Below are positions 1 to 35,578 of a stretch of 35,578 nt of DNA, in pieces (the stretch's first letter is position 1; each line of letters starts with the position of its first letter). The DNA is taken from positions 1 through 35,578 of the forward strand of contig JAFTIL010000054.1 of NCBI GenBank assembly GCA_017456905.1, written 5' to 3'. The stretch is from Clostridia bacterium. Its GTDB lineage: Bacteria; Bacillota; Clostridia; Oscillospirales; CAG-272. The notes under the pieces were generated by a model. The model was not told where the DNA came from. It was given only the letters and a program-made list of their open reading frames with translations, and did no database searches. The translations under genes were made by a program, and so were the position numbers.

Positions 1-79
1 CTTTCATTTCGGGAGAGTTGTTGCGGCTATCGGTCTGAGGGCAGATATTGCCGTGCCATAATTCTTTTATCACACTCAT
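1..79 (-). CDS. DUF6809 family protein (partial, N-terminus only)
   Basis: Only the first 26 codons are in the window; the gene runs off the left edge. It begins MSVIKELWHGNICPQTD, which I recognise as the start of the small DUF6809 proteins found in Clostridia mobile elements, typically next to tnpV. Its ATG overlaps the tnpV stop codon (ATGA), so the two are translationally coupled. The function of the family is unknown. The assignment is from memory of the family N-terminus and a short stretch, so it is moderately sure. Confidence 0.6.
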   Translation of the reverse strand, partial: MSVIKELWHGNICPQTDSRNNSPEMK

Positions 80-447
80 ACGTACACCACCTCCCGCAAA
101 ACGATTTCTTCCGCGCTCGCCTTGATGTTGTTCATCTCGGCAACCCATTTGATGGCATCAGAAGCCTTTAATTCTTCGTCTATGCCGCGTTCACGGGCAA
201 GGTTAGCAACTATGGTTTCTGTCATTTCGTTGGCTTGTACGTCAATTTCATGAAGGTATGCATTGATCTTACCTTCCGTGAGAAGTGTGATGTATATACC
301 TCTCTTATGCTGCTTGATATAGTCGCGGTGAAGGAGTCCGTATTTGCCGATTTTGTGTTTTTCCTGCTCGGAGATTTCAAGCATCGGGTAGTATTGCTCG
401 CCTTTGAGTTCATATTTGATGCCGTTTTGAGTGATGTGCTTTTCCAT
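76..447 (-). CDS. tnpV: TnpV-family transposon-encoded protein
   Basis: A 123-residue protein starting MEKHITQNGIKYELKGEQYY, a typical TnpV opening, with the family pattern KYGLLHRDYIKQH, LLTEGKINAYLHEID and a C-terminal WVAEMNNIKASAEEIV. TnpV proteins are encoded in clostridial mobilisable and conjugative elements; their biochemical role is not established. The reading frame extends 29 codons further upstream, but I chose 447 because AAAGGA stands 8 bases before this ATG, while the in-frame ATG two codons earlier is too close to it. A small hairpin (459-483, TTTCAAGT/ACTTGAAA) lies just upstream and partly covers the ribosome site, which hints at translational control. It is followed with an ATGA overlap by the DUF6809 gene. 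Confidence 0.85.
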   Translation of the reverse strand: MEKHITQNGIKYELKGEQYYPMLEISEQEKHKIGKYGLLHRDYIKQHKRGIYITLLTEGKINAYLHEIDVQANEMTETIVANLARERGIDEELKASDAIKWVAEMNNIKASAEEIVLREVVYV

Positions 448-560
448 AATCATATTCCTTTCAAGTGTTGATTTTACTTGAAAACATAAGGCTTTAGGCA
501 CGTTTGGAATATGTATGGATAATGTCGAAAACAATCAGTTTCGTTATGAATATCCGTACC

Positions 561-606
561 ATATCGAGTGTTCATAACTGATGTTAGGAGCACTCGATAT
601 TTTTTT
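561..606 (+). terminator. Rho-independent terminator, rightward
   Basis: A perfect 10-bp stem, ATATCGAGTG (561-570) with CACTCGATAT (591-600), encloses a 20-base loop and is followed by a T run in the + direction. No + gene precedes it in the window, so it may be a leftover of, or insulator at, the mobile-element boundary. Confidence 0.6.
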
Positions 607-636
607 GCCTGTGTTTACTGCATATTTGAATGATTT

Positions 637-666
637 GAGCAGATTCATCTGCTCTTTTTGTTTTTA
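637..666 (+). terminator. Rho-independent terminator, rightward
   Basis: GAGCAGA-TTCA-TCTGCTC followed by TTTTTGTTTTT. This is a second rightward terminator 30 bases after the first. It faces the 3' end of the leftward chr operon and has no matching T run on the - strand. Confidence 0.7.
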
Positions 667-810
667 GTTATAGACGTTTGCGGCTTGCATCCAAACATCA
701 AATATCTGCAACACCGCTAACAGAACAACGGACAGACTTGCCGGTATAGGTATAATCGTGACAACCTTATGCATCACGGGGGCTTCTTTCCAGCCCATTT
801 TTAGCTTCAT
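664..810 (-). CDS. Small membrane protein coupled to chromate transporter (48 aa)
   Basis: A 48-residue ORF beginning MKLKMGWKEAPVMHKVV and ending with TAA. Its ATG overlaps the stop codon of the chromate transporter upstream (ATGA), the same arrangement used between the two transporter genes, which argues that it is translated. Residues 16-39 are hydrophobic enough for one membrane span (IIPIPASLSVVLLAVLQIF). I do not recognise a family. It could be a small accessory subunit of the transporter pair, or the head of a truncated larger gene. Function is not assigned. Confidence 0.5.
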   Translation of the reverse strand: MKLKMGWKEAPVMHKVVTIIPIPASLSVVLLAVLQIFDVWMQAANVYN

Positions 811-1379
811 ATTGAATATAACGCCATTCCAAGCCCTGCCGATATGAGAATTAGCAATATTGGCGAAGTTGGTTTTTTCCTTATTTTCTTGGAGATAACA
901 GCTGTTAAAGCAATGACGGCAAAAATAATCAAGCCCTTTATGTCGGGGATCGGTGTGCTGTCAATGTTCTTAAAGGCAAAAAGCGTACTCATAAGCATTG
1001 TAATTGCCGTTGCTAATATCAGTCCTACTACACACGGACGAATGCCGCCGAGAAACATCTGAACACCCTTGTACTTCAAAAAATTGCGTATCAGCGCGGC
1101 AATGATCAGTATGATGATAAAAGACGGAAGCACCACGCCAAGCGTTGCGAGAAACGAGCCGAGGATGCCACCCTGCGTAGAGCCGACAAAGGTTGCCATA
1201 TTCACGGCGATAGGACCGGGCGTGGCTTCCGAAACGGCAATCATATTCAACAGTTCTTCCTCCGTGAGCCACCCGTGCATCAATACCTTTTCTCTGATAA
1301 GCGAGATCATTCCGTATCCACCACCAAAGGATACAGCGCCTATCTGCAAGAAAGTGAGGAATAATTCAAGGTAGATCAT
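807..1379 (-). CDS. Chromate transporter ChrA-family, short form, second subunit
   Basis: A 190-residue membrane protein of the CHR (ChrA) family in single-domain form, about half the length of the fused two-domain ChrA. The signature at the N-terminus is visible: FLQIGAVSFGGGYGMISLI, then ATPGPIAVNMATFVG, followed by about five hydrophobic segments. Family members export chromate, or take up oxyanions, by coupling to proton or sulfate gradients. Short CHR proteins work as pairs encoded side by side, as here. Its ATG overlaps the stop of the partner (1376-1379). The actual substrate in this organism is inferred and not visible in the sequence. Confidence 0.92.
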   Translation of the reverse strand: MIYLELFLTFLQIGAVSFGGGYGMISLIREKVLMHGWLTEEELLNMIAVSEATPGPIAVNMATFVGSTQGGILGSFLATLGVVLPSFIIILIIAALIRNFLKYKGVQMFLGGIRPCVVGLILATAITMLMSTLFAFKNIDSTPIPDIKGLIIFAVIALTAVISKKIRKKPTSPILLILISAGLGMALYSI

Positions 1380-1951
1380 TTTTCAACCTCCTTCTTTCCT
1401 CGGAGCAGACCAAGTGCATATGCGAATATGCCAATACCGCCCGAAATTAGAATATAGAATATCGTCGAGAAGCTGACCGAGAATACCGAAAATACCACCA
1501 TGCACAGAATGACGGCAGAAAGAATAAGGATATTGAATGCCGTTTTTTTCATCTGCTTCAGCATTTTCAAACCTGCCGATAGTATGAGGTAGATCACGCA
1601 GACCTGTATTCCTCTGAAAGCATAAGATACGACCGTGAAAGAAAGAAACGCGTCGAAGAACAGCGATATGGCGTATATGATCATAAAGGACGGGATACAA
1701 ACCGCCACGGTTGCCGTAAGCGAGCCGAGAAAGCCTAACATCTTATAGCCAATATAGGTCGCGGCATTGATAGCGATCGGTCCGGGTGTGGACTCGGCTA
1801 TGGCGACCATATCAAGAAATTCATCCTTTTCGATCCATTCCTTTTTGGATACGAATTCATTTTCAAGCAGAGCTATCATAGCGTATCCACCGCCAAAGGT
1901 GAACAGCCCGATTTTTAACATCGTAAAGAAGAGATTAAGATATTTTTTCAT
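1376..1951 (-). CDS. Chromate transporter ChrA-family, short form, first subunit
   Basis: A 191-residue CHR-family protein, partner of the following gene. It shows MLKIGLFTFGGGYAMIALL and STPGPIAINAATYIGY, the two conserved CHR motifs, then hydrophobic helices ending in a basic tail (RGKKEVEK). I chose the ATG at 1951 because AGGTGG stands 6 bases upstream; a GTG at 1975 is in frame and overlaps the stop of the preceding PNPOx gene, so it is a possible alternative. It is translationally coupled to the second subunit, which fits an obligate heterodimer. The family is well supported; chromate as the natural substrate is only presumed. Confidence 0.92.
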   Translation of the reverse strand: MKKYLNLFFTMLKIGLFTFGGGYAMIALLENEFVSKKEWIEKDEFLDMVAIAESTPGPIAINAATYIGYKMLGFLGSLTATVAVCIPSFMIIYAISLFFDAFLSFTVVSYAFRGIQVCVIYLILSAGLKMLKQMKKTAFNILILSAVILCMVVFSVFSVSFSTIFYILISGGIGIFAYALGLLRGKKEVEK

Positions 1952-1971
1952 TTTGTGCCACCTGATTAGTA

Positions 1972-2442
1972 TCACGCTTCGTTGACAAGCTTTCCCGTCA
2001 TATGCTCGATCTCAAGGCAAAGAACGGCGGTGTTGCTTCCGAATTTTTCAATCTCGCTGCAGATGTAATCCATATCATCCGTAAAGCGCTTGCAAAAGTT
2101 CACCATCAGCTCGTCAGACCAATCCTCTACAATGTGAATGCGGCCGAATATGATCACACTTCTGATATTGAGCGACCAATGGCCCTCCATGTGATATCCT
2201 TTGTCGTAAACGCAGAAAGAGACCTTGTCGCTGTTTTCGATAGCATCGAGCTTATGTCCGATCTTTCCGCTGTGAAAATAGATCTTATTGCTTTCTTCAT
2301 CAAAATAAAAATTGATAGGCAGAGCGTATGGATAACCGTCGTCGCCGTTAACGGCAAGCACGCCGCGCACCTCTTGTTTTAATATTTTCTCGCACTCATC
2401 CGCCGAGAGCTTTTGCTTCTTTCTCGTTAATTCTCTGAACAT
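1972..2442 (-). CDS. Pyridoxamine 5'-phosphate oxidase-like (NimA-type) flavoprotein
   Basis: A 156-residue protein starting MFRELTRKKQKLSADECEKI, typical of the PNPOx-like split-barrel family that includes the 5-nitroimidazole reductases NimA-J. The region GVLAVNGDDGYPYALPINFYFDE followed by IYFHSGKIGHKLDAI is the FMN-binding core of that family. Members bind FMN or other cofactors and reduce small molecules; the substrate here cannot be read. The start at 2442 is set by GAGG 6 bases upstream; an ATG at 2469 exists but has no good ribosome site. It is the first gene of a four-gene leftward operon with the chr pair, with a strong promoter at 2536-2564. Confidence 0.88.
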   Translation of the reverse strand: MFRELTRKKQKLSADECEKILKQEVRGVLAVNGDDGYPYALPINFYFDEESNKIYFHSGKIGHKLDAIENSDKVSFCVYDKGYHMEGHWSLNIRSVIIFGRIHIVEDWSDELMVNFCKRFTDDMDYICSEIEKFGSNTAVLCLEIEHMTGKLVNEA

Positions 2443-2535
2443 ACTCTTCCTCGTCAAATTCTTGGGCATCTATAAAAACTCTATCGTTTTCCGTGAAATA
2501 TTACACGGCTTTACGGTATGGGTATTTGCTTATAC

Positions 2536-2564
2536 ATTATAGCATAAACACGAGCATAAGTCAA
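2536..2564 (-). promoter_or_regulatory. Sigma-A promoter for the PNPOx-chr operon
   Basis: On the - strand TTGACT (2559-2564), a 17-base spacer, then TATAAT (2536-2541). This is near consensus and lies about 95 bases before the PNPOx start codon at 2442. It is divergent from the promoter of the glycoside operon. Confidence 0.85.
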
Positions 2565-2621
2565 CTCACGCGAATATCGATAAAAAATCTTGAAAACCCA
2601 TGGCATGCCAAGTGTTACGTA

Positions 2622-2650
2622 TTGTATTTTTGCACTTTTTGTGATATAAT
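2622..2650 (+). promoter_or_regulatory. Sigma-A promoter for the glycoside utilisation operon
   Basis: TTGTAT (2622-2627), 17-base spacer, TATAAT (2645-2650), about 40 bases before the first start codon at 2691. No recognisable CRE or LacI operator was found in the upstream 70 bases, and no regulator gene lies alongside. Confidence 0.75.
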
Positions 2651-2690
2651 CAATATATCAATTTTGAGAAGATCGCTTCAGGAGGCACTT

Positions 2691-4331
2691 ATGGCATTAA
2701 ACGTAAAAAAAGACACGGTCGTTTACCAGATCTATCCGCGCTCCTTCAAGGATACGGATGGAAACGGCGTGGGTGACATTCGAGGTATCATAGAAAAACT
2801 GGATTACATCGCATCCCTCGGGGTGAATGTCATTTGGTTGTCTCCCATTTATAAAAGCCCCAATGATGACAACGGCTATGATATTGCCGATTATACCTCC
2901 ATCCAGCCCGAATTCGGCACCATGGAGGATTTCGACGAGCTGGTGGCAGAAGCCAGGACACGCGGGATCGGGATCGTGATGGATCTGGTCATCAACCATA
3001 CCTCGGACGAACATGAATGGTTCAAGCGGGCGCTGGCGGGCGAGGAAAAATACCGCAATTATTACATCATTGCCAAGGGAGAGAACGGGAAGCTCCCTAA
3101 CAACTGGGGAAACTTCTTTGCCGAATGTCCGTGGGCAAAATTCAGTGACAACGAGGACGAATATTACCTCCACCTTTTCTCCAAAAAGCAGCCAGATCTC
3201 AACTGGCATAATCCCGACGTCTTGGAGGAAGTCAAAAGCATTATGCGCTTCTGGCTTGACCGAGGCGTGGTGGGCTTCCGTTGCGACGTGATCAACGTCA
3301 TTTACAAAAACTCCTTGGCAAACGGTAAAAAACAGCTTGTGCTGACAGGCAGAGAGCATTACCTTTCGACAGAAGGTTGTCACGATATTCTCCGTACGCT
3401 CCGCAAAGAAGTGCTGGAACCCTACGGTGCGTGGGCAGTAGGCGAGACCGTGTTTGTGGATATCTCCGGGGCAAAGGATCTCTGCGCCCCCGAGCGCGGT
3501 GAGCTGGATATGGTATTCTATTTTGAACACATGGAATGCGATCAGGTATTCGTAAAATGGTTCAAGACCAGGCTTGCACCTAAAAAGCTCATGAAAACGC
3601 TGACGAAATGGCAAAACGCCCTCCCGTGGAACGCCTGCTACTTTGAAAATCACGACCAGCCACGCTTTATCTCCCGATTCGAGGATCTGGGCGCGTACAG
3701 AAAAGAGGCCTCCAAGATGATGGCCGGATTGCTCATGACCATGCGCGGCACACCCTTTGTATACGAGGGACAAGAGATCGGCATGACCAACGGCGATTTT
3801 GAAAATCTCGACGAGGTCATGGACATTGAGAGCCACAACATCTACGCCATGGCCAAAGGTCTGGGCATTCCCAAAGGCATTCGCTGGAAAATGATCAAAC
3901 GCACCTCCCGGGACAACGCACGCACCCCTATGCAATGGACGGGCAACAAAAATGCAGACTTTACCAACGGAACGCCCTGGCTTAAGATCAACGCCAACAG
4001 CAAGGAAGTGAACGTGAAAGCCGAAATGGAAGATCCCAAGGGCGTACTCGCTTTTTGGAAACAAATGATCGCCCTGCGCAAGTCCAACGAGATCCTGGCG
4101 GACGGCTCCTTCAAGGTGGTCTGCGAGCGTAAGCGTGTATATGCCTTTGAGCGTGAGTTGGACGGCCAAAAACTGCTGTCCATCTGCAATATGAGCGGCA
4201 AAAAAGTATTCCTTCCCTCCTTTGTCAAGGACTGGAAGCATACCGTTGTCTCCAACTACCAAGAGACCGACCCCACCCATATGAAGCCTTTTGAATTCCG
4301 ACTGATGGCACAGAAAGAGGTAAAATCATGA
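2691..4331 (+). CDS. Oligo-1,6-glucosidase-type alpha-glucosidase, GH13
   Basis: A 546-residue cytoplasmic glycoside hydrolase, of normal length for GH13 subfamily 31 and its relatives. It opens with VVYQIYPRSFKDTDGNGVGD. The catalytic residues are visible: nucleophile Asp199 in GFRCDVINVI, acid/base Glu252 in VGETVF, and transition-state Asp322 in FENHDQPR; QPDLNW marks the family B domain. The residue after the nucleophile is Val (Val200), which in this family goes with cleavage of alpha-1,6 bonds (isomaltose, panose) rather than maltose. The start at 2691 is fixed by GGAGG 5 bases upstream, although the frame stays open to 2493. It is the first gene of a four-gene operon and its stop overlaps the next start (ATGA). 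Trehalose-6-phosphate hydrolase (TreC) is a less likely alternative. Confidence 0.93.
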   Translation: MALNVKKDTVVYQIYPRSFKDTDGNGVGDIRGIIEKLDYIASLGVNVIWLSPIYKSPNDDNGYDIADYTSIQPEFGTMEDFDELVAEARTRGIGIVMDLVINHTSDEHEWFKRALAGEEKYRNYYIIAKGENGKLPNNWGNFFAECPWAKFSDNEDEYYLHLFSKKQPDLNWHNPDVLEEVKSIMRFWLDRGVVGFRCDVINVIYKNSLANGKKQLVLTGREHYLSTEGCHDILRTLRKEVLEPYGAWAVGETVFVDISGAKDLCAPERGELDMVFYFEHMECDQVFVKWFKTRLAPKKLMKTLTKWQNALPWNACYFENHDQPRFISRFEDLGAYRKEASKMMAGLLMTMRGTPFVYEGQEIGMTNGDFENLDEVMDIESHNIYAMAKGLGIPKGIRWKMIKRTSRDNARTPMQWTGNKNADFTNGTPWLKINANSKEVNVKAEMEDPKGVLAFWKQMIALRKSNEILADGSFKVVCERKRVYAFERELDGQKLLSICNMSGKKVFLPSFVKDWKHTVVSNYQETDPTHMKPFEFRLMAQKEVKS

Positions 4332-6682
4332 TAGAGATCAACGGGCGCGTTTTTAAGCTCGACACCAAAGATACCAGTTATATCTTGGCTATAACCGAAA
4401 AAGGCCATGCGGAGCATATCTATTACGGTCAAAAGCTTCCCGGGGCCGACGCAGATGCGCTTCGCCTGAAAAACACCATCGTTTTAGGCTCCACGGTAGA
4501 CTACGACAAGGAGACCCCCGGCTATTCCCTGGAAACTCTGCAGCAGGAATATTCCGGCATCGGCAAGGGAGATTTCCGTCACTCCCCCATGGAGCTGATC
4601 ATGCCCGACGGCTCCTTCGTCACCGACTTTGTCTATCAAAGCCACACCGTTTCGGATACGCCTTACGCCTCGGATTGCGGTCTTCCCTTTGCCATGGGAC
4701 GGGGACAAACGCTAAGTATAGATCTCACCGACAAAAAATATCCCGAGATCACCCTTCGTCTAAATTACACGGTTTTCGAGGAATGCAACGTCATTGCGCG
4801 GAATACCGAGTTGATCAACAACTCCGCAGGAGACGTCTACATAAGAAAATTCATGAGTTTCATGTTCGATATACTTAATGCGGACTACACCATGCTCACC
4901 CTGGACGGCGGATGGGCTAAGGAAGCTCATATCCACGAGCGTCCCGTCTCCTACGGCATTCTTGTGAACGATTCCACCACGGGCGGCTCCTCCAATCGCC
5001 ACAACCCAGCCTTTATGCTAAAAGCCAAGGGTGCCGACGAGACCCACGGCGAGGTGTACGGCTTTAACCTCGTGTATAGCGGAAACCATTATTCTGCCGT
5101 GGAGAAAAGCAACCACGACACCTTGCGGGTTATGAGCGGTATCAGTCCCCATTGCTTCCTCTGGAAACTCCGAGGGGGCCAACGGTTTATCACCCCACAA
5201 GCGGTGATGAGCTATGCCTTGGGCGGAACAAATACTCTTTCTGCCAATATGCATGACTTTGTCAATACCCATATCATCCGTGAAAATTTTCAAAACACAG
5301 AACGTCCTGTTGTGGTCAACAACTGGGAAGCCACCTTCTTCAATTTTAACCGACGCAAGCTCCTGGCCCTTGCGCGGAAGGCAAAAAGGCTGGGCGTCGA
5401 GATGTTTGTTCTCGATGACGGATGGTTCGGCCAAAGAAGCAACGATCATGCGGGGCTGGGCGATTGGGTGGTCAACTCAAAGAAGCTACCCGGCGGTATT
5501 ATGTCGCTATCTGAAAAGATCCACCGCATGAACATGAAATTCGGTCTTTGGTTTGAGCCAGAATGTGTCAATGAGGACAGCGACCTGTACCGTACGCATC
5601 CCGATTGGGCTATCACCGTCCCCGGGAGACTTCCCGGCTACGGGCGCAATCAACTGGTGCTGGATCTGACCCGTCCCGAGGTGCGGGACTATATTGTGGA
5701 TGCCGTGGACAAGGTGCTTTCCTCCTCTCGTATCGAATACGTCAAATGGGATTACAACCGTCATATCAGCGATATGTATTCCCTGTCTCTTCGCAATCAG
5801 GGTGAATTTTTTCACCGATACATCTTGGGACTTTACGAGGTGCTTACCCGCATCTTTTGTGAAAAGCATCCTGATGTTCTTCTGGAAAGCTGTTCTTCGG
5901 GCGGCAATCGCTTTGATCTCGGTATGCTCTGCTATTCCCCCCAAATCTGGACCAGCGACGATACCGACGCACGGGAGCGGTTGGATATCCAGCGAGGTAT
6001 TTACTGCTTCTATCCGCCTTCTACCGTATCCAACCACGTATCCATGACCCCAAATCAGCAGACCCTCCGTTCCGCGCCGCTGTCATCTCGCTTCAACGTG
6101 GCTACCTTTGGTGTGCTGGGCTACGAGCTGGATTTCGGTGAACTGACCCCTGACGAGCGCAAGCAGATCAAGGAGCAGATACAATTCTACAAGGCTCACC
6201 GAAAGACCCTTCAGTACGGCCGCCTATACCGCTATTTCCCTAAGGAAAACGAGCGGGAGTCCTGGCAGATGGAAAAGGACGGGGAGATCATTGCCGCCAT
6301 CTACAATCTTTCCTATCACACAAGCCCCGGGCGGGATATTTTGCGCATCCTGCCCGCCGAGAGCGGCAAGCGGTACATCATGAAGACCGTGCGCTCCTAT
6401 CTGCGCATCGCACGGTTTGGTTCTCTTATCAAGCATATTTCCCCCATAGCCATTCGCTCGGATGGCGCCATCATGCGCTTTGTGGACCGTCACTTCTCTC
6501 TGACTGACGGCGAGGAATGCTACAACTGCTCAGGGGAGGCTCTGCAAAGCGGCATCCCTCTGGCCATGCAATACAGCGGCACGGGATACAACCCGTCAAT
6601 TCGCGTTCTCGGTGATTTTGGGAGCACCCTGTATTCCATCGTTGAACACAATTCAATTAAAGGAGCAGACGAAAATGGATAA
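4328..6682 (+). CDS. Alpha-galactosidase, GH36
   Basis: A 784-residue GH36 enzyme without signal peptide, so presumably cytoplasmic. It releases terminal alpha-1,6-galactose from melibiose, raffinose and stachyose. The N-terminal beta-sandwich spans roughly residues 1-330, followed by the (beta/alpha)8 barrel containing VVVNNWEATFF, FVLDDGWFGQR, the nucleophile motif VKWDYNRH (Asp475) and the acid/base motif IWTSDDTDARERL (Asp544/545), then a C-terminal beta domain. It is slightly longer than the usual 720-750 residues. The ribosome site AGAGG lies 7 bases upstream and the ATG overlaps the stop of the GH13 gene. Its pairing with a GPH symporter suggests intracellular breakdown of imported raffinose-family sugars. 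Confidence 0.95.
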   Translation: MIEINGRVFKLDTKDTSYILAITEKGHAEHIYYGQKLPGADADALRLKNTIVLGSTVDYDKETPGYSLETLQQEYSGIGKGDFRHSPMELIMPDGSFVTDFVYQSHTVSDTPYASDCGLPFAMGRGQTLSIDLTDKKYPEITLRLNYTVFEECNVIARNTELINNSAGDVYIRKFMSFMFDILNADYTMLTLDGGWAKEAHIHERPVSYGILVNDSTTGGSSNRHNPAFMLKAKGADETHGEVYGFNLVYSGNHYSAVEKSNHDTLRVMSGISPHCFLWKLRGGQRFITPQAVMSYALGGTNTLSANMHDFVNTHIIRENFQNTERPVVVNNWEATFFNFNRRKLLALARKAKRLGVEMFVLDDGWFGQRSNDHAGLGDWVVNSKKLPGGIMSLSEKIHRMNMKFGLWFEPECVNEDSDLYRTHPDWAITVPGRLPGYGRNQLVLDLTRPEVRDYIVDAVDKVLSSSRIEYVKWDYNRHISDMYSLSLRNQGEFFHRYILGLYEVLTRIFCEKHPDVLLESCSSGGNRFDLGMLCYSPQIWTSDDTDARERLDIQRGIYCFYPPSTVSNHVSMTPNQQTLRSAPLSSRFNVATFGVLGYELDFGELTPDERKQIKEQIQFYKAHRKTLQYGRLYRYFPKENERESWQMEKDGEIIAAIYNLSYHTSPGRDILRILPAESGKRYIMKTVRSYLRIARFGSLIKHISPIAIRSDGAIMRFVDRHFSLTDGEECYNCSGEALQSGIPLAMQYSGTGYNPSIRVLGDFGSTLYSIVEHNSIKGADENG

Positions 6683-8111
6683 ACAAATGAAACGGAACAA
6701 AATATGCTTTGGCCTCGGCACCATTGGCCGTGACGCCCTTTATTCCCTTGTCAGTATGTATCTTCTGGTGCATCTCACCGACGTGGTGGGCTTTTCCGAC
6801 GGCGGTCTTGGCTTGATCGGCGTAATGCTGACGCTGTTCGGCATCTTCGATGCGGTCATCGACCCCTTTGTCGGCGCCATCGTGGACAATACGAAGACCC
6901 AATGGGGTAAATTCAAGCCCTGGATCCTCATTGGCATGATCGGAACAGGATTTCTGACCGTTCTGATGTTCCACAATTTTAACATGAGTGAAACGACGCA
7001 CATTATCCTTCTCGGTGTCACCTACCTCTTATTCAGTATCTTTTTCTCGCTGAACGATATCGCCTATTGGTCGCTGATGCCCGCCATATCCAAGGATCAG
7101 AGAGTCCGTGAAGGAGTCGGCGCCTTTGCGAGGATCTGTGCCAACGTAGGTATGTTTGCCATGGTACTCATCTATCTTAACGTTCCCGGATTTTTCGGCG
7201 GTATGAGTCCGAGAGATGCATACTTTATTTTTGCCATCATCGTAACGGTCATTATGTGGGTGTTTCAGAGCATTACGCTTTTCGGAGTTAAGGAGGATAG
7301 AAGTCAGCTTGAAAAGGCAGAGCGCACCACGCTGAAGGACCTTTTCCGCGCCCTTGTGGGCAACGATCAGCTGCTTGTCACCGCTGTTTCCATGGCGCTC
7401 TTTATGATCGGCTACTGCACCACCACGGGCTTTGGTACGTATTATTTCAAGTACGCATATAAGAACGAGGGGATGTATATGGTCTTCGCAGCAGTGCTGG
7501 CGGTGGCACAGTTGACGGCGTTGTCTGTCTTTCCCCTGTTCAGAAAGAAATTCACAAGAAAGCAGCTCTATACGGGCTCCATGATCGCGGTAACCGTTTC
7601 CTACGTCATTTTTTTCCTCTCCTTTGAGTTCCTTCCTCTGGTGGTTCTTGCGGGACTTGGTCTTTTCTTTGCTCAGGCCTTCATCCAGCTACTCATGCTC
7701 CTGTTCCTTGCCGATGCGGTAGAATACGGAGAATGGAAGCTTGGCAAACGCAACGAGGCTGCATCCTTCGCGGTACAGCCCTTTATCAACCAGTTCGGCG
7801 GTGCGGCCAGCAAGGGCATCATTTCCTTTACCCTCATCATTTCGGGCATCAATATGATCGCCAACGCAGCAGGAGCTGACCCCGCGAGAGCCGAGGAGAT
7901 CATCAACGCTACCCCTGGTGAGGCCATATGGATCATGAAGATCGCCATGATGATCCTGCCGCTCATATGCATTCTGATCGGTTTTGCGCTCTACGCAAAG
8001 AAGTTTAAGATCGACGAGAAGATGTACGCCGAGATCCTTTCCGACCTGGAAGCCCGTCAAAAGGACGGGGATGCAGAGACCGCTACAAAGGTGGAAGACC
8101 ATGAAGTTTAA
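6675..8111 (+). CDS. GPH-family sugar:cation symporter (MFS)
   Basis: A 478-residue transporter of the glycoside-pentoside-hexuronide:cation symporter family (relatives MelB, LacS, XynB). The family motif is clear near the N-terminus: GTIGRDALYSLVSMYLLVHL, then FDAVIDPFVGAIVDNTKTQWGKFKPWILIG, with about 12 hydrophobic segments in all. No C-terminal EIIA-like domain is present, unlike LacS. The start at 6675 is set by AAGGAG 9 bases upstream; it overlaps the alpha-galactosidase stop by 8 bases, and the frame extends artificially to 6612. It is the only transporter in the operon, so it probably imports the alpha-galactoside or glucoside substrates of the three hydrolases. The exact sugar and the coupling ion (Na+ or H+) are inferred. 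Confidence 0.93.
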   Translation: MDKQMKRNKICFGLGTIGRDALYSLVSMYLLVHLTDVVGFSDGGLGLIGVMLTLFGIFDAVIDPFVGAIVDNTKTQWGKFKPWILIGMIGTGFLTVLMFHNFNMSETTHIILLGVTYLLFSIFFSLNDIAYWSLMPAISKDQRVREGVGAFARICANVGMFAMVLIYLNVPGFFGGMSPRDAYFIFAIIVTVIMWVFQSITLFGVKEDRSQLEKAERTTLKDLFRALVGNDQLLVTAVSMALFMIGYCTTTGFGTYYFKYAYKNEGMYMVFAAVLAVAQLTALSVFPLFRKKFTRKQLYTGSMIAVTVSYVIFFLSFEFLPLVVLAGLGLFFAQAFIQLLMLLFLADAVEYGEWKLGKRNEAASFAVQPFINQFGGAASKGIISFTLIISGINMIANAAGADPARAEEIINATPGEAIWIMKIAMMILPLICILIGFALYAKKFKIDEKMYAEILSDLEARQKDGDAETATKVEDHEV

Positions 8112-9384
8112 GCTGAAAGAAGACCTCCTTCTGGGCACGGCGACCGCCGCCACCCAGATCGAAGGCGGTGACCAAAATAACAACTGGGCAAGATTTGCCG
8201 CCCAAGGCAAAATAAAGGACAGCACCACCCCTGTCCGTGCCGACGATCATTACGCACGCTTCAAGGAGGATATCGATCTGATGGCCGAGATGGGGCTTCA
8301 GATCTACCGTTTTGGCATCGAGTGGAGCCGCATCGAGCCTCAAAGAGGTATGTATTCCGAGGAAGTTATCTCTCATTACCGCGAGGAGATCGAATATATG
8401 AAGTCAAAGGGGATCATGCCGCTTTTGACGCTTCATCATTTCACCAATCCTCTGTGGTTCGAGGACATGGGTGCGTTTGAGCACAAGGAGTCGCCCGAGA
8501 TATTTCTCTCCTTTGTCAAAAAAGCGATCACGTCCTTCGGTGACCTTGTCAGCGAGTATATCACCATCAACGAACCCAACGTCTATTGCGTCAACAGCCT
8601 TTTCTGGGGGGAATGGCCTCCGGAAAAGAAATCCTTGGCGTCCTTGGTCAAGGCGTTTTCTAACATGACGGCAGCACACGTTTTAGCATATACGTATATT
8701 CACGAAGCAAGACGGGAGATGGGGTACACCGACACAAAGGTCAGCTTTGCCAATCACCTGCGGATCTTTGAGCCCGAAAACCCCAAAAATCCTTTCCATC
8801 GTTTAGCCTCGAGCCTGACCAACTACCTGTTCCAGGGGGCAATCACCACCGCAATGATGAGCGGCAAGTGCCGCTTCCCCGTACTTCGCCGAAAGGGTGT
8901 CAAAAAGGGAAAATTTTACGATTTTATCGGCATCAACTATTATTCCCGAAGTACGGTCAAGGGCCTTGCAGACGGCGTGAGAGATGATTGTCAGAAAAAC
9001 GACATGGGCTGGGAGATCTACCACGAGGGGCTCCTTGAGCTGTCCGAGCGCTTGTATGAGAAATATCAGGCCCCCGTTTACGTCACAGAAAACGGAACCT
9101 GCGACAACAGCGACAGCTTCCGTCCGAGATTTATCTACGATCAGCTCAAGCTGATCTGTGAGCGTGAAAACCACATCATGCGTTACTACCATTGGAGCTT
9201 TACCGACAATTTTGAATGGAAGGAGGGCGAGAGCGCTCGCTTCGGCATCGTCCACGTAGACTATGAGACACAAAAGCGGACGGTGAAAAACAGCGGTAAG
9301 CTTTACGCCTCCATCATAGAAAATCAAGGAGTGACCGAAGAATCCTACGAGACCTTCGTCAAAAATTCGCAATACCATAATTAA
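8101..9384 (+). CDS. Beta-glucosidase, GH1
   Basis: A 427-residue GH1 enzyme, a little shorter than the usual 440-480. It starts MKFKLKEDLLLGTATAATQI, the standard GH1 opening, with acid/base Glu158 in ITINEPNV and nucleophile Glu330 in YVTENGT. The C-terminal NFEWKEGESARFGIVHVDY has the Glu-Trp pair that binds an unphosphorylated glucose; the Ser/Lys/Tyr phosphate pocket of 6-phospho-beta-glucosidases is missing. That agrees with uptake by a symporter rather than a PTS. The start is fixed by AGGTGG 6 bases upstream, and the gene overlaps the symporter end by 11 bases. It is the last gene of the operon, followed by a strong terminator. The beta-linked substrate (glucoside, galactoside or fucoside) cannot be settled here. 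Confidence 0.94.
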   Translation: MKFKLKEDLLLGTATAATQIEGGDQNNNWARFAAQGKIKDSTTPVRADDHYARFKEDIDLMAEMGLQIYRFGIEWSRIEPQRGMYSEEVISHYREEIEYMKSKGIMPLLTLHHFTNPLWFEDMGAFEHKESPEIFLSFVKKAITSFGDLVSEYITINEPNVYCVNSLFWGEWPPEKKSLASLVKAFSNMTAAHVLAYTYIHEARREMGYTDTKVSFANHLRIFEPENPKNPFHRLASSLTNYLFQGAITTAMMSGKCRFPVLRRKGVKKGKFYDFIGINYYSRSTVKGLADGVRDDCQKNDMGWEIYHEGLLELSERLYEKYQAPVYVTENGTCDNSDSFRPRFIYDQLKLICERENHIMRYYHWSFTDNFEWKEGESARFGIVHVDYETQKRTVKNSGKLYASIIENQGVTEESYETFVKNSQYHN

Positions 9385-9388
9385 AGCA

Positions 9389-9423
9389 AAAAGATCACGG
9401 CTCTGAGAGTCGTGATCTTTTTT
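9389..9423 (+). terminator. Rho-independent terminator of the glycoside operon
   Basis: Stem AAGATCACG/CGTGATCTT plus a G-T pair and three further pairs, tight loop, then six T. It begins about 5 bases after the GH1 stop codon. Confidence 0.92.
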
Positions 9424-9514
9424 ATACAGGCGCATATAGTGACACCTTCCGTTAAATAGATTATTTTTATTCTTTTCCTTTTTTCAAATGTTGTGATATA
9501 GGAGTCTTTAAGAA

Positions 9515-10720
9515 TTACCGATTGAACACGTACTCATCCATACGGCGGAAGGCCTCCTTCACGCGAGACAGGGGGAGGGCGAGATTGAGGCGGATATGGT
9601 TGCTACCGCCGTGCTGTCTTCCGTCCTGCCAAGCAACGCCCACGTCCCAGCCCGCTTTCAGAAGCTCGTCAAGGGTCATGCCGTGGGCCTCCAGCCACTC
9701 ATCGCAATCCATAAAGACCATATACGTACCTTGGGGACGGGCGGCAGTCACGCCCTTGAAATGATCGCGTATGTAGCTGCAAGCATAGTTTATGTTGCCG
9801 CTGAGGGTCGCGCAAAGCTCGTCCACCCATTCTCTGCCCTCGGGCTGATAGGCTCCGATCAAGGCGTACATGGACATAACGTTCATGGAATTATAGTGGG
9901 AGAGGGAGGCTTCCTTCTCCACGCGGTCACGGAGGCGGTCATTATAAATGATATGGTACGCCCCGATGAGTCCCGCCAAATTGAAGGTCTTGGAGGGGGC
10001 ATAAAGGGCGACGGTGCGCTGACGTGCATCCTCGCTAACCGACTGGGTGGGGATATGCTTATGGCCGTTCAGAATGATGTCAGACCAGATCTCGTCCGAT
10101 ACTACGTACACGTCGTGCTTACGGAAGATCTCCATCGCCTGCTCGATTTCCCAACGCTCCCACACGCGTCCCGTGGGGTTATGGGGGGAGCAAAAGACGG
10201 CGGCGTGGATATGATTTTCGGTGATCTTGCGCTCCATGTCGGCATAGTCCATGCGCCAGATGCCATTTTCATCAAGGACGAGGGGGCTGAGAACCACGTT
10301 GTAGCCACTGTTCTTGAGCGACATGGCAAAGCCCATATAGATGGGGCCATGGACAAGCACGTTGTCGCCACGGGAGCAGAAGGTACCCATGGCAGAGATC
10401 AAGCCGCCCAGCACGCCGTTTTCGTAGCCGATATGCTTGGGTTCAAGCCCTGTAACTCCGTTGCGCTCGGCTTGCCAGCCGATGATGGCATTAAAATATT
10501 CGTCTCTCGGATCAAAATAACCGAAGGCAGGATGCTCAATGCGCTTCCGCATGGCATCGCACACTGTGGGCACCGTGGGGAAATTCATATCCGCCACCCA
10601 CATGGGGATGGCGTCAAAGCCCTCCTTGGGGCGTCCCGGGGTCCAGCCTTGACCCAAGGCATCTACAGCCAGGGCATCCCATCCGCGCCTGTCTATGATG
10701 GATTCAAAATCGTATTTCAT
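9515..10720 (-). CDS. MalY/PatB-family PLP aminotransferase / cystathionine beta-lyase
   Basis: A 401-residue fold-type I PLP enzyme of the MalY/PatB group, which cleave C-S bonds of cystathionine or cysteine conjugates and can act as aminotransferases. Visible features are MWVADMNFPTVPTVCDAM near the N-terminus, the substrate region FGYFDP (66-71), Asn181 in FCSPHNPTGRVW, Asp209 in VVSDEIWSDI, and Schiff-base Lys244 in APSKTFNLAGL. The start at 10720 is set by GGAG 6 bases upstream; an in-frame TTG at 10732 is less likely. The ribosome site and the bases up to the ATG belong to a repeated element (10721-10868) that also stands before murF and spoIIIAG. It is a monocistronic gene with its own promoter. 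The precise reaction (C-S lyase, or side activity like MalY repression) is not decided. Confidence 0.93.
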   Translation of the reverse strand: MKYDFESIIDRRGWDALAVDALGQGWTPGRPKEGFDAIPMWVADMNFPTVPTVCDAMRKRIEHPAFGYFDPRDEYFNAIIGWQAERNGVTGLEPKHIGYENGVLGGLISAMGTFCSRGDNVLVHGPIYMGFAMSLKNSGYNVVLSPLVLDENGIWRMDYADMERKITENHIHAAVFCSPHNPTGRVWERWEIEQAMEIFRKHDVYVVSDEIWSDIILNGHKHIPTQSVSEDARQRTVALYAPSKTFNLAGLIGAYHIIYNDRLRDRVEKEASLSHYNSMNVMSMYALIGAYQPEGREWVDELCATLSGNINYACSYIRDHFKGVTAARPQGTYMVFMDCDEWLEAHGMTLDELLKAGWDVGVAWQDGRQHGGSNHIRLNLALPLSRVKEAFRRMDEYVFNR

Positions 10721-10868
10721 GATAATCTCCAATCCGCTGTTTTACGGCAGAACAAATAAATTTTGTCATTCGACCGTGCCGTTAGGCAAACATGGGTTAG
10801 GTCCCATTTTAGGGAGAATTGTGCGTGAAACAGTATGCTGTGGTTTAGGCTTGCCGAATTTTCACGCC
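10721..10868 (-). repeat. Leader repeat, copy 1 (upstream of patB-like gene)
   Basis: Read on the - strand, this block runs from GCGTGAAA through TTTCACGCACAATTCTCCC, then TGTCATTCG-like and TTATTTGT segments, a palindromic GCCGT/AGCGG part, and ends GGATTGGAGATTATC directly at the start codon. The same order of segments is seen at 23208-23298 and 32962-33069. Boundaries are approximate, since the copies have drifted in the middle. Confidence 0.7.
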
Positions 10869-10905
10869 AAATTCCTTTCCCTTGCAAAAGCAATGCTCCG
10901 CTTTT

Positions 10906-10934
10906 ATTATAGCAAAAAGCCGAGAAGATTTCAA
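10906..10934 (-). promoter_or_regulatory. Sigma-A promoter of the patB-like gene
   Basis: On the - strand TTGAAA (10929-10934), 17-base spacer, TATAAT (10906-10911). The transcript would have a leader of about 180 bases that includes the whole leader repeat. Confidence 0.75.
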
Positions 10935-11029
10935 GGGGTTTCTCAGAATAAAATGATCAAGCAATATGACCATCACGAGAATTCTGCCTACCACGGCACT
11001 CAGACTGAAACCAATCTTTCAATTGCCTA

Positions 11030-11058
11030 TGGACATTTAGGTGCGTATATGGTATAAT
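11030..11058 (+). promoter_or_regulatory. Sigma-A promoter for the 252-aa unknown gene
   Basis: TGGACA (11030-11035), 17-base spacer, TATAAT (11053-11058) with a TG extended -10 just before it. It lies about 65 bases before the start codon at 11124. Confidence 0.75.
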
Positions 11059-11123
11059 ACCTATAGACGCCTCAACTTGGGCACGTTTTCCATAAAACAC
11101 TTAGCCGTACGGAGTAAATACAC

Positions 11124-11882
11124 ATGAACTTATTTTTGACTGAAGCAACGCGCACACATCTTCTCGCGCACTATGCCGCTTATCCTCTTCTAAAGGCTGA
11201 GGATATTTTTAAATTTTTGTACCAAAGCGCCTTGGGGTGCGAGCATATGGTCTCCTCCCTTTCCGCCGCTGTTGCCTATATTCAAACTGAAGCCGCTTCC
11301 CTGCCCTCATATAGCGGAGGATTGACAGAGGCCCTGGACGGAGATTACAGCCGAGTGCATCTTGCGGCGCTTCGCCAGGGGATGTCCCCCGAGACCTTAG
11401 GACGCTTATTCTATCTGTCGGCACAGCAAAAGACGGATGGAATCGGGAAGCTGGAGGAAAAGCTGCTCGTGGCCGAAGAGCTTGTCCGCCAGGGGATCCT
11501 TCCCCTACCGTCAGATGAATTTTCCCAAGCAGCCCAGCATTGGAAGGAATTGCGCTATCCTGCCATCCATCACTCGTCAGCTTTTCGGGAGGCCTATCAT
11601 CCTGCTTATCGCGTGATCCACAACAGCTATATCCCCCGCCTGCCCCTGCTTTCCGCCATTGATCAGGCGTTGTCTGAGCAAGGAACGGTCTGTCTGGAAA
11701 TGGTGGGTGATTTTGAACACATAGCTGCCCTGTCGTCGCAACTGAGAGAGTTATACGTGGTTTCGGAGACGGAGGACCGTCTTGCCTCTGCCATGCTGAC
11801 CTATGACTGCATTGAGGAGGCGCTGCGCTCAACCGCAGGCGCAGATCGGCCGTGCCGCCGTTATCTGCTCCAAAACAAATAA
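11124..11882 (+). CDS. Uncharacterised protein (252 aa)
   Basis: I do not recognise a named family, though the N-terminal pattern YPLLKAEDIFKFLYQSALGCEHMVSS resembles unnamed hypothetical proteins I associate with Clostridia. There is no signal peptide and no membrane segment; the protein is predicted soluble and largely helical. Possible conserved features are the Cys-Glu-His in LGCEHMV (near residue 40) and HHSSAFREAYHPAYRVIHNSYI (about 150-172), rich in His, Tyr and Arg, which could form an active site or metal site; this is inference only. The ribosome site CGGAG stands 9 bases upstream and the gene has its own extended -10 promoter. It is monocistronic, convergent with spoIVA, so context gives little about function. 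Confidence 0.8.
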   Translation: MNLFLTEATRTHLLAHYAAYPLLKAEDIFKFLYQSALGCEHMVSSLSAAVAYIQTEAASLPSYSGGLTEALDGDYSRVHLAALRQGMSPETLGRLFYLSAQQKTDGIGKLEEKLLVAEELVRQGILPLPSDEFSQAAQHWKELRYPAIHHSSAFREAYHPAYRVIHNSYIPRLPLLSAIDQALSEQGTVCLEMVGDFEHIAALSSQLRELYVVSETEDRLASAMLTYDCIEEALRSTAGADRPCRRYLLQNK

Positions 11883-11888
11883 ATAAAT

Positions 11889-11935
11889 CGCCGTGGGTGT
11901 CTGCACTGTTACAGAAACCCACAGCGTACTTTTAT
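11889..11935 (+). terminator. Terminator between convergent genes
   Basis: GTGGGTGTCTG (11893-11903) pairs with CAGAAACCCAC (11912-11922) apart from one mismatch, followed by TACTTTTATT on the + strand. The T run is modest. It lies in the 81-base gap between the unknown gene and the end of spoIVA and may serve both. Confidence 0.55.
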
Positions 11936-11963
11936 TCATGCGGTTCGGAAAGCTTCGGATCCA

Positions 11964-13442
11964 TCAAAGAAGGATGCAGATGAGTCCTCCGCTGCCTTCA
12001 TTGATGATGCGCTCCAAGGTCTCGGACAGCTTGACTCGTGATGCCTCAGGCATATGCTCCAGCTTGGAGTGGATACCCTCGTTGACCAGCTCGTACAGGC
12101 TCTTGCCGAACATATTGGACTCCCAAATGCGGTTGGGGTCCTCCTCAAACTCACGGAGCATATATTTTACCAGGTCCTCGGACTGCTGTTCTGAGCCAAC
12201 GATGGGATTGATCTCGGCTTGGATGTTGGCTCGGATCATATGCACCGAGGAAGCGGAGGCACGGAGCTTTACTCCGTAACCGCCCGACTGGCGGACGATC
12301 TCAGGCTCGTCGAGGCTCATATCAGCCACATCGGGCATGACGATGCCGTAACCCTTTTCGTTACAATCCGCCAGCGCTTCGGCTACCTTGTCGTAAGCGG
12401 TCTTCATCTCGGACAAATGGCAAAGTAAGCGGATGAGAGACTCCTCGCCGTCGATATCAAAGCCTGTTAGCTCGCTGATGACCTGATGGTAAAGACCGTC
12501 GGCCATGTGGAAGGTGACGGTGGCACGCCCGCGGCCAAGATCCACCTCGTCCACCGTAGCTTCCTTCAGATATTCATTGTCGGTCAGCCCCTCAAAGGCG
12601 GCACGGATATCTCCGATCTTTCTGACTCCGTCGGCGGCGCGGCGCAGAGAGGTCATGAGGGACATATGGATCCTATGAGTGGGAGAGAGTGCGGTGGTCC
12701 ATTCGGGTAAACGGACACGGACCTCGGCAACGGGGAATTCGTGAAGCACGAGCTCCAGAATATGGCGGATATCCTCGGCATCCAGATCAATACAGGAGAC
12801 CAGCGCCACGGGGACGCCGTACTTCCCTTCCAGCTCATAAGCCAAGGAAATGGCGCTATCGGAGGAAGGATGGGCAGAATTGAGGATGACTGCAAAGGGC
12901 TTGCCCATGGCCTTCAGCTCCCGCACCACACGCTCCTCGGCCTCCACATAGCTTTCGCGGGAGATCTCTCCGATGGAGCCATCGGTGGTGATCAGCATCC
13001 CAATGGTGGCGTGTTCGGTGATGACCTTGTGGGTACCCATCTCGGCGGCTTCAGCAAAGGGCATGGGCTCCTCGCTCCAGGGGGTACGAACCATCCGCGC
13101 CTGTCCGTTTTCGATGGTGCCAAGGGCTTCGGGGACGATATAGCCCACACAGTCGATCATTTTTACCCGCATGGTGGCTGTGTCGTCCAGGCTCACCGTC
13201 ACGGCTTCGTCGGGGATAAATTTCGGCTCTGTGGTCATGACGGTCTTTCCCGCCGCCGATTGGGGCATCTCGTCCCTGGCCCGCTCACGGGCGTAGCCGT
13301 CGTCCATGTTGGGGAGCACCAGGGACTCCATGAACCGTTTGATAAAGGTGGATTTACCCGAACGGACGGGTCCCACCACGCCGATATAGATATCGCCCCC
13401 CGTGCGCTCGGCGATGTCCTGATAAATGGAATGCTCTGTCAT
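11964..13442 (-). CDS. spoIVA: Stage IV sporulation protein A (SpoIVA ATPase)
   Basis: A 492-residue protein, the same length as B. subtilis SpoIVA. It is the ATPase that polymerises on the outer forespore membrane to form the base of the spore coat and is needed for cortex assembly; it acts in the mother cell. The Walker A is GPVRSGKST (24-32) within YIGVVGPVRSGKSTFIKRFM, followed by the family sequence TTEPKFIPDEAV and the Walker B/switch MIDCVGYIVP. The C-terminus ends GSGGLICILL, matching the conserved SpoIVA tail that docks to SpoVM-decorated membrane. The start at 13442 has GGAGG 8 bases upstream; the frame is open further to 13616 without a better site. A sigma-E-like promoter lies just upstream. 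Confidence 0.98.
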   Translation of the reverse strand: MTEHSIYQDIAERTGGDIYIGVVGPVRSGKSTFIKRFMESLVLPNMDDGYARERARDEMPQSAAGKTVMTTEPKFIPDEAVTVSLDDTATMRVKMIDCVGYIVPEALGTIENGQARMVRTPWSEEPMPFAEAAEMGTHKVITEHATIGMLITTDGSIGEISRESYVEAEERVVRELKAMGKPFAVILNSAHPSSDSAISLAYELEGKYGVPVALVSCIDLDAEDIRHILELVLHEFPVAEVRVRLPEWTTALSPTHRIHMSLMTSLRRAADGVRKIGDIRAAFEGLTDNEYLKEATVDEVDLGRGRATVTFHMADGLYHQVISELTGFDIDGEESLIRLLCHLSEMKTAYDKVAEALADCNEKGYGIVMPDVADMSLDEPEIVRQSGGYGVKLRASASSVHMIRANIQAEINPIVGSEQQSEDLVKYMLREFEEDPNRIWESNMFGKSLYELVNEGIHSKLEHMPEASRVKLSETLERIINEGSGGLICILL

Positions 13443-13476
13443 ATGCTTAACCTCCGCGTGTTGTGTTGATCGGTAA

Positions 13477-13505
13477 AGTATATGGTTTCGATACACAAGA
13501 TATGA
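13477..13505 (-). promoter_or_regulatory. Putative sigma-E promoter of spoIVA
   Basis: On the - strand TCATATC (13499-13505), a 14-base spacer, then CATATACT (13477-13484). This resembles the sigma-E pattern (ATATT-type -35, CATACA-type -10), which would give mother-cell expression as expected for spoIVA. It is based on pattern only. Confidence 0.5.
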
Positions 13506-13536
13506 CCTCACGGAAAAAAGATGCCTCTGCTTTTGA

Positions 13537-14944
<1,408 letters not shown>

Positions 14945-14946
<2 letters not shown>

Positions 14947-14984
14947 AAAAATACCGCCTGCTTAAAAGCAGGCGGTATTTCTTG
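14945..14984. terminator. Bidirectional terminator between eno and the zinc-ribbon gene
   Basis: A 13-bp stem, AAATACCGCCTGC (14949-14961) with its complement (14968-14980), has a T-rich tail on both sides: TTTCTTGT rightwards and TTTTTTTA leftwards. It can end eno and the convergent zinc-ribbon gene. Confidence 0.88.
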
Positions 14985-15046
14985 TATCTGCTAAAGTCAG
15001 TCTGCTTGCATCCTTTCCGATGCGGCAAGAGCCCTTACGGGTGATC

Positions 15047-15328
15047 TTACTGAGCGGATCTGTTGCGGAAGCACTCGCTGCAGTATACAGGACGATCGTC
15101 GTGAGGCTGGAAGGGAACCTTGCAGGGGTTGCCGCACTCGGCGCAGGTTGCGTCGAACATCTGGCGGGTGTTACCCTCACCGCGGTTAGCCTTGAACTTA
15201 GCGCGGCACTCGCGGCATCTCTGAGGCTCATGCTCAAAGCCCTTCTCTGCGTAGAACTCCTGCTCGCCGGCGGAGAAAACGAATTCCTGATTGCAGTCTT
15301 TGCAGACCAATGTCTTGTCAGTGTACAT
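15047..15328 (-). CDS. Zinc-ribbon protein (zf-trcl type)
   Basis: A 93-residue protein with four CxxC pairs: LVCKDCNQEF (Cys 9, 12), QRCRECRAKF (Cys 37, 40), DATCAECGNPC (near 61-64) and VYCSECFRN (near 82-85), which can hold two zinc ions. It starts MYTDKTLVCKDCNQEFVFSA, as in the small zf-trcl zinc-ribbon proteins common in Clostridia. The biochemical role of the family is not established; nucleic-acid or ribosome association is possible but inferred. The ribosome site AGAGG stands 6 bases upstream. The gene has a perfect consensus sigma-A promoter, so it is likely among the most strongly expressed genes in the window. It is monocistronic. Confidence 0.88.
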   Translation of the reverse strand: MYTDKTLVCKDCNQEFVFSAGEQEFYAEKGFEHEPQRCRECRAKFKANRGEGNTRQMFDATCAECGNPCKVPFQPHDDRPVYCSECFRNRSAQ

Positions 15329-15374
15329 AGTATACCTCTATCCTTTCGTGCATTTCTGCACCTATAATAGTATT

Positions 15375-15403
15375 ATTATACAATGCAAAATGCATTTTGT
15401 CAA
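15375..15403 (-). promoter_or_regulatory. Consensus sigma-A promoter of the zinc-ribbon gene
   Basis: On the - strand TTGACA (15398-15403), 17-base spacer, TATAAT (15375-15380): both hexamers are perfect. A 12-bp palindrome, AAAATGCATTTT (15387-15398), fills much of the spacer and touches the -35, so a repressor site is possible. Confidence 0.9.
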
Positions 15404-15461
15404 CCCCTTTTTGTGAATTTCCTCAAAGAATTTTCACGAAATTTTCTATTCTTCTTCACAA

Positions 15462-15498
15462 AAAGAGAGGAAAGCAGGTCTGCCTTCCTCTTTTTTTA
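15462..15498 (-). terminator. Terminator downstream of ftsZ
   Basis: An imperfect stem, AAGAGGAAGGCAG with CTGCTTTCCTCTC on the - strand, is followed by TTTTTG, starting about 20 bases after the ftsZ stop. There are also seven T on the + side, so it may work in both directions. Confidence 0.75.
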
Positions 15499-15517
15499 AA
15501 ATATTTCGCCTCAAAAA

Positions 15518-16687
15518 TTACTTTTTGCGGGGCAGATCGGTCTGGAATTCCTCCAGAAGCAGATCAAGCTCGTCATTGACGGGCGTACGCTTCTTAGCTA
15601 CGGGCTTTTCAACCTCTTCGACGGGACGAGCGGGCTTCTGAGCCACAGGAGCCTTGCGGATCACTCTGTCAGCGGCAGGAGCCTTTTCCACGGGAGCAGC
15701 CTCCACGACGGGGGCGGGTGCTTCACCGGTAGTCTTGTTGAAGCCGGTGGCGATGATGGTGATACGCATCTCGTCCTCCAGCTCGGTATCAAAGTTGACA
15801 CCCCAGATGACGTTTGCATTGGGAGCAGCTTCGTTAGCGATCATGGTGGAAGCCACGGTCACGTCCTCCAGACCAACGTCGGGAGATACGGTGATGCTGA
15901 TGAGCAGACCGCTGGCACCGGAAATGGAAGACTCGAGCAGAGGGCTGGAGATGGCGGCGCGCGCGGCCTCCTCTGCCTTATCCTTACCCGTAGCAATACC
16001 AACGCCCATGTGTGCGTAGCCTGCGTCCTTCATAACGGAAGAAACGTCGTTGAAGTCCAGGTTGATGAAGGCATCCACATTGATCAGATCGGAGATGCTC
16101 TTGGTGCCGCGGGACAGCACGCTATCGGCTACCTCAAAGGCGTTCATCAAAGTGATGCGAGTGTCGCTGACTTCCTTCAGACGATCGTTAGGGATGACCA
16201 CGAGGGAGTCTACGTACTGGCTCAGCTCGGCAATACCTGCCACAGCCTGATCCATACGGCGCTTCTGCTCAAACTCAAAGGGCTTGGTAACGATACCGAT
16301 GGTGAGAATACCCATCTCGCGGGCAATGCGTGCTACCACGGGAGCCGCGCCGGTACCCGTACCGCCGCCCATACCTGCGGTGATGAAGGCCATATCGGTG
16401 CCCTGCAGGATGCCCTTGATCTCTTCAATAGACTCCTCGGCGGCTCTTGCGCCGATCTGGGGGTTAGCACCTGCGCCGAAGCCGTTGGTCAGCTTTTCGC
16501 CGATGACCAGACGGATGGAGGCATTGGAGCGATTGAGGGCCTGTCTGTCGGTGTTGATAGCAACGAACTCAACGCCCTTGATATTGGACGAGATCATACG
16601 GTTGACAGCATTGTTACCACCGCCGCCGACACCGATGACTTTAATGTTTACGCCGGATGTAAAGCTGTTATCGTGTTCAAAGGTCAT
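15518..16687 (-). CDS. ftsZ: Cell division protein FtsZ
   Basis: A 389-residue tubulin-like GTPase that forms the Z ring. It has the family N-terminus [20 protein letters not shown], the tubulin signature GGGTGTG (107-113), and the T7 loop NLDFNDV (Asp211, Asp214) needed for GTP hydrolysis in the polymer. After the globular core (to about 320) there is a Pro/Ala/Lys-rich linker, then [20 protein letters not shown]. The usual C-terminal peptide of the D-I-P-x-F-L-R kind, which binds FtsA and SepF, is not recognisable; only DLP-RKK remains. The ribosome site GGGAGGA lies 7 bases upstream. It is last in the dcw region, but a terminator after ftsQ and its own promoter make it a separate unit; ftsA, which often precedes ftsZ, is absent. 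Confidence 0.98.
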
Positions 16688-16763
16688 TTTAAATTCCTCC
16701 CGTTTTCACACGGAGAATATCCGCATAGATACAGATATCCCGTGAAATAATCATATTACATAT

Positions 16764-16792
16764 ATAATAAACTGTTTTGCGAAAAATTGCAA
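16764..16792 (-). promoter_or_regulatory. Sigma-A promoter of ftsZ
   Basis: On the - strand TTGCAA (16787-16792), 17-base spacer, TATTAT (16764-16769), about 75 bases before the ftsZ start, within an AT-rich stretch that follows the ftsQ terminator. Confidence 0.65.
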
Positions 16793-16842
16793 TAGTTTTT
16801 TCAAAATTTTTTGAAAATTTACAACATATTCACTCATTTTCA

Positions 16843-16880
16843 TGAAAAAAGCCTCTGAAAACCAAGTTTTCAGAGGCTTT
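16843..16880 (-). terminator. Terminator of the dcw operon after ftsQ
   Basis: On the - strand AAAGCCTCTGAAAAC and GTTTTCAGAGGCTTT form a perfect long stem with a tiny loop, followed by a T run. It starts about 10 bases after the ftsQ stop and separates ftsZ from the upstream cluster. Confidence 0.92.
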
Positions 16881-16890
16881 GACTTTCTTA

Positions 16891-17805
16891 TTAACCCGCC
16901 CACGAGGGCAAAACAAGCTCGTTGTCCTCGCGGTAGGTACACTTTTCGATATTAGAGACATCCAAAACGGCAGGCATTTTACTGCCGTCAAGCTCTCGGG
17001 ACAGAATGGTCACGGCAAGCTCGAGCTTTTTGTCCAGCTCCTTCATACTGCCAAAACGGATCTTCACGTGTCCGTCGAACACGAGGTAAAGATCATAACG
17101 GTCACCCAACTCCATGCCCGTCACACGGCCGCGAAGGGCGTCATTTTTTTCAACGGCTTCCACAAAGCTCCAGACGTAGGCATATTCCTCTTCCGCTTCT
17201 CCGGTCACGATCTCGTAGGTTGCCAGCTCCTCGGGAGCGGAAACAGGCTCGTAAGGCAGATATGCAAAGGTGATCTTATCCCCTACCCTGATCCTGGCTT
17301 CCTCAGGAAGCCCCAGGTACATAGCGCCGTATTCTTTGTACTCCACGCCGTAGGGGGACACGCCCAAGACCTTAAGGTCTTTTGCTGAAATGATATAATA
17401 ATTGCTGTGATGACAGGTATAGTACAGATCGGTTTCCTCCGAGACCTTGACAACCACGCTGCCGTTCAGCTTACGGCGGAGCTTGACCGAGCGGATAAGA
17501 GGATAATCCTCTTTCAGCTTTTCCGCCACGGTGCCGCGGTCAAAGGTGATCATACCGTCTCCCTTGGTGATACCCGCGGCTTCGGCGATGATCTCGGCAT
17601 CATACTGCACCGTTCCCTCCACCTTCACTGAGGTGACCTTCCAAAGATTGCCCAGCAGAAGCACGGCTGTCAAAAGCACGGCAGAGGATATGAGTCCTAA
17701 AAGGGTGAAAAAGCAAGCCTTCCACGGCCAGAGAGGGGTATAACCTCGGCCGCCCCAAGAGGTATGCCGTCCGAACTTTTTATTGAAGGAACGGGATGTG
17801 AACAT
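16891..17805 (-). CDS. ftsQ: Cell division protein FtsQ/DivIB
   Basis: A 304-residue single-pass membrane protein of the FtsQ/DivIB family, part of the FtsQLB (DivIB-FtsL-DivIC) complex that activates septal wall synthesis. A basic cytoplasmic tail (1-28) is followed by one membrane segment (about 29-52), then a POTRA-like domain beginning WKVTSVKVEGTVQYDAEIIAEAAGI with the characteristic YPLIRSVKLRRKLNGSVVVKVSE, and the beta domain to the C-terminus. GGAAAGGA before the ATG supports the start. It follows murG after 64 bases and precedes a strong terminator. Length is within the family range. Confidence 0.94.
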   Translation of the reverse strand: MFTSRSFNKKFGRHTSWGGRGYTPLWPWKACFFTLLGLISSAVLLTAVLLLGNLWKVTSVKVEGTVQYDAEIIAEAAGITKGDGMITFDRGTVAEKLKEDYPLIRSVKLRRKLNGSVVVKVSEETDLYYTCHHSNYYIISAKDLKVLGVSPYGVEYKEYGAMYLGLPEEARIRVGDKITFAYLPYEPVSAPEELATYEIVTGEAEEEYAYVWSFVEAVEKNDALRGRVTGMELGDRYDLYLVFDGHVKIRFGSMKELDKKLELAVTILSRELDGSKMPAVLDVSNIEKCTYREDNELVLPSWAG

Positions 17806-17869
17806 AGTGCTTCCTTTCCAACGGCAGGGCCGTTCTTTTTTCGTCGGTCAAAGACGATCCTTTGTCTTA

Positions 17870-19000
17870 TTATGATATCCTCACAAGACTCAGCAATTCC
17901 TTGACGATGGTCTCGTTGGCTTCGGGGACGGCGAACTGCTCGTAAATATCCTTTGACATAGCCTTACGGCGGTCGGGATCATTCAAGAGTTCTTTAACAG
18001 ATCGGGTCAAGGTGCCGCCCTTGAGGGTCTTTTCTTCAACACAAATACCCGCTCCCTTGTCGTGAAGGGCCATGGCATTTTTGTACTGGTGGTTATCGGC
18101 CACGTAAGGAGAGGGCACCAGCACAGCGGCCTTTTTCATGAGGGCCAGCTCGGAGATGGACATGGCACCTGCACGGGAGACCACCAGGTCGGCGGCGGCC
18201 ATGCGGACGGGCATATCGTAAATATAATCCAAAAGGGTGAGACGGGGATGATCGGCAAGCCCGTACTCCTGAGCCATGCCGCAGATACGGTCATAGTCCC
18301 GCTTCCCTGCCGCGTGGCAGAAATAGGTGTTGGGGTATTCATGAGAGAGGGTCTGCCACATATTCATGACAGCCTCGTTGACGTACTCAGCACCCAAGCT
18401 ACCGCCGAAGGAGAGGACGTAAACGGCGTTTTCGGGAATGCCCAAGGTCTTTCTCGCCTCGGCGCGGGATATCTGCCCGAAACCTGCCATCATGGGATTT
18501 CCCACGCGAACCACTCGCTTGTCACCCGCAAGGCACAGCTTTTCGGCTGTTTCGGGGAAATTGATCAAAATCTTATCCACCTTTTTCTTCACTTGACAGA
18601 TGGCCTTACCTGGAAGAGCGTTGGACTCGTGGACAGCAGTGGGGATGCCCATAGCGGCGCCCACACTGACCACAGGCCAGCAAGCGTAACCTCCTGTACC
18701 TACAATGAGGTCGGGTTTGAATTCCTTGATGACCGCTTTAGCTTCGCCTCTGGATCTGAGCATGACGAAGGGAAGGCGGAGGTTGACGGGAGAAAACACG
18801 GGCCTGCGGAGGCCGCGGATATGGATACAGCGGAGCTCGTAGCCCGCACGGGGGATGAGATCTCCTGCTTTGTCCGTAGAAAGTGCGGAGGCTGCGAAAA
18901 GGATCTCGGTTTTGGGGTCATGGGAAGTCAAAGCGGCGGCGATAGCCAAGGCGGGGTTGACGTGACCCGCGGTGCCGCCTCCTGTGAGAAGCACTTTCAT
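17870..19000 (-). CDS. murG: UDP-GlcNAc:lipid I GlcNAc transferase MurG
   Basis: A 376-residue GT28 glycosyltransferase that adds GlcNAc to lipid I to form lipid II on the inner membrane face. It begins MKVLLTGGGTAGHVNPALAI (first G loop), has GTGGYACWPVV (second), SFGGSLGAEYVNEAV (third), and the donor-binding VSRAGAMSISELALMKKAAVLVPSP. The start at 19000 is placed by AAAGGA before the canonical MKVLLTGGG; upstream in-frame sequence to 19108 runs into a repeat element and is not coding. It is separated from ftsW by a mobile-type repeat of about 294 bases, and no murB or murC follows. Confidence 0.98.
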   Translation of the reverse strand: MKVLLTGGGTAGHVNPALAIAAALTSHDPKTEILFAASALSTDKAGDLIPRAGYELRCIHIRGLRRPVFSPVNLRLPFVMLRSRGEAKAVIKEFKPDLIVGTGGYACWPVVSVGAAMGIPTAVHESNALPGKAICQVKKKVDKILINFPETAEKLCLAGDKRVVRVGNPMMAGFGQISRAEARKTLGIPENAVYVLSFGGSLGAEYVNEAVMNMWQTLSHEYPNTYFCHAAGKRDYDRICGMAQEYGLADHPRLTLLDYIYDMPVRMAAADLVVSRAGAMSISELALMKKAAVLVPSPYVADNHQYKNAMALHDKGAGICVEEKTLKGGTLTRSVKELLNDPDRRKAMSKDIYEQFAVPEANETIVKELLSLVRIS

Positions 19001-19038
19001 AGGGTAATCCTTTCTTTGAATTGATGTTTGGGGGAGCG

Positions 19039-19332
19039 TAAATTGTTGTTTAACGGAGGAGTACGCCAAGGGGAACTTTTTACAAAAAGTTCCCCTTGAA
19101 CCCCTCAAAAACCTTTATCGCAAAGAATTTGCCAAGAGATCAAACAGCGGGTAGAAATTGTAAAGTTCTTGACCCATCGGGGGATATTCGCATAATAGCA
19201 AGCGCCCCGTTTGCCGCCCATGTGGGGCCCCTACCCCACAGCGATATCTCAACATTGTTTCGCGGGATGTGGTTCACATTGGTTGAACATCCCCGGCGTT
19301 GGCTGCCGGCACTGCCGGCAAACAACAATTTA
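19039..19332. repeat. MITE-like element with TAAATTGTTGTTT inverted ends
   Basis: The block between murG and ftsW is bounded by TAAATTGTTGTTT (19039-19051) and its reverse complement (19320-19332). Inside are a GGGGAACTTTTT/AAAAAGTTCCCC hairpin (about 19070-19096) and a GCCGGCA palindrome beside the right end. It has no coding capacity, so it looks like a non-autonomous mobile element. Its right terminal TAA serves as the stop codon of ftsW. Related ends occur at 32264-32303 and 35422-35434. Confidence 0.75.
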
Positions 19333-20649
19333 TCTCTTCTGATACGAATATCTTGAGATGGCCAAAATGATGCCCATTTCAAAGAGCTGGAGGATGATGG
19401 CAGTACCGCCCGAGGAGAAGAAGGGCAAGGCGATACCCGTATTGGGCATGGAATTGGTCACAACGGCGATGTTGAGAATTGTCTGAAGCGCCACCTTCAA
19501 CACCAGGCCGTAAACCACGATGCTACAGAATTTATCGGGGGATTTGGCGGCGATCTTAAAGCCGCGCCAAACGAGAAGCCCAAAGAGCACCACGGTGCAG
19601 ACAGCGCCGATGAAACCCAGTTCCTCGCAGACAATGGTGAAGATAAAGTCGTTCTGAGGCTGAGAGACGTAACCGTATTTTTGTTGACTGTTGCCCAGTC
19701 CTTTTCCGAAGAAGCCGCCCGAGCCGATGGCGTTGAGTCCCTGAAGGGTCTGCCATGCAGAACCGAGGGGATCCACGTCCTCAATGAACAGCCAGGTAAT
19801 GACACGGGTCTGGGCGTAGTCGGATACGGCCAGCACCAAAAGCACACCTACCAAGCAGATGCCCACGATCCATGCGAGGTACTTCCCTCTCGTGCCGCCG
19901 ATAAACATGGTGGCAAGGCCCAAAAGACCGATAATGATAATACCCGACAAATGTCTTTCCAGCATGACGAGAACACAGATGAAGCCAAAGATCACCATGG
20001 GATAGATCACGCCGTAGCGCAGGTGACCGCCGAACTTCTGATGATTTTTGATCTGCTTTTCGTATTTGCTCATGACCAGGGCTATGACCATGATGACGGC
20101 CATTTTGGCAATCTCGGAGGGCTGGACCGACACGGGGCCGATCTGTATCCATCGGGTGGCTCCCGAGCCATAGCTGGAGCCGATGATCAACACCAAAAGC
20201 AGGAGCAGGACCGCACCCACGTATGCCGCCACGCCGAACATCCGCCAGAACCAAGGACGGGCCTTCAGCACAAAGGGGATGGCGGCGACAACGCCAATGA
20301 GCAGATATATGATATGGCGCTTAAAATAATATGCGCTGTCGCCATGATACTGATCTGCATACACCGAGCTGGCGCTGTAGGCCATAACGGCACCAAACAC
20401 CGTCAAAGCAATAACGATAAACAGGAAGGGGAGGTCGATACCTCCCTTGACCAGAACACGGGGGGCGGTGTCCTCGGGGGGACTATGGATGGGCCGAGTG
20501 AAAAGCGGATCCTCGGGTGCCATTTTTTTGTCCAGGGTGTCGCCCAGACGATCCACGCCGTGACGCAGATTATCCACCGTTTGGTCTACCTTTTTACCAA
20601 GGTCACCAAAGGAAAAGCCCTTCTTTTTGGGGTCTTGCTCGTTACCCAT
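19330..20649 (-). CDS. ftsW: Septal peptidoglycan polymerase FtsW (SEDS)
   Basis: A 439-residue SEDS-family glycosyltransferase that polymerises lipid II at the septum together with its class B PBP. About ten membrane segments begin at residue 70. Family motifs visible are YSASSVYA near the first helix, SYGSGATRWIQIGPVSVQPSEIAKMAVI, ERHLSGIIIIG, GLGNSQQKYGYVSQPQNDFIFTIVCEELGF and SMPNTGIALPFFSSGGTAII. An unusual cytoplasmic N-terminal extension of about 68 residues (KKVDQTVDNLRHGVDRLGDT, amphipathic) precedes the first helix; FtsW is normally 370-400 residues. AAAGGAGGT before the ATG fixes the start. The stop codon TAA is the first three bases of a repeat element. Confidence 0.97.
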   Translation of the reverse strand: MGNEQDPKKKGFSFGDLGKKVDQTVDNLRHGVDRLGDTLDKKMAPEDPLFTRPIHSPPEDTAPRVLVKGGIDLPFLFIVIALTVFGAVMAYSASSVYADQYHGDSAYYFKRHIIYLLIGVVAAIPFVLKARPWFWRMFGVAAYVGAVLLLLLVLIIGSSYGSGATRWIQIGPVSVQPSEIAKMAVIMVIALVMSKYEKQIKNHQKFGGHLRYGVIYPMVIFGFICVLVMLERHLSGIIIIGLLGLATMFIGGTRGKYLAWIVGICLVGVLLVLAVSDYAQTRVITWLFIEDVDPLGSAWQTLQGLNAIGSGGFFGKGLGNSQQKYGYVSQPQNDFIFTIVCEELGFIGAVCTVVLFGLLVWRGFKIAAKSPDKFCSIVVYGLVLKVALQTILNIAVVTNSMPNTGIALPFFSSGGTAIILQLFEMGIILAISRYSYQKR

Positions 20650-20679
20650 GCCGCACCTCCTTTCGATGTATTGTAAGAT

Positions 20680-21759
20680 TTATTGCAAGCTGTAGGAAAC
20701 CCAAATACCAAGCCCTGCCAACGCGCAAAACAGAAGTGACACACCGGCAAACAGTGCCACGATCTGCACTTCCTTCCAACCGCACTTTTCAAAATGATGA
20801 TGCACGGGTGCCATTTTGAAGAGGCGCTTGCCATGGGTCAGCTTGTAGTAATAGCGTTGAATGAGGCTGGACAGCATATCCAGGACGAAGACAAAGCCTG
20901 CCAGCACAAAGAGCAGAAGCTGTCCCTCGGCCACAGCACAGCCCATGATGACGCCCCCCAAAAACAGAGAGCCCGTATCACCCATGAACATCTTGGCGGG
21001 ATGGAAATTATAGATCAAGAAGCCCAGCATTCCGCCAAGGAGAGCCGCCGAGATAAAACTCACGCCCGCGTCTGTGCAACGGTCAAAGCCAAAGGTCAGA
21101 TCATAGAAAAGCATAAAGACCGCAACGACAGCACAGACCGATGAGGCCAGTCCGTCCAGGCCGTCCGTAATGTTGGTTGCGTTGACAAAGCCCACCAGGA
21201 CGATGAGGTAGACGGGATAAGCGAACCACTTGAGGTCGGGCGCCCAGTGAGTGAAGGGGATGCGGAGGGTGGTCTCTAAATTGCCCGTGATGGCCATCAT
21301 GGCGATGAACGCACCTGCGGCCACAAACTGAAGGATGAGCTTTTGGATCTCGGTCAACCCTTCATTCTGTTTTTTTAAGAGCTTACAACGGTCGTCGATA
21401 AAGCCGATCATGGCATTAAACACGGCGTAGCAGACCACCAGAGCGAAAGGGATGAGGTCAAGACCCGCCTTCTTTATAGTGAAGGCAACGGCCACAGCCA
21501 CCATACACAGAAGGAAAGGGATGATAAAGCTGATACCGCCCATGGTAGGGGTGCCGGTTTTACCCATATGCCATTGAGGACCGTCTTCGCGGATGATCTG
21601 CCCCACCTTTTTGGCGCGGAGAATGGGCAGAATGATCTTACCCGTAAGAGCGGTGAGGAGGAAGGATAACGCCAAGGTGGCAAAAACAGAAATCAAATAC
21701 AACTTCGAGGGTACAGTCGGGCACGTTGTCAATGCCACGTTCGCAAAATTCAACAGCAT
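20680..21759 (-). CDS. mraY: Phospho-N-acetylmuramoyl-pentapeptide transferase MraY
   Basis: A 359-residue integral membrane enzyme that transfers phospho-MurNAc-pentapeptide to undecaprenyl phosphate, making lipid I. Conserved parts are GKTGTPTMGGISFIIP, FIDDRCKLLKKQNEGLT (catalytic Asp pair), NATNITDGLDGLASS, FMGDTGSLFLGGVIMG and MAPVHHHFEKCGWKE. About ten hydrophobic segments are visible. GTGAGGA before the ATG supports the start. It sits between murF and ftsW with 20 and 30 base gaps. murD, which in many relatives follows mraY, is absent. Confidence 0.98.
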   Translation of the reverse strand: MLLNFANVALTTCPTVPSKLYLISVFATLALSFLLTALTGKIILPILRAKKVGQIIREDGPQWHMGKTGTPTMGGISFIIPFLLCMVAVAVAFTIKKAGLDLIPFALVVCYAVFNAMIGFIDDRCKLLKKQNEGLTEIQKLILQFVAAGAFIAMMAITGNLETTLRIPFTHWAPDLKWFAYPVYLIVLVGFVNATNITDGLDGLASSVCAVVAVFMLFYDLTFGFDRCTDAGVSFISAALLGGMLGFLIYNFHPAKMFMGDTGSLFLGGVIMGCAVAEGQLLLFVLAGFVFVLDMLSSLIQRYYYKLTHGKRLFKMAPVHHHFEKCGWKEVQIVALFAGVSLLFCALAGLGIWVSYSLQ

Positions 21760-21779
21760 TTTTATTCCTCACTTATCTA

Positions 21780-23207
21780 TCAGTCATTTGATTTTACAGC
21801 CTTGGCGATGACCTCAAGGGTCATGGCGCGGCTGGCCTTGAACAGGACAGTATCTCCTTCTCGAAGCAGGGTCTTGAGGTGGCGGACGGCGTCCTCGTAA
21901 GGCGCGGGATCTCGGCTGACGAAAACACGGTCAGTGGGAAGCGCTTCGGTGGCCCCTCTTGCGATCTCGGAGCCCAATTCACCCACGGTGACAAGGTACA
22001 CTTCCCCATTTTCACGGGAAAGCTCGGCCACCTTTTGGCCCACGGCACGGTGGAGGGCGATGGTATTATCTCCCAGTTCCTTCATGTCGCCCAGGACGGC
22101 GATCATGCGTCCCTTTGCTGTGAGCTTCAACACCGACAGAGCGGCGGCCATGGATTCGGGAGCGGCGTTATAGCAGTCCTCGATATAGGTCACCCGGTCT
22201 TCGGTCGTGATATTTTGGCGCATCCCCGCAGGCCGGTAGGTAGACAAACCGCATTTGATGCGCTCATGGGTCATACCGCGGAGGACCCCCACGGCGGCGG
22301 CGAAGGCGGCGGCCCACACCATATGATACCCCACAGCGGGGAGAGTCAATCCGCTGAGCACGCCATTTGGGGTATGCAGATCAAAGATCATGCCGCCCTC
22401 CTTGGCGGTGATAGCGTCAGCGTAGAAGTCAGCGGTGGCATCCGAAAGAGATACCCTCAGGCAAGTGATGCCTCGCTCACGGCAAAAACCGTGGGCTTGG
22501 TGCAGAAGGGGTTCATCGCCGTTAATGAGCAGGGTGCTTCCCTGTCTCATACCCTCAATGATCTCCAGCTTGGCCGTAGCGATACCCTCGCGGCTCCCCA
22601 GGTGCTCCATGTGGGAGGTGCCGATATTGATGATACAGGCCACGTCGGGGTGAACCACACGGGTCATGGACTGAATTTCACCAAAGCCGCTCATACCCAT
22701 TTCCAGGACAGCAGCGGTGTGGTCGCGGCTGATCTCGGTCACCGACAGGGGGAGACCGATGGTGCTGTTATAATTGCCGTCCTTCTTGAAAAGACGTTCT
22801 TCTTGGCTGAGGACGGCGGCCAGGCACTCCTTGGTGGTGGTTTTGCCCACGCTACCGGTCACGGCTACGGTAAAAAGGTCGGCTAAAAATTCGTTTTTAT
22901 AAGCCTCGGCCAGCTTGCCCATGGCAGTGACGGTATCGGGCACCACGACGGCGCAAAGAGCCTCCCCGGGCTGCTTTTGACAAAGCACAGCACGGCAACC
23001 CAGCTTCATAGCGGCCGAGATATAGTTATGCCCGTCCACCCGTTCACCCACAATGGCGCAAAACAAAGTTTCGGCGTCAGCCTCACGGGAATCAGTACAA
23101 ATATAGCGAATATCGGGAACTGCTTTCCCGTCGGTCATGAGCACACCGTCCGTGGCTTTGGCGATCCACGAGAGGGTCAGGGGGGCTTCCTGTATCTTGA
23201 TTTTCAT
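21780..23207 (-). CDS. murF: UDP-MurNAc-tripeptide:D-Ala-D-Ala ligase MurF
   Basis: About 475 residues. It adds D-Ala-D-Ala to the UDP-MurNAc-tripeptide in the cytoplasm using ATP. The ATP loop is TGSVGKTTTKE, followed by NYNSTIGLPLSV, LEMGMSGFGEI and NIGTSHMEHLGS, all typical of MurF. The C-terminal domain contains YIEDCYNAAPESMAAAL. Two starts are possible: ATG at 23207 (MKIKIQEA) and ATG at 23219 (MDIDMKIK). I list 23207 by comparison with the other two copies of the leader repeat, where the corresponding second ATG is used; here the repeat has lost its clear GGAG (reads GGATATTGAT), so this is uncertain. It lies between murE and mraY in the dcw operon. Confidence 0.95.
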   Translation of the reverse strand: MKIKIQEAPLTLSWIAKATDGVLMTDGKAVPDIRYICTDSREADAETLFCAIVGERVDGHNYISAAMKLGCRAVLCQKQPGEALCAVVVPDTVTAMGKLAEAYKNEFLADLFTVAVTGSVGKTTTKECLAAVLSQEERLFKKDGNYNSTIGLPLSVTEISRDHTAAVLEMGMSGFGEIQSMTRVVHPDVACIINIGTSHMEHLGSREGIATAKLEIIEGMRQGSTLLINGDEPLLHQAHGFCRERGITCLRVSLSDATADFYADAITAKEGGMIFDLHTPNGVLSGLTLPAVGYHMVWAAAFAAAVGVLRGMTHERIKCGLSTYRPAGMRQNITTEDRVTYIEDCYNAAPESMAAALSVLKLTAKGRMIAVLGDMKELGDNTIALHRAVGQKVAELSRENGEVYLVTVGELGSEIARGATEALPTDRVFVSRDPAPYEDAVRHLKTLLREGDTVLFKASRAMTLEVIAKAVKSND

Positions 23208-23298
23208 ATCAATATCCATTCTGCCGCCTTTGGCGGCACAAATATACTTCGCGTGAAACAGTGAACTTCGATTTTAGGTCCCCGAGCTTTCACGCTAT
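23208..23298 (-). repeat. Leader repeat, copy 2 (upstream of murF)
   Basis: Read on the - strand it contains GCGTGAAAGCTCGG, then GTTCACTGTTTCACGC, TATATTTGTGCCGCC, the palindrome GCCGCC/GGCGGC and AGAATGGATATTGAT just before the murF ATG. It matches the copies before the patB-like gene and spoIIIAG in segment order, but it lacks the central part. Confidence 0.7.
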
Positions 23299-23316
23299 CA
23301 CTCTTTTCGGTATGGT

Positions 23317-24897
23317 CTACCCGTGTTGCTTCGGGTGATATCTTTCGGCGGCCTCGATCACCAACTCTCGCTCGGAGAAGGGATGACGGCCGTTTTTGTC
23401 AATTTCATAGGTTTCATGTCCTTTACCTGCCAGGAGGATCATATCACCTCTGCGGGCATACCGGACGGCGTATCGAATGGCCTCGCGGCGGTCGGGGATG
23501 ACCACGTGATTACAAGTGGGATCCATACCGACCAGGATATTCTCAATGATGGACAGGGGATCCTCGGTGCGGCTGTTGTCGGAGGTCACGATGACCGCAT
23601 CTGCCAATTGGGAGGCCACGGCGGCCATGAGGGGGCGTTTTTGGGGGTCGCGGTCACCGCCGCACCCAAAGAGAAGGACGATGCGCTCCCCTCGGCGACG
23701 GAATCGCTTGGCCGTGGTGAGCAAATTTTCCAGAGCATCGGGAGTATGGGCATAATCCAAAAAGACGGAAAAGCCCACGTGTTCAGCCAAAGGAACCCGC
23801 TCCATACGGCCCGGGACGCCTGAGAAGGTCTGTAAGGCCTCTTTGATGCAAGCGGGAGATACACCCAGAGAGAGGGCAGTCACAGCCGCCTCCATGGAAT
23901 TGGTGACGGTAAAACTCCCGGGAACGGGACAGGTCACCCGAAGGCGTGCGCGGGGGGACATCAGGCGATATTCAATGCCCTCCGATCCCATGAGCTTGAT
24001 TTGCCCTGCATACACACGGTTACAGCACCGTCCTGCATGATGGGTATCCACGCATTGATACATGGGAGAGGTGTGGCAGATATACCAGGTCTCGGCGGAA
24101 GTGGCGGGGTCGCTGATGAGCCGTTCCCCAAAGGGATCGTCGGCATTGACCACGGCGGTGCGACAGGAGGTGAACAAACGTCGCTTGGCGGCGTAATAAT
24201 CCTCCATGGTGCCGTGCATATCCAAATGCTCGGGGGTAAGGTTGGTAAACACGGCGCGATCAAAGGCAAGCGGCGCCGTTTTATGCAACAGAAGTGCGTG
24301 GGAGGTGACCTCCATGACCACCACGGGGCGCTCGCTGTACCTCTCCCCTTCCCTCGCCATGGCGGCGAGGATGGCATACAGCTCCTCGGGGTCGGGGGTC
24401 GTCATGTTGGCGACCTCGTTTTGAGAACGAATGCCCAGCGGTTGTCCCGAAAGCCCGACGATACCCACGGTGCCAATGAGCCCTACGGGCATACCAGCGC
24501 ATTTCAGGATATGGGCCAGCATAGCAGAAACCGAGGTTTTGCCATTGGTGCCCGTCACACCCACAAGGGTAAGTCCTTTCGCGGGATGGCCATGCCAAGC
24601 GTCGCATAGCAGGGCCAGCGCCAGGCGGGGCTCTTCGTGAGGGATATGGATGACCCCTGTGGGAACAGAAGCATGGGAATGAGCCACCACGGCTACGGCC
24701 CCTCGAGCAACAGCCTCGGGGATATATTTTGCGCCGTCGGTATGGAAGCCGTCAATGGCGACGAACAGGTATCCTTGTGACACACGGCGGGAATCCGAGG
24801 TCACACCGAGGACGTTAATATGCTCCGTCAAGGGTGGCGGTGAAAGTCCTGCTTGAACGCAGAGGGTTGCGAGGGAAATGCTTGTTTTCTCTGACAT
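23317..24897 (-). CDS. murE: UDP-MurNAc-dipeptide ligase MurE (meso-DAP type likely)
   Basis: A 526-residue cytoplasmic Mur ligase adding the third amino acid of the stem peptide. It has the N-terminal SDSRRVSQGYLFVAIDGFHTDG, the ATP loop VTGTNGKTSVSAML, EVTSHALLLHK, FTNLTPEHLDMHGTMEDYYAAK and FLDYAHTPDAL. The amino-acid specificity motif reads DNSRTEDP where meso-diaminopimelate enzymes have DNPR; the key Arg is kept, so meso-DAP is the best guess, and a Lys enzyme would not have it. The start at 24897 is chosen because AAAGGAG lies 8 bases upstream; a GTG at 24906 is too close to that site. It follows spoVD, as in many Firmicutes. Confidence 0.97.
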   Translation of the reverse strand: MSEKTSISLATLCVQAGLSPPPLTEHINVLGVTSDSRRVSQGYLFVAIDGFHTDGAKYIPEAVARGAVAVVAHSHASVPTGVIHIPHEEPRLALALLCDAWHGHPAKGLTLVGVTGTNGKTSVSAMLAHILKCAGMPVGLIGTVGIVGLSGQPLGIRSQNEVANMTTPDPEELYAILAAMAREGERYSERPVVVMEVTSHALLLHKTAPLAFDRAVFTNLTPEHLDMHGTMEDYYAAKRRLFTSCRTAVVNADDPFGERLISDPATSAETWYICHTSPMYQCVDTHHAGRCCNRVYAGQIKLMGSEGIEYRLMSPRARLRVTCPVPGSFTVTNSMEAAVTALSLGVSPACIKEALQTFSGVPGRMERVPLAEHVGFSVFLDYAHTPDALENLLTTAKRFRRRGERIVLLFGCGGDRDPQKRPLMAAVASQLADAVIVTSDNSRTEDPLSIIENILVGMDPTCNHVVIPDRREAIRYAVRYARRGDMILLAGKGHETYEIDKNGRHPFSERELVIEAAERYHPKQHG

Positions 24898-24986
24898 GAC
24901 GGTCACTCCTTTGGGCCAGGGTGATACACGTCCTTGGTTTTATACGTCAGGCAGGTGGGATTTGCCGTTTGGGTAACAATTAAGCC

Positions 24987-27326
24987 TCAGGAAATCGGAT
25001 ACGTATAATCCATATCCTCTTTGTTGCGGAAGGTAACGGTGATAACAGTTCCCTTCTCCACCATGGTCCCCGGGGCATAGCTTTGAGCAATAGCCACAGC
25101 ACCCGTACCGCTGAGATAGTTGTTGGTGCCTTGGATGCGGATGTTCAGGTCACGGTTGGCAAGGGTCTCGTTGGCAGCCACGGCGGTCTTACCGATGAGA
25201 TCGGGGACCATAACCATTTCGGGGGCCGCGTTGGCTTCGGTATAGAAAATGATCTTGGCGCGGCTCTTTTCAACCTCCACGCCTGCGGCGGGAGATTGGG
25301 CGCGGATCACGCTACCACTGCCCACCACCTCTACCTCAAAGCCTGCGTCGGCTGCATATTTCGAGGCGGCACTGACAGACCACCCCACGTAATAGGGTGC
25401 TTCTACGGCCTGGTTGGCCAATTCCTTGTCGGTATAGACAGCTTCCACGCCCAGGTAAGGCAGGGCCTGTGCCATGACGTTGGCCAGATAAGGCGCGGCC
25501 ACGTAGCTACCGTACAGCACGCCCTTGGTGGGTTCGTCCACCAGAATGAGCACGGCGATCTCGGGATCGTCCGCAGGAGCGAAGCCCACGCAGGAGCAAA
25601 CGTAATAATTGCGGCCGTCGTTCATTTCATTTTTCTTGTCGATCTTCTCGGATGTACCCGTCTTGGCGGCTACGCGATAACCCGCCACGTAGGCGTTCTT
25701 GGCACCGCCGTCTCCCGATACGCCCTGCTCCAGGATCACAGCCAATTTCTTGGCGGTCTCGGAGGAGATGATCTGACGCTTGACCTCAGTCTCAAAGGTC
25801 TCGATCACGTTGCCGCGGCTGTCCTGTACCTCGTTGACCAATCGTGGGGTCATGAGATAACCGCCGTTGGCTACTGCCGTCACGGCCATGATCTGCTGGA
25901 TGGGAGAGATCTTGAAGTTCTGGCCGAAGGCAGAGGTGGCCAGATCGAGGACGGAGAAATTGTCCTCTCTGTAGAAGATGCTGGTACCTTCGCCTGGCAG
26001 ATCGATGCCCGTCTTTTCCAGGTAACCGAAGGCTGAGAAATAATCGTAAAAGGTCTCCTGGCCGATGCGCATACCCATCATCATGAGGATGGGGTTACAG
26101 GACTGCTGAAGTCCCTCGGCAAAGGTAAGGGAGCCGTGGCCCGTGGTCTTGTGACAGCGGATCTTTCGGCCGCTGACAACGTGATAGCCCGGACAGTTGA
26201 AATGCTCATTCTCCACCACCAGGTTTTCCTCATAGGCCATAGAGGCGGTGACGATTTTGAAGGTGGAGCCGGGCATATAGACCTCTGTGACCGCCTTGTT
26301 GGACCAGGTCATGAGCTGAAGCTCCTGCTTGAGCTTGAGGTATTCCTCCGTTCCTTCGGCATAACCGCTGGAATTTAGTATCGCCAAGCAATCCTCGTTG
26401 AGTGTGCGGGGATCATTCAGATCAAAGTTGGGATAGGTGGCCATAGCCAAAACCTCAGCGGTCTTGACGTTGACCACGATACCCGTGGCACGGTTGGCAC
26501 CGCCCGACTCCACGTAGGTGGTGTGAAGCTGCTCCTCCAGCACGGCCTGAATGTTGACGTCCAAAGTGGTTACGATGGAATTGCCATCCTTGGCCTCAAT
26601 GTAGCTCTGATATTCGTAGGGCATCTCGTTGCCGTGGGAATCCCGCGCTGTGATGTACTTGCCGTTGGTTCCCGCCAGAACACTGTTGTATTGCAGCTCA
26701 AGGCCGTACTGGCCCGCACCGTCGCTGCCCGTAAAGCCCAGCACGTGGGCGGCCATGGTGCCATTGGGATAGTAACGCTGACTGCCTGCCTGCAGGAACA
26801 CCATATCGTTAAGTCCTTCCTCGTCGATAAAGGCCTTGACGAGATCAGCGGTATCCTGATCCACGTTTCTTGCGATGGTACGATCAAGATACTTGGTGTA
26901 AGTGGTCTGCTTCATCACGTCATCGTAAGTGGCATCCAAAAGCTCAGACAGCCCTTGGGCGATCTTTTCGGCATAGGCCTTGCCGTCTGCCTCGGCGCAC
27001 GCCTGAATGGTGCGGGGCGCGATGAATACGCGGTAGGTGGTAATATTGGTAGCCAAAAGGACACCGTTGCGGTCGTAGATCTTGCCGCGTTCAGCCACCA
27101 CCTCGGATTCGGTGGTCAACTGGTTGATGACCTTATTCTGGTATTTTTCATAGTCAATGGTTTGATATTTTAAAATGCGGAGCAGAAGTAAAAGCGCGGT
27201 CAAAAATAATACGATCAGCAAAATGGCGGCGCGCTTGACAGTCTCCGTATCCGATGCCCTCCACAAGCCGAAGGGGCCTTGATTCTTCTGAAAGGAGCCT
27301 TGCCCCGATTGGTGATATTGATTCAT
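24987..27326 (-). CDS. spoVD: Class B penicillin-binding protein, SpoVD/FtsI type with PASTA domains
   Basis: A 779-residue transpeptidase with one N-terminal membrane anchor (about 31-52), a dimerisation domain (AERGKIYDRNGVLLATNITTYR), a transpeptidase domain with the active-site S354-T-F-K357, S409-C-N and K555-T-G motifs, and two C-terminal PASTA-like repeats (roughly 640-700 and 715-772, ending VVEKGTVITVTF-type sequence). PASTA domains and its place between ftsL and murE are typical of SpoVD/PbpB. It would cross-link septal or spore cortex wall as the partner of FtsW or SpoVE. As the only class B PBP in the cluster it may serve vegetative division as well, so the symbol is a best choice and not certain. 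GGGAG precedes the ATG. Confidence 0.93.
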   Translation of the reverse strand: MNQYHQSGQGSFQKNQGPFGLWRASDTETVKRAAILLIVLFLTALLLLLRILKYQTIDYEKYQNKVINQLTTESEVVAERGKIYDRNGVLLATNITTYRVFIAPRTIQACAEADGKAYAEKIAQGLSELLDATYDDVMKQTTYTKYLDRTIARNVDQDTADLVKAFIDEEGLNDMVFLQAGSQRYYPNGTMAAHVLGFTGSDGAGQYGLELQYNSVLAGTNGKYITARDSHGNEMPYEYQSYIEAKDGNSIVTTLDVNIQAVLEEQLHTTYVESGGANRATGIVVNVKTAEVLAMATYPNFDLNDPRTLNEDCLAILNSSGYAEGTEEYLKLKQELQLMTWSNKAVTEVYMPGSTFKIVTASMAYEENLVVENEHFNCPGYHVVSGRKIRCHKTTGHGSLTFAEGLQQSCNPILMMMGMRIGQETFYDYFSAFGYLEKTGIDLPGEGTSIFYREDNFSVLDLATSAFGQNFKISPIQQIMAVTAVANGGYLMTPRLVNEVQDSRGNVIETFETEVKRQIISSETAKKLAVILEQGVSGDGGAKNAYVAGYRVAAKTGTSEKIDKKNEMNDGRNYYVCSCVGFAPADDPEIAVLILVDEPTKGVLYGSYVAAPYLANVMAQALPYLGVEAVYTDKELANQAVEAPYYVGWSVSAASKYAADAGFEVEVVGSGSVIRAQSPAAGVEVEKSRAKIIFYTEANAAPEMVMVPDLIGKTAVAANETLANRDLNIRIQGTNNYLSGTGAVAIAQSYAPGTMVEKGTVITVTFRNKEDMDYTYPIS

Positions 27327-27575
27327 GGGTTCTCCCTTCTTCTTTTAGTTTTTATGTATGAAAATAATACAGGCGGCGTGTTGCACCGCCGCCTGAAACG
27401 ATCATATCTGATATAACAGCGTTCCCTTGCAGGTTAAGGGAGTCTGCCGACATTACGGTCAACCTTGGTCAGGAGCGTCCATCAATATGGTATGAAACCA
27501 GACCGACCGATATGACTCGAAGTGACCGCCGCTCTGGGCGGTTTTGCTATAACGAACTCTCTTCTTCTAAATTTT
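27327..27575 (-). other. 249-base leader between ftsL and spoVD with hairpins
   Basis: There is no credible gene. On the - strand it holds an ACCGCC/GGCGGT hairpin (about 27525-27542), a CCCTT-AAGGG hairpin (about 27432-27448), and a strong AGGCGGCG/CGCCGCCT hairpin (27370-27395) followed only by TGTATTATTTTC. That last hairpin could be an attenuator. GGTC and GACC blocks between 27465 and 27510 could pair. It may be a structured leader; the evidence is only base pairing by eye. Confidence 0.4.
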
Positions 27576-28577
27576 TCAATCCCCAAAGCCGAAGGCGCTG
27601 AGCAAGGCGGAAAGACCGGTTTTCTTTTCCTCACCTTCCTCATCAAACACCTCCACGTAGTCTTCAGCTTGTCCGTCAAGATAGCCTCCATCCAGGTATC
27701 TTTCACTGACCATGCCGAATTCATTAGCGGCTCTGTCCTCAATCATTAACATATCAGATTTTAGCGCAAGCATGTCCGTAAGCTCGCCAATGGCGCTCTC
27801 GCGGGCAGAAAGCTCATCCCTGAGCTGGCTGATCTCTCTGGTAGACTGGCTTACCAACACCGTGCTGCTGATGACCATAGACATGGACACAGCAACTGTG
27901 ACAAGCGTTGCTACCAGCCCTACGGGAAGAGATCTGCGGACCTTTTGAGGTGCCGCGCAAACCATCTCCTTTTCGCGGGGGAAGGTTTCACCTGCCCACT
28001 CGTTCAGCTTCATAAAGACCTTGTAGGTCAAAAGCTTCTGAACAATGGCAGGCAGCTTGTCAGTATCAGTAAGCCACCCGGCTTTTTTTAACGAAGGTAC
28101 CCCCTTCGCATTTTCCCGGGCGACGACCATAGCTCGAATGGCCTCTTGGCTTTCGGGCGTTTGCTTCACGTCCCGATACTGAGGGTATCGGTAGTTCCGC
28201 TGGTCACGGTAGTAACGGCGGAAATCATCCGCTGTCATGTACCGCTTACCGTCGCTGACACCGCTTCGATAGGTGTTCGCGGAGCTTGTACCTGCTACCT
28301 GCTCCAACGCATCGGTCTTAACAAAAGCACCGGGAGTCTGTGCTCTATGCAAAGCCTCCTTTTTGCGTTGCTCTGCTGCCTCTCTGCGAACGCGGCCTGC
28401 AACTCCGCGATCACGATAACGCTCACAGAACATCGCTACGTAACGGCTGTCCGTATCCCCCGTTTCCGCTTCCTTTCGGCGGCGGATAGCAGGATCCAGC
28501 TCGTCACCGCAGATCACACGGGCGCTACTGCAATAGCTGACCGTCATATGATCGCTGCGATCGTACTCTCTCTCCAT
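27576..28577 (-). CDS. ftsL: FtsL-like divisome protein with large N-terminal extension
   Basis: A 333-residue bitopic protein in the FtsL position (after rsmH, before the class B PBP). One membrane segment (about 218-243) is followed by a heptad-like helix STREISQLRDELSARESAIGEL and the motif MIEDRAANEFGMV (about 278-290), which matches the end of the FtsL/DivIC coiled coil (IE..A..ELGM). The tail is acidic. The unusual part is the cytoplasmic N-terminus: about 218 residues rich in Arg, Tyr and Gln (FRRYYRDQRNYRYPQYRDVK), probably disordered in part. Ordinary FtsL is about 100-130 residues. AAGGAG stands 9 bases before the ATG. The FtsL role is inferred from position and the coiled-coil end; the extension matches nothing I know. 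Confidence 0.75.
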   Translation of the reverse strand: MEREYDRSDHMTVSYCSSARVICGDELDPAIRRRKEAETGDTDSRYVAMFCERYRDRGVAGRVRREAAEQRKKEALHRAQTPGAFVKTDALEQVAGTSSANTYRSGVSDGKRYMTADDFRRYYRDQRNYRYPQYRDVKQTPESQEAIRAMVVARENAKGVPSLKKAGWLTDTDKLPAIVQKLLTYKVFMKLNEWAGETFPREKEMVCAAPQKVRRSLPVGLVATLVTVAVSMSMVISSTVLVSQSTREISQLRDELSARESAIGELTDMLALKSDMLMIEDRAANEFGMVSERYLDGGYLDGQAEDYVEVFDEEGEEKKTGLSALLSAFGFGD

Positions 28578-28655
28578 GACCGAATGCTCCTTCCTATCGT
28601 GATATGCTGACCACCCCTTCGGGTGGGGATTGACTAATGGTAAACACCGAAAGCT

Positions 28656-29642
28656 TCACAGCTTTTCGGCCACCCTGAGCTTCGCACTTCGGGAACGAGG
28701 ATTGACTGCAAGTTCCTCGTCGCCGGGAAGCACGGGCTTCTTGGTAATGATCTTTACGCGGGGCTTTTTGCCGCACACGCATATAGGTAACGATTTAGGA
28801 CAAGTACAGCCCGATGCCATATCCGCAAAGGTCTGCTTGACGATGCGGTCTTCCAAGGAATGGAAGGTGATGACCGCCATGCGTCCGCCGGGCTTCAAAA
28901 GCTCAAGCGCCGATTCAAGGGCAGGACGGATCACGTCCAGCTCGTGATTGACCTCAATGCGGATCGCCTGAAAGCTTCTCTTGGCGGGGTGGTGACCTCC
29001 CTCGCGGGCGGCCGCAGGAATTGCTTCCTTTATGATAGAAACCAGCGCACCCGTGGTTTCAATGGGGGCGGTTTCTCTCGCTTTGACGATGCGCTGTGCA
29101 ATACGGGGAGCAAATCTCTCTTCGCCGTAATCGTACAGGATGCGTCTCAGCTCTGCTTCGCTGTAGGTATTGACCACATCGTAGGCCGTGAGGGAGGACT
29201 CACTGCTGTGAGGGTCATCAGGATCCTTGGGACGGCTGTCCATTCTCATGTCGAGAGGGGCATCCGCCATGTAAGAAAAGCCACGTTCAGGTGTGTCCAA
29301 CTGGTAAGAAGAAACGCCAAGGTCGGCCAAAAAGCCGTCGATGTGTTTTATTCCCAATTCCCCGCACACGCTGTCAAGCTGTGCGAAATTGCTGTGAACC
29401 ACACAAGCACGCTCTCCGAAAACCGCAAGGCGTTCGGTGGCGACCTTAACAGCCGTCTCGTCCTGGTCGAGGCCGATGAGCCGTCCTGTGGTGAGGCGCT
29501 TAGCAATCTCGGACGAATGGCCCGCGCCTCCGCAGGTCCCGTCCACGTAAATACCCTCTGGCTTGATTGCCAAGCCCTCCATACACTCGTTCAAAAGCAC
29601 CGAGGTGTGGGAGAAGGTAATCTTTTCGTTGTCGTTGATCAT
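28656..29642 (-). CDS. rsmH: 16S rRNA (cytosine1402-N4)-methyltransferase RsmH
   Basis: A 328-residue SAM-dependent enzyme methylating C1402 of 16S rRNA. It shows [13 protein letters not shown], the SAM loop [51 protein letters not shown], and the C-terminal [19 protein letters not shown] and [14 protein letters not shown]. Length is normal (about 310-330). Its ATG overlaps the mraZ stop (ATGA) and it has no strong ribosome site of its own, so translation is probably coupled to mraZ. In many bacteria it is the second gene of the dcw cluster, as here. Confidence 0.98.
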
Positions 29643-30091
29643 AACAGACCAAATTCTTCAAGGTCAGCGCGGAGATCCTCAAGATCCTCCTCGTAATTTG
29701 CCTTGGATGCTTCATAAGCGGCCAGGGACCAGATTTCGGCGTAGTCGCCGCATCCGAGGATGACGATCTCCTTGGCTTCTTTCGTATCTATCCCCGCATA
29801 TTCCATGAGGGGCTTGACGATGGTCGCTCTGCCCTGCCCATCAGCACTCTGAGGGTCGGCGTTGGGGAACAGAAAGCGCTTATATCTGGCCTTCAGGTCA
29901 CCCTTCATCTGGTTGATCGGCTCGGTGTAGACCTTCCAAGCCTCTTCGGAGTAGATCTTGAGAATGGGAGCACGAAAATCTTTTGCGATCACGAAGGAAG
30001 TTCCCAAATACTCCCTCAGCTTCGCGGGAATGAAAAAGCGGCCCTTGGCATCTATGGTATGTCGGTATTCGCCTGTCAACTCGTCGAACAT
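29639..30091 (-). CDS. mraZ: Transcriptional regulator MraZ
   Basis: A 150-residue AbrB-like protein with two SpoVT/AbrB repeats: [27 protein letters not shown] (first) and [25 protein letters not shown] (second), each with the D-x-x-G-R pattern. MraZ binds clustered short direct repeats in front of its own operon and controls dcw expression. The ribosome site AAAGGAGGAG lies before the ATG. It is the first gene of the dcw operon, with a promoter at 30277-30305 and candidate MraZ boxes between that promoter and the gene, plus a remarkable second array upstream. Confidence 0.98.
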
Positions 30092-30212
30092 ATCGCGCTC
30101 CTCCTTTCTCGAAAATTCTTTCCGATTGCTGTCAATAGCTATACTCGTTTTTGATCGGTCGGGTGTGAAAGATTTTGTTCCCGTCGGGGGAACCGATCTG
30201 TGTTTCTTTGCG

Positions 30213-30262
30213 CCATTTCAGTGGTTTTTCCACCACTTTCCCACACATTTGCTCCACTTTCC
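30213..30262 (-). promoter_or_regulatory. Candidate MraZ operator, three boxes at 20-21 bp steps
   Basis: On the - strand GGAAAGTGG occurs at 30254-30262 and 30233-30241, with the variant CTGAAATGG at 30213-30221; box starts are 21 and 20 bp apart. Between them GTGG recurs about every 10 bp (GGTGGTGGAAAGTGG, then GTGTGGGAAAGTGGTGG), the pattern expected of MraZ, which binds repeated GTGG/AAAGTG-type half sites once per helical turn. The boxes lie just downstream of the mraZ promoter, so binding would block transcription: autoregulation is likely. Confidence 0.75.
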
Positions 30263-30276
30263 ACCACCTTGCTCCA

Positions 30277-30305
30277 ATTATACAATAAATAAGCAAAAAA
30301 ATCAA
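30277..30305 (-). promoter_or_regulatory. Sigma-A promoter of mraZ / dcw operon
   Basis: On the - strand TTGATT (30300-30305), 17-base spacer, TATAAT (30277-30282). The expected transcript starts near 30270 with a leader of about 180 bases containing the MraZ boxes. Confidence 0.8.
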
Positions 30306-30471
30306 CAGGTTCTCGGAATGTTTACGAAAAGTTAAAACATTCCCTGTCATACTGCTGTTTTTGGTATTTGTTCAAAAATAATTTGTTTTTATTACGACAT
30401 TTTCGTGCCATTTTTGGTATTTTTCGTTCTTCAAAGCGACAAAAAATGCCACATTTCCTCACAAAAACAAC

Positions 30472-30499
30472 AAAAAAGGCCCTGTTTTTTCAGGGGCGT
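30472..30499 (-). terminator. Leftward terminator upstream of the mraZ promoter
   Basis: On the - strand GCCCCTG-AAAAAA-CAGGGCC (one mismatch) is followed by TTTTTTG. It would stop transcripts that run out of the spoVAF-like gene, about 290 bases past its stop codon and after the box array. An adjacent CGTCA/TGACG hairpin followed by TTTTT (30496-30516) points the other way. Confidence 0.7.
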
Positions 30500-30540
30500 C
30501 AAAAATGACGTTTTTACCCCTGAAAACAGCGGCGTTTTGA

Positions 30541-30740
30541 AGACTTGGGGAGGAAAGTGGGGGAGTTATCGCAAATCCCGGTGAAGAGGGGGGAAAGTGG
30601 TAGAACCAACGATGAGAGGCCTTGGGTATGGTGGAAAGTGGAGCAAAAGACACGCAACAGGTGCGCGGCGGTGTGAAATGGAGAAATAAAGCCGACAAAA
30701 AGCGAGCGTGGAGGAAAGTGGAGGAAGATCACCATTCAAT
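30541..30740 (+). repeat. Five GGAAAGTGG boxes phased at 40-41 bp
   Basis: Boxes on the + strand start at 30552, 30592, 30633, 30673 (variant GTGAAATGG) and 30713, giving steps of 40, 41, 40 and 40 bp. Apart from the box and a purine-rich flank, the 40-bp units share no sequence, so this is not a simple tandem duplication. Several boxes have a second GTGG or GGGG 10 bp before the core, as in MraZ sites. The array fills most of the gap between the spoVAF-like gene and the mraZ promoter and is opposite in orientation to the promoter-proximal boxes. Confidence 0.7.
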
Positions 30741-30785
30741 CAGCATATGGGTGGTATGCGGCGTGGGGAAAACAGTGTATTTTTC

Positions 30786-32249
30786 TCAAGAATTCTTCCC
30801 TTTTTGACCGCCTTGTGGGGATCTGTCCTTTCGCACGCGAAAAAATAGAGATTTGAGGGCACGGCCATTGAAGGGGATGAGGGGATACAGATAACTGCGG
30901 GTACCGTTGACCGTCACGTTGGTGAGCAGTAAGATCAAGATAAGAATAAAGCCTCCCGCGTAGCCCCACACGTTAAAGCACGCGGTGAGGATGAGCAAGC
31001 CGATACGCAAGAACTTAAAGGCATAGCCCAGTTCATAGCTTCGTTGGGTGAAATTGGCGATGGCCACGAAGGCCATATAAAGGATGACCTCGGGGATGAG
31101 CCAGCCGATACTGACAGCAAAATCACCGAGAATGAGACCACCCACCACCGACAAAGAATTGGACAGCATACTGGGAGTGTTGAGAGAGGCCATGCGAAGG
31201 CCGTCGATGATAAACTCCGTGAGCAAGAGCTGTGCCAGGATGGGGATGCGCCCCGTCTCGGTGGGGATGATAAAGCTGAGCCAATCGGGAATATAGGCGG
31301 CGTTCATGACCAGGAGGTACCAGGTGGGAGTGAGGAACAGGGTCATCCAGAAGACGATATGCCGCACCACGCGGATATAGGTGCCTGTCAGCGGCGGGAA
31401 ATAGAAATCGTTGGTCTCCTGCATGAAATCGAAAATTGAGGTCGGAAGGATCATGATCTGGGGAGAGTTATCGCAGATGACCAGTACACTTCCCTCCATG
31501 AGCTGAGCTGCGGCGGCATCGGGACGTTCGGTATAGCGGATCTTCGGGAACGGGTTATACCATCGTTTTTTGATCAGCACCTCTGCCAAGGATTCATGGC
31601 CCATGGAGAGGGCGTCTGTATCCACGGTGACCAGTTTCTTCTTGAGCTTGTCCACGTACTCAAGATCTGCTCTGTCGTTCATATAGCAGATCACGATATC
31701 AGTCTTAGAGCTCTTCCCTACGTTCAAGTAGCTCATGGTGAGTGCGGGATTACGGATGCGGCGACGAATGAGGGCGGTATTAAATATGAGGGTCTCCACG
31801 AATCCGTCCCGCGCCCCTCGCATAACCTTATCCCCTTCGGGCTCTCCCGTTTCTCTGGCAGGATATGTCCGAGCGTCAATGATGACGGCCTCGTCTCCAA
31901 AAGCAGACCCCAGCATGAGAGCGGCACCCGAAAGCACCATCTGAACCATAGTATCCACCGAATTGGTCACGTCGGTCTCCACGTAGGGCAAGGCGTTACT
32001 GAGAAAACGCTCGGCAGGACTGCGAGGGTCTCCGTCGCGGAGGGGAAAGTCCAAGCCCTTTTGTGAGAGGAAGTGCATCATGAGCTTTTGCATGACGGTG
32101 TCCTTGATGAAGCCGTCGATAAAATACAGGGTCATCTCGTCCTCACCCACTCTGAGTGTTTTCTTGAGCAGGTCAAAATTTTCGCCTACGCGAAGCAGGT
32201 CATCCATGCGGGTGACGTTTTCACGATAGGAATTTGTGAGCTTGTTCAT
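30786..32249 (-). CDS. GerA-family spore germination protein, SpoVAF-like
   Basis: A 487-residue GerA-family membrane protein. The opening MDDLLRVGENFDLLKKTLRVGEDEMTLYFIDGFIKD is close to SpoVAF as I remember it, rather than to the A subunits of nutrient receptors. A hydrophilic N-terminal half is followed by the family core (VLVICDNSPQIMILPTSIFDFMQETNDFYFPP) and about five membrane helices from residue 290 on, with a basic C-terminal tail. Such proteins sit in the spore inner membrane and act in germination. SpoVAF is usually the last gene of a spoVA operon; here no spoVA gene is next to it, and it takes the place where spoIIIAH would be expected after spoIIIAG. AAGGAGG precedes the ATG. GerKA-type receptor subunit is the alternative. 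Confidence 0.88.
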   Translation of the reverse strand: MNKLTNSYRENVTRMDDLLRVGENFDLLKKTLRVGEDEMTLYFIDGFIKDTVMQKLMMHFLSQKGLDFPLRDGDPRSPAERFLSNALPYVETDVTNSVDTMVQMVLSGAALMLGSAFGDEAVIIDARTYPARETGEPEGDKVMRGARDGFVETLIFNTALIRRRIRNPALTMSYLNVGKSSKTDIVICYMNDRADLEYVDKLKKKLVTVDTDALSMGHESLAEVLIKKRWYNPFPKIRYTERPDAAAAQLMEGSVLVICDNSPQIMILPTSIFDFMQETNDFYFPPLTGTYIRVVRHIVFWMTLFLTPTWYLLVMNAAYIPDWLSFIIPTETGRIPILAQLLLTEFIIDGLRMASLNTPSMLSNSLSVVGGLILGDFAVSIGWLIPEVILYMAFVAIANFTQRSYELGYAFKFLRIGLLILTACFNVWGYAGGFILILILLLTNVTVNGTRSYLYPLIPFNGRALKSLFFRVRKDRSPQGGQKGKNS

Positions 32250-32263
32250 AGGGCCTCCTTGGA

Positions 32264-32303
32264 TAAATGTTGTTTGCGGGCAGTGCCCGCAAACAACAAT
32301 TTA
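32264..32303. repeat. 40-bp palindrome made of TAAATTGTTGTTT-type ends
   Basis: A near-perfect palindrome, TAAATGTTGTTTGCGGGCA then TGCCCGCAAACAACAATTTA, equals the two ends of the element at 19039-19332 joined without the interior. It lies 14 bases upstream of the spoVAF-like start codon, just before its ribosome site. The rest of the 163-base gap to spoIIIAG is AT-rich with no gene seen. Confidence 0.75.
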
Positions 32304-32412
32304 CCTATCTATTTACAATATAGTATTTCCCTCAAAGCCTCTATTATCCCTCCGAATCTTCAATCATAAAATTTTACCGCAATTTGACAATCCTTTTCAT
32401 ACTCTCGATATT

Positions 32413-32961
32413 TTACGCGCCACCCGTGACGTAGATCTTATGCACCCCAACGCCAAAGGCGGCTGAAAGAAGCTGAGTGATCTCGCCTTTGACCCCGGGA
32501 TCGTTCCCTCCCGAGCAGACCACGCCGATACCAAGGATCTCGGGGACCCGCTCGGTAAGGTAGACCACTTTTTCCGAATTGCCGTTCCCAATGATGATAT
32601 GCTCCAGCGTCTCACCGTTTGCAGTAAGCTTTTGGTCGGTGGCATAAACGTATTCGTAGCCTCCGGCCAAATTGACTACGGCATATACGTTCCCTGCCCC
32701 CCTCACCCGCGAGCAGATGGTGATCACCCGCTGTTCCATCGCGGTACGGTATTCCTCCATACTGAGCAGCTCCAGGCCCTCGCCTGCCGCCTCAGAAGGC
32801 GAAGCCGCGTTTTTTTCGTCATCGTCAAAAAACACCTTGGCCCATTCTCCCCCAAACAAAAGAAGGATCACGCCAAAGGCCAGGCTCACAAGCACCACCT
32901 TCAGCTTGCCGTTTTTCTTCATGGCACCTACGGTGCGGCTGATATTTTCCTGTTGATCCAT
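32413..32961 (-). CDS. spoIIIAG: Stage III sporulation protein AG
   Basis: A 182-residue protein with one membrane segment (about 22-40) and a ring-building EscJ/PrgK-like domain; SpoIIIAG forms a large oligomeric ring in the mother-cell side of the channel to the forespore. The family core LLSMEEYRTAMEQRVITICSRVRGAGNVYAVVNL and the C-terminal GIGVVCSGGNDPGVKGEITQLLSAAFGVGVHKIYV are clear. I chose 32961 since GGAG stands 6 bases upstream; this ribosome site is part of the leader repeat. The in-frame sequence beyond it is repeat and not homologous. spoIIIAH does not follow. Confidence 0.96.
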   Translation of the reverse strand: MDQQENISRTVGAMKKNGKLKVVLVSLAFGVILLLFGGEWAKVFFDDDEKNAASPSEAAGEGLELLSMEEYRTAMEQRVITICSRVRGAGNVYAVVNLAGGYEYVYATDQKLTANGETLEHIIIGNGNSEKVVYLTERVPEILGIGVVCSGGNDPGVKGEITQLLSAAFGVGVHKIYVTGGA

Positions 32962-33069
32962 TATAATCTCCATTCCGCCATCGGCGGCACAAATATAGTT
33001 TGCAATTCGACATGTCGCCGATGCGACAAAATGGGCGAGTCCCTTTTTAGGGAGAATTGTGCGTGAAGT
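32962..33069 (-). repeat. Leader repeat, copy 3 (upstream of spoIIIAG)
   Basis: On the - strand it runs from CTTCACGCACAATTCTCCC through GGGACTCGCCCA, the GTCGC/GCGAC hairpin, ATATTTGTGCCGCC and the CCGCC/GGCGG palindrome to GGAATGGAGATTATA at the start codon. It is the fullest copy. It overlaps the end of spoIIIAF, whose last residues (FTHNSP) and stop codon are encoded by the repeat. Confidence 0.75.
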
Positions 33070-33571
33070 AGTGAACGTCCACCGCCACCTCACAGGGCGC
33101 CGAAAAGGCAGATGACATACGGTTTCGGATAGGATACGGATCCTTTGCCACGGCACGTCCGCTGAGGACGATGCTCACCTTCGTTACGGTGGGGATACCA
33201 TCCTCGCTTTCCCCCACTGTCACTTGGGCCAAGCAATCCTCTCGGTTGATCGAAAACTCGGTGCGGAGGGTATCGTATATCCAGCCTTCGCATTGCTCAC
33301 GGGTCAGTCCACACAGACTTTCATTAAAGCAAGCCTCGTAGTCCTCAGTCATATCGGAGCCCGACAACCACGTATCCAAATCGCCGTCCTTCATATTCGT
33401 AAGCAGTTTTATCCCTTCCTTAATAGTGGGAAGAAAAGCCAACAGGATACAAAGTCCCGCCAAAAAGCGAAGGTGGCCCGTCAGCTTACCGCTTTTCCCT
33501 CCGGGGGCCAGCAGTTCAGCAATCGCCGCAAGCACCGCCACGGTGATCCATGCGTAAAGATAGTCGTTCAT
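33047..33571 (-). CDS. spoIIIAF: Stage III sporulation protein AF
   Basis: A 174-residue protein with two N-terminal membrane helices (about 3-20 and 30-50: LYAWITVAVLAAIAELLAPGG, HLRFLAGLCILLAFLPTIK) and a soluble C-terminal domain, as in SpoIIIAF of the spoIIIA channel operon. CEGWIYDTLRTEFSI and VTKVSIVLSG fit the family. AAAGGAG lies before the ATG. The last six residues and the stop codon come from the leader repeat, so the native C-terminus may have been replaced. It sits between spoIIIAE and spoIIIAG, in standard order. Confidence 0.92.
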   Translation of the reverse strand: MNDYLYAWITVAVLAAIAELLAPGGKSGKLTGHLRFLAGLCILLAFLPTIKEGIKLLTNMKDGDLDTWLSGSDMTEDYEACFNESLCGLTREQCEGWIYDTLRTEFSINREDCLAQVTVGESEDGIPTVTKVSIVLSGRAVAKDPYPIRNRMSSAFSAPCEVAVDVHYFTHNSP

Positions 33572-33628
33572 GCTGCTCCTTTCAAGGTATTGATACGAGG
33601 ATATCGTGTTTTCGGTGAATACGATGAC

Positions 33629-34771
33629 CTATCCTCCCAAGGCCGTTGCTCCGTGAGCAAAAAGAGACAGCGCCAGCACACACAATACCGAAGAGATCCC
33701 CGTAGCAGCGATCATATAGCCGTACAGGCTTTCCACCTCCCCCAAAAGTCTCGCCTCGCCATCACAGCCTATCATGGCGGCCACGGTAGCAGCCGTTTGA
33801 TAGCAGGCGCGGAACAGAAGAAGCTGTATGAGGGTGGGCAGGAGCAAAAGTCCCAAGAGGATCAATCCGCAGACTCCCGACACACCGCGTAAAAGCTCTA
33901 CCCCTGCCGCAACCGTCCCAAGGGTTCCGGAAACCGCACCGCCCACCACGGGGATCATTTGCCCCACGGCGTACTTGATGCCCTTCATGCTGAGGGTATC
34001 GGTGCGGGAGGCAAGGATCGTCTGAGTAGATAGGGCAACGCCCAAAAGAAACGTGACAAAGCCTAAAATCGTAATATACCAGCGTTTGATAAGCCCGCCC
34101 AAGGGAGCAAATCTCACCTGCTGACTTCCAAAGGCATCCAAAAGAGCAAGGGCCAGGCTGACACCGCAGACGGCGGGAGTCACGTAGGCGGTCACGTATT
34201 CGCAAAAGTTCAAAAAAATGGTCAGGATCCCTCCGTTCGCGGCGGCCTCCGTTACGTTGCCCCCCAAGGCGTACAGAGTCCCCATCACGGGGATCAGGCC
34301 TGTCAGGAGAGCGCAAAGATTTGAGAAATAAGTCTTGAGCCACGAAACCATTCCCGCGGCCTGTGTGACCATCAGCGCATACAGACACAGGCGCATACAA
34401 AACGCCACGCCTTCTCCACCTCCCGACAAGGTCTCCCGCAGGCGGTGGAGGATAGCAGACAGGCACAAGATCCCCAGGAGAGTACAAAAAAGGGACAACA
34501 CCTCGTTCATCCGCAGACCTACCAGCTCTAAAATCACCCGCAGGAGGTATTCGGGGCGGGTCAGAGTCTCGGCGGCAGCCAGGGCTTCCTCGGGCGTTTG
34601 AGAAAAGAGCCCTTCGGGCAGCAGCTCCGCCATATCGTCGGGCAGGTGGTCCTCTATCCCTGCGTAACCGTCGGGAAGGGTCACCGACTCTTCGGAGGCC
34701 ACCGAAAGCGAGCAACAACCGATGCCCCAGACCACAAAGAAGAAAAAGGAAAGAATTTTTTTCAGAGCCAC
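33629..34771 (-). CDS. spoIIIAE: Stage III sporulation protein AE
   Basis: A 380-residue polytopic protein with an N-terminal signal sequence (LKKILSFFFFVVWGIGCCSLSVA, cleavage likely before SEES) and about seven membrane helices, ending in GATALGG. SpoIIIAE is the large membrane component of the spoIIIA channel. Family parts include FSQTPEEALAAAETL and KGIKYAVGQMIPVVGGAVSGTLGTV. The start is a GTG at 34771 with GGGAGG 6 bases upstream, overlapping nothing but only two bases after the spoIIIAD stop; the open frame that continues to 35092 is out of frame with spoIIIAD and is not coding. Confidence 0.95.
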   Translation of the reverse strand: MALKKILSFFFFVVWGIGCCSLSVASEESVTLPDGYAGIEDHLPDDMAELLPEGLFSQTPEEALAAAETLTRPEYLLRVILELVGLRMNEVLSLFCTLLGILCLSAILHRLRETLSGGGEGVAFCMRLCLYALMVTQAAGMVSWLKTYFSNLCALLTGLIPVMGTLYALGGNVTEAAANGGILTIFLNFCEYVTAYVTPAVCGVSLALALLDAFGSQQVRFAPLGGLIKRWYITILGFVTFLLGVALSTQTILASRTDTLSMKGIKYAVGQMIPVVGGAVSGTLGTVAAGVELLRGVSGVCGLILLGLLLLPTLIQLLLFRACYQTAATVAAMIGCDGEARLLGEVESLYGYMIAATGISSVLCVLALSLFAHGATALGG

Positions 34772-34773
34772 GA

Positions 34774-35169
34774 TCAGCCTCCCATGCCAAGGAGAGTCTT
34801 CGCGGTTGACAGCACTTCTTTGATCAACGGAAGAGCCAGGAGAAGGAGGGCTGTTTTTCCCGTCATTTCCACCCACATGGCTAACCCGCCTTCGCCGCTG
34901 TCCCGACAGATCCCCATGGCGATCTCTGTGACAAAAGCGACCCCCAGAGCCTTGAGGAGGATCTGCCACATATCTCCCGTGAGGGCTTGGCCCTCGGATA
35001 TTTCCAACGCAAAGCTCACGATCGCTCCCACACCCGAGAGCATAACAACGCCCATGGCAAGCCCCAGCACAAGTCTCGTGGGAATTCCCCATTCGGGCTT
35101 GTACTGCTTGAAGATCAGCAGGGCTACGACACCCATGACGGCGATGGCGGCAACCTTGGTCACGTCCAT
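34774..35169 (-). CDS. spoIIIAD: Stage III sporulation protein AD
   Basis: A 131-residue hydrophobic protein with four likely membrane helices, starting MDVTKVAAIAVMGVVALLIF and containing VAFVTEIAMGICRDSGEGGLAMWVEMTGK, the conserved SpoIIIAD core. It shares ancestry with SpoIIIAC in its C-terminal half (compare GRDEQSMLVTIAGI there). AAGGAGG lies before the ATG at 35169; an upstream in-frame start at 35235 would overlap spoIIIAC and is not supported. Confidence 0.96.
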   Translation of the reverse strand: MDVTKVAAIAVMGVVALLIFKQYKPEWGIPTRLVLGLAMGVVMLSGVGAIVSFALEISEGQALTGDMWQILLKALGVAFVTEIAMGICRDSGEGGLAMWVEMTGKTALLLLALPLIKEVLSTAKTLLGMGG

Positions 35170-35194
35170 ATGACGGCCTCCTTTTTCCATAGGG

Positions 35195-35389
35195 TCATAC
35201 ACCGAACACCGAACGGATGGTGTCAAACAGACCACCGATCTCCTCGATGAGGAGCAGAAGTACCACCACGATGCCTGCGATGGTCACCAGCATGGACTGC
35301 TCGTCCCGCCCCGATTTTGAGAGGATCTGACAGGCAACGGACACGAGGAGGCCTACGCCGATGACTTTAATGATCAAGGAGATGTCCAT
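35195..35389 (-). CDS. spoIIIAC: Stage III sporulation protein AC
   Basis: A 64-residue membrane protein with two helices, starting MDISLIIKVIGVGLLVSVAC and including QILSKSGRDEQSMLVTIAGIVVVLLLL, the whole of which matches SpoIIIAC. AAAGGA lies before the ATG. It is the first spoIIIA gene in the window; spoIIIAA and spoIIIAB would be expected to the right, but a repeat starts 33 bases upstream. Confidence 0.96.
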   Translation of the reverse strand: MDISLIIKVIGVGLLVSVACQILSKSGRDEQSMLVTIAGIVVVLLLLIEEIGGLFDTIRSVFGV

Positions 35390-35421
35390 GGTGTTTCCTT
35401 TCGGTGGTTGTTTTAATGTGG

Positions 35422-35578
35422 TAAATTGTTGTTTACGGGGGGCGCTTTGAATGAGGCCCCCTCCGGGAGGGGGCTCCCGACGAAGTCGGGTGGGGGAGCC
35501 CGCGATAAAACAGGCTAAATCGTTGTCGGATAAAGAGATTTAACTTTTTGTTTGCGCTTTCTCCCTCAGCCGCCCGTC
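35422..35578. repeat. Repeat element running off the right edge
   Basis: It begins TAAATTGTTGTTT (35422-35434), the same end as the element at 19039. It continues with GGCCCCCTCCGGGAGGGGG, a GCTCCC.GACGAAGTC.GGG hairpin and CTCCCTCAGCCGCC, sequences that I associate with abundant intergenic repeats of gut Clostridia. No gene is seen in the last 189 bases. Confidence 0.65.

What the first reader, a model, noticed from the sequence alone, without database searches (positions are those of the whole stretch)
30541..30740. Phased array of five GGAAAGTGG boxes at 40-41 bp, a possible long-range MraZ nucleoprotein site
Seen: cores at 30552, 30592, 30633, 30673 (variant) and 30713, all on the + strand, with steps of 40, 41, 40, 40 bp. 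The sequence between boxes is unrelated, so spacing and box are kept without simple duplication, which suggests selection. Known: MraZ, an AbrB-fold ring-forming protein, binds AAAGTG/GTGG-type direct repeats with helical phasing in front of its own operon, usually three or four half sites. Inference: here an extended array, about four helical turns per step, could bind several MraZ rings on one face and loop to the promoter boxes 300 bp away. I know of no described MraZ site of this size.
Basis: partly seen in the sequence, partly recalled or inferred. Interest (0 to 1): 0.8.

Follow-up and report, generated by a model that had tools for sequence, protein, structure and literature searches.

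The report
Remote five-unit MraZ operator array
Upstream of a bacterium's main cell-division and cell-wall operon lie five evenly spaced copies of the DNA site that the operon's own regulator, MraZ, is expected to bind, far from the promoter and pointing the other way, which suggests an unusually large remote control element for cell-division genes.

Summary
The array is real: four exact GGAAAGTGG cores and one variant, steps 40, 41, 40, 40 bp. Each unit is really 20 bp, two 10-bp MraZ half-sites, followed by about 20 bp of unrelated spacer. A motif model trained on promoter-proximal mraZ operators of 49 relatives, window excluded, scores the units 11.8-27.7 bits; the best score elsewhere in the window is 12.8, so unit 2 alone is not above chance. 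In the draft genome all three perfect matches to the two-half-site consensus lie at this locus. Half-sites in relatives step by 10 bp, so a 40-bp period is four MraZ steps. No other genome searched showed the array, but single remote sites recur: 9 of at least 15 bits in 129 other loci, 0.65 expected, all 60-400 bp upstream of the operator. Most likely it is an auxiliary MraZ operator cluster acting on the dcw promoter, probably tightening autorepression by looping or local concentration. MraZ binding is supported by sequence only; looping and sign of effect are inferred. My searches found no description of such an array, but key MraZ papers were not held.

The parts
30547..30566 (+). distal unit 1, two half-sites GGGGAGGAAA GTGGGGGAGT
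   Evidence: 15.6 bits with operator model trained on relatives
30587..30606 (+). distal unit 2, two half-sites AGGGGGGAAA GTGGTAGAAC (weakest)
   Evidence: 11.8 bits; below the best score of 12.8 elsewhere in the window, so it rests on spacing and exact core
30628..30647 (+). distal unit 3, two half-sites ATGGTGGAAA GTGGAGCAAA (strongest)
   Evidence: 27.7 bits; 19 nt identical to proximal operator; 0 mismatches to consensus
30668..30687 (+). distal unit 4 (variant core), GCGGTGTGAA ATGGAGAAAT
   Evidence: 15.1 bits; not among the 12 matches of the consensus pattern with up to 2 mismatches
30708..30727 (+). distal unit 5, GTGGAGGAAA GTGGAGGAAG
   Evidence: 22.8 bits; 0 mismatches to consensus
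30227..30267 (-). promoter-proximal MraZ operator, four half-sites GTGGTGGAAA GTGGAGCAAA(T) GTGTGGGAAA GTGGTGGAAA
   Evidence: 31.1 bits; half-sites at steps 10, 11, 10
30277..30305 (-). mraZ promoter, TTGATT - 17 - TATAAT
   Evidence: consensus scan, 10 of 12 matches
30468..30545 (-). stretch with a strong hairpin and U-tail, probable terminator of the upstream gerA gene, between array and mraZ promoter
   Evidence: RNA fold -29.9 kcal/mol, z -4.44; terminator-like site 30495-30480
29639..30091 (-). mraZ
   Evidence: Pfam PF02381, E 8.3e-21
28656..29642 (-). rsmH (mraW), next gene of the dcw operon
   Evidence: Pfam PF01795, E 1.1e-122
30786..32249 (-). GerA-type spore germination gene, upstream neighbour
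   Evidence: Pfam PF03323, E 1.5e-134; gerA match within 1 kb before mraZ in 15 other distinct loci

Best explanation
The array is a remote auxiliary operator for MraZ. Shown by sequence: five 20-bp units, each a pair of half-sites in the 10-bp register of relatives' mraZ operators, held at a period of four MraZ steps, 299-460 bp upstream of the four-half-site operator that lies just after the mraZ -10 box. Inferred: oligomeric MraZ binds several units, raises its local concentration, and bridges to the promoter operator by looping the roughly 300 bp between them, so that autorepression of the dcw (division and cell wall) operon is tighter and more switch-like. My estimates: MraZ binds the array 0.85; it acts on the dcw promoter by looping or local concentration in a repressing sense 0.5 (lowered from 0.55 on checking, because passages of PMC9395523 indicate that MraZ raises dcw expression in Neisseria elongata).
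For: Model trained on 49 relatives' proximal operators without the window scores the five units 15.6, 11.8, 27.7, 15.1, 22.8. Ten half-sites at 0 and +10 of each unit, all monomer scores at +20 and +30 below zero. Genome-wide, 3 of 3 perfect and 7 of 12 matches with up to 2 mismatches lie in this intergenic region (3 proximal, 4 array). Half-site step is 10 bp in 135 of 138 steps of 9-11 bp. Remote MraZ-like sites recur: outside the window 9 sites of at least 15 bits in 129 loci against a mean of 0.65 (maximum 4) for 300 column-permuted models; all 9 lie 60-400 bp upstream of the operator, none further within the 1 kb examined. Among 83 usable loci not used for training, 5 such sites. One mraZ match in this genome.
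Against: No binding or expression data. No relative examined has the array. Distance and strand of remote sites vary between loci. In the window's own genus 2 of 11 other loci have a remote site of at least 15 bits and 7 of 11 none of at least 11, some of those with short upstream sequence. Unit 2 alone is not above chance. Of the 12 pattern matches 5 lie elsewhere, and the pattern read backwards gives 9 in the genome. Controls are not empty at lower scores: downstream control 4 sites of at least 11 and 2 of at least 13 bits, 0 of at least 15, in 101 kb; model read backwards 3, 3 and 1. MraZ may activate in some bacteria (PMC9395523, passages).
Confidence: 0.5

Rival explanations
1. Decoy: the ten distal half-sites bind MraZ but do not touch the promoter; they titrate MraZ and set the threshold of autoregulation.
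For: Ten distal half-sites against four at the promoter; variable distance and strand of remote sites in relatives.
Against: A titration site need not keep a 40-41 bp period nor lie close to mraZ; all 9 strong remote sites in relatives lie within 400 bp of the operator, though only about 1 kb upstream was searched.
Confidence: 0.17
2. Insulator or roadblock: MraZ bound behind gerA stops transcription running on into the dcw operon, together with the hairpin terminator.
For: The array lies between the gerA stop codon and the probable terminator.
Against: The terminator looks strong by itself; a remote site also occurs in L002, which has no gerA match in its 1 kb upstream; no need for a fixed period.
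Confidence: 0.1
3. Decaying tandem duplication of one remote site, without function beyond one or two units.
For: Absent from relatives examined; the window's gerA match ends further from mraZ (697 bp) than in any of 15 other distinct loci (320-583 bp, only gerA within 1 kb could be seen); unit 2 is weak.
Against: Spacers show no remaining identity (P 0.42) while half-sites and period are kept.
Confidence: 0.1
4. Upstream activation: MraZ on the array raises dcw transcription, as an upstream assembly does for RemA, while the proximal operator gives repression.
For: Passages on N. elongata report dcw genes higher with MraZ than without (PMC9395523); RemA rings bind repeated sites far upstream of promoters and activate (PMC8481266, passages).
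Against: MraZ is described as a repressor in E. coli and M. genitalium (passages of PMC7761207 and PMC8475190); the window's proximal operator lies after the -10 box, a repressing position.
Confidence: 0.08
5. Another factor or a DNA structure (for example a G-quadruplex) uses these G-rich repeats.
For: A paper reports a G-quadruplex in the G-rich region after the S. aureus mraZ promoter (PMC11796246, passages); unit 1 scores 1.68 and unit 2 1.04 on my G4Hunter-style count.
Against: Units 3, 4 and 5 score 0.44-0.64; the full 20-bp motif matches mraZ operators.
Confidence: 0.05

Closest known systems
MraZ operators of dcw operons (MraZ boxes)
   Same: Direct repeats with 10-bp pitch and GTG core next to mraZ; B. 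cenocepacia has four 7-nt repeats with 3-nt spacers after the -10 box (PMC7761207, passages), Mollicutes have AAAGTG[T/G] repeats (PMC8475190, passages).
   Different: Here there is a second cluster, remote, on the other strand, as five pairs at 40-bp period.
Auxiliary operators with DNA looping (lac, gal; recalled, no call)
   Same: Remote extra operators of the same regulator near an operator that overlaps the promoter.
   Different: Five units in phase rather than one or two; looping not shown.
RemA sites in Bacillus (PMC8481266, passages)
   Same: Ring-shaped octamer; at least six periodic 7-bp protected regions with 3-bp intervals, upstream of promoters; DNA wrapping proposed.
   Different: Different protein family, an activator, continuous 10-bp repeats without 20-bp gaps.

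Membership tests
MraZ operator | GTG-containing direct repeats at 10-bp pitch matching the clade's mraZ operators | tested here: met
   Five units recovered by the relatives' model, four above anything else in the window; pitch 10 bp (the model was itself trained on 10-bp pairs, which favours that step)
MraZ operator | Lies by the mraZ gene | tested here: met
   Array 456-636 bp upstream of the mraZ start codon (coordinates)
MraZ operator | Overlaps the promoter or start region | tested here: not met
   Met by 30227-30267; not met by the array, which lies upstream of the promoter
MraZ operator | Three to four adjacent half-sites | tested here: inconclusive
   Two per distal unit. But relatives' proximal operators, counted at 4 bits or more: 1 half-site in 5, 2 in 34, 3 in 30, 4 in 21, 5 in 1 of 91 loci
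MraZ operator | Bound by MraZ | not testable with these tools
   Needs EMSA or footprint
Looping auxiliary operator | Remote site of the same regulator that contacts the promoter operator | not testable with these tools
   Remote sites of the same motif shown; contact not testable

The most novel reading that the evidence does not exclude
MraZ builds an extended nucleoprotein complex on about 180 bp in which each 40-bp unit offers two strong and two non-specific contacts of one ring, and this complex closes a loop onto the dcw promoter as a silencing super-operator. Remote MraZ sites would then be a general, overlooked layer of dcw control in this family.
Probability: 0.25. Interest if true: 0.75.

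Novelty: new variant of a known kind. Interest (0 to 1): 0.52.

Why it matters
MraZ heads the conserved operon for division and wall synthesis in many bacteria, and the sites described in the papers seen here are short and at the promoter. A remote, phased array would show that MraZ can act at a distance and gives a natural substrate, ten half-sites in near-fixed register, for asking how its ring engages DNA. The recurrence of remote sites in relatives makes the idea testable with simple reporters.

Tried and rejected
Coding: steps of 40 and 41 bp break any one reading frame, and no gene is assigned to the array. RNA element: Rfam gave one sub-threshold match (IsrM, 19.8 bits against a gathering score of 376) at 30396-30538 on +, outside the array; taken as chance. 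Genome-wide repeat element: rejected, 14 copies of the 9-mer in 2.7 Mb. Simple tandem repeat: the repeat finder reports no 40-bp array, only a 21-bp period at 30233-30276 and a 10-bp period at 30708-30726, and spacers are unrelated. G-quadruplex: only unit 1 scores high. Divergent promoter in front of the array on +: the only + site found is a 9-of-12 match at 30258-30286, about 260 bp away. Class-wide pattern (293 genomes) was badly designed, as it does not match the window's own array, and proves nothing. One search repeated it correctly: 4 of 195 genomes matched, namely the own genome, a 7-bp simple repeat, one pair in a genome whose stretch fetched (L197) gave no MraZ match better than E 5.2, and one that is the promoter-proximal mraZ operator of another family (L199). 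Family pattern search: 2 of 395, the own genome and a 7-bp simple repeat.

Limits. Upstream loci: 181 (37, 24, 120; the match list was cut, so not every one of its 171 genomes was taken; loci were not checked for family). 12 were dropped (10 duplicates, 2 short), leaving 169; 39 of these had no proximal operator of at least 15 bits and were not used for remote sites, leaving 130 with the window. L160 and L161 come from one genus (G040, G100) and may be one event. L099 carries TTTTCCACA repeats that resemble DnaA boxes (recalled) and is doubtful. A weak extra match of 8.9 bits lies beyond unit 5 and a terminator-like hairpin at 30667-30651 on - lies inside the array; neither was followed. The genome is a draft, completeness 94.66, contamination 8.8; array and mraZ lie on one contig. 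No second strain of this species was available. The 2014 E. coli MraZ paper is not held and papers on the newer MraZ structures in the PDB were not found. 'Not described' rests on searches. Papers seen as passages: PMC7761207, PMC8475190, PMC9395523, PMC11796246, PMC5138195, PMC8481266. PMC9602371 was opened for four terms and gave no passage. All others were seen only in search listings.

Full report
What is there. The window carries the start of a dcw operon on the - strand: mraZ at 29639-30091 and rsmH at 28656-29642, with a GerA-type germination gene upstream at 30786-32249, also on -. The 694-bp interval between gerA and mraZ holds, in the direction of mraZ transcription: the array, a strong hairpin with a U-tail (within 30468-30545, -29.9 kcal/mol, z -4.44), the mraZ promoter (TTGATT-17-TATAAT), and four MraZ half-sites just after the -10 box (30227-30267).

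The observation. GGAAAGTGG at 30552, 30592, 30633 and 30713 is exact and GTGAAATGG at 30673 is the variant; all lie on +. Six of the genome's 14 copies of the 9-mer fall within 490 bp here, four in the array and two in the promoter operator. Given a total of 161 bp and gaps of at least 20 bp, gaps that agree within 1 bp arise in 4 of 95,284 splits. Two simple tests are not impressive: with one mismatch allowed the window has 6 matches against 8.8 expected, and the copy number of the commonest 9-mer is reached in 37 of 20,000 and 114 of 5,000 shuffles. The case rests on exactness, clustering, spacing and the tests below.

What the boxes are. I trained a 20-position model on the promoter-proximal mraZ operators of 49 relatives, leaving the window out. 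Its consensus is GTGGTGCAAAGTGGTGCAAA, two 10-bp half-sites. It scores the five array units 15.6, 11.8, 27.7, 15.1 and 22.8 bits on the + strand and the window's proximal operator 31.1; in the rest of the window, both strands, the best is 12.8. So four units are above anything else in 35 kb and unit 2 is not by score alone. Each unit has half-sites at 0 and +10; the scores at +20 and +30 are all below zero; the remaining 20 bp are unrelated between units (P 0.42). The consensus RTGGNGNAAAGTGGNGNAA has three perfect matches in the genome, all here: one proximal, and units 3 and 5. Of 12 matches with up to two mismatches, 7 are here (three proximal frames and units 1, 2, 3, 5) and 5 elsewhere; the pattern read backwards gives 9. 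Unit 4 is not among the 12.

Spacing. In 169 proximal regions the step between successive half-sites of at least 8 bits is 10 bp in 135 of 138 steps of 9-11 bp; wider steps cluster at 20-21 and 30-32 bp. The model was trained on 10-bp pairs, which favours that step somewhat. A period of 40-41 bp is thus four MraZ steps. It is 3.83 turns of 10.5-bp DNA (arithmetic), so the units do not lie on one face of relaxed DNA; they nearly do in the register of the protein's own sites. This favours a MraZ assembly that imposes its pitch, an inference.

Relatives. No other genome searched showed the array: 2 of 395 family genomes match a pattern of two exact cores, the own genome and a simple repeat, and 4 of 195 genomes of the class match a looser one, none of the other three an array. 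In 169 distinct mraZ upstream regions, most of them of the family, 130 had a proximal operator of at least 15 bits. Outside the window, 129 loci hold 9 remote sites of at least 15 bits (L002, L012, L015, L040, L099, L111, L160, L161, L162) and 16 of at least 13; models with permuted columns give means of 0.65 and 1.78, with maxima 4 and 9 in 300. All 9, and 15 of the 16, lie 60-400 bp upstream of the operator. Among 83 usable loci that took no part in training there are 5 sites of at least 15 bits. Controls on an earlier set of 91 loci: the model read backwards gives 3, 3 and 1 sites at 11, 13 and 15 bits, and 101 kb downstream give 4, 2 and 0; shuffles of the 91 distal regions gave 0.55 expected at 15 bits against 10 seen, 4 of them the window's. 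In the window's genus, 2 of 11 other loci (L002, L012) have a remote site of at least 15 bits, on the same strand as the array; two more (L010, L011) have weaker ones, 11.4 and 14.6 bits, on the other strand; 7 have none of at least 11. Strand is mixed overall. A gerA match lies within 1 kb before mraZ in 15 other distinct loci, ending 320-583 bp before mraZ against 697 in the window, consistent with an array gained in this lineage.

How it may work. Passages describe MraZ as a repressor of its own operon in E. coli and M. genitalium and as an octameric ring in Mollicutes (PMC7761207, PMC8475190), but as raising dcw expression in N. elongata (PMC9395523). The window's MraZ matches the solved MraZ proteins 1n0e, 9qlr, 9qlg and 9sx6. 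The simplest reading is that MraZ rings occupy array units and the promoter operator together, through a loop of about 300 bp, making repression tighter. Titration, read-through blocking, upstream activation and mere decay of a duplication remain possible. Shown: sites, register, recurrence of remote sites. Inferred: binding, looping, sign and size of effect.

Known or new. The half-sites belong to the known kind of MraZ operator. The remote, opposite-strand, five-unit array does not overlap the promoter, unlike the described operators seen here, so I call it a new variant. My ten literature searches listed no paper on remote MraZ sites or MraZ looping that I could recognise from titles, abstracts or passages, but the central E. 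coli paper is not held.

Noticed in passing
mraZ upstream regions L002, L012, L015, L040, L099, L111, L160, L161, L162: Single remote MraZ-like sites of at least 15 bits, 60-400 bp upstream of the promoter operator, recur among relatives; L099 is doubtful and L160/L161 are one genus.
   Followed up: yes
window 30227-30267: The G-rich stretch after the S. aureus mraZ promoter reported as a G-quadruplex (PMC11796246, passages) may be its MraZ boxes, since such boxes are GTGG repeats at that place; not tested on the S. aureus sequence.
   Followed up: no
L099, upstream of mraZ: Many TTTTCCAC(A) repeats on both sides of the mraZ operator, resembling DnaA boxes (recalled) as well as reversed MraZ half-sites.
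   Followed up: partly
window 30206-30221: A further weak resemblance, CTGAAATGGCGCAAAG on the - strand just downstream of the four half-sites, like array unit 4 (read).
   Followed up: no
L199 (genome G411, another family of the class): The same operator motif, GTGGTGCAAAGTGGAGCAAAGTGG, precedes mraZ there, so the motif reaches beyond the family.
   Followed up: partly
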